64,000 bases of DNA from contig JALIHJ010000025.1 of NCBI GenBank assembly GCA_022984795.1, forward strand, positions 124,001-188,000, given 5' to 3'. The position numbers and the translations under genes were made by a program. Under the pieces are notes generated by a model, which was given only the letters and a program-made list of their open reading frames with translations, searched no databases and had not been told where the DNA came from. Below are positions 1 to 64,000 of this stretch, in pieces. The number at the start of each line of letters is the position of its first letter. Within the stretch, counting starts at the first letter, position 1. This DNA comes from Fabrea salina. Its lineage: Eukaryota > Ciliophora > Heterotrichea > Heterotrichida > Fabreidae.

Positions 1-207
1 GCACTTTCTAGAGGAGGTGGCTTCATGGCGTCTGGAGCACTGAACTCAGAAAGGTACAGACCTAAGATCACTACACTCGTAAGACCTAAAGCTTTAAATC
101 AAAGCAAGTCTGTCCTGAACATTAACAAAATTCCAATCAAGCAACTGAGCTCCAAAAGGTTAATGGGTCCTATTCACCTTAAGCTCCAAAGAAATTTAAA
201 TACTTAA
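1..207 (+). CDS. 3' end of an unknown gene (partial)
   Basis: The frame is open from the first base of the window to a TAA at 205-207, so this is probably the last 68 codons of a gene starting upstream. The ATG at 25 is more likely internal than a start, because the frame continues upstream through a Gly-rich stretch (RGGG). The tail is basic and of low complexity, with no domain I recognise. It converges on the AGC kinase gene, whose stop lies 9 nt away. Confidence 0.55.
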   Translation, partial: ALSRGGGFMASGALNSERYRPKITTLVRPKALNQSKSVLNINKIPIKQLSSKRLMGPIHLKLQRNLNT

Positions 208-216
208 ATATTAAAA

Positions 217-1953
217 CTAACTTTCTACAGATTCTTTTTGGAGATCTGGTTTTACCTTCACAGGCTTAACTGAGGTTTCTCTGGGAAACTTGAACTTAAA
301 GTCCATTTCAACTTTTTGTGGCTCAATAAAAAACGGAAGCTTTTTGGCAGGGTAGGCTTCTTTGTCAATTAGGTTTTTGGGGGACTGTCTAGGTTTTTTC
401 TCTGCAATTCTTTTAAGGGACAAAGAAAACTTAGTTTTTCCGCTGCTGAAAAAAGACCTGTCGAACTCTAGTCCTTCAGAGTGCCTGTTAGGTGGGGAGA
501 GGTCTTCCTTGCTTGGACGGTAACTCACTTCATCGTCAAGAAGAGAGCTTAGTTGGTTCTGCGAAGCGTTCCGGCTAATAGCAGTGGACCTGCTAGCATA
601 GGAAGTACTTTGGGACACTTCGTGTTCTTTAGGACGTTCGAAGGCTGTGAATTCGTTTAGTGGGTCGTCCTCTGCAGGGACTTCTAGGTCAAAGAACTCT
701 TCTTTAAGCAGGGGCTTCCCAGTGTACTCAGTGTCGAAGTTAGAACGCCGCATGCTAGGTCTGAAAGGAGGAGTTACTTCTTTCCTTAAAAAAGCTTTCC
801 AAGAAACCCCTTCACACCAAGGGTGGTCTTTGAGTTCCTGGACTCCTCGAGAACTGCCTAGTCTCAATTCAGGGTCTTTTTGAAGAAGCCCCAGTAGCAA
901 GTCTTTAGCAGCTTTACTAATGAACTTAGGAACAAAAACTTCTTCAGCTTTAATCCTGTGGTACATTTTGGAGCGGTTCCTTTCGTAAAAAGGCGGAAGT
1001 CCAGTTAGCATTTCAAAAAGCAAGGCCCCTAGACTATAGAAGTCAACCGGGCGACCGTGGCCTTGCTGAGAAAGCATCTCAGGACTCATGTACTCAGGAG
1101 AGCCACAAAAACTGTAACTTCTGCCTTTAAGCTTGACGTTTTCTTTGCAGAGTCCGAAGTCAGTCAAACGAACGTGTCCGTCTAAGTCGAGCAGCACGTT
1201 TTCGGGTTTGAGGTCCCTGTAAACGATGTTGTTGTTGTGGAGGTGCTCGATTCCTAAAAGTATCTCTGCAAAGTAAAACCGTGCTTGGTCCTCGGTAAAA
1301 CGTCCTAAGTTGTGGAGATGGAAAAACAACTCACCCCCAGGACAGAACTCCATCACCAAATACAAAAACCTTTGGGACTGAAAAGCCCAATTAAGAGTAA
1401 TTATAAAAGGGTGCTGTAGTTTAGTGAGTGCGTTTTTTTCAGTAAGTATTTGGGCAACTTTTTCTTCTCTTAGAATAAAAGTTTTGCTCATAACTTTAAC
1501 AGCATAAATCATTCCAGTATCTTTTTTTCTCATTTGGAGCACAGTTGAAAAACCACCTTTCCCTACTACTTTGATGGGCTCGAAGTAACTGATGCCCATA
1601 GCTCCTTTGACTTCTTCTGCAAAAACTGGAAATAATTTTTCGCCATCCTTAATGGGACGCAGAGACCTTTCTAGACAGACCAGCCAATAGTCAAGAGTTT
1701 CTATGTTCCGTGAAGTAGAAAGTCCTACTATTGTGCCATTGCCTTTGTAGACTCTAATCACTTCGGACAGCAGCCAACCACATGTTAAGTTGTCGTCTTT
1801 TGCTTCAACTTCGTACTCAGAGTCTTCAAATTCGATTTGAAATGACTTTTGAACTCCAGTTTTAGAGGGAGTGCGACTAGTCTTTTTGGGGTTTTTCTTG
1901 AAGGCAGATAACTGACTTTTTGGACTAGAAGGCTTTGAGTTATTCTGTCCCAT
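217..1953 (-). CDS. AGC-family serine/threonine protein kinase, probably N-myristoylated
   Basis: This 578-residue protein begins MGQNNSK, which fits the N-myristoylation pattern (Gly2, Ser6) and suggests membrane tethering. Residues ~40-115 look like a small beta-grasp (ubiquitin/FERM-N-like) domain; this is tentative. The kinase domain spans ~124-385, with glycine loop GKGGFS, VAIK-type lysine in YAVKVM, catalytic YRDLKPEN, DFG (LTDFGLC) and SPE in place of APE. An AGC C-tail follows, with a hydrophobic motif FTAF preceded by acidic residues, placing it near PKA/PKC/SGK-type kinases. The last ~120 residues are basic and unstructured. It diverges from CDC48 across 177 nt. The substrate is unknown. 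Confidence 0.93.
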   Translation of the reverse strand: MGQNNSKPSSPKSQLSAFKKNPKKTSRTPSKTGVQKSFQIEFEDSEYEVEAKDDNLTCGWLLSEVIRVYKGNGTIVGLSTSRNIETLDYWLVCLERSLRPIKDGEKLFPVFAEEVKGAMGISYFEPIKVVGKGGFSTVLQMRKKDTGMIYAVKVMSKTFILREEKVAQILTEKNALTKLQHPFIITLNWAFQSQRFLYLVMEFCPGGELFFHLHNLGRFTEDQARFYFAEILLGIEHLHNNNIVYRDLKPENVLLDLDGHVRLTDFGLCKENVKLKGRSYSFCGSPEYMSPEMLSQQGHGRPVDFYSLGALLFEMLTGLPPFYERNRSKMYHRIKAEEVFVPKFISKAAKDLLLGLLQKDPELRLGSSRGVQELKDHPWCEGVSWKAFLRKEVTPPFRPSMRRSNFDTEYTGKPLLKEEFFDLEVPAEDDPLNEFTAFERPKEHEVSQSTSYASRSTAISRNASQNQLSSLLDDEVSYRPSKEDLSPPNRHSEGLEFDRSFFSSGKTKFSLSLKRIAEKKPRQSPKNLIDKEAYPAKKLPFFIEPQKVEMDFKFKFPRETSVKPVKVKPDLQKESVES

Positions 1954-4506
<2,553 letters not shown>

Positions 4507-4511
4507 GTTGA

Positions 4512-5552
4512 TTAATAGTTTAAAAACTGCTGCAAAAAGTTCTGTGACCCGTACCTCCGCATTCCTAGTTGCAAAAAGTCTTCTTGTTCAACACTAGGTT
4601 CCATAGTCATTCTTTTTTGCAAAAAAGAAGTTCCGTAGTCTTCCATAGTCTCCAGGAGTTCTTCTTTTTCTTCTTGCAGCCAGTCAATGTCCTGTTCTAA
4701 GTTTTGTTTCATCAACTCAAGTTCGTCTAGTTTGTCTGCCTTTTGGTCTTCTGTTGAGTACAGCACAGTAAAGGTTTCTGTATCTTCTTCAGGACAAAAG
4801 TTGTTTTCTTCACTTTCAATGTAGTAAAGGTCTTCGTCACTACATTCTGCATTTTCGACTTCGTAACAAGTGCTGTCAGAAGCGCACCAGCCGCAAGCTG
4901 AATTGTTGAGACAACTTGAACAGCTGGTGTAAGAATCGCAGTCTAGGATTGTGCACTGTCCGTGCTGGTAGTTACTGCAAGTTCCTTCTTGGGGGCCATT
5001 TTCATCTCCTTCTACACAACTGTTGTCTTCTGGACACCACACGCAGCCAGAATTCAAAGTGCAGGATTCACAAGTTGTGTTAGACAAGCAGTTTTCCTGT
5101 TCTTCGGACTCAGTAGATTCCAGGTCGCTGATTTCTTGGTTCACTCTGTCCAACATGTCTTGTTTAGAGTCGATTTCTATGTCAAGTTGGTTGATTCCTG
5201 ACTGGGAAACCACTTCAAACACAACATCTAAGTCACTGAATTCTGAGTCTGTTTCTTCTTGTTCTAAAAAAGACTCAGGCAGCAAATCTTCCACAAATTC
5301 CTCAAATTCTTCTTGCAGGTTTTGGACCTTTTCTTGGTCCACCTTAGCAGTGAAGTCTAAATCTAGAGATAAGTCAAAGCCCCCCACAACTTGTTCTTCT
5401 TCCACACTGAGTTCAAATATAAGTTCTTCTTCTGAGCTTTTAGGTTCTTGTTTGAGTTCTAGGTACTCAGGACTAAGAAGCACCTGACTTTTTTTAGTAG
5501 CTGAGCCTAAACCCAACAGTCCTACTGTAAGTAATATTCTTAGCGTTGTCAT
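4512..5552 (-). CDS. Secreted acidic protein with PSI-type cysteine repeats
   Basis: This 346-residue protein has a clear signal peptide (MTTLRILLTVGLLGLGSA). A Glu/Asp/Ser-rich region and two cysteine modules near residues 150-255 follow. The modules have the spacing of PSI (plexin-semaphorin-integrin) domains: CxxC, then CxWC followed by two or more cysteines (SGCVWC and SACGWC). The C-terminal third is a predicted coiled coil. No membrane anchor is visible after the signal, so it is probably luminal or extracellular, possibly secretory-granule cargo (inference). Its ATG lies 6 nt after the stop of the upstream gene on the same strand. Confidence 0.85.
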   Translation of the reverse strand: MTTLRILLTVGLLGLGSATKKSQVLLSPEYLELKQEPKSSEEELIFELSVEEEQVVGGFDLSLDLDFTAKVDQEKVQNLQEEFEEFVEDLLPESFLEQEETDSEFSDLDVVFEVVSQSGINQLDIEIDSKQDMLDRVNQEISDLESTESEEQENCLSNTTCESCTLNSGCVWCPEDNSCVEGDENGPQEGTCSNYQHGQCTILDCDSYTSCSSCLNNSACGWCASDSTCYEVENAECSDEDLYYIESEENNFCPEEDTETFTVLYSTEDQKADKLDELELMKQNLEQDIDWLQEEKEELLETMEDYGTSFLQKRMTMEPSVEQEDFLQLGMRRYGSQNFLQQFLNY

Positions 5553-5558
5553 TTTTAA

Positions 5559-6467
5559 TTATCCGTTTATAGAAGGCAATATGTACTTTTTGCAGTGGTA
5601 GCACACAGCTTCTTGGACTGGTTTGCCACAGAAAGGACAAAACACAGTAAAGTCGCACGCGCCCTTCAAAATGTTGCGGAAGTTTTTAATTACTTCATCA
5701 GGATGCTGCGTAATTATGTGCTTAGCGTACCTCAAAAAGTCGTCTTCAAACCCACAGTAGCAAGTAAACACTCTAGCAGGGCATTCTTTTTTGTGAAGGT
5801 ATAGTTCCTTTCTAGTAACCAGTTTCCCACATACACAAGAAGACTTAACTTTTCCTAGTACTCCCGAAACAAACCTTTCTCCAAGTAAGTTTGGAACAGA
5901 AAAGCACTTTTTGCACTGAGAAGTGCAGTGGATGCACCTAACTCTGTTGCAGCAATCAGTTACCAAGGGTTTAGTGGGTACATTTAAGCATTCTTCACAC
6001 TTAAAACGTTCAAAGGCTTCTAATCCAAAGTCTTGGTGCAGGTGAGTTTTTATTTCCATTGACAATGAACCATTTCGTAGTAATTGTTTTTGGACTTCTT
6101 CTCTTATGGACTCTGAAACAATGAATTTTGCAGTGTTTTTATCAAAAAGTCCTCTGCAGTAAGTATTCTGGATTATTTCTGAAGTTGCTATAGGTCCTTC
6201 GTTTGGCAGCTCGTAAACCAAAACAGAGTCAGTTGGACTCAGAGTTTTCTCTATTTCTAGACTTAAAGCACCATAGTCAGGTTTGTTGTCTCTGCAAGCT
6301 ACTACAACTTTCAAGTACTTGTGTTTTACTAAGTAAAAATCTAAGGACTCTGTTTCAAAGATCTTTTGGGGGTTGAACATGCTGAGGTCTTTGGTAGGCC
6401 TTTTTAACAACAACAGGATGTCAGACTTAGTGGCAAAGGGATTGGCAGCAACTACTATAAAAACCAT
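5559..6467 (-). CDS. Cysteine-rich zinc-binding (RING/TRAF-zinc-finger-like) protein
   Basis: This protein has 302 residues. The N-terminal ~150 residues are unrecognised. From ~152 there is a RING-like cluster (CEEC, then CCNRVRCIHCTSQCKKC) typical of a U-box/RING first half. Further CxC/CxxH groups resemble TRAF-type zinc fingers (CVCGKL, HKKECP, CYCGF, HIITQH). A terminal CPFCGK...CYHCKK rubredoxin-like knuckle follows. A ubiquitin E3 ligase is plausible but not proven. It is the middle of three same-strand genes spaced 21 and 6 nt apart. Confidence 0.8.
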   Translation of the reverse strand: MVFIVVAANPFATKSDILLLLKRPTKDLSMFNPQKIFETESLDFYLVKHKYLKVVVACRDNKPDYGALSLEIEKTLSPTDSVLVYELPNEGPIATSEIIQNTYCRGLFDKNTAKFIVSESIREEVQKQLLRNGSLSMEIKTHLHQDFGLEAFERFKCEECLNVPTKPLVTDCCNRVRCIHCTSQCKKCFSVPNLLGERFVSGVLGKVKSSCVCGKLVTRKELYLHKKECPARVFTCYCGFEDDFLRYAKHIITQHPDEVIKNFRNILKGACDFTVFCPFCGKPVQEAVCYHCKKYILPSING

Positions 6468-6488
6468 TTAATTACAATCTGTCTTATT

Positions 6489-7025
6489 TTACACCTCAAA
6501 TACACTAGATTGAGTGAGCTTAAGGGTTTCTTCCATGCCACTAATCCATTTGGTAAAGTCTTTGCGGTCGTTGGAACCTAAGTCTCTAAAGTCTACCCAA
6601 CCCAAAGAACTACTTTTGCCTTTCTTGAGTATGTTTTCGCAGTTTAAGCTATCTTGGAACCAAAAAGGGAACCTTGCGTCTGTGAGCTTCCGACTTCTAA
6701 CTATCTCTAGTTTTTTGTACTCGTTGAGTGTGAAGAGGTCGTCATTGATGTCTATGCCAATGAGTTCCTGCTTTTCCTTTGTGCGGAGGGGTTTCAAAGG
6801 AGGCACTCGAGGAGGCTTACGGGAAAATTCACTTTGTTTTATAGAGAAGGAGTTTCCGTGAGTTGAAGCTGTTGTAGAAGTTGAGCGTAAAATGTTTGAA
6901 ATTTCTCGTAAGCGCGGAACATTGTGTTTTTGGTTTTTAAGTGTGTTGTTTCTCATAGTGCCATCAAATATTGGTGACTCTGCTCTTTTGGGCTTGGAAC
7001 TCTGTGGAATTATATTTTCAGTCAT
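6489..7025 (-). CDS. Hypothetical protein, 178 aa
   Basis: I do not recognise this protein. The N-terminal ~85 residues are basic, Ser/Pro/Asn-rich and probably disordered. The C-terminal half is more ordered, with aromatic residues (FPFWFQDS, LGWVDFRDLG). It starts the three-gene minus-strand run 7025-4512 and diverges from the transporter across 60 nt. Codon use resembles its neighbours, and the ATG has the usual A-rich run before it. Confidence 0.7.
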   Translation of the reverse strand: MTENIIPQSSKPKRAESPIFDGTMRNNTLKNQKHNVPRLREISNILRSTSTTASTHGNSFSIKQSEFSRKPPRVPPLKPLRTKEKQELIGIDINDDLFTLNEYKKLEIVRSRKLTDARFPFWFQDSLNCENILKKGKSSSLGWVDFRDLGSNDRKDFTKWISGMEETLKLTQSSVFEV

Positions 7026-7085
7026 TTTGATTTAAAATTTGAAACTAAGAAGTTATTTAAACTGACATTGAGGTTTAGAGTAAAA

Positions 7086-8054
7086 ATGAACACCCAAGAA
7101 ACTTTGTGTTTGGTTTTGTTGTGTGTGAGTGTTGTAGCAGCTAGTTCTGGAGCCACTGCTTTCGACGAAATTAGAGGTGTAGGAGGGTGCATGAAGGCTT
7201 CTTGGAGGTTGCAAGTGACTTTTTTGGTGCAGGTACCTTTGGCTATTAATTCTTTAAGGCTGGACTTTAAGAGTTGCTGTTGGGCTTTAAAAGACTACTG
7301 GCCCAGAATACTGATTTCGGGGGTTTGTTACAGTGTTCACTTTTGCACTTGGGCCAACAGCCTTGTGCTAACTTCTATGGCTCACTCTTTGTTGTTTGTT
7401 ACTTCAGTGCCTTTGATTTTACTTGTATGGTACTTCATTAGTTGTCAACAAGTAAATAAGTCAGAACTTGCAGGAGTGGCTCTGGGGTTTGTGGGGCTGA
7501 GTGTGACAGTTTTAGGAACGAGTTCAGGAGAAGCTGGAGTGCTAGGAGACCTTTTAGCTTTTTCAGCTGCTTTGGCAATGGCAGTACACTTGAGCATTTC
7601 TGGAAAAGTCTTTGAAAAGATTTGCTCCTTCTGGATCTACGTAGTGCCTATGAACTTTATAGGAAGTTTGCTGAGTTTTTTCTTTGCAGTTGCAGTAGAG
7701 AGCGAAAGTCCCTTTAAGTTTGCAGAGTGGGTGTACACTCAGAACGCAAGGTACGTTTTGTACCTAGGGATAGTTCCAGGAGTTCTTGGCCATGCAATGT
7801 TTAACTACTTATTAAAGTACATAACTCCTGTGCTAGTAACTGTGTTCCTTAACTTCGAACCAGCCATAGGAAGCACCATTGGCTGGGTTGCTGGGTTCCA
7901 GGAGCCTCCTAACGTTTACACCTGGTTAGGAGGAGCAGTGGTTCTTTGTGGAAACACACTTGTGACTCTGACTGGGTTTAAAGCCAAAGAACCCCAAGAA
8001 TGCTCCCTGCAACTAGAAGACTACAAAGTTTCTTCTCAGACACTAAATAGTTAA
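7086..8054 (+). CDS. EamA/DMT-family membrane transporter
   Basis: This 322-residue protein has about ten hydrophobic segments arranged as two EamA repeats. The second repeat carries the characteristic PGVLGHAMFNYLLKYI and TVFLNFEPAIGSTIGW segments seen in drug/metabolite transporters. The substrate cannot be inferred. The frame opens 18 nt earlier at a TTG, but ATG 7086 is the first ATG and gives a hydrophobic first helix. The stop is only 1 nt from the stop of the convergent small membrane gene. Confidence 0.93.
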   Translation: MNTQETLCLVLLCVSVVAASSGATAFDEIRGVGGCMKASWRLQVTFLVQVPLAINSLRLDFKSCCWALKDYWPRILISGVCYSVHFCTWANSLVLTSMAHSLLFVTSVPLILLVWYFISCQQVNKSELAGVALGFVGLSVTVLGTSSGEAGVLGDLLAFSAALAMAVHLSISGKVFEKICSFWIYVVPMNFIGSLLSFFFAVAVESESPFKFAEWVYTQNARYVLYLGIVPGVLGHAMFNYLLKYITPVLVTVFLNFEPAIGSTIGWVAGFQEPPNVYTWLGGAVVLCGNTLVTLTGFKAKEPQECSLQLEDYKVSSQTLNS

Positions 8055-8055
8055 A

Positions 8056-8358
8056 TTATGATTCATTTTCTCGAATAGGTAATAACTGAATGCCTTCCTC
8101 CTCGGGGATGGGACTGTAGCCATTATGTATTCCTACGGGTCTTTTTTGTGTATATTTGTAAGCGTAAATACCTAATATTAACCCGTAAAAAGCTGAAGCA
8201 AGGTAAGTAGACGCAGTGTTCCACCCAGAAGATTCGAGTTCTACGTACTCGTAGTTTATAGATAGAGCCGCTGCAAGTCCAAACTAAGTAGTATTTACCA
8301 AAAATACAAACCCTGCTCCTGAAAGAACCAAGCAATACCAGTAAAGAAACATCTTCAT
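8056..8358 (-). CDS. Small two-TM membrane protein with one 15-nt intron
   Basis: The uninterrupted frame is broken by an in-frame TAG. Removing a 15-nt intron at 8284-8298 (GTAAATACTACTTAG on the minus strand, A at position 10) gives a continuous 95-residue protein starting MKMFLYWY. It has two hydrophobic helices (~3-28 and ~43-62) and an acidic cytosolic-looking tail ending RENES. I do not recognise the family. The ATG lies 40 nt from the divergent HAT-repeat gene. Confidence 0.75.
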
Positions 8359-8398
8359 CTAGAATAACTTTACATTTTTAACACCAACTTATAATTAT

Positions 8399-9256
8399 AT
8401 GGACAAGCTCCTGAAAACTGAAAAGAAAATAAGGGAAAAAGAAACACAGGAAGAAAAAACCCCTTCTAGCAAACTAGAGTTTGAAAAAGCCCTTTTTACC
8501 TCCCCAATATCCTCTTATTTGTGGATCCGCTACACAGCATTTGCACTCAACACACAAGGAATTCAAGAAGCTCGCCAAGTAATTCAAAGAGCCCTAAGTA
8601 AGATTCCTGCAGAAGAAGAACAAGAAAGACTTAATATGCACATAGCTTGGACTAACTTAGAAGAGCACTACGGAGACCCCAACTCTTGCCAAGAAGCCAT
8701 TGACAAAGCCCTTGCCTCCAACAACCCAGAGCCTATTTACCGCCACCAAGCCCGAAAAGCCATTCAGAAGAACCACTTCGAAGAAGCTGAGGACTTACTT
8801 AAACTACTTTGCAAGAAATTCAGAAAAAACGTGCAGAACTGGGAAGAACTCTGCAGTTTTTACCTAGTCCACTTAAAAGACGAACGAATGTTCCAGGAAA
8901 CTCTTAGGAGAGGACTGCAGTCCTTGAACGGTTCACTGGAGCTAGAGAAAAGAACTGCGCTCTTAGAGTACAAACACGGAAACAAAGAAAGGGCAAGAAC
9001 AGTCTTCGAAAAACTAATTAGGGACAGACCTAAAAGAGCTGATTTGTGGAGAGTTTACATCGACATGGAAACTAAACACAACACTACTGAGGCCGTAAGG
9101 GACTTGTTTGAAAGGGTTTTGTCTGTAGTTATGAACAAAAAGAACCTCAAAGCTTTTGGAGAGAAGTACATCGAGTTCGAAACCCAAAAAGGAAAGAAAG
9201 CTAGAGCTGCTGAAATTCAAGAAAGACTTAAAGATTTACTAACTAAATCGAGCTAA
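8399..9256 (+). CDS. RRP5: HAT-repeat protein equivalent to the C-terminal half of RRP5/PDCD11
   Basis: This 285-residue protein consists almost entirely of half-a-TPR (HAT) repeats, with segments such as LWIRYTAFAL, ARTVFEKLI and LWRVYIDMETKH that match the end of Rrp5/PDCD11. That protein acts in early 18S and 5.8S pre-rRNA processing in the nucleolus. Full-length Rrp5 also has about a dozen N-terminal S1 RNA-binding domains. None occur here, and the gene starts cleanly at an ATG 40 nt from a divergent gene. The protein is therefore a stand-alone HAT module. The last 14 nt overlap the convergent p24 gene. Confidence 0.88.
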   Translation: MDKLLKTEKKIREKETQEEKTPSSKLEFEKALFTSPISSYLWIRYTAFALNTQGIQEARQVIQRALSKIPAEEEQERLNMHIAWTNLEEHYGDPNSCQEAIDKALASNNPEPIYRHQARKAIQKNHFEEAEDLLKLLCKKFRKNVQNWEELCSFYLVHLKDERMFQETLRRGLQSLNGSLELEKRTALLEYKHGNKERARTVFEKLIRDRPKRADLWRVYIDMETKHNTTEAVRDLFERVLSVVMNKKNLKAFGEKYIEFETQKGKKARAAEIQERLKDLLTKSS

Positions 9257-9827
9257 GTTGTTTGTTGCTAAAGAAACCAGTTAAGAAGTACACCTGGAAA
9301 CCAGTCACTACGACCAACACTAGTATTTTAAACACAGCGCACCAAAGCAACTTGTCACAAGCTAACTCAGACAAGTCCCTGTAGGTTTTTTCTTTTCTAA
9401 CGTAAAACTCCAAATTTCTGTAAACAATGTCAAGTTTTCTGCTGACCTTTCTCAGCCCTTGACTGAGAGGCTCCAGTTCATCCTCAGTTGCAAATGTTTG
9501 CTTTTCTTCTTCTTGAGAAAACTCGAATCCTACTACTTTTTGGGGTCTGTCCATGGCTCCGAAGCACAACTTGTAACTCCCCTCAACTTGACCAGTGGTT
9601 TCGAAGCTGCCGTGTCTGTGGCCTCTGGGACTCTGGTACAGCACTTTTTCTTTGGGGTCGTACAAACGCGTAATAACATTTTGGTCGCCCTGTCCAGAAA
9701 TCATAAAGCCTAGACGTATTTGCGTGCCTGGGTTAACGTCTAGCTTAAAGCACTGTTCTGAGTGCCCCTGCAGAGTGAAGTCAAGTGCTTGGCACCCCAC
9801 CAACACCAAAAACAATGCTTGGAACAT
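9243..9827 (-). CDS. TMED: p24/TMED-family cargo receptor
   Basis: This 194-residue type I membrane protein moves between ER and Golgi in COPI/COPII vesicles. The order is signal peptide (MFQALFLVLVGCQA), GOLD domain (~18-105, with Cys pair EQC...KLCF), coiled coil (~120-155), one membrane helix (~158-182) and a short tail. The tail keeps the FF at the membrane edge (GFFSNK) but lacks the usual terminal KKxx. The frame opens at a GTG 12 nt earlier; ATG 9827 gives the proper signal peptide. It overlaps the RRP5-type gene tail to tail by 14 nt. Confidence 0.92.
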   Translation of the reverse strand: MFQALFLVLVGCQALDFTLQGHSEQCFKLDVNPGTQIRLGFMISGQGDQNVITRLYDPKEKVLYQSPRGHRHGSFETTGQVEGSYKLCFGAMDRPQKVVGFEFSQEEEKQTFATEDELEPLSQGLRKVSRKLDIVYRNLEFYVRKEKTYRDLSELACDKLLWCAVFKILVLVVVTGFQVYFLTGFFSNKQLSSI

Positions 9828-9865
9828 TATGGACAACACACTAAAATGATATGTGCTTAATTAAA

Positions 9866-10210
9866 TTAATTGGAGAGCTGAGCCTTGAAGTATAGAGAAG
9901 TAAAGATAGGTAGTCTCCTTTTCTTACTGGTGTCTTCTTCGTAAGAATGTTTAAACAGGCACCGTTCTCCGTAAAAGCAAACTCCTTTTTCAAAGTTTTT
10001 ACATTTGATAGTTCTTGAGCCCATTCTTCCCCTGAGTTCTTCTTCCCCGTGAGCAAAAATACACTTGTCATTATATACGCAATACCCATTCATCCAGTTC
10101 TTACACAGCTCTGTTTTATATTTGGCTAAAGCTTCTGAATCTTTTAGTTTTTTCTGGGCCTTATCAAGGTTCATTTCCAGTTCATTCGGTACTCTTTGAG
10201 ATAGAAGCAT
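9866..10210 (-). CDS. Tandem CCCH zinc-finger RNA-binding protein (TTP/ZFP36-like)
   Basis: This 114-residue protein has two CCCH fingers. The first is preceded by YKTELC, the hallmark lead-in of tristetraprolin-type fingers (CxxxxxxxCxxxxxCxxxH). The second has the same spacing, led by IKCKNF. Family members bind AU-rich mRNA elements and control mRNA decay, so a small mRNA-regulatory protein is likely. No effector domain beyond the fingers is visible. Confidence 0.92.
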   Translation of the reverse strand: MLLSQRVPNELEMNLDKAQKKLKDSEALAKYKTELCKNWMNGYCVYNDKCIFAHGEEELRGRMGSRTIKCKNFEKGVCFYGERCLFKHSYEEDTSKKRRLPIFTSLYFKAQLSN

Positions 10211-10288
10211 ATTTAAAATTTATATCAACACTCCAAATCCAATTAAATGGATAGAGCTGTAATGCAGGTAATTGACCAAGTAATTTAA

Positions 10289-10672
10289 TTAGGCTTCTTT
10301 GCCTTCTTCTTCTTTCTCTTCTTCTTGATCGTGACTGAACTGTCCTTCGCACTGCTGAATCACAAGCATGAAGTAGTCATTTATTTGACTTATGATCAGT
10401 TCAGTGTCCCTTTTAGTTCTAATTCGAATATTCTGGAGCTCAGTGTCTTGGGTCTGCAGGTCCATCTTCCTAATGTTAATGCGGGCCCTAAACAGCAAAT
10501 CCGAAATCAAAGCCCCGTACTGCACTACTTGTTTGTACTCAATGTTTTGGTACTTAACAGGAATTGCTTCTGGAGTGTAAATAGCGTACCCCAACACGTA
10601 GGGCAGGTCTGTGAGCTTCTTCATGGTTTGCTCGATTTCAGCCTAACTGGAAGTTACCATAACATTTGCCAT
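10289..10672 (-). CDS. DYNLRB: Dynein light chain, roadblock/LC7 type
   Basis: With a 15-nt intron at 10643-10657 (GTAACTTCCAGTTAG, A at position 10), the 122-residue product starts MANVM|AEIEQTMKKL. This lines up with the MAEVEETLKRL start of human roadblock. The body carries family landmarks: EAIPVK, ALISDLLFRARINIRKMD, LQNIRIRTKRDTELI and YFMLVIQ. Roadblock dimers bind dynein intermediate chains in cytoplasmic, IFT and outer-arm dyneins. An acidic tail (EEEKEEEGKEA) extends beyond the usual end. The start codon lies 12 nt from a divergent ATG. Confidence 0.93.
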
Positions 10673-10684
10673 TTTGAGTATTAT

Positions 10685-11209
10685 ATGAGCATGCACCAAT
10701 TTTTCCAAAGCATAAACCTCAGAAGGAAACTCAGCAGACTTCCAGTAGACCCAACTACTTCTAAAAGATCCACTAAAAAAAGAGGAACCAAGGAAATCGA
10801 AAAAGAAGTGGCATCCGAACTAAGTAGTTTCAAGGGCCACAAAAAGACCAAGTCTACAGGTTACCCTTTGAGGTTCCAGTTGCAGAACAGGTCTGTGCCC
10901 AAAACTAGAAAGTACTCCATAAGAAAACTAAAGTCTATGACAATGCTTAAAAAGTCTGACTCTTCCAAGCCTTCGTTTATTTATAAGCCTAAAAAAGCTC
11001 AAAGGTGGAACTCAATGGGCTCTTCTGACGCCTACTTGCAAACTGACCACGAATATAACCTTTCCAAGCTATACTCGCAAAGCATCAAGGTCCAAAAATA
11101 CCTGAAGACCAAACCTTATCCCCACAAACTAGAAAAAAAACTTTTAGAAATAAACTCCCTGATACACCGCGAAAACTGTGTATTGAGTTCAATTAATTTC
11201 CTACTTTAA
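10685..11209 (+). CDS. Hypothetical basic protein, 174 aa
   Basis: I do not recognise this protein. It is rich in Lys, Ser and Tyr and mostly disordered, with a more ordered C-terminus (LEKKLLEINSLIHRENC). The frame extends far upstream, but that part is the shadow of the dynein light-chain gene. The first ATG outside it is 10685 (MSMHQFF), only 12 nt from the divergent start. Codon use resembles its neighbours. Confidence 0.65.
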   Translation: MSMHQFFQSINLRRKLSRLPVDPTTSKRSTKKRGTKEIEKEVASELSSFKGHKKTKSTGYPLRFQLQNRSVPKTRKYSIRKLKSMTMLKKSDSSKPSFIYKPKKAQRWNSMGSSDAYLQTDHEYNLSKLYSQSIKVQKYLKTKPYPHKLEKKLLEINSLIHRENCVLSSINFLL

Positions 11210-11224
11210 TTTAGATAAATGAAA

Positions 11225-12013
11225 TTAATTACTTCTAAAAGCGTTATACGAGTTCATATAAAAACTCCAAGCAAGCATGAGGTTAGAGAAGTAGAATTCT
11301 TGGAAGGTAGGGAAACCACTGAACTTTGCCATTTCTTCACCTCGAGTAAATCGTTTTTTGTCAGTGAAATCATTCGTGGAAGTCAGTTGGTTTATTTCTT
11401 CACCAGCATTATGTACACTGGAATTTGTACTAGTTTTGTAGGGGTTTTCTGCTTGAGCAGAAGGAGCATTATTTGAGGAGGAGTCCTGAGCCTCGGTGGA
11501 GTTTCTAAGTAACTCTTGCTCTGGAGTGCTTTTTTTGACATACTTTCTTTTGGGAGCATTTTCTTCCATAAGAAGTTCAACTATTTCGGGCTTTTTCAGC
11601 AAAGATCTGAAAGAGCCCCTGATCCTTTTATCAGGAGGCTGCCTTTTGTTGTAACTTCTTAAGTTTCTTCTGAGAGTGCTGAAGTAAAAGTTTTTTATTG
11701 CATTGTCAGTTCTTCCAGGTAGGTGCTTAGCGATTTCACTCCAAGCGTTTCCTAGCTTACGTTTGTAGTTAAATATAGTTTCGATCTCTTCTTTTGACCA
11801 AGGCGCACGGGATATTTCAGGGTTCAGGTGATTGAACCACCGCTCGCGGCATTGCTTGCCAGTCCTACCTTTTATCGAATACTTACTTTCTAGAAATTTG
11901 GCTACTTTGCTCCATTTCTTCGTACCAATCTCTAGTATTATTTCCGTCAAAGCTTTGTCTTCCTAGGTGTATATTACGTTTTCGTTCCAGGAATTTCTAT
12001 TGGTTTTCGACAT
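11225..12013 (-). CDS. R2R3 Myb-type DNA-binding protein
   Basis: A 15-nt intron at 11963-11977 (GTAATATACACCTAG, A at position 10) restores the first Myb repeat: [33 protein letters not shown]. The 257-residue product has two Myb repeats. The first ends [12 protein letters not shown]; the second runs [12 protein letters not shown]...[22 protein letters not shown], the classic c-Myb R2R3 pattern. It is probably a nuclear transcription factor. The C-terminal half is Ser/Asn-rich, with a short hydrophobic segment near the end. Without the intron the first tryptophan of repeat 1 would be lost. Confidence 0.93.
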
Positions 12014-12415
12014 TTATTTGAATAAATACTTCACCACGGCATAATCAATTAATCGAATTTTATTATACTTTATAAAATTACTAAACAACTAACTTAAGAT
12101 ATCAGAAGTAGAACGACAAAAACTAAAGGGCAAAAAACTACCAGGATCCTAACCCTAAATAAACTAAAAAGTCACCACCCTAAAATCTCTTGCAAAAACT
12201 CTTCAAAAACTGTAAACTAAGTACTCTCGTAAGCTCCAAGTAGGTCAAAAAGCTCTTTTACAAAGTTCCTGAGCAAGCCTTTGTGAGTTCTAAAAAGTTA
12301 ACTTTCAATTAATTTTTTCACCTCATTTTCTAATTTATATAGTTTGCTTTCACAACAACTAAGCAGTTTGAGTCTCAATGTGAAGAATTTGTTAATTCAT
12401 TTTGAAATTCAAATA
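12014..12415. other. 402-nt divergent intergenic region with a coding-like remnant
   Basis: This gap is unusually long for the window. It separates the Myb gene from a coiled-coil gene and must hold both promoters. On the minus strand, roughly 12172-12300 reads as a helical peptide (LLRNFVKELFDLLGAYE...FEEFLQEILGW) ending in TGA at 12172-12174. It has an in-frame stop and no convincing start. It could be a decayed gene end or chance. Confidence 0.3.
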
Positions 12416-14011
12416 ATGTCAAGTCGCTTCAGCAAACCCAAAACATCTAGAAGCACCAAGCCACCACGCAAAACCCAAACAGAAAAAAGTCAACGATCTT
12501 CTTCACAAGGAACTAAAAGCATCTTGTCCAAACTAAAAGCAAAGCAGCTCCCTTCAAACACCCTAATAGATGTGGAGCTTGCCTCTGAAGTGGTTAAAAA
12601 GTACATTCTTCCCATTCTGGAGTCAGAAAAAAGAGTCCTTGCCGACTGCAATCGAGCTGCTTCCCAAGGAAAACCAAAACCCGCCAGAAGCAACAAACTT
12701 TCAGATATTTTCAAAAACCAACTTTTGAGTGTTAAGGCGGAACTTTCAAAAGCAAGCAGACTGCAAAGCAAAACTTTAAACGAAAAAGAAGAACTTAAGT
12801 TGCAGGCTAGAAGCTTAAAGGACCAGTTGCTAGAGAGAAAAACTTACTTAAACTCACTTAGACTTTCTTGTTCTAGGTTTGTGTCAAGTTCTAAAAGAAG
12901 CCAGTTTGAAGCTGCTGGTTTAACTCACAAAGTACAAGCTGAAAGGTCCAATTACCTAAATATTTCGAAAGAAAGGCTAGCAACACTTGTAAACTTAAAT
13001 TCAGAAAAGCAACATAGCTTTGAAATTCAAAGAAGCTGGATGGAAACTCACCTAATGAACTCTTCTTTAACCATGGGAAACAAACTCACAGGAGAAACCC
13101 TAAGAGGACTCTACGAAAATTCAAGTAATTTGAAAGGTGGCTTGAAAGTTCTAGAAAATCAACTGAGCAACATGCTTGAGGGTTCTGTCAGCATGACTCA
13201 GTTCGAAAACAACGCCCACTCTGAGTTTCAAGAACTTCAAAAATTCAAGTCAGAAACTGTTTTGAAAAACTGTGAAACAGCAGATTACAGAATTAACGTT
13301 CAAAATGAAGTTAAGTCAATCAGACTCCAGTCAAGAGAAAAACTAGATCATTTGAAAAAGTCCCTTCAAAAGGCTGTACAAGAAAGCCTAAAACTCAGCC
13401 AAAAATGTGAAGAAGTCGACCACAAAAAAGAAACTGCCCAACTAAGAAACGACCAAGTAAGAAACCAAATCCAAGTACTGCAAGACAAGAACAAAAACAA
13501 AGAATTTGAAAAGTTCTGCCTAAACTGTGGCAAGCACTACTTCGAAGAGGGCAATTTCAACTGGTCCTGTGTGAGGCACTTATATAGCTTTGAAAACAGC
13601 ATTTATTGGTGCTGTGGCAAAACCAAAGAAACAGCAGAAGGGTGCGTCAAAAGCAAACACTCAAGCGAAAAAGAACAAGAAAAAAAGCAAACTAGCCAAG
13701 TTTGCGGAAGCTGCAAACAAACAGGCCACACTTCACACAACTGTGCTAAAGACCCCAACAGAACTCACCCTAAACTGCCCAGACCAGTTGCAAAAACACT
13801 TTCCAAAGTCCACAGGTACTACAAGGTTCCTTCTGATTTTGCTGAGTTGTCCAGAATGAGAAGGTCCATTTCCCAAAAGCCAGAGTACACCCAAAAGGAA
13901 AACAGAACTCCTCTCCGAACACCTATGGGCTCTGACACCCTAATCAGCAGTACTCAAAGCGAAGAACTTAACGAAAGCATCACTCCCAGACTCAACCAGT
14001 CTAACTCGTAA
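12416..14011 (+). CDS. Coiled-coil protein with two zinc-binding modules
   Basis: This protein has 531 residues. The first ~60 are basic and disordered. Residues ~100-365 are long coiled coil. Near 370-425 there is a cysteine/histidine module (CLNC...F...NWSC..H...YWCCG....GC....H) resembling CHORD-like knuckles I associate with ciliate proteins. It is followed by a CCHC zinc knuckle (CGSCKQTGHTSHNC), a nucleic-acid or protein binding fold. A structural or RNA-linked role is possible but unknown. The frame opens at a TTG 72 nt earlier; ATG 12416 is the first ATG. Genes at 14028, 14557 and 15130 follow in tandem at 15-16 nt spacing. Confidence 0.8.
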   Translation: MSSRFSKPKTSRSTKPPRKTQTEKSQRSSSQGTKSILSKLKAKQLPSNTLIDVELASEVVKKYILPILESEKRVLADCNRAASQGKPKPARSNKLSDIFKNQLLSVKAELSKASRLQSKTLNEKEELKLQARSLKDQLLERKTYLNSLRLSCSRFVSSSKRSQFEAAGLTHKVQAERSNYLNISKERLATLVNLNSEKQHSFEIQRSWMETHLMNSSLTMGNKLTGETLRGLYENSSNLKGGLKVLENQLSNMLEGSVSMTQFENNAHSEFQELQKFKSETVLKNCETADYRINVQNEVKSIRLQSREKLDHLKKSLQKAVQESLKLSQKCEEVDHKKETAQLRNDQVRNQIQVLQDKNKNKEFEKFCLNCGKHYFEEGNFNWSCVRHLYSFENSIYWCCGKTKETAEGCVKSKHSSEKEQEKKQTSQVCGSCKQTGHTSHNCAKDPNRTHPKLPRPVAKTLSKVHRYYKVPSDFAELSRMRRSISQKPEYTQKENRTPLRTPMGSDTLISSTQSEELNESITPRLNQSNS

Positions 14012-14027
14012 CTTAACGTTTTGTAAA

Positions 14028-14540
14028 ATGTCTGTAGATACTAAGCACTCTAGCTACTTAAAAAGCATATCCAAACTCTTTGAAGCCTCCTTAAGCTTTG
14101 TGTTCGAAAACCAAATACCTAAAAAGATCCTTGAGTCTCTTAAGCTTCTGCCCAAAGCTTTGAAAGAATTTGTTTTTACAAAAAGCACTAACGAAATCCC
14201 TGACTTGAGCAACTTACTTCCGAGTTACAAAGAACAAAACTCTGGCTGTAAATACGAAATCGCAAACTCTAGGTCGTTTAAGTCTGCTCACCCAAAGCCA
14301 TTCAACCCTTTCAAAATAAGTCACAGAAGTACAGACACGGACTTAAGTGTTTACAGCAGTTGGGACAAGTCACAACTAACTTTCAGTTTAAGCAGTAGTT
14401 TAGGCACTGGGATTTGGCCTATTGAAAGTTCCCAGTTGTTAACTCTGGCGTCCAGCGAAGTGCTTGAAAGCTCAGAACTGTTTTTTGGTTCAGAAGAAAA
14501 CAAACAATTGCGAGAAAAAAGACTGTGCAGATACAAGTAA
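14028..14540 (+). CDS. Hypothetical protein, 170 aa
   Basis: I do not recognise this protein. The first ~60 residues are helical and hydrophobic enough to fold (YLKSISKLFEASLSFVFENQ). The rest is Ser-rich and likely disordered, ending basic (REKRLCRYK). It lies 16 nt after the coiled-coil/zinc-knuckle gene and 16 nt before the next, in a four-gene plus-strand run. Confidence 0.68.
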   Translation: MSVDTKHSSYLKSISKLFEASLSFVFENQIPKKILESLKLLPKALKEFVFTKSTNEIPDLSNLLPSYKEQNSGCKYEIANSRSFKSAHPKPFNPFKISHRSTDTDLSVYSSWDKSQLTFSLSSSLGTGIWPIESSQLLTLASSEVLESSELFFGSEENKQLREKRLCRYK

Positions 14541-14556
14541 TCTTTCATAATTTAAA

Positions 14557-15114
14557 ATGGACAGAAGAAACATAATGAACCACTCAGTGGACTCTTGGAA
14601 GACTGTAAAGGACTCCTACAAAAGCACTGGATTCAACAAAGTAGACATTCTTGAACAGGAAAAAGAAAACCTAGTTCAGGCTAGTTTGGAATTGCACCAG
14701 CAGTACCAAAAGTCTTTAAAGCTGCTCTCGTCTTTGCAGAGTCAAAAACCTCCTAAACAAAAGTCCAACCTTAAAAGCCGGGCTACTTCTCCTATTAAGA
14801 TTTTTCAAACTAACAAACAAAGAGTGAGTTGCAGTTTAGAGCGCTCTAAACAAGACTCTGCTGCCCAAACTACTCACCGAAAGTCACCTAAAGACTGGGG
14901 AAGTGCAATAAAAAGCAACCGTTTGAGTTCCTCAAGAAACAAAAGTTGCTCAGTAAGGAAGAGTTGTGAAATAGAGTGGGGGTCAGTTATTTCGTCTGGA
15001 AAGTTTTCACAGTTCACTTCTGACAGTCCTATATACGTGCAGGATATGGACTTTGAGTACGACGATAACTTTTTTAAAGTTGTTGATGATTTAGAGTCTT
15101 CAAGCATTTTTTAA
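14557..15114 (+). CDS. Hypothetical coiled-coil/basic protein, 185 aa
   Basis: I do not recognise this protein. A short coiled coil (~28-65, EQEKENLVQASLELHQQYQK) is followed by a Ser/Lys-rich basic stretch with many SP/SR sites. The acidic C-terminus has aromatic residues (MDFEYDDNFFKVVDDLE). The stretch could be phosphorylated or bind microtubules or nucleic acid, but that is a guess. It is third in the 12416-16320 run. Confidence 0.68.
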   Translation: MDRRNIMNHSVDSWKTVKDSYKSTGFNKVDILEQEKENLVQASLELHQQYQKSLKLLSSLQSQKPPKQKSNLKSRATSPIKIFQTNKQRVSCSLERSKQDSAAQTTHRKSPKDWGSAIKSNRLSSSRNKSCSVRKSCEIEWGSVISSGKFSQFTSDSPIYVQDMDFEYDDNFFKVVDDLESSSIF

Positions 15115-15129
15115 CTATAAATTAGGTTA

Positions 15130-16320
15130 ATGAGACCGCGCAGAGTAACTAAAAGGAAAAAGAGGATTGGTTTTGGAAACTTGCCAAGTCCCTTGAAACA
15201 AAACATCTTTTTGTACGCCATTGGGAAATTCCAAGAAGTTATGTGTGTTGGGTTGGTTTGCAAGGACTTTTACTCTCAACTTTTTAACTCTCAGTACATT
15301 TGGTTCTCTTTGTCTGGAAACAACTTAAACGAGTTGCCAGGGAACTTCAAAGCTGAGTATATAAAAAGTAGAGTTAACTCTGGTTACTTCGACAACTCAC
15401 TTGACTGGAAAGCTTTTTATCTGAACAAAAGAAAAGAATTAATGCAGAAGAGCCAAAAGAAAAAGGAACAAATGGTTGCTAAGTACATAAAGTCGAACAC
15501 GAACCCCAACATTCAAAAAGTCATCAGGAAGTCCAACTTAAAAATAGTTTGGAAACACAAAAAAATGCTTAAGGAAATTTCAGAAATGTTTTACTTCAAA
15601 ACTTCGGTTAGCGTCATTGTAAAGCTTGAAAGTCCTTGCAGTGACCCTGGCTCAATTGAAATCACCTACCTTGGAAAAAAACTTCCTTTGTGCCCTTCTA
15701 AAGACAAAGAAGTTCTTGTTTCTGGAGAAGTCAGTCTTATAAGGCAGGGCCAGGTTTGCGTTACTGCTTTTTCTAACCAAGAAATTCCTTTTATGATTTG
15801 GAATGTCCACTACTTTGACTTTATGCTTCCAATGTTCAACAAAAAACTCACTCCTAAGTACGACGACTTGGACTCCCAGTTTGGGTTGCTTAACTACTCT
15901 TTGCTTGTAGAACTCAGAACAGGAGGCAACTCTCTTGAGTGCATTTACTTGCACCAAGTAGACTTTGAAATTGATGGCAACTGGACAACTTCACTCATAG
16001 AAGTTAATTACCGAATTCCTAAAAACAAACTTTTTATTGGTTGGAAAACAGAAGCTTTCAGTGGAAAGTTCACCCAAACAGGAATAATAGACTGTACTCT
16101 AAGATGCCAAGAAGGAGAAGCTATATGGTGGATTAGCGCCCCTGCTAAACTTAAAGTTACTCAAAGAGACTCAATCAAAGGCGATCTTTTAGAACTAAAA
16201 GTAGTTAAAACCCCAGGAGAAGCCTGCATTTACATACGCGAAGAACAAGACTGGGTGATTGAAACTATTGAAGTCAAGTTGCTGCACTCATACATCAGTT
16301 CGATTTTTGTAAAGGGTTAG
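15130..16320 (+). CDS. FBXO15-like F-box protein
   Basis: This protein has 396 residues. The N-terminus carries an F-box-like motif (LPSPLKQNIF...VGLVCKDFYSQLFNSQYIW), the Skp1-binding element of SCF ubiquitin ligases. The rest resembles animal FBXO15 in order and sequence: YLGKKLP, QFGLLNYSLLVELRTGG, LFIGWKTEAFSGKF...IIDCTL, IWWISAPAKL and IREEQDWVIETIEVKL. It is probably a substrate receptor; the substrate is unknown. The basic start (MRPRRVTKRKKR) may be a nuclear signal. The stop overlaps the convergent gene by 4 nt. Confidence 0.8.
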   Translation: MRPRRVTKRKKRIGFGNLPSPLKQNIFLYAIGKFQEVMCVGLVCKDFYSQLFNSQYIWFSLSGNNLNELPGNFKAEYIKSRVNSGYFDNSLDWKAFYLNKRKELMQKSQKKKEQMVAKYIKSNTNPNIQKVIRKSNLKIVWKHKKMLKEISEMFYFKTSVSVIVKLESPCSDPGSIEITYLGKKLPLCPSKDKEVLVSGEVSLIRQGQVCVTAFSNQEIPFMIWNVHYFDFMLPMFNKKLTPKYDDLDSQFGLLNYSLLVELRTGGNSLECIYLHQVDFEIDGNWTTSLIEVNYRIPKNKLFIGWKTEAFSGKFTQTGIIDCTLRCQEGEAIWWISAPAKLKVTQRDSIKGDLLELKVVKTPGEACIYIREEQDWVIETIEVKLLHSYISSIFVKG

Positions 16321-17117
16321 TTATTATCCTTTTCGTCCTCAAGCAGTCTAGAGTATTTGACTTCTAAGTATTTGCTTAACTTACTCTCCAGAGTGCTTGA
16401 ATTCATCTTTCTAGGAGTGTAAAGTCTTTCAAAAACACTAGATTTTTGTTTCTCATTGCCAAATTCGTGGCCTTCTTTTTCATCCAACTTAAACTTTTTA
16501 AAAAGTATTTTGTCGGCTTGAGTAGTGTCTACCATGAACTTCTTTTTTTCGCTTTCGTAAGCTTGTAAAATCTTAGGAAGTCTTTTGCAAACTAAGTTGC
16601 CGTGCTCCATGTCGAAAACGTCGTATTTTCTTTCGGGGGACCTTGTAGAGGACTGGTTTTTGGGGTTTTGGCTTTTGAACCTTTTTTCTTGTAAACGGAA
16701 CTTCTTTGTAATTTGTTTTAGCTCGTCAGACTTACCTAGGTCTCTTTTAGTCATAAAGTGGTTTCTGGCAAAGTGGTCATCTTTAGGGAACTTGTGGGAC
16801 CCAAAAGGTTGTTTAGGTAGATTGATTATTTGTATGGGCAAGTCACTGGGTTTGTGTTCGAACCTAAGGTCCGAAGTGTCTTCTTGAGGGGCTTCCAGGC
16901 AACTGTAAATTTTGTTAGCCTTTTTTTCAGTGGTTTCATTGCGTATCCTGGCTTTTTCTAACTGAAGCAAAGGGTTGAGTTCCAGTCCTGACTTGTACAA
17001 ATGTTTGCTTAGTTTAGAGGCTTTTTCTTTTACAAGATTGTAAGAGTTTATAGGTTTGGATTCCCCGTTTAAAAGTCGATTGGAAAAAAGCTGAAGTCTC
17101 TTAGTTTTTTCTGGCAT
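16317..17117 (-). CDS. Hypothetical basic protein, 266 aa
   Basis: I do not recognise this protein. It is Lys/Glu-rich, largely helical or disordered and without membrane segments. Short ordered pieces occur (KYDVFDMEHGNLVC; SVFERLYTPRKMNSS). Its TAA overlaps the TAG of the convergent F-box gene within the four bases TTAG at 16317-16320. Its ATG lies 11 nt after the stop of the MPV17-like gene. Confidence 0.72.
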   Translation of the reverse strand: MPEKTKRLQLFSNRLLNGESKPINSYNLVKEKASKLSKHLYKSGLELNPLLQLEKARIRNETTEKKANKIYSCLEAPQEDTSDLRFEHKPSDLPIQIINLPKQPFGSHKFPKDDHFARNHFMTKRDLGKSDELKQITKKFRLQEKRFKSQNPKNQSSTRSPERKYDVFDMEHGNLVCKRLPKILQAYESEKKKFMVDTTQADKILFKKFKLDEKEGHEFGNEKQKSSVFERLYTPRKMNSSTLESKLSKYLEVKYSRLLEDEKDNN

Positions 17118-17128
17118 AATTATTTAGG

Positions 17129-17699
17129 TTAAGTAAGTATGGGAGAACGAAAGCTGTTCCAGTAAGCATGTCTGAGGTAAGTTAAGTAACCTTGCCAAAA
17201 TATTCCAACTACATTGATAAAAAGAATTTGGAAGTGCTTCGAAACAACTGTGAAATTGAACAGTTGAGCCACTGGCCAAAAAGACCAGTTTGCTCTGAGG
17301 GCTTGCCAGTGTTCTTCTTGGAATCTTTCTTTTACTGATTGAAAATGTTCGTTTTTTATGAGAACTGCACTGTAAGAAGTGACCAATAAAAAGTAAGGCG
17401 AAAAAATAATTTGGTCCAGAAGGATCTTGCAAGCAGTACTAAAGTAGGTTTTCTTGGGAAGTAGCTTGGTTAGTGCTAAACTATACCAGAGCATGCAAAG
17501 AAGGCGCTGCTACAAAACCTCCGAACAAAAAGGCTTTAATTATTCTTTTTTGGCATACCTTAGTGTTAGGCACTTGCAACTTAGATTCAACTTTAATTTT
17601 AAGGTACTCAGCTACTCCAAATATCGTTGAAGAAGTGCACATTTTGGTAACCAAAGGTCGTTTCAACAAAGCCTTTTTGTAAAGTTCTGAAAAGAACAT
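17129..17699 (-). CDS. MPV17: MPV17/PMP22-family membrane protein, with an apparent +1 frameshift
   Basis: Two overlapping minus-strand frames together encode one Mpv17-type protein. The first (17699 to ~17490) carries KRPLVTKMCTSSTIFGVAEYL and the glycine-rich segment ending APSLHA. The second (~17488 to 17129) resumes with WYSLALTKLLP, LLDQIIFSPYF, WSFWPVAQLFNF and VGIFWQGYL. The family signature at the join is P-x-x-H-x-W-Y. Dropping one base near 17489 would give exactly that. No 15- or 16-nt GT-AG intron can do this. It is either a sequencing or assembly error, a young mutation, or frameshifting. Family members are inner mitochondrial or peroxisomal membrane proteins with four helices. 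Confidence 0.75.
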
Positions 17700-17705
17700 A
17701 TTTAA

Positions 17706-18518
17706 TTAGTCTTCGTCTGACGAACTTGAGTCTTTTTCTTCTTCGCCAAGAATTGCTTCATTGACTGTTTCCTCAGTGACTTGAGTGCTTCCGTCACTCA
17801 TCTCCCAATACTTCTTAACCTTTTTAACATTTGTTCCTCTTTCAAACTCAGTTCGGGTTTCGCAAGTAAGCTTCACGGCTCCTTCTAGCCAGTTTTGAAC
17901 GTCTTTAATGGGTCTTACTCCTCCAGAAGGTACGTCTACTTCTTGCATGTCTTCTTTATCAGAAAAGTCACCTGCAAACACCACACAAGAAACGCTTCTG
18001 TACTCCGAATGGGGACCTACTCCTACTCCTACCTTTCTGAACCTAGGATTCAGAATAGCTTGTCTATGAGGTCTAGTTGGAAGTCCATCATCTACTAACA
18101 AAGCAAGGACTACTTCAAACCCGTTGACTGAGCCGTAGTCTAGTGCCTCAGCAATACAGTCGTTCCACTTTCCAAAAACTTCTAACCTGTCCTGGAAACT
18201 GTTTTCCCTGGAACCGATGTGCCCAACTATTCCTAAAGGACCAGTGTCGTTTGCGTGGCTTTGAGCAGCTTTTGCCAGCCCACCAGACCACTCTAGGGGT
18301 TCCATAGGTTCTGTATTTTTAACTTGCTCTAAAGCTTCTTTTGCTGCGTCTATTCCTTCACGAGTCATAACGGGCACTGCTCCGGGTCTATGGAGTGCTT
18401 TGTTTTCCTTGAAGTTTGAAAAAGACTCTTCCATACGCTCTGCGAACCCTTTAGGGTTAGTTCTGATTTGGTTGAGTTCCTGAAAAACTTGTTGAATGAT
18501 TCTCCTAAAACTCGGCAT
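17706..18518 (-). CDS. CAP-superfamily (SCP/PR-1) protein
   Basis: This 270-residue protein has a CAP domain at ~10-190. Family landmarks are ELNQIRTNPKGFAERM, LEWSGGLAKAAQSHAND, VGHIGS, an HRQAILNPRFRKVGVGVG segment and CVVFAGDF. No signal peptide is visible, so it may be cytosolic, unlike most CAP proteins. The acidic tail (EEEKDSSSSDED) looks like a casein-kinase-2 target. The function is unknown. It diverges from the XMAP215 gene across 165 nt. Confidence 0.9.
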   Translation of the reverse strand: MPSFRRIIQQVFQELNQIRTNPKGFAERMEESFSNFKENKALHRPGAVPVMTREGIDAAKEALEQVKNTEPMEPLEWSGGLAKAAQSHANDTGPLGIVGHIGSRENSFQDRLEVFGKWNDCIAEALDYGSVNGFEVVLALLVDDGLPTRPHRQAILNPRFRKVGVGVGPHSEYRSVSCVVFAGDFSDKEDMQEVDVPSGGVRPIKDVQNWLEGAVKLTCETRTEFERGTNVKKVKKYWEMSDGSTQVTEETVNEAILGEEEKDSSSSDED

Positions 18519-18683
18519 ATTAATTATCCATTAAAAATCCGTTTTGCTGTTTTTTGATTTGAGTGTTACTATTTAAAATCCTAAAAAATTCCAGGGTTGG
18601 CATAATGAAAGCTGGCAGACCTTAAACGTTTCAAGTGTTGAAAGAAAAATAGTTTTAACTAAGAAAATGCTTATAATTTAAAT
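18519..18683. promoter_or_regulatory. Divergent upstream region of the CAP and XMAP215 genes
   Basis: This 165-nt AT-rich spacer lies between two divergent ATGs, with a TAAT-type run abutting each start (attaat and taatttaaat). No other motif is recognisable by eye. Confidence 0.35.
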
Positions 18684-21600
18684 ATGCAACCTGTAGACGA
18701 GATTCCAGTAGCAGGCAAAGCAACTTATGACATTCCACAGGAAGAGGTGCCAGAGGATACCAACCCAGAAGCCAGCGGTCCACTTGAAAAGCGCCTAGAG
18801 TCCAAAGTTTGGAAAACCCGCACACAAGCCCTTGAAGAATTGGCAAACCTCCTGAGAACCGACTCAGATCCTCCTTTCTCAGCCTACCTGAATTACCTCG
18901 TTAAGTACGTGTCAGACTCCCACCCAGGTGCCCAGGAAAAAGGACTTGAAGTTCTTTCTGTCTACATAGAGCACCAACCCGACATGGTAGCCAGTCAAAC
19001 TGACCAAATTTCCAAAGCTATCGTCGAAAAAGGACTTGCCAGTGCTAAAACCACCATTAAGCAACAGGCCCAAACCATTCTGCTCGACCTTTTTGGCATC
19101 AACAAAAATAGCGAAGCTTTCATCGAAGGCCTCAAAAGTGCTTTAGGCAACAGAAATGTCAAGATCCAAGCCGCTGCCTTATACGCCATCAATACCCTTA
19201 TGAACGCCTATGGCATTATGAAGGTGCCCTTCAAACCTTTTGTAGATGTGGTCGAAAAGTACGCGGGAGCCAGTAATCCAGCTGTAAGAGGAGAAGCACT
19301 TAACTTCTACAAAGAAGCTTACAGGTGGGTTAGAGAGCTGATCAAACCGCACGTTGAGAAACTCAAAAAGCCCCAGCAAGACGAACTGGAAAAGGCTTTT
19401 GCTGAAATAACAGAACCCCCAGTACCCACACGAACAGTGAAGGGCGAAGAAGAAGTTAAGGAACAACAAGGTTCACAGCCGAAAGCCCCGAAGATCGACA
19501 TTTACGCAATGGCAGAAGCTAGAGACATCTTTAGTAAGTTCGGAGAGAAGTGGGTTGACAAGCTCCTTGCAATGGAAAAGTGGCAAGAAAAAAAGCAAGC
19601 TTTGGAAGAAATCAACACTGAAGCCGACTACCCCAAACTTGCTGAAAAGAGTCCTTTACACCTAGTAACCCTGTGTAAGCGGTTACTGAACGACAACAAC
19701 ATGCAAGTGATGCTGCAGGTTATTAAACTATCAGGACTTCTTGCAAAGGGACAAAGGTCCTACTACAGCAACCATGCCAAACATCTGTTCCCTATAATAC
19801 TTCAGAAGTTCAAAGACAAAAAAGCCCCTGTAGTTGCACAAGCCCACAGTTCTTTGGAAAACTTGCTTTTCGCTACTTCCATTGAAACAGTTTTAGACGA
19901 CATCAAAGCAGCTATGGAAGACAAAACTCCAAGTGTCAAAATAAACACTTTTCTTTTCCTTGAAAAGATATTTGCAGACATGGAACCAGACAAGGTAGAA
20001 AGGGTCCTTAGGGAAGTATCCAGCATCCTCAAGAAAGGCATGGAAGACAGCACTGTAGAAGTAAGAAACACAGCTTTGAAACTAGTTTCCAGTCTCATGT
20101 CTAAGTGCCCTGAAATAGCAGAGTCCCTTACCAAAGACCTTCCTGACGCCAAAAAGAAAAAACTCAACGAAACAAACGCCCCTCCTAAAAGAAACAGAAG
20201 CCAAGAAAAGAAAAAAGAAGAAGAAAAGAAACAACCCCAGAGAAAGGATATCAAAAGCAAAACCCAACCTACCAAAGCCGAACCCAAAGCCAAACCCCAA
20301 CCCAAACAAGCCAAAGCTGAAGAAGACACCGGACCTGCTATTTCTGCTGAAGACGCTGAAAACGCAGTGGCTTGCATCATTCCCAATGAAACTCTGGAAA
20401 AACTCAAGGCTTCTCCTTGGAAAGACCGCCAAGCTGGTCTTCTTGAACTACTTGAGTGGGTTCCTGAAAACTCACAACAAGTTTCTGAGAACTCCGAAGC
20501 TATGTTTAGGTTTGTTAGGTCAGTAACTAACGACTGGAAAGAAAACAACTTTAACGTGATAAAAGCAGCTGTAGGAGTTCTTTTGAGCATATGCGAAAAC
20601 TGCAACGTAAGCAAAAGAGGCGGAGCTATGGCTTTAACTGCTCAAGCTTTAGAAAAACTTGGCGACCCTAAAATAGTAGAACCTCTTTCAGGACTTTTAA
20701 TGAGTTTGTGTGAAGTTTTAGGACCTAGGTTCGTAGTAGCAATGACTGTTAAAAACACCTCTGAGTGCAAGAAGCCCAAAGCAGTTTCTGAGTGCTGCAA
20801 CGTAGTTAACAAAATCATTTCTGAGTTCGGAGTCCACACAGTTAACTTACCTGACGTGGTGAACTACTCCAAAGCTTGTTTGAACCAAGCCAACCCAACG
20901 ATTAAGAAGTCAGCCCAAGCTTTGCTGGTGTGCATCTACAGTTTTACAGGAGAGCCCCTTATATCGATGCTGAACGACGTAAAAGAAGCCACCATGAAAG
21001 TACTTAACGAAGAGTTTTCAAAAACAGAAGTTGTGCAAAAAACCTCATTTAAACAAGTCAGAGGCGAAGAAGAAGAAAAAATAGACCCTTCCAAAGCAAT
21101 GGACTCTGCTATACCTAGAAATGACATTTCAAGCAAAATAAATCCTGCCCTCATCAAAAAGATTTCTGATAAAAACTGGAAAGTCCGCAAAGAAGCCCTT
21201 GACGAAATCGAAAGCATTTTAAATGCAGCTGGAATGAGAATCCAGACTACAGGTTCAGAAAAGATCTTTAAAGCCCTTAAAGAACGCATGAACGACCCTA
21301 ACAAATCCCTGGTCAGGCAAAGCTTGAGTTTAACTGGAAAGATGGCTGAAGCTTTAGGAAGTGACTGTTCTAAGTTCACTAAAAGCATGGTTCCCAAGCT
21401 AATATCTAACTTAGCAGACAAACAAAGCTTACTGAGACAAGATGCACTGGCAGCAATAGACAAGTGGTCACAAGAAGCAGGTCCTGAATCCATTATCAAC
21501 CAAACTGCTACTCCCCTTACTCAGGAAAACCCTGAACTCCGAACTGAACTCCTCAACTGGCTACTTGCACACAAAGAAAACCTTCCTAAGTGCGATCTTA

Positions 21601-24332
21601 AACCTATGGTCCAAGGAATTCTAGGCTGTTTGCAAGACAGGTCTTCTGGAATCAGAAATGCTGCTGAACTGCTTTTTGCGGAAGTCATTGACCAAGTAGG
21701 CTTTGAAAGCTTAGAACCCTTTTTAAAAGACATAAAGCCAGCAGTTATGAACAGTTTAAGAAGTGTAATAGACAAGTACAGAGGAACAGGAGAGCCTGAA
21801 GAAATCAAAGAACCTCCTTTAAGTGCTCGTGGGACGAGGAAAACTACCCAACCTGCTAACAGGTCCAACTCCAACTCCAAAAACCGTCCTCAAACTGCAC
21901 AAGTCAAAACTGACGGTGGAAAGTCTCCTAAAGTAAAATCTACTAAAGCTTCCCCTGCAGCTGCTGATATTTCAATCATCAACACAGGCAACAAAGAAAA
22001 ACGACTGGAGTACGACTTAAGGTGTAAGTGGAACCCTGAAGAGTTAAGACAGGACTACGTCGACAGACTCAAAGACCAATTCAGACAATTGGTGACAAAC
22101 GACCTAGCATCTTTGATGTTTGCCAGTGACTTTAAAAAGCAGATGGAAGCTGCTTCGCACATAGGCAACTTAATGAAGACTCAATATGATGAATTTTTGG
22201 ACATTTTGGATATGATATTTAAGTGGATTTGGGTAAAGTTGATGGAACTAAATAACACCCAGTTGACTAAAAGTGTCCTTGAACTTTCCCAAAACATACT
22301 TAATTTGCTCCAAGAAAACAACTACTTTTTAAGTGACGGAGAAGCAAATATGCTTTTACCTGTGATGTGTGAAAAGAGTGGCCAAAACAACTCTGTGTTC
22401 CGCAGCATGATTCGCCAAATCATTCTTACCAGTTCAAAAGTTTACCCTCCCGAAAAGGTTTTCACTTACAATTTGCAAGCTCTGAATTCCAAAAACACAA
22501 GAAGCAAAACTGAGTGCTTAGAAGCTATGTCGTGCCTGATTCAAGAATACGGAATTAGCATTGCCCAGCCCAGAGACATTCGTTCTGTAGCTAAGTTTGT
22601 AAACTCTTCAGACAACAACGTGAGAAGTGCTGCTGTAGGCACAGTTACTGAAGCTTACAAGTACGTGCAAGATAAGATTTGGACAATGATAGGAGACGTT
22701 CCAGACAAAAGCAAAGGCCTTTTAGAACAAAGGTTCAAAACTGTAGGAGGAGTTGGCTCAGAAAAGAAAAAAGAGTCCACCAGCAGAATCTCCACACCCA
22801 GGAACTCAGGCTTTAAGATCAACTTTGAAGAAGAAAAAGAAGAACCCATAAAACCTGGATTCAACTTGAAATTACCTGAAATGCCTAAACCCCAGTCTAA
22901 AGAAGAAACCAAACAAATCGAAAAAACCCCTGAACCTCAAAGACCCCAGATTCTAACTCCTCCTCCTAAGTCAGAAGAGAAGAAAATCCCTGTGCTAGAA
23001 ACCCTGTACACTTCTCCTGACGTTGGAAACAATGAAAGTCTGCTTTACGAACCTTTAAAGTTTGAAGAACCCTTTTCAGATATTGACAAACACATTGAAA
23101 CTTTAAGAAGTGGAGACATGAGTTCTAGAGTTGATGCTTTAGTAGCTATCAACGACTTGATCCTCAACAACCTAGAAACCCACAAAAAAGAACTCCAGAA
23201 AAAGGCCAACTCCTTAGTTGAAGCTTTGATTAGAGTGATCAATAGCACTTTCAACCGGCCTCCTGAAGAGATTCCTTTGCGCTTTGCGAAATACTTTTTG
23301 AACGTAGTGCACAAAGTTTGCTGCACCAAAATAGTTATGCGCGAGTTAACTGACCAAAGCCTTTTTGAGCTTTGCGAACAAATCTTAAACAGACTGTTGA
23401 TAGAAAACTTGGACAAACTAGGCGAAAAAGGAGAAGGCGAAATCATGCTTAAAACCCTGAATGGAACTATGCTGAGGATACTTGAGCACTGCCACCCCAC
23501 TAAGATCTTTTTGAACTTGATTAAGTTACTAACCAAGTACAAAGGCGAATCTTCCATTCCTAAAATGCCTGGCTTGATCATAAGGTGTTTGCTCAAACTC
23601 ACAAAAGTTCTTTCTAACGTAATTGAGGAAATAGACATACCTCAGCTTTTGCTAGCAATGCACGAGTACCTAACTCACAACCGTTCTTCTTACTCCTCAG
23701 ACGAAATGGGCACTAAAACTATCAAAACCATCCTAAACGAACTTGTGAAACTAAAAGGCGAAAGCATCTGGGAATCTTTTGAAATGGTCAGAAAGCACCC
23801 TTCTCCAGACAGCCACTTAGAAAAGTGGATAGGCATGATACTTTCAAACAGCTCCCAAAGCTTAAACGCTTCGATTTCTTCTCCCAAACTATCCAAGTCA
23901 CCCACTGAAAGGTTCCTTAACCAAACCTTCACAAAGCTTTCTAACCAAGAAAGTTACAATGAAGGCATTAATGAACTCTACAACCACATTGAGCAAAACC
24001 CTAAAACGGACTTAACTCCTTACATCTCCACAGTGGGCTCAGAGCTCTACTACAACATTACTGAAGACCTTAAAAAGATGCGTCAAAAAGAAGAAACAGA
24101 AGACAAAGGGAACTTTGGAAGTTACAATTTCCAGGAGTTTCAAAACAGACTTGCAATGATGAAGCAGAGGTACGGACTCGTAAGTTCCAACACTCCCACC
24201 CAACTCAGTACAACCTTAAACGACTTAAAGTCCAAAGTCAACTCTTTACTGAACCGCACTCAAAACGAAGAACAGTCTGAGTTCCTTGCTGACATGAAAA
24301 CCCGCATTCAAAGCTTAAATAAAAAAGAGTAA
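18684..24332 (+). CDS. CKAP5: XMAP215/ch-TOG/Dis1-family microtubule polymerase
   Basis: At 1882 residues this is the longest gene here and close to human ch-TOG (~2030). It has the full series of TOG arrays: TOG1 ~30-240 (SKVWKTRTQALEEL), TOG2 ~285-490 (KWQEKKQALEEI), TOG3 ~565-780 (SPWKDRQAGLLELLEW), TOG4 ~825-1040 (KNWKVRKEALDEIE), TOG5 ~1110-1340 and a C-terminal TOG-like region ~1460-1720. Lys/Pro-rich linkers follow TOG2 and TOG4. The TOGs bind free tubulin and speed plus-end growth, presumably at basal bodies, spindles and cortical microtubules. There is no intron. The kelch gene follows after 9 nt. Confidence 0.97.
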   Translation: MQPVDEIPVAGKATYDIPQEEVPEDTNPEASGPLEKRLESKVWKTRTQALEELANLLRTDSDPPFSAYLNYLVKYVSDSHPGAQEKGLEVLSVYIEHQPDMVASQTDQISKAIVEKGLASAKTTIKQQAQTILLDLFGINKNSEAFIEGLKSALGNRNVKIQAAALYAINTLMNAYGIMKVPFKPFVDVVEKYAGASNPAVRGEALNFYKEAYRWVRELIKPHVEKLKKPQQDELEKAFAEITEPPVPTRTVKGEEEVKEQQGSQPKAPKIDIYAMAEARDIFSKFGEKWVDKLLAMEKWQEKKQALEEINTEADYPKLAEKSPLHLVTLCKRLLNDNNMQVMLQVIKLSGLLAKGQRSYYSNHAKHLFPIILQKFKDKKAPVVAQAHSSLENLLFATSIETVLDDIKAAMEDKTPSVKINTFLFLEKIFADMEPDKVERVLREVSSILKKGMEDSTVEVRNTALKLVSSLMSKCPEIAESLTKDLPDAKKKKLNETNAPPKRNRSQEKKKEEEKKQPQRKDIKSKTQPTKAEPKAKPQPKQAKAEEDTGPAISAEDAENAVACIIPNETLEKLKASPWKDRQAGLLELLEWVPENSQQVSENSEAMFRFVRSVTNDWKENNFNVIKAAVGVLLSICENCNVSKRGGAMALTAQALEKLGDPKIVEPLSGLLMSLCEVLGPRFVVAMTVKNTSECKKPKAVSECCNVVNKIISEFGVHTVNLPDVVNYSKACLNQANPTIKKSAQALLVCIYSFTGEPLISMLNDVKEATMKVLNEEFSKTEVVQKTSFKQVRGEEEEKIDPSKAMDSAIPRNDISSKINPALIKKISDKNWKVRKEALDEIESILNAAGMRIQTTGSEKIFKALKERMNDPNKSLVRQSLSLTGKMAEALGSDCSKFTKSMVPKLISNLADKQSLLRQDALAAIDKWSQEAGPESIINQTATPLTQENPELRTELLNWLLAHKENLPKCDLKPMVQGILGCLQDRSSGIRNAAELLFAEVIDQVGFESLEPFLKDIKPAVMNSLRSVIDKYRGTGEPEEIKEPPLSARGTRKTTQPANRSNSNSKNRPQTAQVKTDGGKSPKVKSTKASPAAADISIINTGNKEKRLEYDLRCKWNPEELRQDYVDRLKDQFRQLVTNDLASLMFASDFKKQMEAASHIGNLMKTQYDEFLDILDMIFKWIWVKLMELNNTQLTKSVLELSQNILNLLQENNYFLSDGEANMLLPVMCEKSGQNNSVFRSMIRQIILTSSKVYPPEKVFTYNLQALNSKNTRSKTECLEAMSCLIQEYGISIAQPRDIRSVAKFVNSSDNNVRSAAVGTVTEAYKYVQDKIWTMIGDVPDKSKGLLEQRFKTVGGVGSEKKKESTSRISTPRNSGFKINFEEEKEEPIKPGFNLKLPEMPKPQSKEETKQIEKTPEPQRPQILTPPPKSEEKKIPVLETLYTSPDVGNNESLLYEPLKFEEPFSDIDKHIETLRSGDMSSRVDALVAINDLILNNLETHKKELQKKANSLVEALIRVINSTFNRPPEEIPLRFAKYFLNVVHKVCCTKIVMRELTDQSLFELCEQILNRLLIENLDKLGEKGEGEIMLKTLNGTMLRILEHCHPTKIFLNLIKLLTKYKGESSIPKMPGLIIRCLLKLTKVLSNVIEEIDIPQLLLAMHEYLTHNRSSYSSDEMGTKTIKTILNELVKLKGESIWESFEMVRKHPSPDSHLEKWIGMILSNSSQSLNASISSPKLSKSPTERFLNQTFTKLSNQESYNEGINELYNHIEQNPKTDLTPYISTVGSELYYNITEDLKKMRQKEETEDKGNFGSYNFQEFQNRLAMMKQRYGLVSSNTPTQLSTTLNDLKSKVNSLLNRTQNEEQSEFLADMKTRIQSLNKKE

Positions 24333-24341
24333 TGTTAATAA

Positions 24342-26003
24342 ATGAAGCCCAATAGAAACATCTTCAAAGACAACCCCAGGTACAAGTTAGAGCCCCTTGC
24401 AAAAAACAAGTATGATTACTCATACGAATTCTCCTTTAGAAAAAGCCCACATGCTAATTTTTCTAAGAATTTCAACAGAAGTCAGCTCGAAAGCAACTCT
24501 TTGCCTAGTTTTTCTCTGAGCTTTTCTACTTCGCCTAAAGCTAAACCCACCCAACTTCCTCCGGTTGACTCCACCAAAGTAAAGGCAATCTTTGAAATAT
24601 ACACTGACTCAGCCTATGGAAACTTTAGAAAGTTCCAAGGAATGGGGTTTTTAGTTTCCAACAGTGTCTGCGTAACTACCCACATAACTCTGCCTTCAGC
24701 TTATGACGCCTCAGTTGCTTCTTTGCAGTTTCTAGATTCCCCAGAAAACTTTTACTTTTTGCCTCAAAGTTTTTTTTTCACCAGCAAAGAGCTTGACTTT
24801 ACAATAGTGGCTTGTGGAGTTAGAGGACGTGCTGGAATAAGCATAGAAAACAAGTTTACTCTTAAAGAACAAGACCCCATTCTAATATTTAACAGGCACC
24901 TTGAGTGCAAGCACGCACTCATTATTGACAAAAGCACCTTTTGCTACACTTCTTCTTACGGAGTGCCTAATGGACTTCCTATATTTAACTATAACTGGGA
25001 AGTCCAAGGAATGCACACCACCTTTACTCCTTCTTATAGAATCAACCAAGCTCTTAGAATCGATGTGGTGTTTGAGTATGTCAAGTCAAGTGTTTTAAGT
25101 GTGCCTAAATCACCCAAAGTTTCTTTTCCTGCTGCTCAGTTCTGCTTTTACTGGTTTGAGTGGTTTTCCACTAACATATACAGACTCGACACTTTGAGTC
25201 TTAGTTGGAGTAAATTTAAACCTTTGAACGAAAAAGAACTAGGTCTTTGGTACTTTCCTTGGAACAACAGAACAGCTTTTTTAGCCAGTGGAGAAGCTGT
25301 TATTCTTGGAGGAATACTAGATTCACTAGGCACAAAGTCCAGCATTGGTTTTCTTTACAAGCCCCAAAAAAACACTCTTGAGTACCTTCCTGAAATGCTT
25401 GACCCAAGAGAAGCCCCAGCTCTGTTAACTTTAGGAAACTCTTTGTACGTCTTGGGAGGCTCGACTTCTAAATGCGAAGTTTTGGAAAACTACCAGTGGA
25501 AGCCAGTAAGTAGCATGATCCACTCAAGGAAAGACTTTGCAGCTTGCTTTTTAAACTCCTACATCTATGTAGTGGGAGGAGACCCTAGCGAAGTCACTAG
25601 CAGAACTATTGAAAAGTATAGTGTTGCTCAAAACTTTTGGGAAATAGTTCCTCTTATGCTTCCAGAGCCCTTAGTAAAGCCAGCTGCTTTTTCAGTCAGC
25701 AGTAACCACATTGTAGTGCTAGGGGGTTCTTTTAGCCACAAAGCGTTTTTACTAGAAGGAAGCGAAGTCGTTGAAACTCAGTTTTTAGAAGAAAAAGTAG
25801 AAACTATTTTTCCTGTGTTTCTGAACAAAGGCAAACTTTTGGTACTTAACGGAAACGAAGGCTACAAAAAACTAAGACTCTACACTTTCCCACTCAACAG
25901 GTTTTACCTAACTAAGCAGCTCTACACTCCCCAGGCTCCCAGAAAAGTTGTGCACTCAAGAACCAACAAGTCTAATTCAAACCTGCATAACTATGGTTAT
26001 TAA
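24342..26003 (+). CDS. Trypsin-fold pseudoprotease fused to kelch repeats
   Basis: This protein has 553 residues. Residues ~75-255 have the layout of a chymotrypsin-like (Trypsin_2) domain: GMGFLVSNSVCVTTH with His114, LDFTIV with Asp152, and a terminal NGLPIFNYNWEVQGMHT segment. Where active enzymes have G-x-S-G-x-P, this one has V-P-N-G-L-P, so the catalytic serine is replaced by Asn210. The domain is probably inactive and may bind. Residues ~280-530 are kelch repeats (VILGGILD, LYVLGGSTS, IYVVGGDP, VLGGSF), which form a propeller. The partner is unknown. The last 4 nt overlap the METTL1 gene. Confidence 0.8.
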   Translation: MKPNRNIFKDNPRYKLEPLAKNKYDYSYEFSFRKSPHANFSKNFNRSQLESNSLPSFSLSFSTSPKAKPTQLPPVDSTKVKAIFEIYTDSAYGNFRKFQGMGFLVSNSVCVTTHITLPSAYDASVASLQFLDSPENFYFLPQSFFFTSKELDFTIVACGVRGRAGISIENKFTLKEQDPILIFNRHLECKHALIIDKSTFCYTSSYGVPNGLPIFNYNWEVQGMHTTFTPSYRINQALRIDVVFEYVKSSVLSVPKSPKVSFPAAQFCFYWFEWFSTNIYRLDTLSLSWSKFKPLNEKELGLWYFPWNNRTAFLASGEAVILGGILDSLGTKSSIGFLYKPQKNTLEYLPEMLDPREAPALLTLGNSLYVLGGSTSKCEVLENYQWKPVSSMIHSRKDFAACFLNSYIYVVGGDPSEVTSRTIEKYSVAQNFWEIVPLMLPEPLVKPAAFSVSSNHIVVLGGSFSHKAFLLEGSEVVETQFLEEKVETIFPVFLNKGKLLVLNGNEGYKKLRLYTFPLNRFYLTKQLYTPQAPRKVVHSRTNKSNSNLHNYGY

Positions 26004-26800
26004 ATCTTTCTGTAAACACAATAGTACTTTTTTCCTTGGTTCCTAGCAACTTTTTTGCCTTCTTCTGTTTCTTGAAGCATAGCTTCTACACAGGGGTCAT
26101 TTTGGTTTTCTTCTTCTGGGACTGGCTGGAACAAAGGGTGCTTTTCTAGCTGTTCTAAGTGCCACTCGTGGAGTTTCAGCACATCTGTGATGGCATAGAT
26201 TTTGCCTCCTTTCTCGAGCACGTAGGAATAGTCACACAATAAGTTGTAAGTAATGATTCTTCTGCGGTAGTTGGCTTTTTTGAAGTGGGGGTCTGGAAAG
26301 CAAAAGAACATTTTAGAAATAGAACTTTTGGCAAAAAAGTTCAGTAGGTGCTTCATAGAGTTAGCTCTTATCACAGAAATATTCCAATACTAAGTAAAAA
26401 GTACCTTGTCTGGGGTCTCAATTCTGCTTGCCCATATTTTTTGTGCTACGTAGTTTGTGACTTTGTTTCTGATTTCCATTCCTAGAATTCTAGTGTTGTC
26501 GAAGAGCCCACTTATTCCAAACAGTAGTCCTCCATAGCCACACCCGATGTCTAGTATTTTGGGTGGAGTTTGGTTTTCCAGTGGTTGGCAAGAAAACTTT
26601 ACAGGGTGTTCGACAGCTGTTTAGTTGTTACTGTTGCAGTGAATGGAAGTGTTTTGTTCGTAAAAAACCCTCCAGTCTATGTGTTCAGGCGAAATTGGGC
26701 TAACTATTTCTTACTACTCAAAAGTAGGGTCACTCAAGGGATTGCAATGAGCTCGCATTCTAAAGTCAGCTTTTTTAGGCTGGAGTCTTTGAGCGTCCAT
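26000..26800 (-). CDS. METTL1: tRNA (guanine-N7)-methyltransferase METTL1/Trm8, three 15-nt introns
   Basis: The enzyme makes m7G46 in tRNA, with WDR4/Trm82 as partner. Three 15-nt introns are needed: 26700-26714, 26617-26631 (ends CAG) and 26390-26404, each with A at position 10. The joined 251-residue product reads RMRAHCNPLSD, TFEYPISPEHIDW, LDIGCGYGGL (SAM site), GMEIRNKV, NSMKHLLNFF, FFCFPDPHFK and ITDVLKLHEW, matching METTL1 throughout. The end, EEGKKVARNQGKKYYCVYRKI, also matches. Start 26800 is 4 nt after the stop of the HACL1-like gene on the same strand. Confidence 0.96.
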
Positions 26801-26804
26801 CTTA

Positions 26805-28445
26805 TTACAACTTAGGAGAGGCTCTGCTTAGCCAAAAGTTTTCCTGGGGCTTCTTCCCTGAGTTGGGGTCAATTAATACGTTTACTACCCTTACTCCTTT
26901 GGTTCCAAAGACTAAAGGCAAAAGGTCTTCTAGCTCCTTTAGGTTTCTTGCAATGTAACCCTTTGCCCCCAAGGCTTCTCCTAGCTTGCAGTAGTCAGTG
27001 CTGGGGTTGAGCCAGTTAGGCATTATTTCCCGAATGTCTTCTGGGATTTTTGGGGTTCCCATCATAACTCCATTGTTGTTGATCACAAACACTATAAAGT
27101 CAAGGTTATACCTAGTGGCTGTTTCTATCTCCATGGCACTGAATCCAAAAGAGGAGTCTCCTAGAATGCCTACTACTTGGCTTCCAGAAACAAGGCTTGA
27201 AGTTATGCATGCAGGTACAGCTACTCCCATAGTGCCAAACGACCCTGCGTCAATGCGTGCTTTGCTTTTGAAAGAGGGCACTACTGTCCTTGCTATGTCC
27301 ATTGTATTGGCTCCTTCAGAAACTAAAATAGCATCTTCAGAAATGTGCTTTTTAATTGCAGTTATGGCATGATAGTAGTTGAAGTTAGGGTCTTCAAGCA
27401 TTTTTTGGCTTGCTTGTAAGTTTTTGTTCATTGCAGAATTAAGTAGAGTCCACCAAGGAGTATTCTGAGGGTATTTCCAAGTTCTTAGGTGTTTAACTAG
27501 TTCCTCAGTAGTTACACTTAAGTCACTGCAAAGGCCCACCTCTGCAGTAAGGTTATTGTGGAGTTCAAGTGGGTCTAGGTTTATGTTAACTACTTTTAAG
27601 TAAGAACTGAACCTAGGAGGCAGCCCATAATGCAAAATCCAGTTTAACCTAGCTCCTAGTAAAATGATCAAGTCTGCGTTTTTCAAAGCAGCTGACCTAC
27701 CCGCTGAAACATTTAGACTCAGTGTATCCCTTGCCACGCCTTTTCCCATAGGAGTGGCAATAAACGGCAGCTGGGTTGTGCCAATGAACTTTCTTACACT
27801 AGCTTCTGAGTCCCCAGCGCCTTTTCCTATTACAACTAGTGGGTTCTTTGCTTGCTTGATTAGTTCAGCAGCTTTTTGAACTAGTTCAGGGTCTGGGTAC
27901 ACAGGAGCAGGTCTGCAAGCAAGTCTTAAACTCTTAGGAGGCGTTTCAGTGGTGCTTCTTAGCAAATCTGCAGGAAAGTCTATGTACACAGGCCCAGGAG
28001 GACTAGCCAGAGAAACTCTAACAGCCCTTTGAACAACTCTAGGTATGCTTTGCAAGTTAGTTACCCTTACGCTCCACTTAGTGAAAGGTAAGGCTGCCTC
28101 TACTTGCTGAAATTCCTGGAAAGAGCCCATACCTACATCTTCAGCCTCCGAAGAACCTGAAATAAGAACCATAGGCCAGCAGTTAGTTTTGGCATTCCCA
28201 AGACCTGCTAGAGCATTCACAAAACCAGGGCCACTTACAGTCAAGCACAGCCCAGGCCGGCCTGTTAAGTAGCCTTCTATTCCTGCAGAATAACTAGCTC
28301 CTTGTTCGTTCCTGAAGCCTATAAACTGGATTCCTTCGTTGTGAATGCAGTTAGCTAACTCTATAACTGGGAATCCCAAGATTCCGTAACACCTTTTGAA
28401 GTCTTGGTCTTTGAGAGCCTGAGTTATTATACTTGGAGCCTGCAT
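26805..28445 (-). CDS. HACL1: ThDP-dependent 2-hydroxyacyl-CoA lyase / oxalyl-CoA decarboxylase-like
   Basis: This 546-residue protein has the three domains of thiamine-diphosphate enzymes and follows human HACL1 closely. Landmarks are RNEQGASYSAGIEGYLTGRPG (ThDP glutamate), WPMVLISGSS, GARLNWILHYGLPPRF, SEGANTMDIARTV and the ThDP/Mg motif GDSSFGFSAMEIET...NNNG. HACL1 cleaves 2-hydroxy-acyl-CoAs in peroxisomal alpha-oxidation; oxalyl-CoA decarboxylase is the close alternative. The C-terminus is PKL, at best a weak version of the SKL peroxisome signal. The MICU gene lies 16 nt upstream and METTL1 4 nt downstream on the same strand. Confidence 0.94.
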   Translation of the reverse strand: MQAPSIITQALKDQDFKRCYGILGFPVIELANCIHNEGIQFIGFRNEQGASYSAGIEGYLTGRPGLCLTVSGPGFVNALAGLGNAKTNCWPMVLISGSSEAEDVGMGSFQEFQQVEAALPFTKWSVRVTNLQSIPRVVQRAVRVSLASPPGPVYIDFPADLLRSTTETPPKSLRLACRPAPVYPDPELVQKAAELIKQAKNPLVVIGKGAGDSEASVRKFIGTTQLPFIATPMGKGVARDTLSLNVSAGRSAALKNADLIILLGARLNWILHYGLPPRFSSYLKVVNINLDPLELHNNLTAEVGLCSDLSVTTEELVKHLRTWKYPQNTPWWTLLNSAMNKNLQASQKMLEDPNFNYYHAITAIKKHISEDAILVSEGANTMDIARTVVPSFKSKARIDAGSFGTMGVAVPACITSSLVSGSQVVGILGDSSFGFSAMEIETATRYNLDFIVFVINNNGVMMGTPKIPEDIREIMPNWLNPSTDYCKLGEALGAKGYIARNLKELEDLLPLVFGTKGVRVVNVLIDPNSGKKPQENFWLSRASPKL

Positions 28446-28461
28446 TTTTAATTAGGGTTAC

Positions 28462-29697
28462 TTAAAAGTTCTCATCACTTTCATCATAGTCACTTGAGTG
28501 CTTGACAGTTTTGCCCACAATTTCAGTATAGTCTTCAACAGTAAAGTAAGGTTCAAACCCAAACTTCTCAATAACTTTGTTGAGATAGACTTTCAAGTAC
28601 CTCAAAAAGTTTTCAGTGCTAGGCTTGCCTGGTTGGTTAGTTCCAAAAAAGTTTCTGCTGACCAAAATGTTGAAGAACTCTTCAGGTTCTAAGTACCCAC
28701 TATCGTCCAAGTCAAGCAGTTTCATAAACACAGTTACTTGGAGGTTGCTGATACTTAAGTTGTTTTTCTTTATAAAAGCAGACTCTTCGCAAAGCTGGTT
28801 TAAAGCTTTTCGGATCTCTACTCTGCTCAGTCCCCTTCCTTCGGTTTCTTGGGTCAGTAAAGCCTTTTGCAGGCTTTTAGTGTTGCACAGCACGTGCATG
28901 AACGCCAAGTACTCTCCATAAGTAACTTTTCCTTCGAACTTGAGCTTTTCAATCCTTCTTAAGTAGTCGTCTACTTTCGAAGTGGGTAAGTAAGAAATAA
29001 TGCTTTTTGCAAAGTCTTCTGCACTAATAGTCATATCAGACTCATCCACTTCAAACTGGTGGAACTCGTAGAAGAGCAACTCTTCTTGTATTAAGTTCTT
29101 CAACTTAACAAAGTCGTGCCAGGAAATGTACTCGTTGCCTTTAAAAAGTAACTCTGCAAGCTTCTGGCAAGACAGCAAGTACTCCTCTTCACTCAAGTTA
29201 GTGCTTCTAGGGTCGATCATACTGCCCGAGTCTACTTGGCTTCTGCCTTGGTTTGAGGTTTTTTTAGCTTGGTTCATTAGTTCCATGAATTGCTCCTTAG
29301 TGACTTTTCCGCCTTTTGAGTCAAAAAAGGGCTTAACTACTGATGCTCCTGTGCTTAAAAGAACTATGAAGAAAAAGTACTCAGTAAAGCTCATTTTGCC
29401 GTCTCCGTTGCCGTCAGCCATTTTGAAGACCAAACTTTCGTGTTGCTCAAAAAAGTCTTGGTCTTTCCCCTTAGAGTAGTTGAAAGGAGTAATGGCGTAA
29501 AAAAAGTCGCTTAAAGTCATGTAGAACTTCTTACCTTCTTTTACAGAAGCAAAGGTTTCAAATATCTTTTCAGGAGGGGCGTTTTGTCTTATTTTGTTTT
29601 CGTAGGTGCCCCTTATCTTCTCTTTGTAAGTAGGAGGCTCCAAGTAAGCGTAGGAACTAAATGCCAAAGGAGGGCCGTACAACAAAGCTCTGCGCAT
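28462..29697 (-). CDS. MICU1: MICU-family regulator of the mitochondrial calcium uniporter
   Basis: This 411-residue EF-hand protein carries the MICU signature YENKIRQNAPPEKIFETFAS...YMTLSDF. There are two canonical calcium loops: DGNGDGKMSFTE near residue 95 and DLDDSGYLEPEE near 330. The long helical middle with degenerate EF hands is as in MICU1/2/3. The N-terminus (MRRALLYG...) could direct it to mitochondria, where MICUs gate MCU from the intermembrane space. Which paralogue it matches cannot be decided by eye. It diverges from the next gene across 50 nt. Confidence 0.9.
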   Translation of the reverse strand: MRRALLYGPPLAFSSYAYLEPPTYKEKIRGTYENKIRQNAPPEKIFETFASVKEGKKFYMTLSDFFYAITPFNYSKGKDQDFFEQHESLVFKMADGNGDGKMSFTEYFFFIVLLSTGASVVKPFFDSKGGKVTKEQFMELMNQAKKTSNQGRSQVDSGSMIDPRSTNLSEEEYLLSCQKLAELLFKGNEYISWHDFVKLKNLIQEELLFYEFHQFEVDESDMTISAEDFAKSIISYLPTSKVDDYLRRIEKLKFEGKVTYGEYLAFMHVLCNTKSLQKALLTQETEGRGLSRVEIRKALNQLCEESAFIKKNNLSISNLQVTVFMKLLDLDDSGYLEPEEFFNILVSRNFFGTNQPGKPSTENFLRYLKVYLNKVIEKFGFEPYFTVEDYTEIVGKTVKHSSDYDESDENF

Positions 29698-29747
29698 TTA
29701 AATTATACATATTTGCAATGCGTTTTTGTTTTTGACTCATAATAAAT

Positions 29748-30356
29748 ATGCTTCGCAGGTTCTCAAAACCAAGTGCATTGACAAGGTGCTTTGGAGATGC
29801 CCACGACCCATATTGGACGCACCTCACTCCCCAAGAAAATAAATACAGCCAATACTCACATTTGCACTGGCACACTGTGCACCCACTGGAAGTGCACAAG
29901 CACGCCCAACTCAGAACTAAGTACAGTGACCACGTCCAAACAGACCCTGCCTCCGTTGACTGGTACCCAGAAGTCGGTGAGTTAAGCAAGGTTACATACT
30001 CCTCCCGAAACACCATTTACTCACTCTACAACAGGTATTCAGAAGACTTTATTCGCTTTTTAGAAGAAGCTGAAGACTACGAAATAAACCCCGACCATAA
30101 ACTTATATACTCGGCCAAGCAAGCTATCCTTGGAGTGCTGGAGCCTGAGCAAATCAGAACTATGAAAGACCTTGCCCAAAAACTAGTTGCAGAGTACCAA
30201 GCTGCAGGAGTCAAATACACTCGGGAAGCTGTAAGTGAAAAAGTCACTTCTTACATGATGGACAAACTCAGCAACGAGCAGAAGCACGAAATAGAACATG
30301 GAATGATTCCTATCCTTACTTTCTACGGACTAGGACTGCCTATGACCGAGGATTAA
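29748..30356 (+). CDS. Putative mitochondrial protein of unknown function, 202 aa
   Basis: The start MLRRFSKPSALTRCFG looks like a mitochondrial presequence. The body is His/Tyr-rich (HDPYWTHLTPQENKY; HLHWHTVHPLEVHKH) and then helical, with a conserved-looking Glu/Lys-rich second half. It resembles lineage-specific respiratory-complex or ATP-synthase subunits of ciliates in style only. I do not recognise a family. Confidence 0.7.
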   Translation: MLRRFSKPSALTRCFGDAHDPYWTHLTPQENKYSQYSHLHWHTVHPLEVHKHAQLRTKYSDHVQTDPASVDWYPEVGELSKVTYSSRNTIYSLYNRYSEDFIRFLEEAEDYEINPDHKLIYSAKQAILGVLEPEQIRTMKDLAQKLVAEYQAAGVKYTREAVSEKVTSYMMDKLSNEQKHEIEHGMIPILTFYGLGLPMTED

Positions 30357-30374
30357 CTAAGTAGATCCTTTAAG

Positions 30375-31916
30375 TTATGTGTGTACTTCATTGAGGAGTT
30401 TTGACCTGTACTCTTCTATAACTTTGTTGATGGAGCTCTGCTGTTCTCTTTTCTTGGCTTTTTTAAGGGTTCTTTTGCGAGGTTGTGAGTTGAACTCCAG
30501 CACTTCAATTTCAAAGTCATCTTTTCTTTTGCGTTTTTTAGGGACTTGTGTGGGTTTCTGGGATTTCTGAGGTTCCTTAGGTTCCTTAGGTTCCTCAGTG
30601 ACTTGGTTAGTTTCAGGGTTAAGTAATCCTTTTTCTTTCATTTCCCTTCTTTTTTGTCTTTGTCTTTGTCCTCTGCTGAGTTTCTTGGGTTTTTCTTGTG
30701 TCTTTTCTTCTTCAGTTTTTTGTTCTTCTAGTTGTTGCCTGAACTTTTCCCTTCTTTCCTTTTTGAGTTTGCGAATTCTAAGCATTCTGTGGTCTTCAAG
30801 TGCATATTCCACAATAGGTCTTTTGTTTTTGCCAAAAAACTCAGAGTTGTTGAGTTCTTTCACACAGGTTTTGGCGTGTTCTTCTTTTTTGCACTGCACA
30901 AAAGCGTAGCCTTTGGACCTTTTGTTGCCTGAGCTGTCTAGTCTTTCAGTGTCCCTAGCAATTCTAACTTGGCTGAAGAGTTTTTGGTTCTTGAGGTTGG
31001 GGTTTTGGGTTTCGAGTGCACTTCTAAGCCAGGCTTTGAGTTTTTTTTCGTCTACGCTTTTGGGAAGGTTCCTGATCATGAGTCTGCAGGGGGACACAAA
31101 CACGTTGGGGTTTGCTAGTTTTTCTTTCATAGCTTTAAGAGCTTTAGTTCTTTTTTCAACGTCAGCTTTAGAGAGTTCTTTGAACTCTTCGCTGTCAGGG
31201 AGTATTAAAGTTTCTTTAGCAAGTTTCAGGTTCTTTTTGTCTTCTTTAGGAGGTTTGAGTGACTTAAGTTCAGTAGCTTTTTCTCGGGAAACTGCTAGCA
31301 TCACGTTAAGTTGTCTTGCTTGTAAAATCATTTCACTGGGGTTTTCTTTAGCAACTCCAAGTGCTTTGTCGCAGTCTTCTTTGTTCTTGAAACATACAAA
31401 TGCTTCTCCTTTGGAGTCCCCTGTTTCTTTGTTTTCAACTACTTTTGCGTACAAGAGTTTTCCGTACTGTTCAAAGAACTCTTTGAGGTCGTCTTCGTCT
31501 GTTTGGTAGTTCAGGTTTGTAATAAACAGTGTTTTGCCTTCGTAAAGTTTGTTGGACTTAGGTTTGGGTTCTTCTGGAACTTGGGGTTCCACTTTTTGTG
31601 GCTTAAAATCTTGGCTGATTTCTTCTTGCTTAACTGCTTTTTCGTAGCGGTCTTTGGCAAGTGCCCAGTCTACTGAAATTTCTCTGCCTTGGATTTTGGA
31701 CCCGTTGAGGGTCTTAATAGCTTTTTCCGAGATGTTTTTCTTACTGAACTCCACAAATGCATAGCCTTGGTTGCGACTTTTTTCAGTGTTCCAGGGAAGG
31801 TTTAGGTCCTGGACTTGGCCGATTTTTTCTAGAGTTTTTTGGAGTTTGGACTTCTCTAGTGTAAAGGGTAAGTTTCTAATCACTATCCTTCCTCCATGCT
31901 TTCCAGGTTTTTTCAT
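30375..31916 (-). CDS. RBM28: Nucleolar RNA-binding protein RBM28/Nop4
   Basis: This 513-residue protein has three visible RRMs: ~9-88 (RIVIRNLPF, GYAFVEF), ~127-210 (LFITNLNYQ, GEAFVCF) and ~283-380 (LMIRNLPKS, GYAFVQC). Family-specific segments are KNLKLAKETLI between RRM2 and RRM3 and RPIVEYALEDHRMLRIRKLKKER after RRM3. The tail is Lys/Arg-rich. Nop4 is needed for 60S pre-ribosome assembly. The macro-domain gene lies 14 nt upstream on the same strand. Confidence 0.95.
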   Translation of the reverse strand: MKKPGKHGGRIVIRNLPFTLEKSKLQKTLEKIGQVQDLNLPWNTEKSRNQGYAFVEFSKKNISEKAIKTLNGSKIQGREISVDWALAKDRYEKAVKQEEISQDFKPQKVEPQVPEEPKPKSNKLYEGKTLFITNLNYQTDEDDLKEFFEQYGKLLYAKVVENKETGDSKGEAFVCFKNKEDCDKALGVAKENPSEMILQARQLNVMLAVSREKATELKSLKPPKEDKKNLKLAKETLILPDSEEFKELSKADVEKRTKALKAMKEKLANPNVFVSPCRLMIRNLPKSVDEKKLKAWLRSALETQNPNLKNQKLFSQVRIARDTERLDSSGNKRSKGYAFVQCKKEEHAKTCVKELNNSEFFGKNKRPIVEYALEDHRMLRIRKLKKERREKFRQQLEEQKTEEEKTQEKPKKLSRGQRQRQKRREMKEKGLLNPETNQVTEEPKEPKEPQKSQKPTQVPKKRKRKDDFEIEVLEFNSQPRKRTLKKAKKREQQSSINKVIEEYRSKLLNEVHT

Positions 31917-31930
31917 CTTTTATTAGTTTA

Positions 31931-32842
31931 CTACCCTAGTTTTCCGCTGCAGAACTTGCAAAAGGGTCCAGTGGCACACGAAGTGCATAGTTGTTCGCAA
32001 ATACAAGCTTTTTCTAATTCCTTGTTTTTGAATTCTTTGCACTGTTTGCACAGTATACACTGAGCAATTGCTTGAGTCATTTCCTGACTGAGGGGTTTTG
32101 TGCATCCTGGACAAAAAGACTTGGAACTCATTATGCAGAAGTTGCAGCACTTGCCACAGTTGCAAATGCCCATAAGGTTTCCTTTTCCAAAGCAAACAAC
32201 ACATATTTCTGCAAAAAAGGATGCTTGTTCAATAGGAGTTCCTTTGTACCTAGCGTACTGGAAATAAGGCATCTTTTCCTTGAAAGCATCTAAAAAGCAA
32301 GTAAGTTCTTTAAGTGTAAACAAAGAAACAACTATCTTTCTAAGATTAGTTTTGTCTCTTTTGTTGACCCAATGGAAAAAAGCTTCGACGTGACAAACTG
32401 CTGCTATTTCAACAGGAAACCCAAAGATTCCACAAGAAATTCCAGGAATTCCTATAGAAGTGTAGCCTAGATTCGAAGCTAATTCCAAAGAGCCTATAAT
32501 TGCGTTGAATAGTTTTTGTCTTTCGTAAAAGTTTCCACTTCCATTAGACTTTGGACCAGCTGTGTGGATTATTCTTTTGAAATTAAGAGCTCCACCAGTG
32601 GTGTGTCTTGCTTCGCCTTCTCTTAAAGATCCTTTTTTCTTCACAAGGTCGTCGCATTCATCTTGGATTACCTTGCCTCCACTGTCAATGATTTGCCCAG
32701 CCAAACCTCCTAAGTTCTTAAGGTTCTCGTTTGCTGCGTTAACAATGGTGTCCACCTGGAGTTTAAGCACGCTTCCCATTCTTATCTCCAAAGTGTAGCC
32801 GTAAAGCTTCGCCTCAGCACAAAGCATGTTTTCGTTTTGCAT
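31931..32842 (-). CDS. Macro-domain (ADP-ribose-binding) protein with cysteine-rich zinc tail
   Basis: This protein has 303 residues. A macro domain spans ~12-185: DTIVNAANENLKNLGGLAGQI, IIHTAGP and GIPGISCGIFGFP, all ADP-ribose binding signatures. Residues ~215-303 hold about 20 cysteines in CxxC pairs (CVVC, CNCGKCCNFC, FCPGC, CILCKQC, CKFC), which look like stacked zinc modules. Macro domains read or remove ADP-ribose; the tail may act in ubiquitin or nucleic-acid binding (inference). The start codon lies 11 nt from the divergent RPC25 ATG. Confidence 0.9.
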   Translation of the reverse strand: MQNENMLCAEAKLYGYTLEIRMGSVLKLQVDTIVNAANENLKNLGGLAGQIIDSGGKVIQDECDDLVKKKGSLREGEARHTTGGALNFKRIIHTAGPKSNGSGNFYERQKLFNAIIGSLELASNLGYTSIGIPGISCGIFGFPVEIAAVCHVEAFFHWVNKRDKTNLRKIVVSLFTLKELTCFLDAFKEKMPYFQYARYKGTPIEQASFFAEICVVCFGKGNLMGICNCGKCCNFCIMSSKSFCPGCTKPLSQEMTQAIAQCILCKQCKEFKNKELEKACICEQLCTSCATGPFCKFCSGKLG

Positions 32843-32853
32843 TTATAGATATA

Positions 32854-33384
32854 ATGTTTATTTTGTACGAAGTCCTAACTAACGTTGACATCCCAGCAGA
32901 GTTTTTATCTGAAAACTTCAGAGAAGCTGTTACAGACAAAATTGAGTCACAGTATATTGGAAAGATCATTAAGGACGAAGGAGTGTGCATAGCTCTTTAC
33001 CAACTCCAAATACAAGAAACAGAAGTTAAAGAAGAAGGACTCAGTTGCAAGTGTCTGGGCTCTTTTGTAGTTTTCAAGCCTTTCTTGGGAGAAGTACTTA
33101 CAGGCAAAATAAAAGACTGCAACCACGAAGGTATTACAGTTTCTCTGAACTTCATAGACGCCTTTATTCCTTACTCCAACTTAGCAGAACCTTCTTCGTT
33201 TGACGAGCTCGAAAGAGTGTTTGTGTGGCACTACGAAGAAGCAGACCTGTTTTACGACATAGGAGAGACTGTAAGGTTTAAGGTAGTAGGTTACTGGCTG
33301 CCTGAAGAAGAGGGCATGCTGATCCAGTTGCTTGGCTCTGTGAACCAGGATGGACTAGGACTACTGCAGTGGTGGAACACTTAA
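32854..33384 (+). CDS. POLR3H: RNA polymerase III subunit RPC8/Rpc25
   Basis: This 176-residue protein matches POLR3H from end to end. It has an Rpb7-like N-terminal domain (MFILYEVLTNVDIP), then FVVFKPFLGEVLTGKIKDCNHEGITVSLNF of the S1-like OB domain, VWHYEEADLFYDIGETVRF, and the diagnostic end GLGLLQWW. With Rpc17 it forms the Pol III stalk used in initiation. It is shorter than human (204), mainly by losing the loop before the last strand. The next gene starts 5 nt after its stop. Confidence 0.95.
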   Translation: MFILYEVLTNVDIPAEFLSENFREAVTDKIESQYIGKIIKDEGVCIALYQLQIQETEVKEEGLSCKCLGSFVVFKPFLGEVLTGKIKDCNHEGITVSLNFIDAFIPYSNLAEPSSFDELERVFVWHYEEADLFYDIGETVRFKVVGYWLPEEEGMLIQLLGSVNQDGLGLLQWWNT

Positions 33385-33389
33385 TAAAT

Positions 33390-34583
33390 ATGAGTGCATA
33401 TGTTTTGTTCAGGTTTAAATGCGAGAAAGACAAAAACTCAGTTCCTATTGACGGAGCAGAAATAGGAGTAAGGCAACTTAGAGACCGCATAGCTGAAATG
33501 AAAGGCTTGAAAGACGACGGACTCCAAAAGAAAAAAGGCCCCAACCCCAACTACACCCTTATCATAATGGATGAAGCCAACCAAGAACTAGACGACGATA
33601 ACTTAGTTTCTGCAGGAACTACTGTAATCGTTAAGAGAGTCCAAACCTCTAGACCCACAACAATTCCTGCCACTGATTCAAAGCCTCAAAACGTAAGCCA
33701 GCCAACTACTCGAATTACTTCTGAGGATAGCATTGCTGCACAGCTGGCTAAACACATTCTGACAGGCTACATGCCTTCTTTTCTGGTTTGTCCTGTTTGT
33801 AAAAAGCGCTTCACTGACCCTTACATTAGTTCTTGCTGCAACTACACAGCTTGTCACAGTTGCTTTAAAGAAGATTCTTGTCCGAACTGCCAAAAACCCC
33901 CTAACCTTTTTCCAGACAGACAACTCCAGTGCTTTATGCTGAGCATCGAAGAAAAACTAGCTCAGCTCCACAGCCAGTCCTCAGGAATCATTGACGTTTT
34001 AAAGAACCCCAAGTACTTTTTAGTGCAAGTTTACGACCCAGACAAGCTAGAGTTGTCTTTGAACACTTCTGAATGGCCAGTGTCTCCTGACTACTCCTTT
34101 AAACTCAACACAGCTTACCAAGAAGGCCACAACGTAATAGTTATTTTCACAAACAGCGAAGCCAAAATGTTCCACGGATTCGGACTTATGATGTCTCCAG
34201 TTATGCACGACTACAATGAAACCTGGAAAACCAGAGACATCATAGGCATAAAGTGGCTCCGCAGAACAGACGTGTCTTTTTCCCACTTAGAAGAACTCCA
34301 ACACGCCATAAACAGAACCTCCTTAACTCAGCCTATAGAAGAAATACCAGTTAACACTGGGTTTGACCTTTGTTTGTTGTTAGAGCAAGGCGAGAAAAAA
34401 GACATTCCTTCTTACAAACCTCGAGAAATGGAACTCGAGGAACCCAAACGCGAAGAAGCACCCCTTAAAAGAAGCAGGTCTCCTGAAGAAAAAAGGAAAA
34501 AAAGTCCTAGACGCAAAAGTCCTCCTAAGTCCAAAAGGAGTCCAAGTCCTCAAAAAGATAAACCTAGAAAGTTAAGAAGATAG
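33390..34583 (+). CDS. DWNN-RING-YTH fusion protein (RBBP6/Mpe1-like with an m6A-reader domain)
   Basis: This protein has 397 residues. Residues 1-84 are a DWNN ubiquitin-like domain (VLFRFKCEKDKNSVPIDG, TTVIVKRV), the hallmark of RBBP6/Mpe1 in mRNA 3'-end processing. A RING-type domain follows at ~134-178 (CPVCKKRF...SCCNYTACHSCF...CPNC). I see no CCHC knuckle between them. Residues ~205-335 match a YTH domain: YFLVQVYD, SEWPVSPDYSFKLN, VIVIFTNSEAKMFHGFGLMMSP, WKTRDIIGIKW and TGFDLCLLLEQ. The Trp of SEW and the Trp of ETWK are candidate m6A-cage residues. The tail is RS/KSP-rich. The frame opens at a GTG 21 nt earlier, inside RPC25; ATG 33390 gives the proper DWNN start. Confidence 0.88.
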   Translation: MSAYVLFRFKCEKDKNSVPIDGAEIGVRQLRDRIAEMKGLKDDGLQKKKGPNPNYTLIIMDEANQELDDDNLVSAGTTVIVKRVQTSRPTTIPATDSKPQNVSQPTTRITSEDSIAAQLAKHILTGYMPSFLVCPVCKKRFTDPYISSCCNYTACHSCFKEDSCPNCQKPPNLFPDRQLQCFMLSIEEKLAQLHSQSSGIIDVLKNPKYFLVQVYDPDKLELSLNTSEWPVSPDYSFKLNTAYQEGHNVIVIFTNSEAKMFHGFGLMMSPVMHDYNETWKTRDIIGIKWLRRTDVSFSHLEELQHAINRTSLTQPIEEIPVNTGFDLCLLLEQGEKKDIPSYKPREMELEEPKREEAPLKRSRSPEEKRKKSPRRKSPPKSKRSPSPQKDKPRKLRR

Positions 34584-35462
34584 TTAGGCTTGCCAGTTGT
34601 CTCTTCGTTCTTCGTAGTCGGCAACCATTTCTTTCAGGTGCTTCAAGGCGTCCCTAGGGTTGAGGCCTTTGGGGCAAGTAGCCGTGCAAGAACCTATTTG
34701 GTAGCACTTCTTAACGTTGTAGTCTCCAGTGAGTTTACTAAGCCTTTCGTCAGTGGCTTCGTCTCTAGAGTCAATCACCCACCTGTAGGCCTGCATCAGC
34801 ACTGCAGGTCCCAAGTAGGCGTGTTGGTTCCACCAGTAAGAAGGACACAGAGTTGAGCAGCAAGCGCACAACACACACTCATAAAGGCCGTCTAGCTTCT
34901 TTCTGTCTTCTTGAGATTGGTAGTACTCGTTCTGGCCGGGTTCTTTGGGGGTGCTTCTCTTCAAGTAAGGGTCTATGGCCTTATACTGGTTGTAAAAGTT
35001 AGTCATGTCTACAACAAGGTCCTTAACAACAGGCATTCTTACAAGGGGACCAATAGTCATGGTTTCTTTGGGTGTAATGGGAGAAATACAAGCCAGAGAG
35101 TTGATTCCGTTAATGTGCATTGAACACGATCCGCAGATACCTTCGCGGCATGAACGCCTAAAAGTCAGAGTAGGGTCAATTTCGTTTTTGATCTTGATAA
35201 GGGCATCAAGCACCATAGGTCCGCAGTCATTAGTGTCGACCCAGTAAGACTGGACGAACCCTTGAGTGTCTTCATTTTCGGGGTTGTAGCGATGAACATG
35301 GAATTCAGTCATGGTTTCTTTGTTAATTTGGGAGTCGTCTTGGAACTGGTAAGCTTTGGTTCCCTGAGCCAGTCCCTTGGTCATCATTCTTAGGTCTGAC
35401 AGAAAACCTGTTGCAACGTCTGAAAATTGCCTTTTTAGCAAACGAGTGCTTCTGGCCAACAT
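34584..35462 (-). CDS. SDHB: Succinate dehydrogenase iron-sulfur subunit (complex II)
   Basis: This 292-residue protein begins with a mitochondrial presequence ([13 protein letters not shown]). The 2Fe-2S ligands are in [21 protein letters not shown]. The 4Fe-4S and 3Fe-4S ligands are in [16 protein letters not shown] and [14 protein letters not shown]. It passes electrons from SDHA to ubiquinone. A Gln/Asp-rich insertion separates the presequence from the ferredoxin domain. Its stop abuts the stop of the convergent fusion gene with no base between. Confidence 0.97.
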
Positions 35463-35555
35463 AATTATTATTACAAGTATTGCCAGTTAGACTGAATATG
35501 AATTATAAGAAATTATCAAGTAGTATAGGTAACTATTCCAGTTAATATTAGAAAA

Positions 35556-35945
35556 ATGAAACCCTCAGGTTTGAATGCAGGGACTGAACAGACCTCTTAC
35601 TCAACCAGACCTTCTTTCAAAGACAAGTTCTGCCCCATAAAGGCTAGGCAAATCATCAAAGAACGCGTTGAGTCCCTTCTGCAGGATCAAAAGTACCAAA
35701 AACAAGGCGGGCAAGGCAACCACACCCAAGATGTTGCAGAAGAGGTCAGGTCTGCGCTTAAAGATGAATTCCAAGGAAGGTACAAGATCATGGTCCAAGT
35801 AGCTGTAGGAGAAAGACTAGGCCAGGGAGTGAGGATGGGCTCAAAGTGCTTCTGGGACTCTGACACTGACAACCTTGCGACTTACTCCTACATGAACGAC
35901 CACTTGTTCTGTGTAGTGGTAGCTTACGCTTGCTACATCTATTAA
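35556..35945 (+). CDS. DYNLT2B: Tctex-type dynein light chain (DYNLT2B/TCTEX1D2-like)
   Basis: This 129-residue protein matches TCTEX1D2 along its length: YSTRPSFKDKFCP, RYKIMVQVAVGERLGQGVRMGSKCFWD, DTDN and NDHLFCVVVAYACYIY. That chain serves dynein-2 (retrograde intraflagellar transport) and some inner arms. It lies tail to tail with the centriole gene SAS-4, 7 nt apart, and diverges from SDHB across 93 nt. Confidence 0.95.
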   Translation: MKPSGLNAGTEQTSYSTRPSFKDKFCPIKARQIIKERVESLLQDQKYQKQGGQGNHTQDVAEEVRSALKDEFQGRYKIMVQVAVGERLGQGVRMGSKCFWDSDTDNLATYSYMNDHLFCVVVAYACYIY

Positions 35946-35952
35946 TTAAATA

Positions 35953-37794
35953 TTAGGACTTAACTTGTAACACCCTGCCGTCAGTTAGAATTTTTCTGAC
36001 TCTGCCGTCAGGGAACTCCCTTATTTTGGTGCCATCAGGTAGTATTGTATCTTTTTGTCCGTTGACGAAGTCAATGTACTTGATTCCTTGCACATCGACT
36101 TTTTGGACTGTGCCGTCGGGGAATATGGACTCTTCTTCTCCGTCAGCAAATATGCACTTCACAGTTCCGTCAGGAAAGCTGATTTCTTTAGTGCCGTCTG
36201 GGTAGTGCTTTTCAACTTGACCATTACTGAACTTGAACAGTTGGAGTCCGTCAGGGAAAGTAGTTTGCAAGGTGTCAGTTTCAGAAAAGAAGTAAACTAC
36301 TTTTCCGTCTGGGAAGGTTTGTTTGACGTCATTGTTGTTGAAGTGGACCTGTATGTATCCATCTGGGTAGATCTCTTTTTTGACTCCATTGTTGAAAACT
36401 ATTTCTCTGCGTCCGTCTTTGTAGAAGGTTTGGATTTTCCCGTCTTCGTCTACAACTTGGTTTTCGATTTCGTTGTCTTCAGAGTTTTCAGACATGCTTT
36501 CTTGGGCGCACTGAATTTGGGGAGCGAAGGCTTCAATAGGTTTTTGAGGTTCTGTGTTTGGAACTTGGTTAATGTAGCTTTCGAGTTCTTGGTTTCTTTC
36601 TGTTAGTTGTTTGATTTTGGTTTTTAGATTTTCAATGTGGGACCTGAGTTTGGTTTCTTTTTGTTTGCTTGCGTTTTGGACTTCCTGGATAGTTGCTTTG
36701 AGTTTGGCTATTTCTTCGCTTTCGGACTTTGTAGTTTGGGCTTTGAAGTTCCTTTCGTAGACTTTGCGTTCTTTTTTCATTTTCTGAATTTCTTCTTGTT
36801 TCCACTTTTCGAGGTTTTCTTTTTCTTTTTGTTTGTATTTTTGGAACTCTTCTGCTTCTTTGTTGAGTTTTTGTTTTTTCTCAGTTAGTTCTTTTTTGAG
36901 TTTTTTGAGTTTTTCGTTTTCTTGTTTGTACTTTTTGACTTCTAAGTTGAGGTCTTCATGGTTTTCAGATATCAAGTCAGGTATTTCTTCTTCGAAAAAG
37001 CTAGTTTCGGATTCAGTTCTTCTGGAGTTAATGGTGCTAGGTCTGCTTGCAGGGGGCTTTGAAACAGTTTTTTTTTGAGTGCATAGTTGTCCTTCTCCTC
37101 TTTTCAAAAAAGGTTTAGGTGTGGCTGGGGTTTTTTTCTCTTCTGGGAGGTTTACAATGATTTCTTCAGGTTCTGGGGAAGGGGCTTTGAATGTTTGTTT
37201 GGGTTCTTTAGACTCTTTAGGTTCTTTTGGTTCCTTAAATTTCTTTTTGGGGTTTTCAATGTTGGGTTTTGGCGCGTTGAGAGGCATTTTTTGGCTTTTC
37301 CTTTTGAGGAATTCCTTTTTCGGTTTCTCGGGAGGAGGGGTGTAAGAACTAGGTTGGGAGTTTTTTTTCATTTCTTCTTCAAGTAGTTCTTCAAAGGTTT
37401 TTCCGTTTCCAGCTACAGGAACTTCATCAGGGTCGTTTTTTTTGCGAATGGGTGGATTGGCACTTTTTGGGAGTTTAGGTTCAGGGTTGCTTCGAGGAGG
37501 CGAGAAATTCAAAACTTTAGGGTCTTCTTTAGCAGGGATTTGTGGTTTAGCCGAGTAGGCTTCTTGCAAAGGTTGGGCTCTAGGTTGAACGCTAGGTTGT
37601 TCTTCTAAGGGTTTTGCAGCTTGAGTTTCTAATTCAAAGTCTTCTTTAAACGACTGATTCAAGTTTTGAACACTAGACGAAGCAGAAAGACTGGACTGTT
37701 CATTCATACAAGAAGCCAGGAACCTAAGATAGTTAGCTTGCATTTCCATAAACTTAGTGGGGTCCATCATATAGTTCATATGTCCCGGGTCCAT
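35953..37794 (-). CDS. CENPJ: Centriole/basal-body protein SAS-4/CPAP (TCP10 G-box protein)
   Basis: This protein has 613 residues. The first ~270 are Pro/Lys-rich and disordered. Residues ~280-415 form a long coiled coil. Residues ~445-613 are about nine tandem beta-hairpin units of the TCP10/G-box type, each with a PDG or equivalent turn (YPDGYIQVHF, FPDGKVVYFF, YPDGTKEISF, FPDGTVKCIF). This domain binds STIL/Ana2 in CPAP/SAS-4, which sets centriolar microtubule length. It is shorter than human CPAP and no tubulin-binding PN2-3 segment is obvious. A small gene lies 16 nt upstream. Confidence 0.93.
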   Translation of the reverse strand: MDPGHMNYMMDPTKFMEMQANYLRFLASCMNEQSSLSASSSVQNLNQSFKEDFELETQAAKPLEEQPSVQPRAQPLQEAYSAKPQIPAKEDPKVLNFSPPRSNPEPKLPKSANPPIRKKNDPDEVPVAGNGKTFEELLEEEMKKNSQPSSYTPPPEKPKKEFLKRKSQKMPLNAPKPNIENPKKKFKEPKEPKESKEPKQTFKAPSPEPEEIIVNLPEEKKTPATPKPFLKRGEGQLCTQKKTVSKPPASRPSTINSRRTESETSFFEEEIPDLISENHEDLNLEVKKYKQENEKLKKLKKELTEKKQKLNKEAEEFQKYKQKEKENLEKWKQEEIQKMKKERKVYERNFKAQTTKSESEEIAKLKATIQEVQNASKQKETKLRSHIENLKTKIKQLTERNQELESYINQVPNTEPQKPIEAFAPQIQCAQESMSENSEDNEIENQVVDEDGKIQTFYKDGRREIVFNNGVKKEIYPDGYIQVHFNNNDVKQTFPDGKVVYFFSETDTLQTTFPDGLQLFKFSNGQVEKHYPDGTKEISFPDGTVKCIFADGEEESIFPDGTVQKVDVQGIKYIDFVNGQKDTILPDGTKIREFPDGRVRKILTDGRVLQVKS

Positions 37795-37810
37795 TTATAA
37801 AGACTTAGCA

Positions 37811-38068
37811 TTAACGACTTAGGTAGTCAGAAAAGCCTCCAAGTAAACGCAAGGCTTTTAAAAGTCCTGGGCTTTGCAGGTGCTCCAAAACAGTTTTTTG
37901 GGGTTGAGTTTCGAAAGAGTGAGTTTCTGGTTGTTTTGAAAAAGAAGGAGAAGAAACTGCTTCAACTTCTTCATTCCAAGCGATAACTTCTTCACCAAAG
38001 CTTATATGTCGGAACTTAAGTTGCTTTTGCTTAAGTGGGACAATATACTGTGAATTGTTAGGCTTCAT
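37811..38068 (-). CDS. Small hypothetical protein, 85 aa
   Basis: I do not recognise this protein. It is Gln/Ser/Glu-rich, with a C-terminal helix (TVLEHLQSPGLLKALRLLGGF). It precedes SAS-4 by 16 nt on the same strand and diverges from the ankyrin gene across 28 nt. The A/T-rich start context and neighbour-like codon use support it, but its small size keeps confidence modest. Confidence 0.6.
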   Translation of the reverse strand: MKPNNSQYIVPLKQKQLKFRHISFGEEVIAWNEEVEAVSSPSFSKQPETHSFETQPQKTVLEHLQSPGLLKALRLLGGFSDYLSR

Positions 38069-38096
38069 CTTAGTGAATTATTGTAATTTATAAGAA

Positions 38097-38600
38097 ATGG
38101 GAAAAGCCTGTTCTAAAACTCCAAAGCCTAAAGAACCTAATTCATTCAATTTAAGCAGCAAAAAAACTCCAGACAACCAAAGCTTTTACTCGCCCTTAAA
38201 AAAAGAACCTTTTCAACCTGAGCACTACCAAACCCATATACTTGCTTGTGCTTACGCTTGTAACACTGAACTGGTGTTTGATTTTTTGGAGCAAGGGTTT
38301 CCTATTAATTATCCTTTGAACCAAAAAGGATGGCGACTAGTCCACGTTGCAGCGCAACTAGGGGACCTAAAAGTGTTTTCTCTGCTTATTGGAAAAGGAG
38401 CAGACATCAACGCTAAAGAATACACCCAAGACTGGACTCCTTTGATGATAGCTGCAATTAATTCTAACTTAGAAGTAGTTAAGTTTTTAGTTGCACAGGG
38501 TGCAGACACTACTTTGAAAGACACTAGCAACAAAAGAGCTGTAGATTTGGCTTTTGAATACAATAGCAAAGTTTTTGAGTATTTAAATTATGTTAAATAA
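38097..38600 (+). CDS. N-myristoylated ankyrin-repeat protein
   Basis: This 167-residue protein begins MGKACSKT, with Gly2 and Ser6 for myristoylation and Cys5 as a likely palmitoylation site, so it should sit on membranes. Residues ~48-165 form about three ankyrin repeats (WRLVHVAAQLGDLKVFSLLIGKG, WTPLMIAAINSNLEVVKFL). The partner is unknown. Its stop codon overlaps the next ATG in TAATG. Confidence 0.88.
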   Translation: MGKACSKTPKPKEPNSFNLSSKKTPDNQSFYSPLKKEPFQPEHYQTHILACAYACNTELVFDFLEQGFPINYPLNQKGWRLVHVAAQLGDLKVFSLLIGKGADINAKEYTQDWTPLMIAAINSNLEVVKFLVAQGADTTLKDTSNKRAVDLAFEYNSKVFEYLNYVK

Positions 38601-39019
38601 TGAGTAAGAGGAATTACAGTCCCTCACGCATAAAATTCCTAATCAAGCTCCCAAGACACCTTGACTCCCAAAAAGAAACTATGAACTTCAACTGCAGTTT
38701 CCAGACCTTTTCTAAGGCAAAAGACACCTCTCTCACTAAACTCACCCGAAAAAACATCAAGATTTCAAACAAACTAGCTCCTTTAAAGAACTCGTCTCGG
38801 TCGCCTGATCCTAGGCACACAAATTTTAGACATGAATGCTTAAAAGAAGTGCCCAGAACTCCAAACTCACGCAATTTAGTTCGGAGAAGAGCTTCTTTTA
38901 GGTTTACCCCTATAATGATCCCAACTGATAATCGCCTAACTAAAAATGATCCTAAGGACTTCAGTTCGACCTTTCTCAAAAAAAGATCTAATAATAGAAT
39001 CAAACCACTAAAACTTTAA
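38600..39019 (+). CDS. Hypothetical basic protein overlapping the previous stop (TAATG)
   Basis: I do not recognise this protein. It is 139 residues, strongly basic and Ser/Arg/Lys-rich, with no domain. The first ATG at 38600 shares its A with the stop of the ankyrin gene. An internal ATG at 38681 (MNFNCSFQ) would leave 80 nt between the genes and could be the true start. Confidence 0.6.
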   Translation: MSKRNYSPSRIKFLIKLPRHLDSQKETMNFNCSFQTFSKAKDTSLTKLTRKNIKISNKLAPLKNSSRSPDPRHTNFRHECLKEVPRTPNSRNLVRRRASFRFTPIMIPTDNRLTKNDPKDFSSTFLKKRSNNRIKPLKL

Positions 39020-39034
39020 TGTGAATTAAATACT

Positions 39035-39688
39035 TTATGCAGTAGTTTCAGTAGTGCTTTCTTCAGCGGTCTCAGTAGTGTCTTCTCCAGCTTCCTGGGT
39101 TGTTTCTTCAGCGGTCTCAGTAGTATCCTCTCCAGCTTCTTGGGGCTCTTCAGGTTCCTGGGTCATTTCCCCACTAGTTTCGGTAGTAGTTTCTTGGCTT
39201 ATATCTTCAGATACATCCTGTTGAAGCTCTTCGCTTTCATTTTGGAGTTCTTCTAAATCGTCCTGGATTTCTTCAACCTCATCTTCATCATCACGGTCAA
39301 TTTCCTCGCTTTCTTTTTGGAGTTCTTCTAAATCGTCCTGGATTTCTTCAGCTTCGTCTTCATCTTCAGGGTCAACTTCTTCAGGCTGTTCTTTTTCCGC
39401 CATTTCAGCTTCAAGCCTGTCTAACTCGTCATAAACTTTCTGTTCGTCCTCTGCGTTGATAGTTCCAGCATTGCCCATGACTCGAGTGTTGGTGCGCACA
39501 GCTTGAGGAGAAGCTCCATTGAACTCTACATCATAAAGCATTTCATCAATGATTTCTTCACTTAGGTCTTGCACAAACAGAGTTTCTAGGGGTTTGGTGT
39601 ATTTGCCCAAGAAACTCATGAATATCTTTTTGTCGTTGGCTGCGAGTCCCAAACAAAGAATTCCGAGTATTATCCCAGCCTTTATCAT
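39035..39688 (-). CDS. Secreted, highly acidic repeat protein
   Basis: This 217-residue protein has a signal peptide (MIKAGIILGILCLGLAAND). The mature protein is dominated by Asp/Glu. Internal repeats occur: a ~22-residue unit (EIQDDLEELQxESEE, twice) and a C-terminal Thr/Glu unit (QEAGEDTTETAEE, two and a half copies). It resembles luminal calcium-binding or granule-matrix proteins in composition only. There are no cysteines in the mature part and no anchor. Confidence 0.75.
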   Translation of the reverse strand: MIKAGIILGILCLGLAANDKKIFMSFLGKYTKPLETLFVQDLSEEIIDEMLYDVEFNGASPQAVRTNTRVMGNAGTINAEDEQKVYDELDRLEAEMAEKEQPEEVDPEDEDEAEEIQDDLEELQKESEEIDRDDEDEVEEIQDDLEELQNESEELQQDVSEDISQETTTETSGEMTQEPEEPQEAGEDTTETAEETTQEAGEDTTETAEESTTETTA

Positions 39689-39716
39689 ATTTTTATTATC
39701 CGTTTTTTAACACCGA

Positions 39717-42197
39717 TTAATTAGATTTAGGTTTCTTGGGTACATGGTCAACCTTGTTTTCTATTTGTCCAATTAAGAAGGCTCTGGCTTCTTGGTAAAT
39801 TTCAGAGAAGCTAAACTTGGCATAGCTGGACCACATATGGTGAGAACTCCACCTTGAAGCAGGAGTTCTTCGCGTGTTAATTCCTTGTAAGACGCAAGCA
39901 AGGTCTTTTGCTTCAGGGACTCCTTCCCAACTGCTCAGAATGCTAAAAAAGTCCATTTCCAAATTTGAAGGCAACTCTAGCTTAGGAATGTTTTTGATGA
40001 GGTTTCCTTCTAAATAACTTTCAATGCAGTCACTTAGCTTTTCTGTGCAACTCACAGAGTTTACATAGGAGTGCTCTGCAAACTCAAACAACAATGAGTA
40101 ACAAGTTTCAAGTTTATTGGACCACACTTCTTCTACGTCGAAAAACTCCTTTTCAAGGCTCTCAGCAACCCTTAGCATTTCTAAGTCCTGGGGAATGCTT
40201 TCAGCTTCGAGTATAAGTGATTCGTCTAAGAACTGGCAAGAAATCTCCCCAGACGCAGCAATTCTTCTCAAAGCGTAAATGACCTCGTTCACTTCTAAGT
40301 CCATAGAGCTTGCAATGTCAGGCAGGTGTACTCTCCTAACTCCAGCAAAGTTTCTGCAGTTATTTAGAACGTGTGACAGTATAGCAAACTTCTGAGCTAA
40401 TTCGGAAGGCTGGCTTTTGTGGAACTTAATTTGGGCTGTAATAGGGGTTAAGGGCTGCATCTTGACAACTCCTTGGTTTTTCAAGCTTAAAAGCAAACAC
40501 ACCAAAATGTCCTTTTCCAAGCCTAGGTCTTCACAAGTTTCGTTTAACTTTAAAACAACTTGTTGTCCTTCTTTGGACTCACCAGGTTCTTTCCTCTTTA
40601 AGTCTGTGTTTCCGAACTTCTTGAGGATCTGCAAAACCTGCCTTTTAGAAATGTGGTTTGAGTAGTTTAGAGTGCGGATTTTAAACATGTTGTCTGGACT
40701 TAAAAAAATGTGGCACCTAGCAGTGGATCCGTTTCTCCCAGCTCTGCCTGTTTCTTGCACAAGGTGCTCTAAACTTTTAGGAGGGTACAAGTGAATAACT
40801 CCTTCTACGTTGGACTTGTCAATCCCCATTCCAAAAGAAACTGTAGCTACTAGCACTCTGATGCTTCCTTTGGCAAACTGTTCTTGTATATAAGACTTCC
40901 GGTCTTCTGGAAGACCTCCGTGGAAGCTCGCACAAGACTCGCCTTTGCTTTTGACCCACTGAGCTATGTTGTTAGCAAGTCCTTGGAAAGGAGAGTATAC
41001 TATAACGCTTCCTTTTTTAAAGTCTTTTGTTCTAAGCAGTCTACTTACCCCTGTAAGCAGGTCTTCGTCTTTAGAAACAGTAATTCTCAAGTTACTCCGA
41101 AGGGCCTTTCCTTTTTTAATAGTAGTTTGGATATTCAGGACCTTGCAAATTTGTGCTTGGGTGTCTGAGTGAACTGTAGCTGAAAGTGCCAGTACTTTTG
41201 TTTTAAGCAAGTCAGGAATTAACAAGTAAGAGTACCTGTAAGAATTCGAAAGCATAGACAAACAGTGACACTCGTCAATGCAAGTTAAAGAGACTTTAGG
41301 CAACAAATGGGTGTTTTCCACAATAAACTTTTCTGGAGTTATAAACAGAATGTCTAGTTTGTTTTCTTGAATTGACTTTCTAACCTGGATTTGCAGTTGG
41401 ACAGGCAGGTCTGAGTGCAAGCAAGCACCAGAAAGACAGTTAGGCAGTCTCATGATTTGGTCGCTAATAAGTGACTTCAAAGGAGTGATAACAACAGTTA
41501 TTCCTTCAAGAACTCTAGCACACATTTGGTAGATTAAGCTTTTTCCAGCACCAGTCGGCAAAATAGTTAAAACGTTGTGGTTCTCCAAAACAGCAACAAT
41601 GCTTTCTTTTTGGCCCTCTCTGAAGCTAGTGAACTTGAATTCTTCTGTAAGTATGGAGTCTAAGTCTGTGTGCTGGCTTCTAACCTTTGAAGTGTAGCCT
41701 TCAGAAAAGGCAACATGCAGTTCTTCTTTAATTTGGTGCACTGAGTTTTTGTAAGGAAACTGTTTTTTTCTGCAGTACCTAGTTTTTCCTAGTTTTTTAG
41801 CAGACTTTGCTTTGTTTAAGTTGAGTTTTACAAAGTTTTCAGTTTGTTTGGGTTTAGTTTTTCTGGGTTGTTTGGGTTTTTGTTCTTTGACTTCAAGGAA
41901 CTTTTGAGTGAAGGCTTTGCTAAGTACTTCTTCTTGGAGTTCGTTTTCTTGGATGGGGATGTCGTCTTCCCAAAGCTTTTTCAAAGGCTTTTTGGGACTG
42001 TAGCTCTCGTTAGAAGACTTTAGTAAACACGAAGTAAAGTAGGAAGTACTTGATGGAGCATCAGTAAGTTTTTCTGGGGTTTTTTCTTCGTTGAAAGTAA
42101 GAGTGTTTGTAGGAGCGTGTCTGCGTGGAACACGTTTAGGTGGAAGGGTTTCTTTTTTGGGGCGCTCAAAAAAGCTTTCACTGGGTACAAAAGACAT
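39717..42197 (-). CDS. RECQL4: RecQ-type DNA helicase, RECQL4-like
   Basis: This 826-residue protein has a RecQ helicase core at ~180-530: FTSFREGQKESI (Q-motif region), TGAGKS Walker A, DECH box (CIDECHCLS), LALSATV, and motif VI QETGRAGRNG. Upstream, NFVKLNLNKAKSAKKLG matches the NFVRLNMK motif seen before the helicase in RecQ4. A replication-initiation role as in animal RECQL4 is therefore likely. A short basic N-terminus stands where the Sld2-like region would be. The 811-nt gap at 42198 follows its start. Confidence 0.92.
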   Translation of the reverse strand: MSFVPSESFFERPKKETLPPKRVPRRHAPTNTLTFNEEKTPEKLTDAPSSTSYFTSCLLKSSNESYSPKKPLKKLWEDDIPIQENELQEEVLSKAFTQKFLEVKEQKPKQPRKTKPKQTENFVKLNLNKAKSAKKLGKTRYCRKKQFPYKNSVHQIKEELHVAFSEGYTSKVRSQHTDLDSILTEEFKFTSFREGQKESIVAVLENHNVLTILPTGAGKSLIYQMCARVLEGITVVITPLKSLISDQIMRLPNCLSGACLHSDLPVQLQIQVRKSIQENKLDILFITPEKFIVENTHLLPKVSLTCIDECHCLSMLSNSYRYSYLLIPDLLKTKVLALSATVHSDTQAQICKVLNIQTTIKKGKALRSNLRITVSKDEDLLTGVSRLLRTKDFKKGSVIVYSPFQGLANNIAQWVKSKGESCASFHGGLPEDRKSYIQEQFAKGSIRVLVATVSFGMGIDKSNVEGVIHLYPPKSLEHLVQETGRAGRNGSTARCHIFLSPDNMFKIRTLNYSNHISKRQVLQILKKFGNTDLKRKEPGESKEGQQVVLKLNETCEDLGLEKDILVCLLLSLKNQGVVKMQPLTPITAQIKFHKSQPSELAQKFAILSHVLNNCRNFAGVRRVHLPDIASSMDLEVNEVIYALRRIAASGEISCQFLDESLILEAESIPQDLEMLRVAESLEKEFFDVEEVWSNKLETCYSLLFEFAEHSYVNSVSCTEKLSDCIESYLEGNLIKNIPKLELPSNLEMDFFSILSSWEGVPEAKDLACVLQGINTRRTPASRWSSHHMWSSYAKFSFSEIYQEARAFLIGQIENKVDHVPKKPKSN

Positions 42198-43008
42198 TAT
42201 CCCGCCTTTTTATTAAAGATCACTTCACACAAAGAACTTTCTTATATACTTAAGTGCCAGTCACTCTTGGTTCAGGGTTCAAGATATTCCAAATCAAGCC
42301 TTCTAGATGGTGGGTTCGGAGTGTTTTTGGTTTTAATTAGTAAGTGCTTGTCAGTGCTAGTCATAAAAGCTTATGCTAGAAACCTTTGCTTCCAGAAGTA
42401 GCTGGTTTCCTGAGAGTTGAAGCCGTTATAGTGTGCAAGCAAAGCAAAGTACAAGAGTAACCCAAAATCAACACTGCGTTAAGTTTTAAGAAACTATTCT
42501 TTGGAAACAGCAGGAGTTAATTGTTGCTTCTTATCAACAAGTGTACAATTTGAAAACTAAGCCTAAAACAACGCTAAATATTGGATAATTATGATGGAAT
42601 ATCCAATTAAGGTTCTGGATAGTGGTAAGCATTATCTACATTCCTGAAGAGTTGGGATTCATCAGTGCAGATACTATTTGTAAGGCCTATAAGTTGGCGT
42701 AGCTCTCTTTCTGACTCTAGCACTAGTGGTAAATCACTGATTAAAAGTGTTTTCTTGCTGTTGTTCTCAGTTTTTGCAATGTTCCAAAGTTTTTTCTTCC
42801 TTGCAACTTGTGGAATTCGGTCTGGTTATGTCTAATGAAGTGTGTGTTTCTTGCTTGATTTTGTCCTAATCAAACTGCACTTTCCCTTTCTAACTAGGTT
42901 AAGTTTTCATGTTTCCATTGCTGCTTTAGATTCTTAGTTACTAGAATCTGAAGCAGATGTTCATTTACAGACTTTGAATTAAGTGTTTTTTTAGTTAAGT
43001 TAAACCTT
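42198..43008. other. 811-nt non-coding stretch between RECQL4 and the channel gene
   Basis: This is one of only two long gaps in the window. No frame of note, tRNA boxes or repeats are visible. One perfect 8-bp inverted repeat (ATTGGATA / TATCCAAT, 12-nt loop) lies at 42580-42607. It contains the RECQL4 upstream region and the end of the channel transcript. Confidence 0.4.
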
Positions 43009-45978
43009 TTATTGACTCCTTTTTAGTAAGGCGTCCAGCTTCTCGTTGATTCTTCCTTCCATTTCTTGGATCTCTTTTCTAGTAGTTTCTTGCATAGTCT
43101 TTATCTTTTCTTTGATGCTTTGGGAGTCTTCATAAATTTTCGTGACTCTGCTTTCCCACTCTTCTTCTTGTTCTTCTCCTCCGTATTCCTGCACGAAGTG
43201 GAGGTATGTTTCTTGTCCTTGGTTTCTCTTCCAAAACATGCAGTTTTCTATCTCCAGAATTAACTGTAGCTTGATTGTAGTATCTGACTCTACTCTTCGT
43301 AGAGTTATTTTGTCAAAGGACCCCGAAATGATTGCAATTAGAAGGTTAAGCATAACTATTAAGTTCAGCACTGAGCCCAACACAAACAGAATCCACTGAA
43401 TGTTGTCGAAGTCTGAATCATCGAAATCTCCTAAAAGTAGTTTGTAGGAAGTTGCAAGAGTGTCTGAAAGATTTAAGCTCAGAGTAATCCCTGTTAAGCC
43501 ACAGTAGGCCAGTAAAAAGTAAACTAGTATCAGCAAGAAAGAAGCAGTGTCCCTGATGACTTCTTGGATAAGCCAAATATAGTACCTAGTTGACTCAATA
43601 ACTTTGAAGGCGTTTATTCCTTCTAGCCAAAACAGAAAGCTTGTAATCAGTGTCAGGTAGTTAGGTGAGTTCAGGTTCTCGAATTCAGATGTCAAAGAAA
43701 GTACTCCCCATACATAACCCAAGACTATTCTTGCAATATCTAAGTAGTTCTTGGGTGATTTGAAGTAATCTCCACTGTTTATTTGAAGCAACTCAAACAC
43801 AGTGGAGAAGAAGTTGAGGAGTAGGAAGAAGCCAGTAAATGCTTGTCTTGTTGTTGTTTCAGTTGAGAAAGCCATGCCCATGATGAGTGCCACACTTGCT
43901 AGGTTGAGTAGTCCTATAGTCATAATAGCAGGTCTGAACTTCAAGAACTTGTAGTCTGCTAAAGCTTGCACAAAGTCACTAAGCAAGCAGTCAAGTCTTT
44001 CAGTGTCTAGAAAAGCGTTGAGCAGGCGTAGGCTTTCGTGGGAACCTTCTTCGGAGTTAAACTTAAACTGGGTAGTGCCTGCTTTCACGTTCTTGTACTC
44101 ACCTGTCTTTTCTATGTAAGCATTAAATGGCACTTGATCCTTGAAGTAGTGGGGTAGTTTACTTGTTTTTATAGGCCTGACTGCATTAGAAGTAGCAGAT
44201 TCGCATATGGAGGTGACCTGGGAGAAGTTTTCTTCTAGGAGTCTTGGAATGTCTTCACTTATTAGGGAAAATATGAATGACTTTCTTGGACAGTCTTCTA
44301 ACTCTGAAATGTATTTGAGGATCACTTCAGTGCACTTCTTGTTTCCTGCTTCGAGTGACACTGTGAGGGGAGTGTTTCCTTTTGCTGACTTTAAGAATTG
44401 GCATCCTTGTTCAAGTGCAATCTTGAGTAATTGGTCTTTTCCTTGGTAAGCCAACACGTGCAGAAGGTTGATGTTTTGGGAGTTTATTCTCAATTGGTTC
44501 ATGGTTCTGTTGTACTGAGAGGACTTTGAGTCAACTATGTTCCTTATTTCAGATATTTCAATAGCAAGTCCTGGAGAGTCTTTGTATTCAGAGTATAATT
44601 TTGTCACTCTCACTGTCTTGTCATTTGACCCTGAGAAGAGGTATTTTCCCCACACTTGTAGACACGTGACAATGTCAGTGTGACCTTTAAGAGTAGTGAC
44701 TTCTTGTAGAGTTTCCAGGTTCCATACTTTCACTGTCTTGTCATCTGAGCCCGAGAAGAGGTATTTCCCCCACACTTGTAGACACCAGACAGCGCTAGTG
44801 TGGCCTGCAAGGGTAGTGACTTCTTGTAGTGTTTCCAGGTTCCATACCCTCACTGTCTTGTCACTTGACCCAGAAAAGAGATACTGTCCCCACACTTGTA
44901 GACAGTAGACGATATCAGTGTGGCCTGCAAAAGTGGTAAATTCTTCTAGAGTTTCCAGGTTCCATACTTTCACTGTCTTGTCATCTGAGCCCGAAAAGAG
45001 GTATTTCCCCCACACTTGTAGGCAGGTGACAATGTCAGTGTGGCCTGCAAGGGTAGTGACTTCTTGTAGTGTTTCCAGGTTCCATACCTTCACTGTCTTG
45101 TCATTTGACCCCGAGAAGAGGTACTGTCCCCAAACTTGTAGACAGTAGACAGTGTCAGTATGACCTTTAAGAGTGGTAACTTCTTGTAGAGTTTCCAGGT
45201 TCCATACCTTCACTGTCTCATCAATTGATCCCGAGAACAGATACTTTCCCCACACTTGTAGACAGGTGACAATGTCAGTGTGAGCTGTAAGAGTAGTGAC
45301 TTCTTGTAGAGTTTCCAGGTTCCATACCCTCACTGTCTTGTCATTTGACCCCGAGAAAAGGTACTTTCCCCAAACTCTTAGACACCGGACAATATCAGTG
45401 TGACCTTTAAGAGTGGTAACTTCTTGTAGAGTTTCCAGGTTCCATACCCTCACTGTCTTGTCACTTGACCCAGAAAAGAGGTATTTCCCCCACACTTGTA
45501 GACAGTAGACGATATCAGTGTGGCCTGCAAAAGTGGTAACTTCTTCTAGAGTTTCCAGGTTCCATACTTTCACTGTCTCGTCACTTGACCCCGAGAAGAG
45601 GTACTGTCCCCACACTTGTAGACAGTTGATATCATCAGTATGACCTTTAAGAGTAGTGACTTCTTGTAGAGTTTCCAGGTTCCATACCTTCACTGTCTTG
45701 TCATTTGACCCCGAGAAAAGGTATTTCCCCCACACTTGTAGACAGTAGACAGTGTCACTGTGGCCTGTAAGAGTAGTGACTTCTTCTAGGGTTTCCAAGT
45801 TCCATACCTTCACTGTTTTGTCATCTGACCCCGAAAAGAGGTACTTTCCCCACACTCTTAGACACCAGACAGCCTCAATGTGCCTCCCTAGATCCTTGGT
45901 GGCTTCTAATCCATCTATCGCTGCTTTAACTTCTTCCAAAGGATCACTTTCCTCAGTACACTTGAATTTGGACTCTCC
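43009..45978 (-). CDS. WD40-ankyrin-TRP-like cation channel
   Basis: The open frame encodes ~989 residues. Numbering from a TTG at 45939: residues 20-455 are eleven 40-residue WD40 repeats that are nearly identical; ~470-590 are ankyrin-like; six hydrophobic segments span ~665-880. Loop LLGDFDDSDF before the last helix is the likely pore, and helix NLIVMLNLLIAIISGSF matches TRP/Ion_trans S6. A Glu/Lys coiled coil ends the protein (~930-976). No in-frame ATG precedes the repeats. The frame hits a stop at 45979-45981. An 18-nt GT-AAG stretch (45978-45995) could be an intron leading to ATG 46092 (MKNSSKVV), but it breaks the 15-nt rule. The 5' end is unresolved. Confidence 0.85.
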   Translation of the reverse strand, partial: GESKFKCTEESDPLEEVKAAIDGLEATKDLGRHIEAVWCLRVWGKYLFSGSDDKTVKVWNLETLEEVTTLTGHSDTVYCLQVWGKYLFSGSNDKTVKVWNLETLQEVTTLKGHTDDINCLQVWGQYLFSGSSDETVKVWNLETLEEVTTFAGHTDIVYCLQVWGKYLFSGSSDKTVRVWNLETLQEVTTLKGHTDIVRCLRVWGKYLFSGSNDKTVRVWNLETLQEVTTLTAHTDIVTCLQVWGKYLFSGSIDETVKVWNLETLQEVTTLKGHTDTVYCLQVWGQYLFSGSNDKTVKVWNLETLQEVTTLAGHTDIVTCLQVWGKYLFSGSDDKTVKVWNLETLEEFTTFAGHTDIVYCLQVWGQYLFSGSSDKTVRVWNLETLQEVTTLAGHTSAVWCLQVWGKYLFSGSDDKTVKVWNLETLQEVTTLKGHTDIVTCLQVWGKYLFSGSNDKTVRVTKLYSEYKDSPGLAIEISEIRNIVDSKSSQYNRTMNQLRINSQNINLLHVLAYQGKDQLLKIALEQGCQFLKSAKGNTPLTVSLEAGNKKCTEVILKYISELEDCPRKSFIFSLISEDIPRLLEENFSQVTSICESATSNAVRPIKTSKLPHYFKDQVPFNAYIEKTGEYKNVKAGTTQFKFNSEEGSHESLRLLNAFLDTERLDCLLSDFVQALADYKFLKFRPAIMTIGLLNLASVALIMGMAFSTETTTRQAFTGFFLLLNFFSTVFELLQINSGDYFKSPKNYLDIARIVLGYVWGVLSLTSEFENLNSPNYLTLITSFLFWLEGINAFKVIESTRYYIWLIQEVIRDTASFLLILVYFLLAYCGLTGITLSLNLSDTLATSYKLLLGDFDDSDFDNIQWILFVLGSVLNLIVMLNLLIAIISGSFDKITLRRVESDTTIKLQLILEIENCMFWKRNQGQETYLHFVQEYGGEEQEEEWESRVTKIYEDSQSIKEKIKTMQETTRKEIQEMEGRINEKLDALLKRSQ
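44590..45882 (-). repeat. Tandem 120-bp WD40-coding repeats, eleven units
   Basis: Eleven head-to-tail units of exactly 120 bp (the last incomplete) are nearly identical in DNA. The shared core encodes VWGKYLFSGSxDKTVKVWNL. Differences cluster at a few codons: the residues after HT (DIV, DTV, DDI, SAV), the residue before the second D in GSxD, K/E after it, and the xG before the next unit. Confidence 0.95.
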
Positions 45979-46958
45979 TTAGTTTTTATGAATACCATCC
46001 TCTGGGTAGGTGACAAGAGATGCTCTACTATTTACTACTTCAAAGTCTACTGATACGAATCTGTTTTGAACAACCTTTGAGGAATTTTTCATGCCAGGAA
46101 TGCCTACAACCACTATGATTAATCAAGTGTACAACAATACCTCCAAGTCTAAAACCAATAATGAACCTTGGAGAAGGTTTTGTTTCTAAAACTTAGGTAA
46201 GGGTATTTAGAGTTCCGATTCCTCAGGGTCTGCTTGGAGTTGTTTCTGTTCTTCTTGTTCTCTGGTTTGGGATCTTATTGGTAACTTGGCTTCTCCTTCA
46301 ACTGCGGGTTGTTTTTCTTCCTCTAACGAGGGTCCGACTCTGAAACTTGACATTTACAAGCTTACAGTTACTTGGGAGTTAAATGTTTGACCAGAACTCA
46401 TCAGAACTCCTATATCACTCAAGCACTGCTCTAGAGCCTGGGTATTTTTATGTATGCATTCACTAAAGAATGCACACCCTTAATTATGTTGCTTGAGGCT
46501 AGCACAAACCTAACTTATCGAAAGAGTCAAAGTTTTTAGAGGGCAGCATGCTAGTTGAAACCCAGCTAAGCAAATGAAATTCAAAATACATCACTCAGAG
46601 CACAGCAGAGACTCCAACTTAGAGTGTTTAGCTTAGTTAAAACCAGAGTTTGGGTGTTATGACAAGCCTAGAAAATACAACTAGACTGGAACTTAAGTCT
46701 CATGACTACTCAAAACAGGTGGCAATGGTAATGATGAGTATTTTCTACCTCAAGCAGGTATATTAATTAATAGTTAATTTTCAAATAACTTGATTGTATA
46801 ATGCTATTACAAGACAAATTCAAGCACTAAAGGACAGCAGTTTAATAATTATACCTAAAGCCTTACCAATGAACACTAGGTCTGTGAACTTATTTCGAAT
46901 AGATTCTTCCAACCTGGCTTATAGCAATATCAAAACCAATGTTAACTTATTTACAATA
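45979..46958. other. Long intergenic region upstream of the channel gene
   Basis: About 980 nt, the longest gap here. On the minus strand, 46207-46353 is a 48-codon ORF (MSSFRVGPSLEEEKQ...) in the same frame as the channel gene but separated from it by several stops. A second ATG at 46092 is also in frame. At 46431-46505 nested inverted repeats occur (AGCCT/AGGCT, GGGT/ACCC, TGCATTC/GAATGCA). The rest shows nothing recognisable. Confidence 0.4.
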
Positions 46959-48545
46959 TTAGTAAGCTGACTTTGGACATTCGTAGTAACTACTGTAGTT
47001 TTGGCCATTGTGTAACAAAGAGGTCCAAACTTCTTCGTTAATGATTCCGTTGGGTTTCATTCCTTGTGCTTCTTGGTAAGCTTTTACAAGACTTTCAGTG
47101 TAATTGTCGAAAACTCCGTTGATTTCTAAGTTCACACCTAAAGCCTGAGCTAGCTTTATTTTCAAGAACCTAACAGCAGAGGGATCGTTTTCTTTGCCTC
47201 TGAACATGAGTCCTTTTGGAATAAACACTTTTAAGTCCTGGAAACCCGATCTGTGGAGTCCTCCGTTAAGTCCTATTGGAGATAAACTACTGTCAAAAGG
47301 AGCAGTGCTTTGTTTATTTCTGTACTCGTTAACTCTTTGCTTTATGATTTGCGAAATAGGCCTGAACTTTTCAGCTGGCAAGCCTAAGTTCTCCACTAAT
47401 TCCCCAGCTAAAATATCCGGAGAATCGTTTTGCAAGTCGTAGTCAAACTCTAGCTTTTTCCTTTTGGTTTGGCCGGTACTGGGGTCTGGAATTCCTAGAA
47501 CTAAGCAGATCTTGGTGATTTCAGAAAGGTGTGTTTTTTCTTCTTCGAAGGTTAAAAGGTCGTGGACTTGGGAGTTCAAAGGCGGTGGTTCAGTTTTACT
47601 AGAGTCGGGGGAAGAGTCTTCATGTTCCAAACTGACACTTTTATGCATTCTTTCGTCTCTGTCGTCGATGCTGAAAAAGGAGTCTTCAAGTAACTCTTGA
47701 ACAGTAGGCCGCATGTCACAAGGCCCCAAACACAACAAAATGAAACTTTTAACTTCCTCGTCTTTAACTCTTTCTATGTCGTAGGGCTTGATGCCTGAAG
47801 CTACTCTTCTATAAATGTCTCCGGGAGTCTTGCACTCGGAGTAAGGCGTCTTCCCCGTGCACATTTCTAGTAAGCACATTCCAAACGCGTACACGTCTAC
47901 AGAGGGTCCGTACCTCTCCTCAAAAAGTTCTGGAGCCATATACTGAGGAGTTCCAATAACTGACTTGTTGTGGGAGGCTGTCATAAAAGTAGAGAGCCCC
48001 AGGTCTCCGATTCTGACGTCACCTGTGTTGGAGCACACAAAAATATTGTCGCACTTGAGGTCCCTGTGGATTATAGGGTAGGGTTTTTGGCTGTGCAGGT
48101 AGCAAAGTCCCTTTAGGATTCCTACACACCACTGCTTGAGAACCCTGAGGTGCGGTCTTCTGATTTTTTTGAGGTACTGCTTCAAGGAACCTCCAGTCAT
48201 GATTTCTGTTATAAAGTTAACTTCTTCCTTTTCTCTGGAGTACCAAGCTTTGATGAAGTGGATTATGTTGGGATGGTGGAGTTTCTGTATCATGTTGATT
48301 TCTCCCAGAACTCTTTCTTTGTCAGCTTTAGTGAGTCCTCCAGTTTTAACAGTGTTCCAAGCAACTTCGCAGCCAGTGTCATTGTCTACAGCTTTGTATA
48401 CTGCTTTGTAAGCTCCAGTCCCTACCAGTTCTTTAAACCTTGAAAAACGGCCTTTAGGAGAAGTTTCTACTATGTCAAAGTTGTTTTTGGAAGAATTGAG
48501 AAGCTCGACTTCTGAAAGCTCAAAGTCCTCTTCTGACTTTTCCAT
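46959..48545 (-). CDS. WNK: WNK-type protein kinase with C-terminal peptidoglycan-binding-like domain
   Basis: This protein has 528 residues. The kinase domain spans ~33-290. The usual VAIK lysine is absent (EVAWNTVK) and a lysine sits in the glycine loop (GTGAYKAVYKA), which defines WNK kinases. HRDLKCDN and IGDLGLS (DLG for DFG) fit too. Residues ~335-400 resemble the WNK PF2-like/OSR1-C domain (LEFDYDLQNDSP). Residues ~452-512 match the PG_binding_1 fold: VRFLKIKLAQALG, INGVFDNYTESLVKAYQ and PNGIINEEVWTSLL. WNKs sense chloride and crowding and control cation-chloride transport. The appended fold is unusual. Confidence 0.92.
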   Translation of the reverse strand: MEKSEEDFELSEVELLNSSKNNFDIVETSPKGRFSRFKELVGTGAYKAVYKAVDNDTGCEVAWNTVKTGGLTKADKERVLGEINMIQKLHHPNIIHFIKAWYSREKEEVNFITEIMTGGSLKQYLKKIRRPHLRVLKQWCVGILKGLCYLHSQKPYPIIHRDLKCDNIFVCSNTGDVRIGDLGLSTFMTASHNKSVIGTPQYMAPELFEERYGPSVDVYAFGMCLLEMCTGKTPYSECKTPGDIYRRVASGIKPYDIERVKDEEVKSFILLCLGPCDMRPTVQELLEDSFFSIDDRDERMHKSVSLEHEDSSPDSSKTEPPPLNSQVHDLLTFEEEKTHLSEITKICLVLGIPDPSTGQTKRKKLEFDYDLQNDSPDILAGELVENLGLPAEKFRPISQIIKQRVNEYRNKQSTAPFDSSLSPIGLNGGLHRSGFQDLKVFIPKGLMFRGKENDPSAVRFLKIKLAQALGVNLEINGVFDNYTESLVKAYQEAQGMKPNGIINEEVWTSLLHNGQNYSSYYECPKSAY

Positions 48546-48681
48546 TTTTTACTGTTGACTTGTCTGATATGCCTTATAAGTTGTAACCACTTAAGTAGTT
48601 AAACCAAGAGTTAACAAACATTCTTCACTAGTTCTTAACTCGGTAAATGCCTTAACGTTGTTCGAAACAAATTTAAAAAGA
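48546..48681. promoter_or_regulatory. Divergent upstream region of the WNK and coiled-coil genes
   Basis: A 136-nt AT-rich spacer lies between divergent ATGs. A TTG at 48658 opens the plus-strand frame early but is not taken as the start. No other motif is recognised. Confidence 0.3.
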
Positions 48682-50472
48682 ATGGCGTCAAGCTCAAGTA
48701 AAGACTTAAAACCCAAAATACCTCCGCTCCAACTAAGCAAAACGAAGTCCCTTGACGAAAAAACGATGTTTAGTTTCCATACTCAAGGTTACTCAGACTT
48801 AGAAACTAAAAGCCACCCTTTGTCAATTTCGATTTCTGAACTAGAAGCTCCAAGTTACTCTGAAGAAATCAAGAACCTGCAAAACACTGTGTTTTCTCTG
48901 AAAAGAGACTTAGACACCCAAACTGAACTAAAAGAACGTTTGGAACCCCAGCTCAAAGACGCGGTTTATCAACGAGCTTGGGATTTAGAATCTCAGGTAG
49001 AACAACTTACTTCTGAACTCATGGAAGCTAAGAAAAAACTCAACTCTTTTAAGTCTGGGTCAAGTACTGACTACATTGACTATAAACTAAAACTCACTCA
49101 ACTCAGAGAACGCGAAAAGCACCTTAAGGTTCAGTTTGACCAAATGCAGTCTGAAAAAGAAAGCCTGAAAGCCAAAGCAACTGAACTGATGTCTGAAAAA
49201 GAAAACATTTCTAAAGAAAAACAAAAGTTCCAGGATGAACTTTTAGAACTCAAAGAACAACTCTACCAAAGAGAACCTAAACAAACCCAAGAACAAACCA
49301 CCCAGTGTTCAGTTAGTTTGAGCCTCGAACAAGTTTGCACTTACACCATAGCTCCCAAGTTTGAAAACCCTTCTTTGTTTAAAAAGAAGCTACTTGCTCC
49401 TAACAAAAACATACAGAACTCCTCCGAAATGAGTTTTGAGCTTTCTAAAAAGTCTGGCAAAAGCACCCTAGCCCAGTCTGGAGAAAACAGTCCTGTGTCG
49501 CCTAAAAACTTGTCCCAGCACATAGACGAACAAATATTCATTATGAAAAACCAAATGGAAAACCTTTACTCACAACTAGAAAACACCGATGCTGTCCACA
49601 CGCCTGCTGTAAATAAAAGCATTAAAAAACTCAAAAAAAAGATTGACACACTAAGCACCAAAAAAGCACTGCTAGCTGCAGAAAACACTCAAGAAAAACT
49701 AGGCTCTAGAAAAAAACCCTCGCCCTACTCGGTTAAATCTTACGATTTGCCATTAATAAGGTCACTTAACTTAAGCCTCCTCGAAGAAAGCCAAGTCAAA
49801 AACTTCTGTTCAACCACTGAACGCGAAGAAGCCATGGAACTCAGAAAAAGGATTCAGAGCTTAGAAAACGAAAAGGGCATAGTTGAGATAATTGAGATCC
49901 AAAAAAGACTGGACTCAGAAAAAGAAAAGTTCGAAAAGAAAAAAGACATGCTCAGAGAAAAAATTAACAAAGTTAATGAAAGAACCAAACAACTAGCTGA
50001 AAAAGAAAAAAGACTCAACGAAAAACAAACTTACTTAGAAGTCAGGGAAAAGAAACAGCAGTACCACAACCAAGCAATACACGAAGAGTGGCTTAGAATT
50101 GACGAAAAACGCCAGGAAGTCCTTAAGTCCCAAAAACAAATAGAAGAAGAGTGGAAGTCTATACTAGAGCACTCTGGCTTCGAAAGCCTAGGTCACATAT
50201 CCCAAACAAGAGACAGTGTGAAAGTGCACGAAAGTTTCTTAGACACACTGAAACTAGACTTGGACAAAAACGAACTAGAATCCCACGAAAGCCACGAACT
50301 AACTACTAAAAAGCAAGAAATCGAGGAACTTTACCGAAAGTTCAAACTCGACAAAAAAGAACTGAACATGGAAAAACTAATGCTCCAGCGAGAAAAACGA
50401 GAAATAGAAGAAGCGCGCAGAGAACTGTCTTGCATGCTACCAAGTCTTAAAACCAACATGACACCAAAGTAA
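48682..50472 (+). CDS. Long coiled-coil protein, 596 aa
   Basis: The N-terminal ~75 residues are Ser/Pro-rich. Three coiled-coil blocks follow (~75-205, ~285-345, ~385-590) with regular Glu/Lys/Leu heptads. It resembles centrosomal or ciliary coiled-coil scaffolds but has no diagnostic motif. ATG 48682 (MASSSSKDL) is preferred over the TTG 24 nt earlier. The Cgr1-like gene starts 7 nt after its stop. Confidence 0.8.
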   Translation: MASSSSKDLKPKIPPLQLSKTKSLDEKTMFSFHTQGYSDLETKSHPLSISISELEAPSYSEEIKNLQNTVFSLKRDLDTQTELKERLEPQLKDAVYQRAWDLESQVEQLTSELMEAKKKLNSFKSGSSTDYIDYKLKLTQLREREKHLKVQFDQMQSEKESLKAKATELMSEKENISKEKQKFQDELLELKEQLYQREPKQTQEQTTQCSVSLSLEQVCTYTIAPKFENPSLFKKKLLAPNKNIQNSSEMSFELSKKSGKSTLAQSGENSPVSPKNLSQHIDEQIFIMKNQMENLYSQLENTDAVHTPAVNKSIKKLKKKIDTLSTKKALLAAENTQEKLGSRKKPSPYSVKSYDLPLIRSLNLSLLEESQVKNFCSTTEREEAMELRKRIQSLENEKGIVEIIEIQKRLDSEKEKFEKKKDMLREKINKVNERTKQLAEKEKRLNEKQTYLEVREKKQQYHNQAIHEEWLRIDEKRQEVLKSQKQIEEEWKSILEHSGFESLGHISQTRDSVKVHESFLDTLKLDLDKNELESHESHELTTKKQEIEELYRKFKLDKKELNMEKLMLQREKREIEEARRELSCMLPSLKTNMTPK

Positions 50473-50479
50473 TATAAAT

Positions 50480-50857
50480 ATGGTCAAAGGCATGCCTAAG
50501 TCTGGGAAGTTCTGGAAAGTGGACTCGACTCCTTTCCGCACAATGGACGAAGAGTACAAGCAGTTCCTTCCCAAAGTGACTTACGAACAAAAGCTCAAAA
50601 GGAAACAAGAAATGCTTGAAGCCCGTGAACTAGAAAAAAAACTAGCCCAAGAAAAAACCCAGGCCAAACACAGAAAAAAACAACAGAAACAAAAAAGCTT
50701 GAAAGAAAAAGAAGCCAAACAGTTCAAAAGCTCCACCTACCAAGTAGTCAAAGACACCAACAAAGTCAAGAAGATGAACAAAAAGATCAGACAGCAACTC
50801 CAAAAAATGCCAACTGAGATGTTTTACAAAGTCGTCCACGGTAAAGAGTTAATTTAA
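50480..50857 (+). CDS. CGR1: Cgr1/CCDC86-family rRNA-processing protein
   Basis: This 125-residue, Lys-rich helical protein has the family opening MPKSGKFWK, then a TYEQKLKRKQE motif. A long charged helix ends in NKVKKMNKKIRQQLQKM, matching the AKLKRAKKKQLRSIEK end of CCDC86/Cgr1. Cgr1 acts in nucleolar 60S pre-rRNA processing. It fits the other ribosome-biogenesis genes in the window but shows no operon link to them. Confidence 0.85.
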   Translation: MVKGMPKSGKFWKVDSTPFRTMDEEYKQFLPKVTYEQKLKRKQEMLEARELEKKLAQEKTQAKHRKKQQKQKSLKEKEAKQFKSSTYQVVKDTNKVKKMNKKIRQQLQKMPTEMFYKVVHGKELI

Positions 50858-50879
50858 ACTATTCTAGTCAGTTGTAAAA

Positions 50880-52385
50880 ATGTCTGAGTTCAAAGCAACC
50901 GGCAGCAAACGTGCAGGACTATTTAACTCCAAAAACGACTTGTCTGGCGAACCCGACCCTTTTGAGGAACTTGAAGGCGAAAACCTTGCTGACGAAGAAG
51001 ACGAAGCCAAAGAAGTTGCTTCCCAACTAACTTTAATCAGGAAAAAACACGACAAGATCAAAGAAAACAACAGCAAAAAGAAACAACACTTAGAACGCCT
51101 TAAAAAAGAACTTGACAAAGCTAACTCAGTTGCCAACATTGCAGAGTCAGACTCAAAACAGCTCCACAACAAAATAGAGCAATTAAAAATTTCACTTGAA
51201 CAAGCTAAGAAACTCCACGAAGAAGAAAACAAAAACAAAAGGTCCTACATGCACGTACTCGACCGCATGAAAAAAGACAAAATCGCCCTTGAAAAGCGCT
51301 CCAACGGCCTCCAGAAATCCCTTAAGTCCGCCAAACAAATCCTCAACTCAGAAACTGAAAAGTTCAGAAAAATCCGAGAATCCAAGTACCAGTCACGGGT
51401 CATGCTCCAAGAACTCCGAGAAAACTTAATCAACGAAAAGCGCAAAAAAGAAGAAAGACTCTCCAAACTCGAAAGAAACGTAAAACAGCGCCAAGAAGCT
51501 GCTATGCGTCGCGAAGAAAGACAAAAAAGACAAGCTGAAATCGCCGAAGCAGCAGCTAACGACGACAAAGACTCCCACGAAGTTAAACTCAGAGAAAGTT
51601 TACTCATGCACAGGTTTTGGTACTTAGTTCTCAGCAAAAAACTTGAATCTGAAAAAGAAAAAGCTGACGATGTAGAAAGAGCTTTTCGGAGAATTCGCAC
51701 AGAAACTGGCCTGATGGAAATCCATGACATCGTGGAAAAGTTCCTCACTCGGGAACAAAACTACAACCAACTCTTAATTGCTGTTGCTGAAGCCGAAAAA
51801 AAGCTAGACTCCCTCAGAAACCAAAACTCAGAAGCACGCGAACAACTCCAAAAACTCCACTTGCAAGACGGAGGAGGAACCCGACGCATTTACCTTGAAA
51901 TCGACGAAAAAGAAAACGAACTCGGCACCCACTACAAAGAGTACGCCACCCAAAAAGAAAAACTCCAGAAGTCTGTAAGAATATACGACCAAGTACTTAA
52001 CTGGGGCAAAAAGATGCTTCACACCCTAGAAGTAGAAGACAACTTAGAAATCCACCCTGGGAACTACATCAACGAGTCACCCAACACTCTTAGTGAGATG
52101 TTCCACGCTATATACAACTACTTACAGGAACTAGTTAAACCCATCCTTGAAAAAGAAGAGGAAAGCAAACGTGCTATTGAGTCCTACGCACACAAAAGAA
52201 CCGAAGACATCATCAGGGAAATGAGCACTGACGAAGCCTTGTCCAAAATAGTCAGAGTGAGACCTGAAGCTATCAAGGAAAGCGACGAAGAAGTTGAATT
52301 TTCAGACCAGAAGGACGACCACCTAAACTACAGTTCTGACCGTCAGGAAGTCTCTTCTCGCAAAAAACAACGTAAAAATAAATAA
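50880..52385 (+). CDS. Coiled-coil protein resembling outer dynein arm docking complex subunits
   Basis: This 501-residue protein is nearly all coiled coil between ~45 and 410. The segment AFRRIRTETGLMEIHDIVEKFLTREQNYNQLL resembles the conserved F-x-R-I...TG...D-I-V-x-K-F block of ODAD1/ODAD3 (CCDC114/CCDC151, algal DC1). These proteins anchor outer dynein arms to axonemal doublets. The tail is acidic then basic. ODAD1 versus ODAD3 cannot be decided by eye, and another axonemal coiled-coil family remains possible. Confidence 0.75.
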   Translation: MSEFKATGSKRAGLFNSKNDLSGEPDPFEELEGENLADEEDEAKEVASQLTLIRKKHDKIKENNSKKKQHLERLKKELDKANSVANIAESDSKQLHNKIEQLKISLEQAKKLHEEENKNKRSYMHVLDRMKKDKIALEKRSNGLQKSLKSAKQILNSETEKFRKIRESKYQSRVMLQELRENLINEKRKKEERLSKLERNVKQRQEAAMRREERQKRQAEIAEAAANDDKDSHEVKLRESLLMHRFWYLVLSKKLESEKEKADDVERAFRRIRTETGLMEIHDIVEKFLTREQNYNQLLIAVAEAEKKLDSLRNQNSEAREQLQKLHLQDGGGTRRIYLEIDEKENELGTHYKEYATQKEKLQKSVRIYDQVLNWGKKMLHTLEVEDNLEIHPGNYINESPNTLSEMFHAIYNYLQELVKPILEKEEESKRAIESYAHKRTEDIIREMSTDEALSKIVRVRPEAIKESDEEVEFSDQKDDHLNYSSDRQEVSSRKKQRKNK

Positions 52386-52420
52386 CCTAGTTTGCCAGCT
52401 TTAATGGCATAAATTTAACT

Positions 52421-52756
52421 ATGAAGTACCTCGCAGCTTACGCTTTGGCCTGGCTCGGCGGCAAAAACAACCCTTCTTCCGCAGATATCCAGAAAATATT
52501 TGATGCCGCAGAAATCGATTACAACCCCAAACACATTGAAGAAGTTTGCGAAAAATTGAAGGACAGTTCTCTGAACGAAATCGTAAGCTCTGGAATCGAC
52601 AAAATCGGTAGCGTGTCTTTGAGCGGAGGTGCAGCTCCCGCAAGGGGCGAAGCAACCAAAGAAGAGGTTGCCGAAGAAAAACCAAAAGAAGAGTCTGAAG
52701 AAGAAGACCTAGGAGGAGCTATGGACTTGTTTGGTGGAGACGATGATGACTGGTAA
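52421..52756 (+). CDS. RPLP2: 60S acidic ribosomal protein P2, with an atypical C-terminus
   Basis: This 111-residue protein has the P2 N-terminal dimerisation domain (MKYLAAYALAWLGG...SADIQKIFDAAEI), a Gly/Ala hinge and an acidic tail. It forms the ribosomal stalk with P0/P1 and recruits elongation factors. The usual last residues of eukaryotic P proteins, MGFGLFD, are replaced by GGAMDLFGGDDDDW. A partial LF core remains, followed by extra residues. Confidence 0.96.
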   Translation: MKYLAAYALAWLGGKNNPSSADIQKIFDAAEIDYNPKHIEEVCEKLKDSSLNEIVSSGIDKIGSVSLSGGAAPARGEATKEEVAEEKPKEESEEEDLGGAMDLFGGDDDDW

Positions 52757-52794
52757 GCTTCACAATAATTTAACAAAGTTCATTTAACCAAAAG

Positions 52795-53589
52795 TTAGTT
52801 AACTTGGGTTTTGCCTGAGTTCTTCATTTCGCGGAGTGCGTGCATTGCCTCCACGGGATTACCCACTCCTAGTAGTCCTGTCAGCAAAGGTGCCCTCATA
52901 AAGATGTTAGTTTCCATTTCTTCTTGAACGCTGGAAGGCACTGTGGGCTTTCCCTGTTGCCTCATCTCCACTACCTTTTCGTACTTTTGCTTCATAGGGA
53001 TGTTTTCTGAGTCCACTTGAGTAGCCCACCTAAAGTTGGCTTCTGTGTATTCGTGTCCACAAAAGAGCTTAGTGTCTGGGGGCAAGGTTTTGGCTTTTTC
53101 CATAGCTGCAAGCATTTGCTCAGCGTCGCCTTCAAAGAACTTGCCACAGCCTCCTACGAAAATAGTATCTCCAGTGAACACAGCTTTGTCAATTTCGTTC
53201 CCTGAGGAGTCCTCAAAGTAGTACAGCATGTGTCCTCTGGTGTGGCAAGGAGTGTGCAAGGCTGTCACCTTCAGTCCGTTTTCCAGTTCTAGTTGTTGGC
53301 CGTCAGTCACAGGAGTGTTGCAGGCAGGAATGTTGTCTTCAGAGCCTCCGACTATTTTGACTTGGGAAAGTTCCTTTGCAATTTCTTCATTGTTTCCAGA
53401 ATGATCCCAGTGCTTGTGCGTGGAGAACACATGAGTCACTTGAAGGGAAGCTAGTTCTGGGTTTGCAGCTATGGCAGACTTCACAGAAGCATAGTCTGCT
53501 GGGTCAACTAAAACTAAGTAACTTGATGTAGGAGTGTACACTGCATAGGAATAGTTGTCGTCAAACAGCTTTATCGGGACTACTCTCAT
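52795..53589 (-). CDS. HAGH: Hydroxyacylglutathione hydrolase (glyoxalase II)
   Basis: This 264-residue metallo-beta-lactamase-fold enzyme hydrolyses S-lactoylglutathione to lactate and glutathione. The zinc motif is THKHWDH; further ligands lie in TPCHTRGHMLYY, FTGDTIFVGGCGKFFEG and CGHEYT. The C-terminal helical domain with NIFMRA is as in HAGH. The frame opens 24 nt earlier at TTG; ATG 53589 (MRVVPIKLFDDNY) is the family start. No targeting peptide is seen, so it is probably cytosolic. Confidence 0.96.
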   Translation of the reverse strand: MRVVPIKLFDDNYSYAVYTPTSSYLVLVDPADYASVKSAIAANPELASLQVTHVFSTHKHWDHSGNNEEIAKELSQVKIVGGSEDNIPACNTPVTDGQQLELENGLKVTALHTPCHTRGHMLYYFEDSSGNEIDKAVFTGDTIFVGGCGKFFEGDAEQMLAAMEKAKTLPPDTKLFCGHEYTEANFRWATQVDSENIPMKQKYEKVVEMRQQGKPTVPSSVQEEMETNIFMRAPLLTGLLGVGNPVEAMHALREMKNSGKTQVN

Positions 53590-53632
53590 TTTTATAGGAA
53601 TAATATGAACCAATACTTAGGGTTAGGTCAAG

Positions 53633-54007
53633 TTATCTGATTACAACAACAGCCCTTCTTAAACTAAGGTAATTCTCAATGTGTTCTTGACTGAGGTGCT
53701 TTATGACTGGGTGCTCAGCAGCCTCACAGAACCGAATACCTGTTTTGGGGTCAGTGTACTTAGACAAGTGTCCTGACAAGTCACAGTACTTTTTAGCCGG
53801 CAAAGTGGAAGGTCCTGCTTCAATGCTTTGGTAGTTAGGTATGCTGGTTGGGTACAACTCGTACTTTTCAGCCTGGATAATCTGCTTAAGTGTTTTGTAA
53901 GGCTTGGTTTTTCCGTGTTTTATTGAAAAGTGGTGTGACTTGAAAGGGGCTTTTCTCTGGAAAGCTATTTTCTTGACTTCCTTTTTAGCTGTGCGGGACT
54001 TGGGCAT
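53633..54007 (-). CDS. IES6: INO80 complex subunit Ies6/INO80C (YL1-C domain)
   Basis: This 124-residue protein has the YL1-C domain PAKKYCDLSGHLSKYTDPKTGIRFC followed by HIENYLSLRRAVVVIR, matching Ies6/INO80C. The conserved N-terminal KPYKTLKQI is also present. Ies6 pairs with Arp5 in the INO80 chromatin remodeller, and an ARP5 gene lies 7.7 kb away at 61688-63736. Swc2/YL1 is the alternative but is much longer. Confidence 0.95.
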   Translation of the reverse strand: MPKSRTAKKEVKKIAFQRKAPFKSHHFSIKHGKTKPYKTLKQIIQAEKYELYPTSIPNYQSIEAGPSTLPAKKYCDLSGHLSKYTDPKTGIRFCEAAEHPVIKHLSQEHIENYLSLRRAVVVIR

Positions 54008-54014
54008 TTATTAA

Positions 54015-54893
54015 TTAATTTAACTCTTCAATTAGAATTTCTCTCAGAAAAGACGAAACTCTGAACACAAGTAACTTTTTCAACTTAAGCGAATAATTGA
54101 TCAAAAAAAAGGTTATTCCTAAATCAAGGAATAAGTAAAAGTAAGTTTGAACAACAACAGCAGAGTCTAGGGTGTTATAAATATTAACTAGTATGACAAA
54201 TCCCACTTTCAGAGCTAAAAGCAAAACATGCAGAAGCACAAACCAGGAAAGAACTCTTTTTCGGTTGTTTTTTACACTGATTTGAGGAAAAGAGTAAATT
54301 CCAATCTGTAGTATGTATGCAAACGAAACAGCAACTATTCCAAGTACCATTTGTGAAGGTTGCGAGTTTGAGTAAAAGTACAAAAATACCATAAGCAAAA
54401 GAGTACTTACTGCTAAGTCAAATTCAGTCAAAGGAGCCACTACTAAGTAGGTTTCAAAGCTCCTTTGACAAGCGTTGTTAAGGGACACTCTTCTGTTTAA
54501 AACTCTAAAAAACAAAACATAGCACGCCACAACTACGTTCAAGTATATAAACCCCGATAGAATCAGTCCCACCACTCCTACTTGCACATAAACATTAAAA
54601 CTTTCAAATTGTATAGCAATGGTGATTCCGTGCACTAAGAACAAAAAAAAGCTAAGCAAACTCACCAACAGGTACCACTTCATGTGTATTCTGTAAGCCC
54701 TCCACCAAAAGTAATACATGTACCCTTGCAGACAAACTAAGTTCGACACTAACAAATAGTTTTCTTTTTTGTGCCAATCGTAAATTCCAAACAGCATGAC
54801 AAAACAAGTCACTACTTCTACTAAGCCTGAAGACACTGCCCCGTAAAGAAGCAACTTTTTGTACTTCCTGCCGTAAGTCCCTCGTATTTCCAT
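54015..54893 (-). CDS. Multi-pass membrane protein of unknown function, 292 aa
   Basis: I do not recognise this protein. It has about seven or eight hydrophobic helices from residue ~12 to 275, short loops and a basic N-terminus. Some helices are rich in aromatic residues (YMYYFWWRAYR). It has no receptor or transporter signature. It lies 7 nt upstream of IES6 on the same strand. Confidence 0.8.
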   Translation of the reverse strand: MEIRGTYGRKYKKLLLYGAVSSGLVEVVTCFVMLFGIYDWHKKENYLLVSNLVCLQGYMYYFWWRAYRIHMKWYLLVSLLSFFLFLVHGITIAIQFESFNVYVQVGVVGLILSGFIYLNVVVACYVLFFRVLNRRVSLNNACQRSFETYLVVAPLTEFDLAVSTLLLMVFLYFYSNSQPSQMVLGIVAVSFAYILQIGIYSFPQISVKNNRKRVLSWFVLLHVLLLALKVGFVILVNIYNTLDSAVVVQTYFYLFLDLGITFFLINYSLKLKKLLVFRVSSFLREILIEELN

Positions 54894-54915
54894 TTAATAT
54901 TTCCAAGTGTCTTAA

Positions 54916-55206
54916 TTATTCTCTTAAGTCAGGGTGTATGTACTTAAAGGCGTTCTCTGGCACAATAGTCCACCCGTTCCTGCAGTTCTTTTGGATGTCC
55001 TCAGCGTGGGCTCTTTCTAAATTCCCCATTCTAAGCATGGGGTTCAGCACTTTTCTCTTCAAGTGGGTTTTGCTTGGAATCTCTTGAGTCATTCTAGACT
55101 CCTGGACTGCCCTCCAAATGGCGTGTGTAGTCAAAGGGCGACCTTCTTTCTGCAGAAACTTAGTGACCCAAAAAATCGAACCTGATGTTATCCAGTTGGT
55201 TGACAT
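54916..55206 (-). CDS. Small conserved-looking protein, 96 aa, unknown
   Basis: The protein begins MSTNWITSGSIFWV and has a helical, basic middle (HAIWRAVQESRM; SKTHLKRKVLNPMLRMGNLERA). It ends with an aromatic stretch (GWTIVPENAFKYIHPDLRE). The style recalls a small mitochondrial ribosomal or complex subunit, without a match I can name. An ATG at 55230 would lie inside the divergent gene, so 55206 is chosen. It is 6 nt from the divergent ATG at 55213. Confidence 0.72.
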   Translation of the reverse strand: MSTNWITSGSIFWVTKFLQKEGRPLTTHAIWRAVQESRMTQEIPSKTHLKRKVLNPMLRMGNLERAHAEDIQKNCRNGWTIVPENAFKYIHPDLRE

Positions 55207-55212
55207 AATAAA

Positions 55213-55644
55213 ATGAATTACTATCCGCATGTAGTTCTACCAGCAGTCCCTCCTCCACCTCCTGAAGAGTCGCCTCCTCCTTCACCTCCTTCTCAGCCTA
55301 AACAAATTGACCCTGTACTTGACACTCCTGAAGAAATTCAAAAGTGGATTTTGTCTAGGAAAAGAAACTTCCCTTCTAAACACAAAATCCAGTCTAAAAA
55401 AGACACTGACACACGCAGAGAAGAAAGAGGTGACCTCAGCAAGTTCGAAATAAGGATGCGCAAAAGACTTGCAATCGTCAGAAAAGCCCACAAAAAAGAA
55501 GACGACAAAAAAGGCAAAAACCCCTTCCTCAAGTACATGAACTTAAACCGGAAACTCACTAACAACCAAATCTTAGCAGAACAAAGAATTGTACTTCAGT
55601 GCATAAGGTACCTAGTCAAACACAATTTTTTAGAAGATAATTAA
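55213..55644 (+). CDS. NUFIP1: NUFIP1/Rsa1-like snoRNP assembly protein
   Basis: This 143-residue protein has a Pro-rich start and then the NUFIP motif TPEEIQKWILSRKRNFPSK. That motif binds Snu13/15.5K in box C/D snoRNP assembly. The rest is basic and helical, ending in RIVLQCIRYLVKHNFLEDN, plausibly the partner-binding helix. It is far shorter than human NUFIP1 (495) and lacks zinc fingers. Divergent start spacing is 6 nt. Confidence 0.8.
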   Translation: MNYYPHVVLPAVPPPPPEESPPPSPPSQPKQIDPVLDTPEEIQKWILSRKRNFPSKHKIQSKKDTDTRREERGDLSKFEIRMRKRLAIVRKAHKKEDDKKGKNPFLKYMNLNRKLTNNQILAEQRIVLQCIRYLVKHNFLEDN

Positions 55645-55657
55645 TAATTGCCCCTTA

Positions 55658-56110
55658 ATGTTAGACAAAGTTGTTTCAGAAGACGAGTCGATGTCCACTG
55701 AAAACTCTCAAAGCGACATAGAAATGCAAGACTCAGAAACCTATCCTCCCGGGAGCGTCAAGAAAAACAACGTAGTGGTTGTTCCTAACTTCACTCAGTG
55801 CGTTCAAGTTAGAGTACTTATGGAAGATTACTTCAAGGTCAACGAAGGACTAGAAGTTTTTTCAACAAGTGTTACTTTGCAAGGATGCACTTACAAAGCC
55901 TTTTTAATGCTTGACCAGGAGCCTTTTGTTCTGGTTATTTTACTAGACCCCAAGCCTTCGCAGTTTGTAATTATGAAGAAACTACTTAAAAACACTATGA
56001 AGAGTCGGAAAAACATTATACTAGACATGATGTGCTTCCATAAAACACTTGTAGGGTTCTACACAGAAGGTTTGTTCACTCCTTTCCAGGATAAGTCTAC
56101 TTCTTTCTAG
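55658..56110 (+). CDS. Hypothetical protein, 150 aa
   Basis: I do not recognise this protein. The acidic Ser-rich first ~35 residues precede a compact alpha/beta-looking domain (CVQVRVLMEDYF, YKAFLMLDQEPFVLVILLDPKPSQFVIMKKLLK). It lies 13 nt after the NUFIP-like gene and 15 nt before the J-protein gene on the same strand. It ends in TAG. Confidence 0.7.
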   Translation: MLDKVVSEDESMSTENSQSDIEMQDSETYPPGSVKKNNVVVVPNFTQCVQVRVLMEDYFKVNEGLEVFSTSVTLQGCTYKAFLMLDQEPFVLVILLDPKPSQFVIMKKLLKNTMKSRKNIILDMMCFHKTLVGFYTEGLFTPFQDKSTSF

Positions 56111-56125
56111 GTTAGTTATAACAAT

Positions 56126-56785
56126 ATGCTTAGTAAAGTTATTAGAAGGTTCTCTAACTACTACGAGCTTTTGCAAGTCCCCTACGACGCAAACGCCAAC
56201 CAAATCAAAAAATCTTACTACGACTTAGCAAAAAAGTACCACCCAGACACACAGTCATCTGACCCAGACAAGTTCAAAGAAATCAACGAAGCTTATGCCA
56301 CACTCATAGACCCAGACAGACGCCAGCAGTACGACTCCAACCTGTCTAAAGGACAACACACCAAAGTAGACTCTGCCCAGGAACAAGAGTTTTCTAAGAG
56401 TGCCAAAGACTTCAACATGGACCAAACTGACTACCACGAGTTCTGGAAGAAAACCAAAGACTCCAACTACAAAAACTTGTACGAACAAAGAAGGCAAGAG
56501 TACCTGCGCAACTACAGAGAAAAGACCTTTGACGACTCAAATCCTATTTATCACAAAATGAAGTGGGACGACTCGAAAGACCTTAATTTTGGAGTTTTTA
56601 TTCTGTGCAGTGTGGTGTTTATGGTTGTTTTGACTGTGACTACTTATTTTCCTTCTAAACTTGACAAGAAAATGAACAGAAAAATAGAAGAAGAACTCAA
56701 CAAAATAATGACTCAAACTAATAAAAAGAAAAACGACCAGTACAAGGACTTTATTGCTTTGGACGGAAAGTCTTACTCCGATTAA
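56126..56785 (+). CDS. Membrane-anchored DnaJ/Hsp40 co-chaperone
   Basis: This 219-residue protein has a J domain at ~12-72 with the HPD motif (AKKYHPD), KFKEINEAYATL and DPDRRQQYD. One membrane helix follows at ~155-176 (FGVFILCSVVFMVVLTVTTYF), then a Lys-rich tail. The first residues (MLSKVIRRFSNYYELL) could target mitochondria, as in DNAJC-type inner-membrane proteins. The Hsp70 partner and substrate are unknown. Confidence 0.92.
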   Translation: MLSKVIRRFSNYYELLQVPYDANANQIKKSYYDLAKKYHPDTQSSDPDKFKEINEAYATLIDPDRRQQYDSNLSKGQHTKVDSAQEQEFSKSAKDFNMDQTDYHEFWKKTKDSNYKNLYEQRRQEYLRNYREKTFDDSNPIYHKMKWDDSKDLNFGVFILCSVVFMVVLTVTTYFPSKLDKKMNRKIEEELNKIMTQTNKKKNDQYKDFIALDGKSYSD

Positions 56786-56813
56786 TAAGCTAATAAGTTT
56801 AATTGCTTAATAA

Positions 56814-58061
56814 ATGTCACTAAATGACTTTGAAATCATTAAAAAACTAGGCGAAGGTGCCTACAGCATAGTATATCGAGTAAAAAGAAAACGCGACAAC
56901 AAAGTTTACGCCTTAAAAAAAGTACGCATGCTTAAGCTGAAACCTAAAGAAAAGCAAAATGCCCTAAATGAAGTCAGAATCCTAGCAAGCATAAAACATC
57001 CCAACATTATTTCTTACAAAGAAGCTTTTTTTGACGATGTTGCAGGATGCTTGTGTTTAGTTATGGAATTCACAGACTCAGGCGACCTTTACCAAAGAAT
57101 TCTTAATTATCGCAAAAAAGGCTACTACATCAGCGAAAACTTCATTTGGAGCATGTTCACTCAACTAACTAGGGGCCTCAAGGCCCTACACCAACTCAAC
57201 ATACTCCACAGAGACCTTAAAAGCGCCAATGTGTTTTTAAACCGCGATGGCACTGTAAAGTTAGGTGACATGAACGTCTCAAAGGTAGCTGAAAAAGGTC
57301 TTTTGCATACACAAACAGGGACTCCTTACTACGCCAGCCCTGAAGTGTGGAAAGACCTGCCTTACGACTACAAAAGCGACATTTGGAGCTTAGGCTGTGT
57401 TTTGTACGAAGCCGTTACTTTAGAACCTCCTTTTACAGGCGAAGACATGCAAGGCCTTTACAAAAGCGTAGTTAAGGGAGAGTACAAACCTATTCCCCAC
57501 ACCTTTTCCAAAGACCTAAGTTTTGTAATTAGCAAACTTTTACAAGTGGACCCCAAAAACAGACCAGACTGCAGTGAAATCCTTAGAATGAGTCAGGTTT
57601 GCAGACATCTGGCTAAGCCTGAAGAGAACTTTGAAACCAAAAGCAGTTTGATGGACTTAATAAGTTTTCCCAAAAACATAAAACAACTTAAACAGAACCT
57701 TCCCAAACCTAACTACTACGACAAACCTTACCACTCAGACCCAATTCCCAAAAAGAGCTTCAGGTACAGAGGCAACTACAACCTAAACTCAATCAGAAAA
57801 CAAATTTTTCCAACTAAAGAAGAAACTGAGTCCAAAAGCCCTTCTCCGTACATCAGTCGAAGACACAAAGAAATCCTCAGAAACAACTACGGTGCACTTA
57901 AACTCCCCAAACTAAGGTACCCTGGCGCCAAGCAAAGCAAAAGTGTCCCTGTAGGCAACACTCGCTCTAAAAAGCTGCAAGAAATCTACATGCATGCTTC
58001 TCCTCTCAAAATAGGGATGCTTTACGAAAGAAGACCTAGAGGCTTAGCAAAACTAAACTGA
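56814..58061 (+). CDS. NEK: NEK-family protein kinase with a D-M-N activation motif
   Basis: This 415-residue protein has its kinase domain at ~7-265: GEGAYS loop, ALKKVR lysine, LHRDLKSANVF, and LGDMNVSKVA where most kinases have DFG. GDLNVSK is typical of the Chlamydomonas FA2-like NEKs that act at the transition zone and in deflagellation. TGTPYYASPEVW is the activation segment. The ~150-residue tail is basic. It ends in TGA and overlaps the convergent CWC21 gene by 9 nt. Confidence 0.95.
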   Translation: MSLNDFEIIKKLGEGAYSIVYRVKRKRDNKVYALKKVRMLKLKPKEKQNALNEVRILASIKHPNIISYKEAFFDDVAGCLCLVMEFTDSGDLYQRILNYRKKGYYISENFIWSMFTQLTRGLKALHQLNILHRDLKSANVFLNRDGTVKLGDMNVSKVAEKGLLHTQTGTPYYASPEVWKDLPYDYKSDIWSLGCVLYEAVTLEPPFTGEDMQGLYKSVVKGEYKPIPHTFSKDLSFVISKLLQVDPKNRPDCSEILRMSQVCRHLAKPEENFETKSSLMDLISFPKNIKQLKQNLPKPNYYDKPYHSDPIPKKSFRYRGNYNLNSIRKQIFPTKEETESKSPSPYISRRHKEILRNNYGALKLPKLRYPGAKQSKSVPVGNTRSKKLQEIYMHASPLKIGMLYERRPRGLAKLN

Positions 58062-58574
58062 ATTTTTACTTGAAGAACGCGACCTTGACCGCTTTCTTTT
58101 AGAGTCTTTTTCTTCCTGGCGCTTCTTTTCAATGGCTTCAAAGTCAAAAGCAGAACCAGGTTGGTAGTCTTCACTGATTTTAAAGGCTTCTCGGAGGTTT
58201 TGGAGGTCTTTTTCTTTTTGCAAAGCTTTGTGGTGACTGGTGTTTTCACTCATCAAAGGAGCTTCTGACAACTTGTTGTGTAGGTGTTTGCGAGCTGCAC
58301 AGACCCTGCGTTCTACTTCTTCTTGGGGCAGTTCTTCTTCTTCTAGTTGTTGTTTGAAAGTTATCAGTTTTATTTCTATTTGGCGTTTTTGTTCGTGTGC
58401 AATTATTTCGGAGTTGGGCTTTTTAGGTGGTTTGGGAGGGTTGGCTTTTATGGCTTCAAGTTCTTTTTGGTAGTCTTGGTGGAGCCTAGGTTTGTTGGTG
58501 TAGGCGTAGTTCTTTTGTACATAGCCACTTGTACCCGACCCTCTGGGTGTTGGAAGTCCTATTCCATTATACAT
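58053..58574 (-). CDS. CWC21: Spliceosome protein CWC21/SRRM2 N-terminal type
   Basis: This 173-residue protein opens with the invariant family start MYNGIGLPTPRGSGTSGYVQ, which contacts Prp8 in the catalytic spliceosome. A cwf21 domain follows (~70-110, LPQEEVERRVCAARKHL), then an RS-rich end (KRKRSRSRSSSKNSV). It is close in length to yeast Cwc21 (135) and lacks the giant RS tail of human SRRM2. Its start codon is 4 nt from the divergent GDPD ATG. Confidence 0.96.
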   Translation of the reverse strand: MYNGIGLPTPRGSGTSGYVQKNYAYTNKPRLHQDYQKELEAIKANPPKPPKKPNSEIIAHEQKRQIEIKLITFKQQLEEEELPQEEVERRVCAARKHLHNKLSEAPLMSENTSHHKALQKEKDLQNLREAFKISEDYQPGSAFDFEAIEKKRQEEKDSKRKRSRSRSSSKNSV

Positions 58575-58578
58575 TTAT

Positions 58579-59562
58579 ATGGGATTGCTGCTAAATGGGT
58601 TTTTGATGTACGCAGGAATCTGCTGGATGGCTTTTAAGTACCCTTGGCTGATACACAAGCCTAAAGAGCCGCTTCCGAAAATCAACAAAAAAACTAAGAA
58701 GTGGATTATATCCCACAGAGGAGGAAGCAAAGAAAGGCCTGAAAACTCACTAGAAGCGTTTAGAAATGCTAACGAAAAAGGCTGCGACATGCTGGAACTA
58801 GACGTGGTTTGTACTAAAGACAGAGTAGTAGTGGTGGCCCACGACAATAACTTACTTAGAGTTCATGGTTTAGACCAAAATATTACTGACCTTAATTTCA
58901 CAGAGTTGCCTCCATACTTACAAAAGTTCGAAACACACTTTATAGACCAGCCACTAGAGTTCTTTGACAAGCAGTACAAAATTTGTACTTTAGAACAAGT
59001 TTTTGCAGAGTTTCCTCACTTGTACATGTGTGTGGAGATCAAACAAGCCAATGAAGAAGCTATTGAGGAAGTCAGGAAGTTAGTTGACAAGTACCAAAGA
59101 GCAGATAAAACCGTAAGTGCTACTTAGTTCGTGGGCTCTGGGAAAGAGTACTACAACCAGAAAATAACCAAAGCCATCCCTGTTAAAAAGTTCTTTTCAG
59201 CTCAAAAAGGCCTGCTTATGTACATTGCTTACTTACTAGGCTTTGTAGGGTTTTTGCCTTTAGATGAGCACATACTTTGTTCTCCTATTATGACTCCTTC
59301 TTTTAGAAGGGTGAAACGTGCTGAAATGCCTACTTTAAAGGCTTTTATGCAGTAAGTGTTACTTAGTGCTTCTTTAGTTAAAGCTTTGGTGTGGATAAGC
59401 AAGCCTCTTAATTCCCACTTGAAGAAAAGAGGTATCAAAGTATTTTACTGGGTTCTGAACGACCAGGAGTACTGGCAGTACGCCATAGACTTAGGGGCAG
59501 ATGGAATAATCACTGACTGTCCTAGTGAACTATCTAGCTTTTTAGAAAAGACTAATAACTAA
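58579..59562 (+). CDS. GDPD1: Glycerophosphodiester phosphodiesterase (GDPD1-like), two 15-nt introns
   Basis: Introns at 59113-59127 (GTAAGTGCTACTTAG) and 59352-59366 (GTAAGTGTTACTTAG), both with A at position 10, join three exons into 317 residues. An N-terminal membrane helix is followed by the GDPD barrel with ISHRGG, PENSLEAF, MLELDV, AHDNNL and VEIKQ catalytic segments. It ends in VFYWVLND and LGADGIITDCP. GDPD1-type enzymes cleave lysophospholipids to lysophosphatidic acid or glycerophosphodiesters. M10 or M17 could be the true start. The next gene begins 1 nt after the stop. Confidence 0.95.
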
Positions 59563-59563
59563 T

Positions 59564-60619
59564 ATGGAGAGTTACACTGACTTTGTGGACCCTAACTTGT
59601 ACAGCAACCTTGACTTTGAAGTAAACAATAACCACCTAAAAGCCCTTTCTGCTGTTCTTTATAAAAACAACAACGCTGTTTACGGAAGTAGTTACTTAGA
59701 AAGAACTAACTGTATAGTGCCGCCTTTAGTGCAAAGAACTATGATTACGGGCAAAGTAAGTACTAACTAGAAAGCTCTGGTGTTGTGTTCAAACAGCCAA
59801 GAAGCTTTGGAACTCGAAGCTAAGTTTAAGCGTTACATGAAAGGAATACCTTGCCTTAAAACAAGCTTAGTCTCCAGTGCTAGGCCACTTGCATGCCAAA
59901 TGCACAGAATAAAGCAAGGAGTGAAAGTAATAGTAGCTGTTCCTAGTAAGTTCATAAGTCTCTACAAAAGGTTTTACTCCTCACACGGTCTTTTCACCCA
60001 AGTAAGCTTTGTTTGGTTATCAGAGCTAAACAAACTACTTTTTAGCTCCGGAAAGTCCAAGATTCTTAGAGTGCTTCAAATCATTGAACAAAACTTTACT
60101 TACCACAAGTTCCTCAACAGAAAAGCAATCGAAAGCATAATAGTATCTTGTGAGTCTAAGTCTGCTGAACTGTTTCTAATGCAACTATGTCCTCAGATCC
60201 GAGAAATACAACTTGAAGAAAAGCTTGCAAAGCCAATGCACCAAAAGTTCAAGTGGGTAATTCAAACGCAAAAAAAGAAAAAACTAATCAGCTTGATCAT
60301 TGACAACACTAAGTACCAACAAGTATTTTTAGACATTACTGACACTAGCTTGAAAACTAGCATTAAAAAAGAACTCAGAAAAAAAGGTGTTTCGAGTAGA
60401 GTGCACTGCTCAGTAAAAACCTCTGGTTGCAGCTTCGAAGACTTGGACCTGTATGTTTTTGTAGACTTTCCAGACACTTTAGATAAGTACTTTTTCACTT
60501 TGAACAAAATGCCTGAAAACTCAACTGTTTTGTCTTTTATTTGCCAAGCCCAGAAAAGGTTGTTTCCGGCACTTCTTGAACTAGGCCAAGTACCTATACC
60601 TTCCATATACCTTAATTAA
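59564..60619 (+). CDS. Degenerate DEAD-box helicase-fold protein, one 15-nt intron
   Basis: With an intron at 59756-59770 (GTAAGTACTAACTAG), the product is 346 residues. It follows the DEAD-box core order: KALVLCSNSQEALELEAKF stands where ALVLxPTRELAxQ belongs, and VKVIVAVPSKFISL where IVVATPGRL belongs. FVWLSELNKLLFSSG replaces the LDEADRML block. The Walker A place reads AVYGSSYLERTN, without GKT. A second RecA-like half may start near 190. ATP hydrolysis is therefore unlikely; a structural role, perhaps in RNP or ribosome assembly, is inferred. Confidence 0.78.
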
Positions 60620-61679
60620 TTACTTTTTGGATTCTGTGAAGAGCTTCTTCAATGTCCGAGTCAGAAGTGTCTGAATGAGGAATAGCCCTCATAAAATCTT
60701 TAAAAGGCCTAGAAGGAATTAAAACCCCTACTTCTTTGATAGCGTCTGCTACTTCTGAAATGCCCCAGTTTCCAGGAGGCCAAATGTTCACTATGTTGGT
60801 TTGGGGGTGCTCTACTTTAAAGCCTATTTCTTGGAGGCCTTTTGCAAGCTTTTTGGCTTTTTGGTGGTCGGATTCAACCACTTCTGGAGCCTGATGCAGG
60901 GCTTCTATGCAAGCTGCAGCTAGCACTCCTGCCTGTCTCATGCCTCCTCCTAAAGCTTTTCTCCACCTTAAAGCTTTTTTGATAAACTTTTCAGTGCCTA
61001 TTACAACTGAGCCCACAGGACACCTTAGTCCTTTTGAAAAGCACATATTAATGCTGTCTATGCCTTCTCCCAAAGCACTTACTTCCAAGCTAGGGTTAAG
61101 TTCTTTCAAGTATCCGTAAGCATTCATGATTCTTGACCCGTCAAGGTGCACTTTTAAGTTTCTGGACTTAGCTAGTTCACTAAGTTGTTTTTGGTACTCT
61201 AAAGAAATGACTTTGCCCCCACAAACATTTTGAGTGTTTTCTAAAGCAACTGCAGTTACGTTGCAAAAGTGGGGGTTGTCTGGGTAAAGCTTGCTTTCGA
61301 CCTCTTTGAGACACAAAGTTCCGTCAGAGAGGTTAGGTACTTGTGAAGGAAAGACACTTGCTAAACTTGAAATCCCTCCTTGCTCGTACATTGCAATGTG
61401 GGACTTTTGTCCCAGAATAACTGCTTCGCCTTTTTTGCAGTGGGTAAGCACACTTACTAAGTTACCCATAGTTCCTGTGGGAACAAACAAAGCTGCTTCT
61501 TTTTTAAACATTTCAGCACACATCTTTTGGAGCTGGTTGATAGTTGGGTCTTCGCCGTAGACGTCGTCGCCTAAGCTTGCAGAGACCATGGCCTCTAACA
61601 TCTTTTGAGAAGGCTTAGTTACAGTGTCACTTCTGAAGTCAATAGTTTTAAGTCCTCTTTTTAAACAGGAGTTAATCAT
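60612..61679 (-). CDS. GLY1: Low-specificity L-threonine aldolase
   Basis: This 355-residue fold-type I PLP enzyme splits threonine/allo-threonine into glycine and acetaldehyde. Landmarks are DFRSDTVTKPS near the start, GDDVYGEDPT, LFVPTGTMGN, VHLDGSRIMNA and the PLP-lysine segment FSKGLRCPVGS. GGGMRQAG follows. The start (MINSCLKRGLKTI) may be a weak mitochondrial presequence. Its stop lies in the palindrome TTAATTAA shared with the convergent gene, an 8-nt overlap. Confidence 0.96.
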   Translation of the reverse strand: MINSCLKRGLKTIDFRSDTVTKPSQKMLEAMVSASLGDDVYGEDPTINQLQKMCAEMFKKEAALFVPTGTMGNLVSVLTHCKKGEAVILGQKSHIAMYEQGGISSLASVFPSQVPNLSDGTLCLKEVESKLYPDNPHFCNVTAVALENTQNVCGGKVISLEYQKQLSELAKSRNLKVHLDGSRIMNAYGYLKELNPSLEVSALGEGIDSINMCFSKGLRCPVGSVVIGTEKFIKKALRWRKALGGGMRQAGVLAAACIEALHQAPEVVESDHQKAKKLAKGLQEIGFKVEHPQTNIVNIWPPGNWGISEVADAIKEVGVLIPSRPFKDFMRAIPHSDTSDSDIEEALHRIQKVIN

Positions 61680-61687
61680 TATAGCAG

Positions 61688-63736
61688 TTAGCTAGTTTTA
61701 ACTTTTTTACTAGGTTCTCCGAGTACTTGTGTGTAGTACTTGTTGGAAGCAAAGTGCTGGTTTTTGCTAGTTAGGTGTGCACCTCTTTCTTCGTATTCAC
61801 TTTTAGTGATGCAGGTTTGTGTGAACTCTTCAGTATCAGCAAACTGACTGGAGCCTCTCCAAGCGTCCAGGCAGGGGTCATAGGCTCTAATTACTGAAAA
61901 ACTGCTTCCGAAAGGCCTCATGGTCATGACTTCACTTTTGATTCTGTCTACAAGTCCAGGAAACATACTAGGTCCTCCTGTTACAAACACGCAGTTAGCT
62001 AACTTTTGCGAATCCTCTTTACTGAACAAAGAAAAGATCTGTTCCATGATTTGAGTGACTCCAGCTTGCTCAAGTCCTATTATGTTGGGCTGGAAAAGCA
62101 CTTCGGGGGGTCGAATTCGGTCTACATCGATTAAGAGCTGATAGTCCTCTGCTGTGAGAGGCCGAGCTACTTCTCCAATAGTAACTAAGTGAGTAGGGTC
62201 CACTTTAGCAATCTTAGAGTCCAGTTCACTCAGAAGGGTTTTGTCCTCTTCTTCTTCTTCAAGAGTGTCTTTTTGGACTTCTCTATAGATGTCCCAGTCT
62301 TGCTCGTTCATTCCAAAGTTGTCGTCAATACTTTCGCTTCCTAGTTCAGCCATGACTCTTAGTCTGCGTTGGGAAGTGCGGCTGTGTCTGCTTTGGAGTT
62401 CTTGTTTGAGTTTGTTTCTTTCGGAGATCCTGCTTAAAACTTCTTGTCTCTGCAAGTGGAGGTCTTTTAAGTACGCTTGAGGGTCTTCTTGTTTGAGTTT
62501 CTGGACCCTTTCTTGTTCTTCAAGTTGTTTGGCCCTTCTTTGTTCTCTGGCTTCGCGTGCGGCTTTTTGGATTGCTTGCATGCGTTTTTGTTTAAGTTGT
62601 TCGTTTGAAAGTTCTTCATCAGGAACTTCGAGTAAGTTGTACTTTTCTGACTCGTCAACTTCTAGGTTGAGTCTGCTTCTTAGAGAGTTGATTCTTTTTT
62701 TAAGGTCTTCGTAGTTAGTAAGTCCCCTGGCTACAAGTCCTTCTTGGAACTCAGTGGACTTTTTGCGGTAGATGTTAGCTAGTTCTTCTAGTTCTTCAAG
62801 TTCTTGTTCAGCTATTCTTTTTTTCTCTTCTGACTTTTTAGCTGAGATTTCTTTTAAGCGCTTTCCTTGTTGTTTTCTTTGGACTTGTCTTTTTCTAAGC
62901 TCGTCTTCAGTGGGAACAGAAGGAGTTTCCCAGGGCAGTTGGATTTTAATTTGGTTTTGAGTTCTGAGTTTCTCAAGTTCGTCTATGTAGTTTAAAGCTG
63001 TGTAGCAGTGCGAGTAGATAATTTCTTGTGCCAGTGGAAAAGTAATCAGGTTCTTGTTGTAGAAACAACGAGTTTGGATGAACCTGTGCAATGAACTTGA
63101 AAGAGTGTAGCCTCCTACGTTGATTCTTCGGGCGCAGTTGGGCAAGAACTCTCCTTCTAGCACAGGCAATACATGGGAAGTTTGGTACCCCAAACTAAGA
63201 ATCATACCAGAGTTTTCTCTCACGTTTTGTTTGAAAGAAAACAAAGAATCTATCCCTAAGTTCACTGAAGGGACTCCGTAGCACTCAAAAAGCAACTCCA
63301 ACATAAGTTCTCTGCAGTAGTTAGGCGAGCACACCGTTTCAGTAATCATAACAGGGTTGCTCACGCTCGAGTCAGATATTCCTAGTCCCCAAAACAAGTA
63401 GTCAAAAATGTGTTCAAGTGTGTGGAAGTGCTGCAGAACGTTCCTTTCGAAAGGAGACCGAGTGTTTAACTTGTACAGGTCTGCTTCTGGAATCTCACTG
63501 CCTACCAACACTTCTTGCTGGTCTTTAGAAGTTTTTTGGCGAGCCACAATGTTTCTGAAGCAAAACAAAGGGTCGTGCAGGCCTGACCAACCTACTCTGC
63601 AGTTGAACCCTCCGTTGTCAATTACTATGGGTGTTTGGGACCCTCTGTAGGTCTTTTCATACAAAGCTTTGTTTTTGGGCTGGTCTGGAGGAACTTGCAC
63701 CTGGAGACCCTTTATGTCGTAAACTGGGATTTCCAT
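61688..63736 (-). CDS. ARP5: Actin-related protein 5, INO80 remodeller subunit
   Basis: This 682-residue protein has an actin fold split by a long insertion. The front part carries IVIDNGGFNCRVGW, PVMITETVCSPNYCREL and FSFKQN. Residues ~270-480 are a charged coiled-coil insertion rich in Arg/Glu/Gln, as in Arp5. The back part has CVFVTGGPSMFPGLVDRI, RAYDPCLDAWRGSSQFA and ITKSEYEERGA. Arp5 with Ies6 couples the INO80 motor to the nucleosome. The threonine aldolase gene starts 8 nt downstream on the same strand. Confidence 0.97.
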   Translation of the reverse strand: MEIPVYDIKGLQVQVPPDQPKNKALYEKTYRGSQTPIVIDNGGFNCRVGWSGLHDPLFCFRNIVARQKTSKDQQEVLVGSEIPEADLYKLNTRSPFERNVLQHFHTLEHIFDYLFWGLGISDSSVSNPVMITETVCSPNYCRELMLELLFECYGVPSVNLGIDSLFSFKQNVRENSGMILSLGYQTSHVLPVLEGEFLPNCARRINVGGYTLSSSLHRFIQTRCFYNKNLITFPLAQEIIYSHCYTALNYIDELEKLRTQNQIKIQLPWETPSVPTEDELRKRQVQRKQQGKRLKEISAKKSEEKKRIAEQELEELEELANIYRKKSTEFQEGLVARGLTNYEDLKKRINSLRSRLNLEVDESEKYNLLEVPDEELSNEQLKQKRMQAIQKAAREAREQRRAKQLEEQERVQKLKQEDPQAYLKDLHLQRQEVLSRISERNKLKQELQSRHSRTSQRRLRVMAELGSESIDDNFGMNEQDWDIYREVQKDTLEEEEEDKTLLSELDSKIAKVDPTHLVTIGEVARPLTAEDYQLLIDVDRIRPPEVLFQPNIIGLEQAGVTQIMEQIFSLFSKEDSQKLANCVFVTGGPSMFPGLVDRIKSEVMTMRPFGSSFSVIRAYDPCLDAWRGSSQFADTEEFTQTCITKSEYEERGAHLTSKNQHFASNKYYTQVLGEPSKKVKTS

Positions 63737-63774
63737 TATATTTAGTAAACAGATACATTTATTTTTGCGGGAAA

Positions 63775-64000
63775 ATGGAAGTAACTAAGAACTCTAGACT
63801 GGAAGAAAGAAACCGGACTTTTCAAAAAGGAGTCGACTTGGACGAAGTAAGGAGAAGACGTGAAGAAGGCGTGGTTGAGTTGAGGAAAAAAAACCGAAAT
63901 CAGCAAGTTGCTAAAAAGCGCGCTGTGCTGACTGCTGGAGGAAAAACTGCTGGAGAAGCTGTAAACAACTTCAAAGAGTCAGTTACTCTTGAACAGTCCT
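63775..64000 (+). CDS. KPNA: Importin subunit alpha, N-terminal part (runs off the window)
   Basis: From ATG 63775 an open frame runs to the window end (75 codons). It encodes an importin-beta-binding domain: the basic RRRREEGVVELRKKNR segment matches IBB, followed by RNQQVAKKRAV. The armadillo repeats should lie beyond the edge. It diverges from ARP5 across 38 nt. Confidence 0.9.
   Translation, partial: MEVTKNSRLEERNRTFQKGVDLDEVRRRREEGVVELRKKNRNQQVAKKRAVLTAGGKTAGEAVNNFKESVTLEQS

Follow-up and report, generated by a model that had tools for sequence, protein, structure and literature searches.

The gene at positions 33390..34583 on the forward strand of the window (the whole 64-kb stretch of Fabrea salina DNA that was analysed) is a complete, single open frame whose 397-aa product joins a DWNN ubiquitin-like domain, a RING, a YTH domain and an Arg/Ser/Pro-rich tail; this DWNN-RING-YTH-RS gene has 1 match in the genome. 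Upstream on the same strand lies the RNA polymerase III subunit Rpc25 (32854..33384; Pfam RNA_pol_Rbc25, 5.9e-25), whose stop codon is 5 bp from the ATG of the fusion gene. Downstream, a convergent gene on the reverse strand (34584..35462) with Fer2_3 (3.5e-33) and Fer4 matches, which we take to be the succinate dehydrogenase iron-sulphur subunit, has a stop codon that abuts that of the fusion gene, 0 bp apart. Similar spacing is found across the 64-kb window. Among its 49 frames with 120 codons or more, a crude set compiled with introns ignored, the 26 tandem pairs have a median gap of 16 bp and the 11 convergent pairs one of 5 bp; four convergent pairs overlap. With neighbours this tight and stops that abut, the 3′ end of the fusion gene must be formed exactly or overlap its neighbours, and the convergent stops illustrate how tight the choice of 3′ end must be here.

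The DWNN domain (residues 5-84; 33402..33641, forward strand, as for all features of this gene) was recognized by Pfam PF08783 (1.2e-11), and a PDB sequence search with it matched Mpe1 (2.4e-11) and RBBP6 exclusively. Its predicted fold agreed, with Foldseek TM scores (target) of 0.78 to the RBBP6 DWNN and 0.83 to Mpe1 as seen in its complex with Ysh1. The RBBP6-like C4C4 RING that follows (residues 134-167; 33789..33890) has all eight cysteines invariant in 10/10 aligned sequences; its best PDB match was RBBP6 (0.0014), with BARD1 close behind (0.002), and it scored below the cut-off of the generic Pfam RING models. Both profile and fold place residues 208-331 (34011..34382) in the YTH family: YTHDC1 and AtCPSF30 are closest by profile similarity, and the nearest folds include the m6A-binding AtCPSF30 and Toxoplasma CPSF4-YTH. 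The AF2 model of the whole protein, built with 12 sequences, had a mean pLDDT of 55 and poor confidence in the YTH domain, which was remedied by a YTH-only query with 22 sequences. The low-complexity tail (residues 337-397; 34398..34580) carries KRSRSP or KRSRTP in 9/10 full-length rows of the alignment, judged by eye. NCBIfam, a prokaryote library, gave no match for 6/6 proteins. The first-pass annotation had read a DWNN in the first half and a YTH in the second, in the order DWNN-RING-YTH on the Mpe1/RBBP6 arm, and the domain and fold matches bear this out.

A single-sequence protein search recovered five relatives, all with DWNN and YTH (5/5), and a profile search recovered 12: two short pieces with DWNN alone and 10 proteins with both Pfam domains. 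Of these 10, one is a near-copy (99% identity) and the remaining nine are 45-49% identical; those with names are from Blepharisma stoltei (P0003) and Stentor coeruleus (SteCoe_12744, P0008). No further protein reached E 0.01 among 7169 candidates, which were selected for falling within a length range and for having identical 5-residue words in common with the query, and as this selection limits the set, we describe the fusion as found in heterotrichs and claim no absence elsewhere. Mean identity to the fusion protein was 55% in the DWNN, 50% in the RING and 50% in the YTH domain, with 34/131 YTH columns invariant across 10 sequences; the YTH domain, conserved about as well as the DWNN and RING, is thus under constraint and not decaying. 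One might suspect that neighbouring genes were fused by misassembly, a missed intron or a missed stop, as genes in the window are often only a few bases apart; however, the nine divergent proteins, from several sources, and the near-copy share the identical architecture, and the RING-to-YTH joint aligns with a gap of just 4 residues. This conserved architecture leads us to reject misassembly or chance joining, and we give an artefact practically no credence: the DWNN-RING-YTH fusion is real and conserved. In the literature on YTH with DWNN or RBBP6, surveyed largely by listings, we found no description of it, nor did we find literature on m6A and the YTH domain in Stentor.

The fusion protein shares the N-terminal DWNN and an RBBP6-like RING with RBBP6/Mpe1, but differs in its added YTH domain and RS tail and in the absence of the CCHC zinc knuckle: the pattern CX2CX4HX4C occurs in 0/10 sequences of the protein and its relatives. 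Nor was a pre-mRNA-sensing region recognized by eye in its 45-residue linker. Six-frame searches of the genome (18,328,466 bases, 103 contigs) gave one DWNN candidate, the fusion gene itself. The zf-CCHC_2 search (6 candidates) gave one match, which lies in a second gene, L011. Neither family gave a signal in the 14 control genomes, so these counts are lower bounds. L011 is a 196-aa frame on another contig (L011:1411-2001, G000 contig C37) with a zinc knuckle (30.8 bits against a cut-off of 27) and an RBBP6-like RING, without a DWNN. After the knuckle comes a GIP-containing stretch that, by eye, resembles the Mpe1/RBBP6 motif at the start of the PSR in Mpe1. No other RBBP6 was found in the genome; L017, the second match for L011, was judged by eye from its frame to be a different RING protein.

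Since the knuckle is missing from the fusion and is found with a RING in a gene without DWNN, Mpe1 looks split. Most simply, this can be read as the duplication of an ancestral Mpe1, after which the copies lost complementary parts and one of them gained a YTH domain. Such a division would fall between known functions, as the UBL of Mpe1 binds Ysh1 and Mpe1 without its zinc knuckle no longer bound the polymerase module (PMC9380774). L011 may instead be the truer RBBP6 and the fusion protein a side branch, because its RING is nearer that of RBBP6 (22/47 identical residues over the RBBP6 RING piece, against 15/49 for the RING of the fusion). The label RBBP6/Mpe1-like given at first pass therefore holds for the DWNN and RING and fails for the knuckle, which is located in a separate gene. 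In our view the protein is better described as one half of a split Mpe1, the half with the YTH domain, than as an RBBP6 with an m6A reader; the split itself is moderately supported, the knuckle/RING gene being known from one genome.

Fusions of YTH to CPSF30 are known in plants and apicomplexans, and the first-pass annotation had proposed that here the domain was attached to the RBBP6 arm instead. The genome contains three YTH matches, namely the fusion gene, L001 (5e-32; YTHDF-like, a class assigned by eye) and L003, a 294-aa frame (L003:1402-2286, G000 contig C8) whose CCCH fingers match human CPSF4 (6.4e-25) and whose YTH domain matches AtCPSF30 (2.9e-15). Pfam CCCH models scored below their cut-offs for L003; the fusion protein lacks CCCH fingers of the CPSF30 type by Pfam, and it is L003 that has them. 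A protein search with L003 returned 12 relatives, 12/12 with YTH, including one 99% copy and Stentor SteCoe_13024, whose UniRef name is cleavage and polyadenylation factor. A further CPSF30-like gene, L020 (L020:1348-2049, G000 contig C70), whose product is related to L003, encodes two CCHC knuckles besides five CCCH fingers, and no YTH domain, which is the layout of human CPSF4. Against pieces of human CPSF4, L003 and L020 are about equally similar, with identity at 44/96 positions (score 247) and 47/127 (score 254), while L019, a three-finger CCCH protein also related to L003, is less CPSF4-like.

As L003 carries a YTH domain and L020 does not, the expectation that CPSF30 in this species lacks YTH has a double answer, correct for L020 and wrong for L003. 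The location of a YTH domain on the RBBP6 arm stands, but it is not a replacement of the CPSF30 fusion, which is present here and in Stentor as well. Unlike plant CPSF30-L or Toxoplasma CPSF4/YTH1, the fusion carries its YTH on a different subunit, in a genome that encodes a CPSF30-YTH alongside a CPSF30-like protein without YTH; CPSF30, as RBBP6, may thus exist as YTH-bearing and knuckle-bearing chains.

The YTH fold is best known for reading methylated RNA, and the domain had initially been described as an m6A reader with cage tryptophans. In YTHDC1 the cage consists of W377, W428 and L439, and the base is contacted by N363, N367 and S378 (PMC6112328). Alignment to YTHDC1 places W229 of the fusion (34074..34076) at the W377 position, which holds W in 8/10 sequences and Y in 2 (P0003 of Blepharisma and the similar P0010). 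For W428 there is a possible stand-in, W279 (34224..34226), which lies in a shortened loop where the cage equivalences are alignment-based; it occurs in the fusion protein, P0003 and P0010, and the position is deleted in 7/10 sequences, including that of Stentor. The L439 position holds T, S, N or Q in 10/10 and never L. By alignment, then, the first cage residue is aromatic in 10/10, the second is present in 3/10 and the third in 0/10, so that the hydrophobic cage is not found complete, and that of Fabrea salina comprises the first tryptophan and possibly the second. Among the base contacts, the N367 position holds K, T, Q, S or A in the 10 sequences, never N or D, and the S378 position P, D or E; the K361 position is Q in 10/10 and the N363 position Y in 10/10, the residue that YTHDF proteins have there. 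With pocket residues lost or varied across the 10 sequences, the canonical m6A pocket has not been maintained. The cage of the CPSF30-YTH arm is altered too: by eye, its W377 position is kept in 10/11 aligned sequences and its W428 position lacks Trp in 11/11, with F in 8. Another relative of the fusion protein, P0012, ends at 228 aa, just short of the first cage tryptophan, perhaps because its species reads TGA as Trp and was translated with the standard code.

An altered pocket has a precedent in fission-yeast Mmi1: this YTH protein binds RNA that is not methylated, and its N367 is changed as well. Mmi1 is not known to carry a DWNN or RING, whereas the fusion has both besides its YTH and may bind RNA independently of m6A.

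Candidate m6A writers were also sought in the genome. Four MT-A70 loci were found (L005, L006, L007 and L008). The nearest PDB entry to L006 (1.6e-81), titled both MT-a70 family protein and mRNA m(6)A methyltransferase, corresponds to Tetrahymena MTA1, the ciliate DNA 6mA enzyme. L005 and L007 are related MT-A70 methyltransferases, both with C-terminal ZZ zinc fingers; L005 scored 129.0 bits to METTL3 and 130.8 to the MTA1-type entry, fitting neither over the other, and L007 leans to METTL3 (126.7 bits versus 116.8 for the MTA1-type entry). No PDB relative was found for L008, a weak MT-A70 locus, and the four loci yield no settled METTL3/METTL14 pair. Two WTAP-like loci scored 58.7 and 49.5 bits against a cut-off of 35, in a search that gave a below-cut-off signal in one control genome; the VIRMA search was silent here and in the control genomes likewise, and is hence uninformative.

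The DWNN and RBBP6-like RING together lead us to infer a 3′-end role, and participation of the protein in cleavage and polyadenylation, as first suggested, is likely and well supported by homology to Mpe1/RBBP6. We consider it probable that the protein is the DWNN-bearing half of a divided Mpe1/RBBP6, equipped with a YTH domain and an RS tail, that acts in heterotrich mRNA 3′-end cleavage and polyadenylation. The DWNN would dock on the nuclease CPSF73/Ysh1, for which a CPSF73-like gene, L012 (CPSF73-100_C, 5.6e-28), encodes the expected partner; the L011 protein, with its zinc knuckle, PSR-like stretch and RING, would sit on the polymerase module and sense the poly(A) signal there; and the two halves would meet, perhaps RING to RING. 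The YTH domain could supply an extra contact with the pre-mRNA near the cleavage site. Because the pocket residues are unconserved across the family, we think it most likely that the domain binds RNA or a partner without strict dependence on m6A, as in Mmi1. A comparable association is seen in the related phylum of Toxoplasma, where tagged YTH2 brought down an RRM protein along with RBBP6 (6 and 8 peptides) and CFIm25 (2 and 3). YTH1, the CPSF30-YTH, brought down CPSF and CSTF subunits and 0 peptides of RBBP6 (PMC8354455). In both systems a YTH belongs to the RBBP6 arm and is distinct from CPSF30-YTH, but the Toxoplasma YTH2 and RBBP6 are separate polypeptides and the heterotrich YTH and DWNN-RING form one chain. 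By this analogy the fusion appears to join a pair that associates elsewhere, which we count as independent support; in turn, that organisms with CPSF30-YTH also have YTH fused to RBBP6 supports the partnership indicated by this one pull-down.

One may postulate an alternative in which the YTH domain does read m6A and so anchors the RBBP6 arm of the cleavage machinery on methylated pre-mRNA, as originally envisaged. Both W229 and W279 are present in the fusion protein, the tyrosine at the N363 position is that of YTHDF proteins, the closest folds include those of m6A-binding AtCPSF30 and of Toxoplasma CPSF4-YTH, and the genome has WTAP-like and MT-A70 loci, with L007 some 10 bits nearer METTL3 than the MTA1-type entry. 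Plasmodium PfYTH.2 has retained the key residues and was shown to bind m6A in vitro, but the same paper places it nearest YTHDF/ECT2 (PMC8092261), which speaks against orthology with the YTH of the fusion; were the two orthologous, m6A reading would be the ancestral state. The pocket, moreover, is eroded across the relatives. Binding of m6A is possible in Fabrea salina, judging by its two tryptophans, and in Blepharisma; m6A reading by this YTH is weakly supported overall, and we hold this alternative to be unlikely, if deserving of attention. A role outside 3′-end processing, as a RING E3 ligase adaptor with a YTH fold for binding protein or RNA, would account for the RING with its eight invariant cysteines, about as near BARD1 as RBBP6, and for a more orthodox RBBP6 knuckle and RING in L011, able to fill the 3′-end role alone. 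Yet the DWNN matches Mpe1/RBBP6 alone in the PDB and is the sole DWNN found in the genome, every Mpe1 domain is reported to be important for its function (PMC9380774), and the Toxoplasma association points to RBBP6; we regard such an adaptor as very improbable.

Under the favoured reading of a divided Mpe1 in 3′-end processing, the fusion of YTH to RBBP6 is an addition to the known CPSF30-YTH fusions, one in which most relatives have lost part of the reading pocket. It would offer a natural dissection of Mpe1, with nuclease-binding and RNA-sensing parts on separate chains, and a test case for a possible shift of a YTH domain away from m6A reading towards another function. A more elaborate and quite speculative version, which we think doubtful as a whole, would have a bipartite heterotrich Mpe1, consisting of a DWNN-RING-YTH chain bound to the nuclease and a knuckle-PSR-RING chain bound to the poly(A)-signal module, the two pairing RING to RING only on a correct pre-mRNA; with CPSF30 and RBBP6 each existing in YTH-bearing and knuckle-bearing forms, a dedicated YTH module that recognizes RNA at two points would license cleavage between close genes.

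Short introns, considered as a mark of heterotrichs, gave six candidates of 14-18 bases, two of them of 15, and were unconvincing. On the reverse strand, a macro domain protein (1.4e-28) lies at 31931-32842, with a cysteine-rich C-terminal half unnamed by Pfam, and at 35953-37794 there is a CPAP/Tcp10-type centriole protein with Tcp10_C repeats (4.2e-36), which fits a ciliated host.
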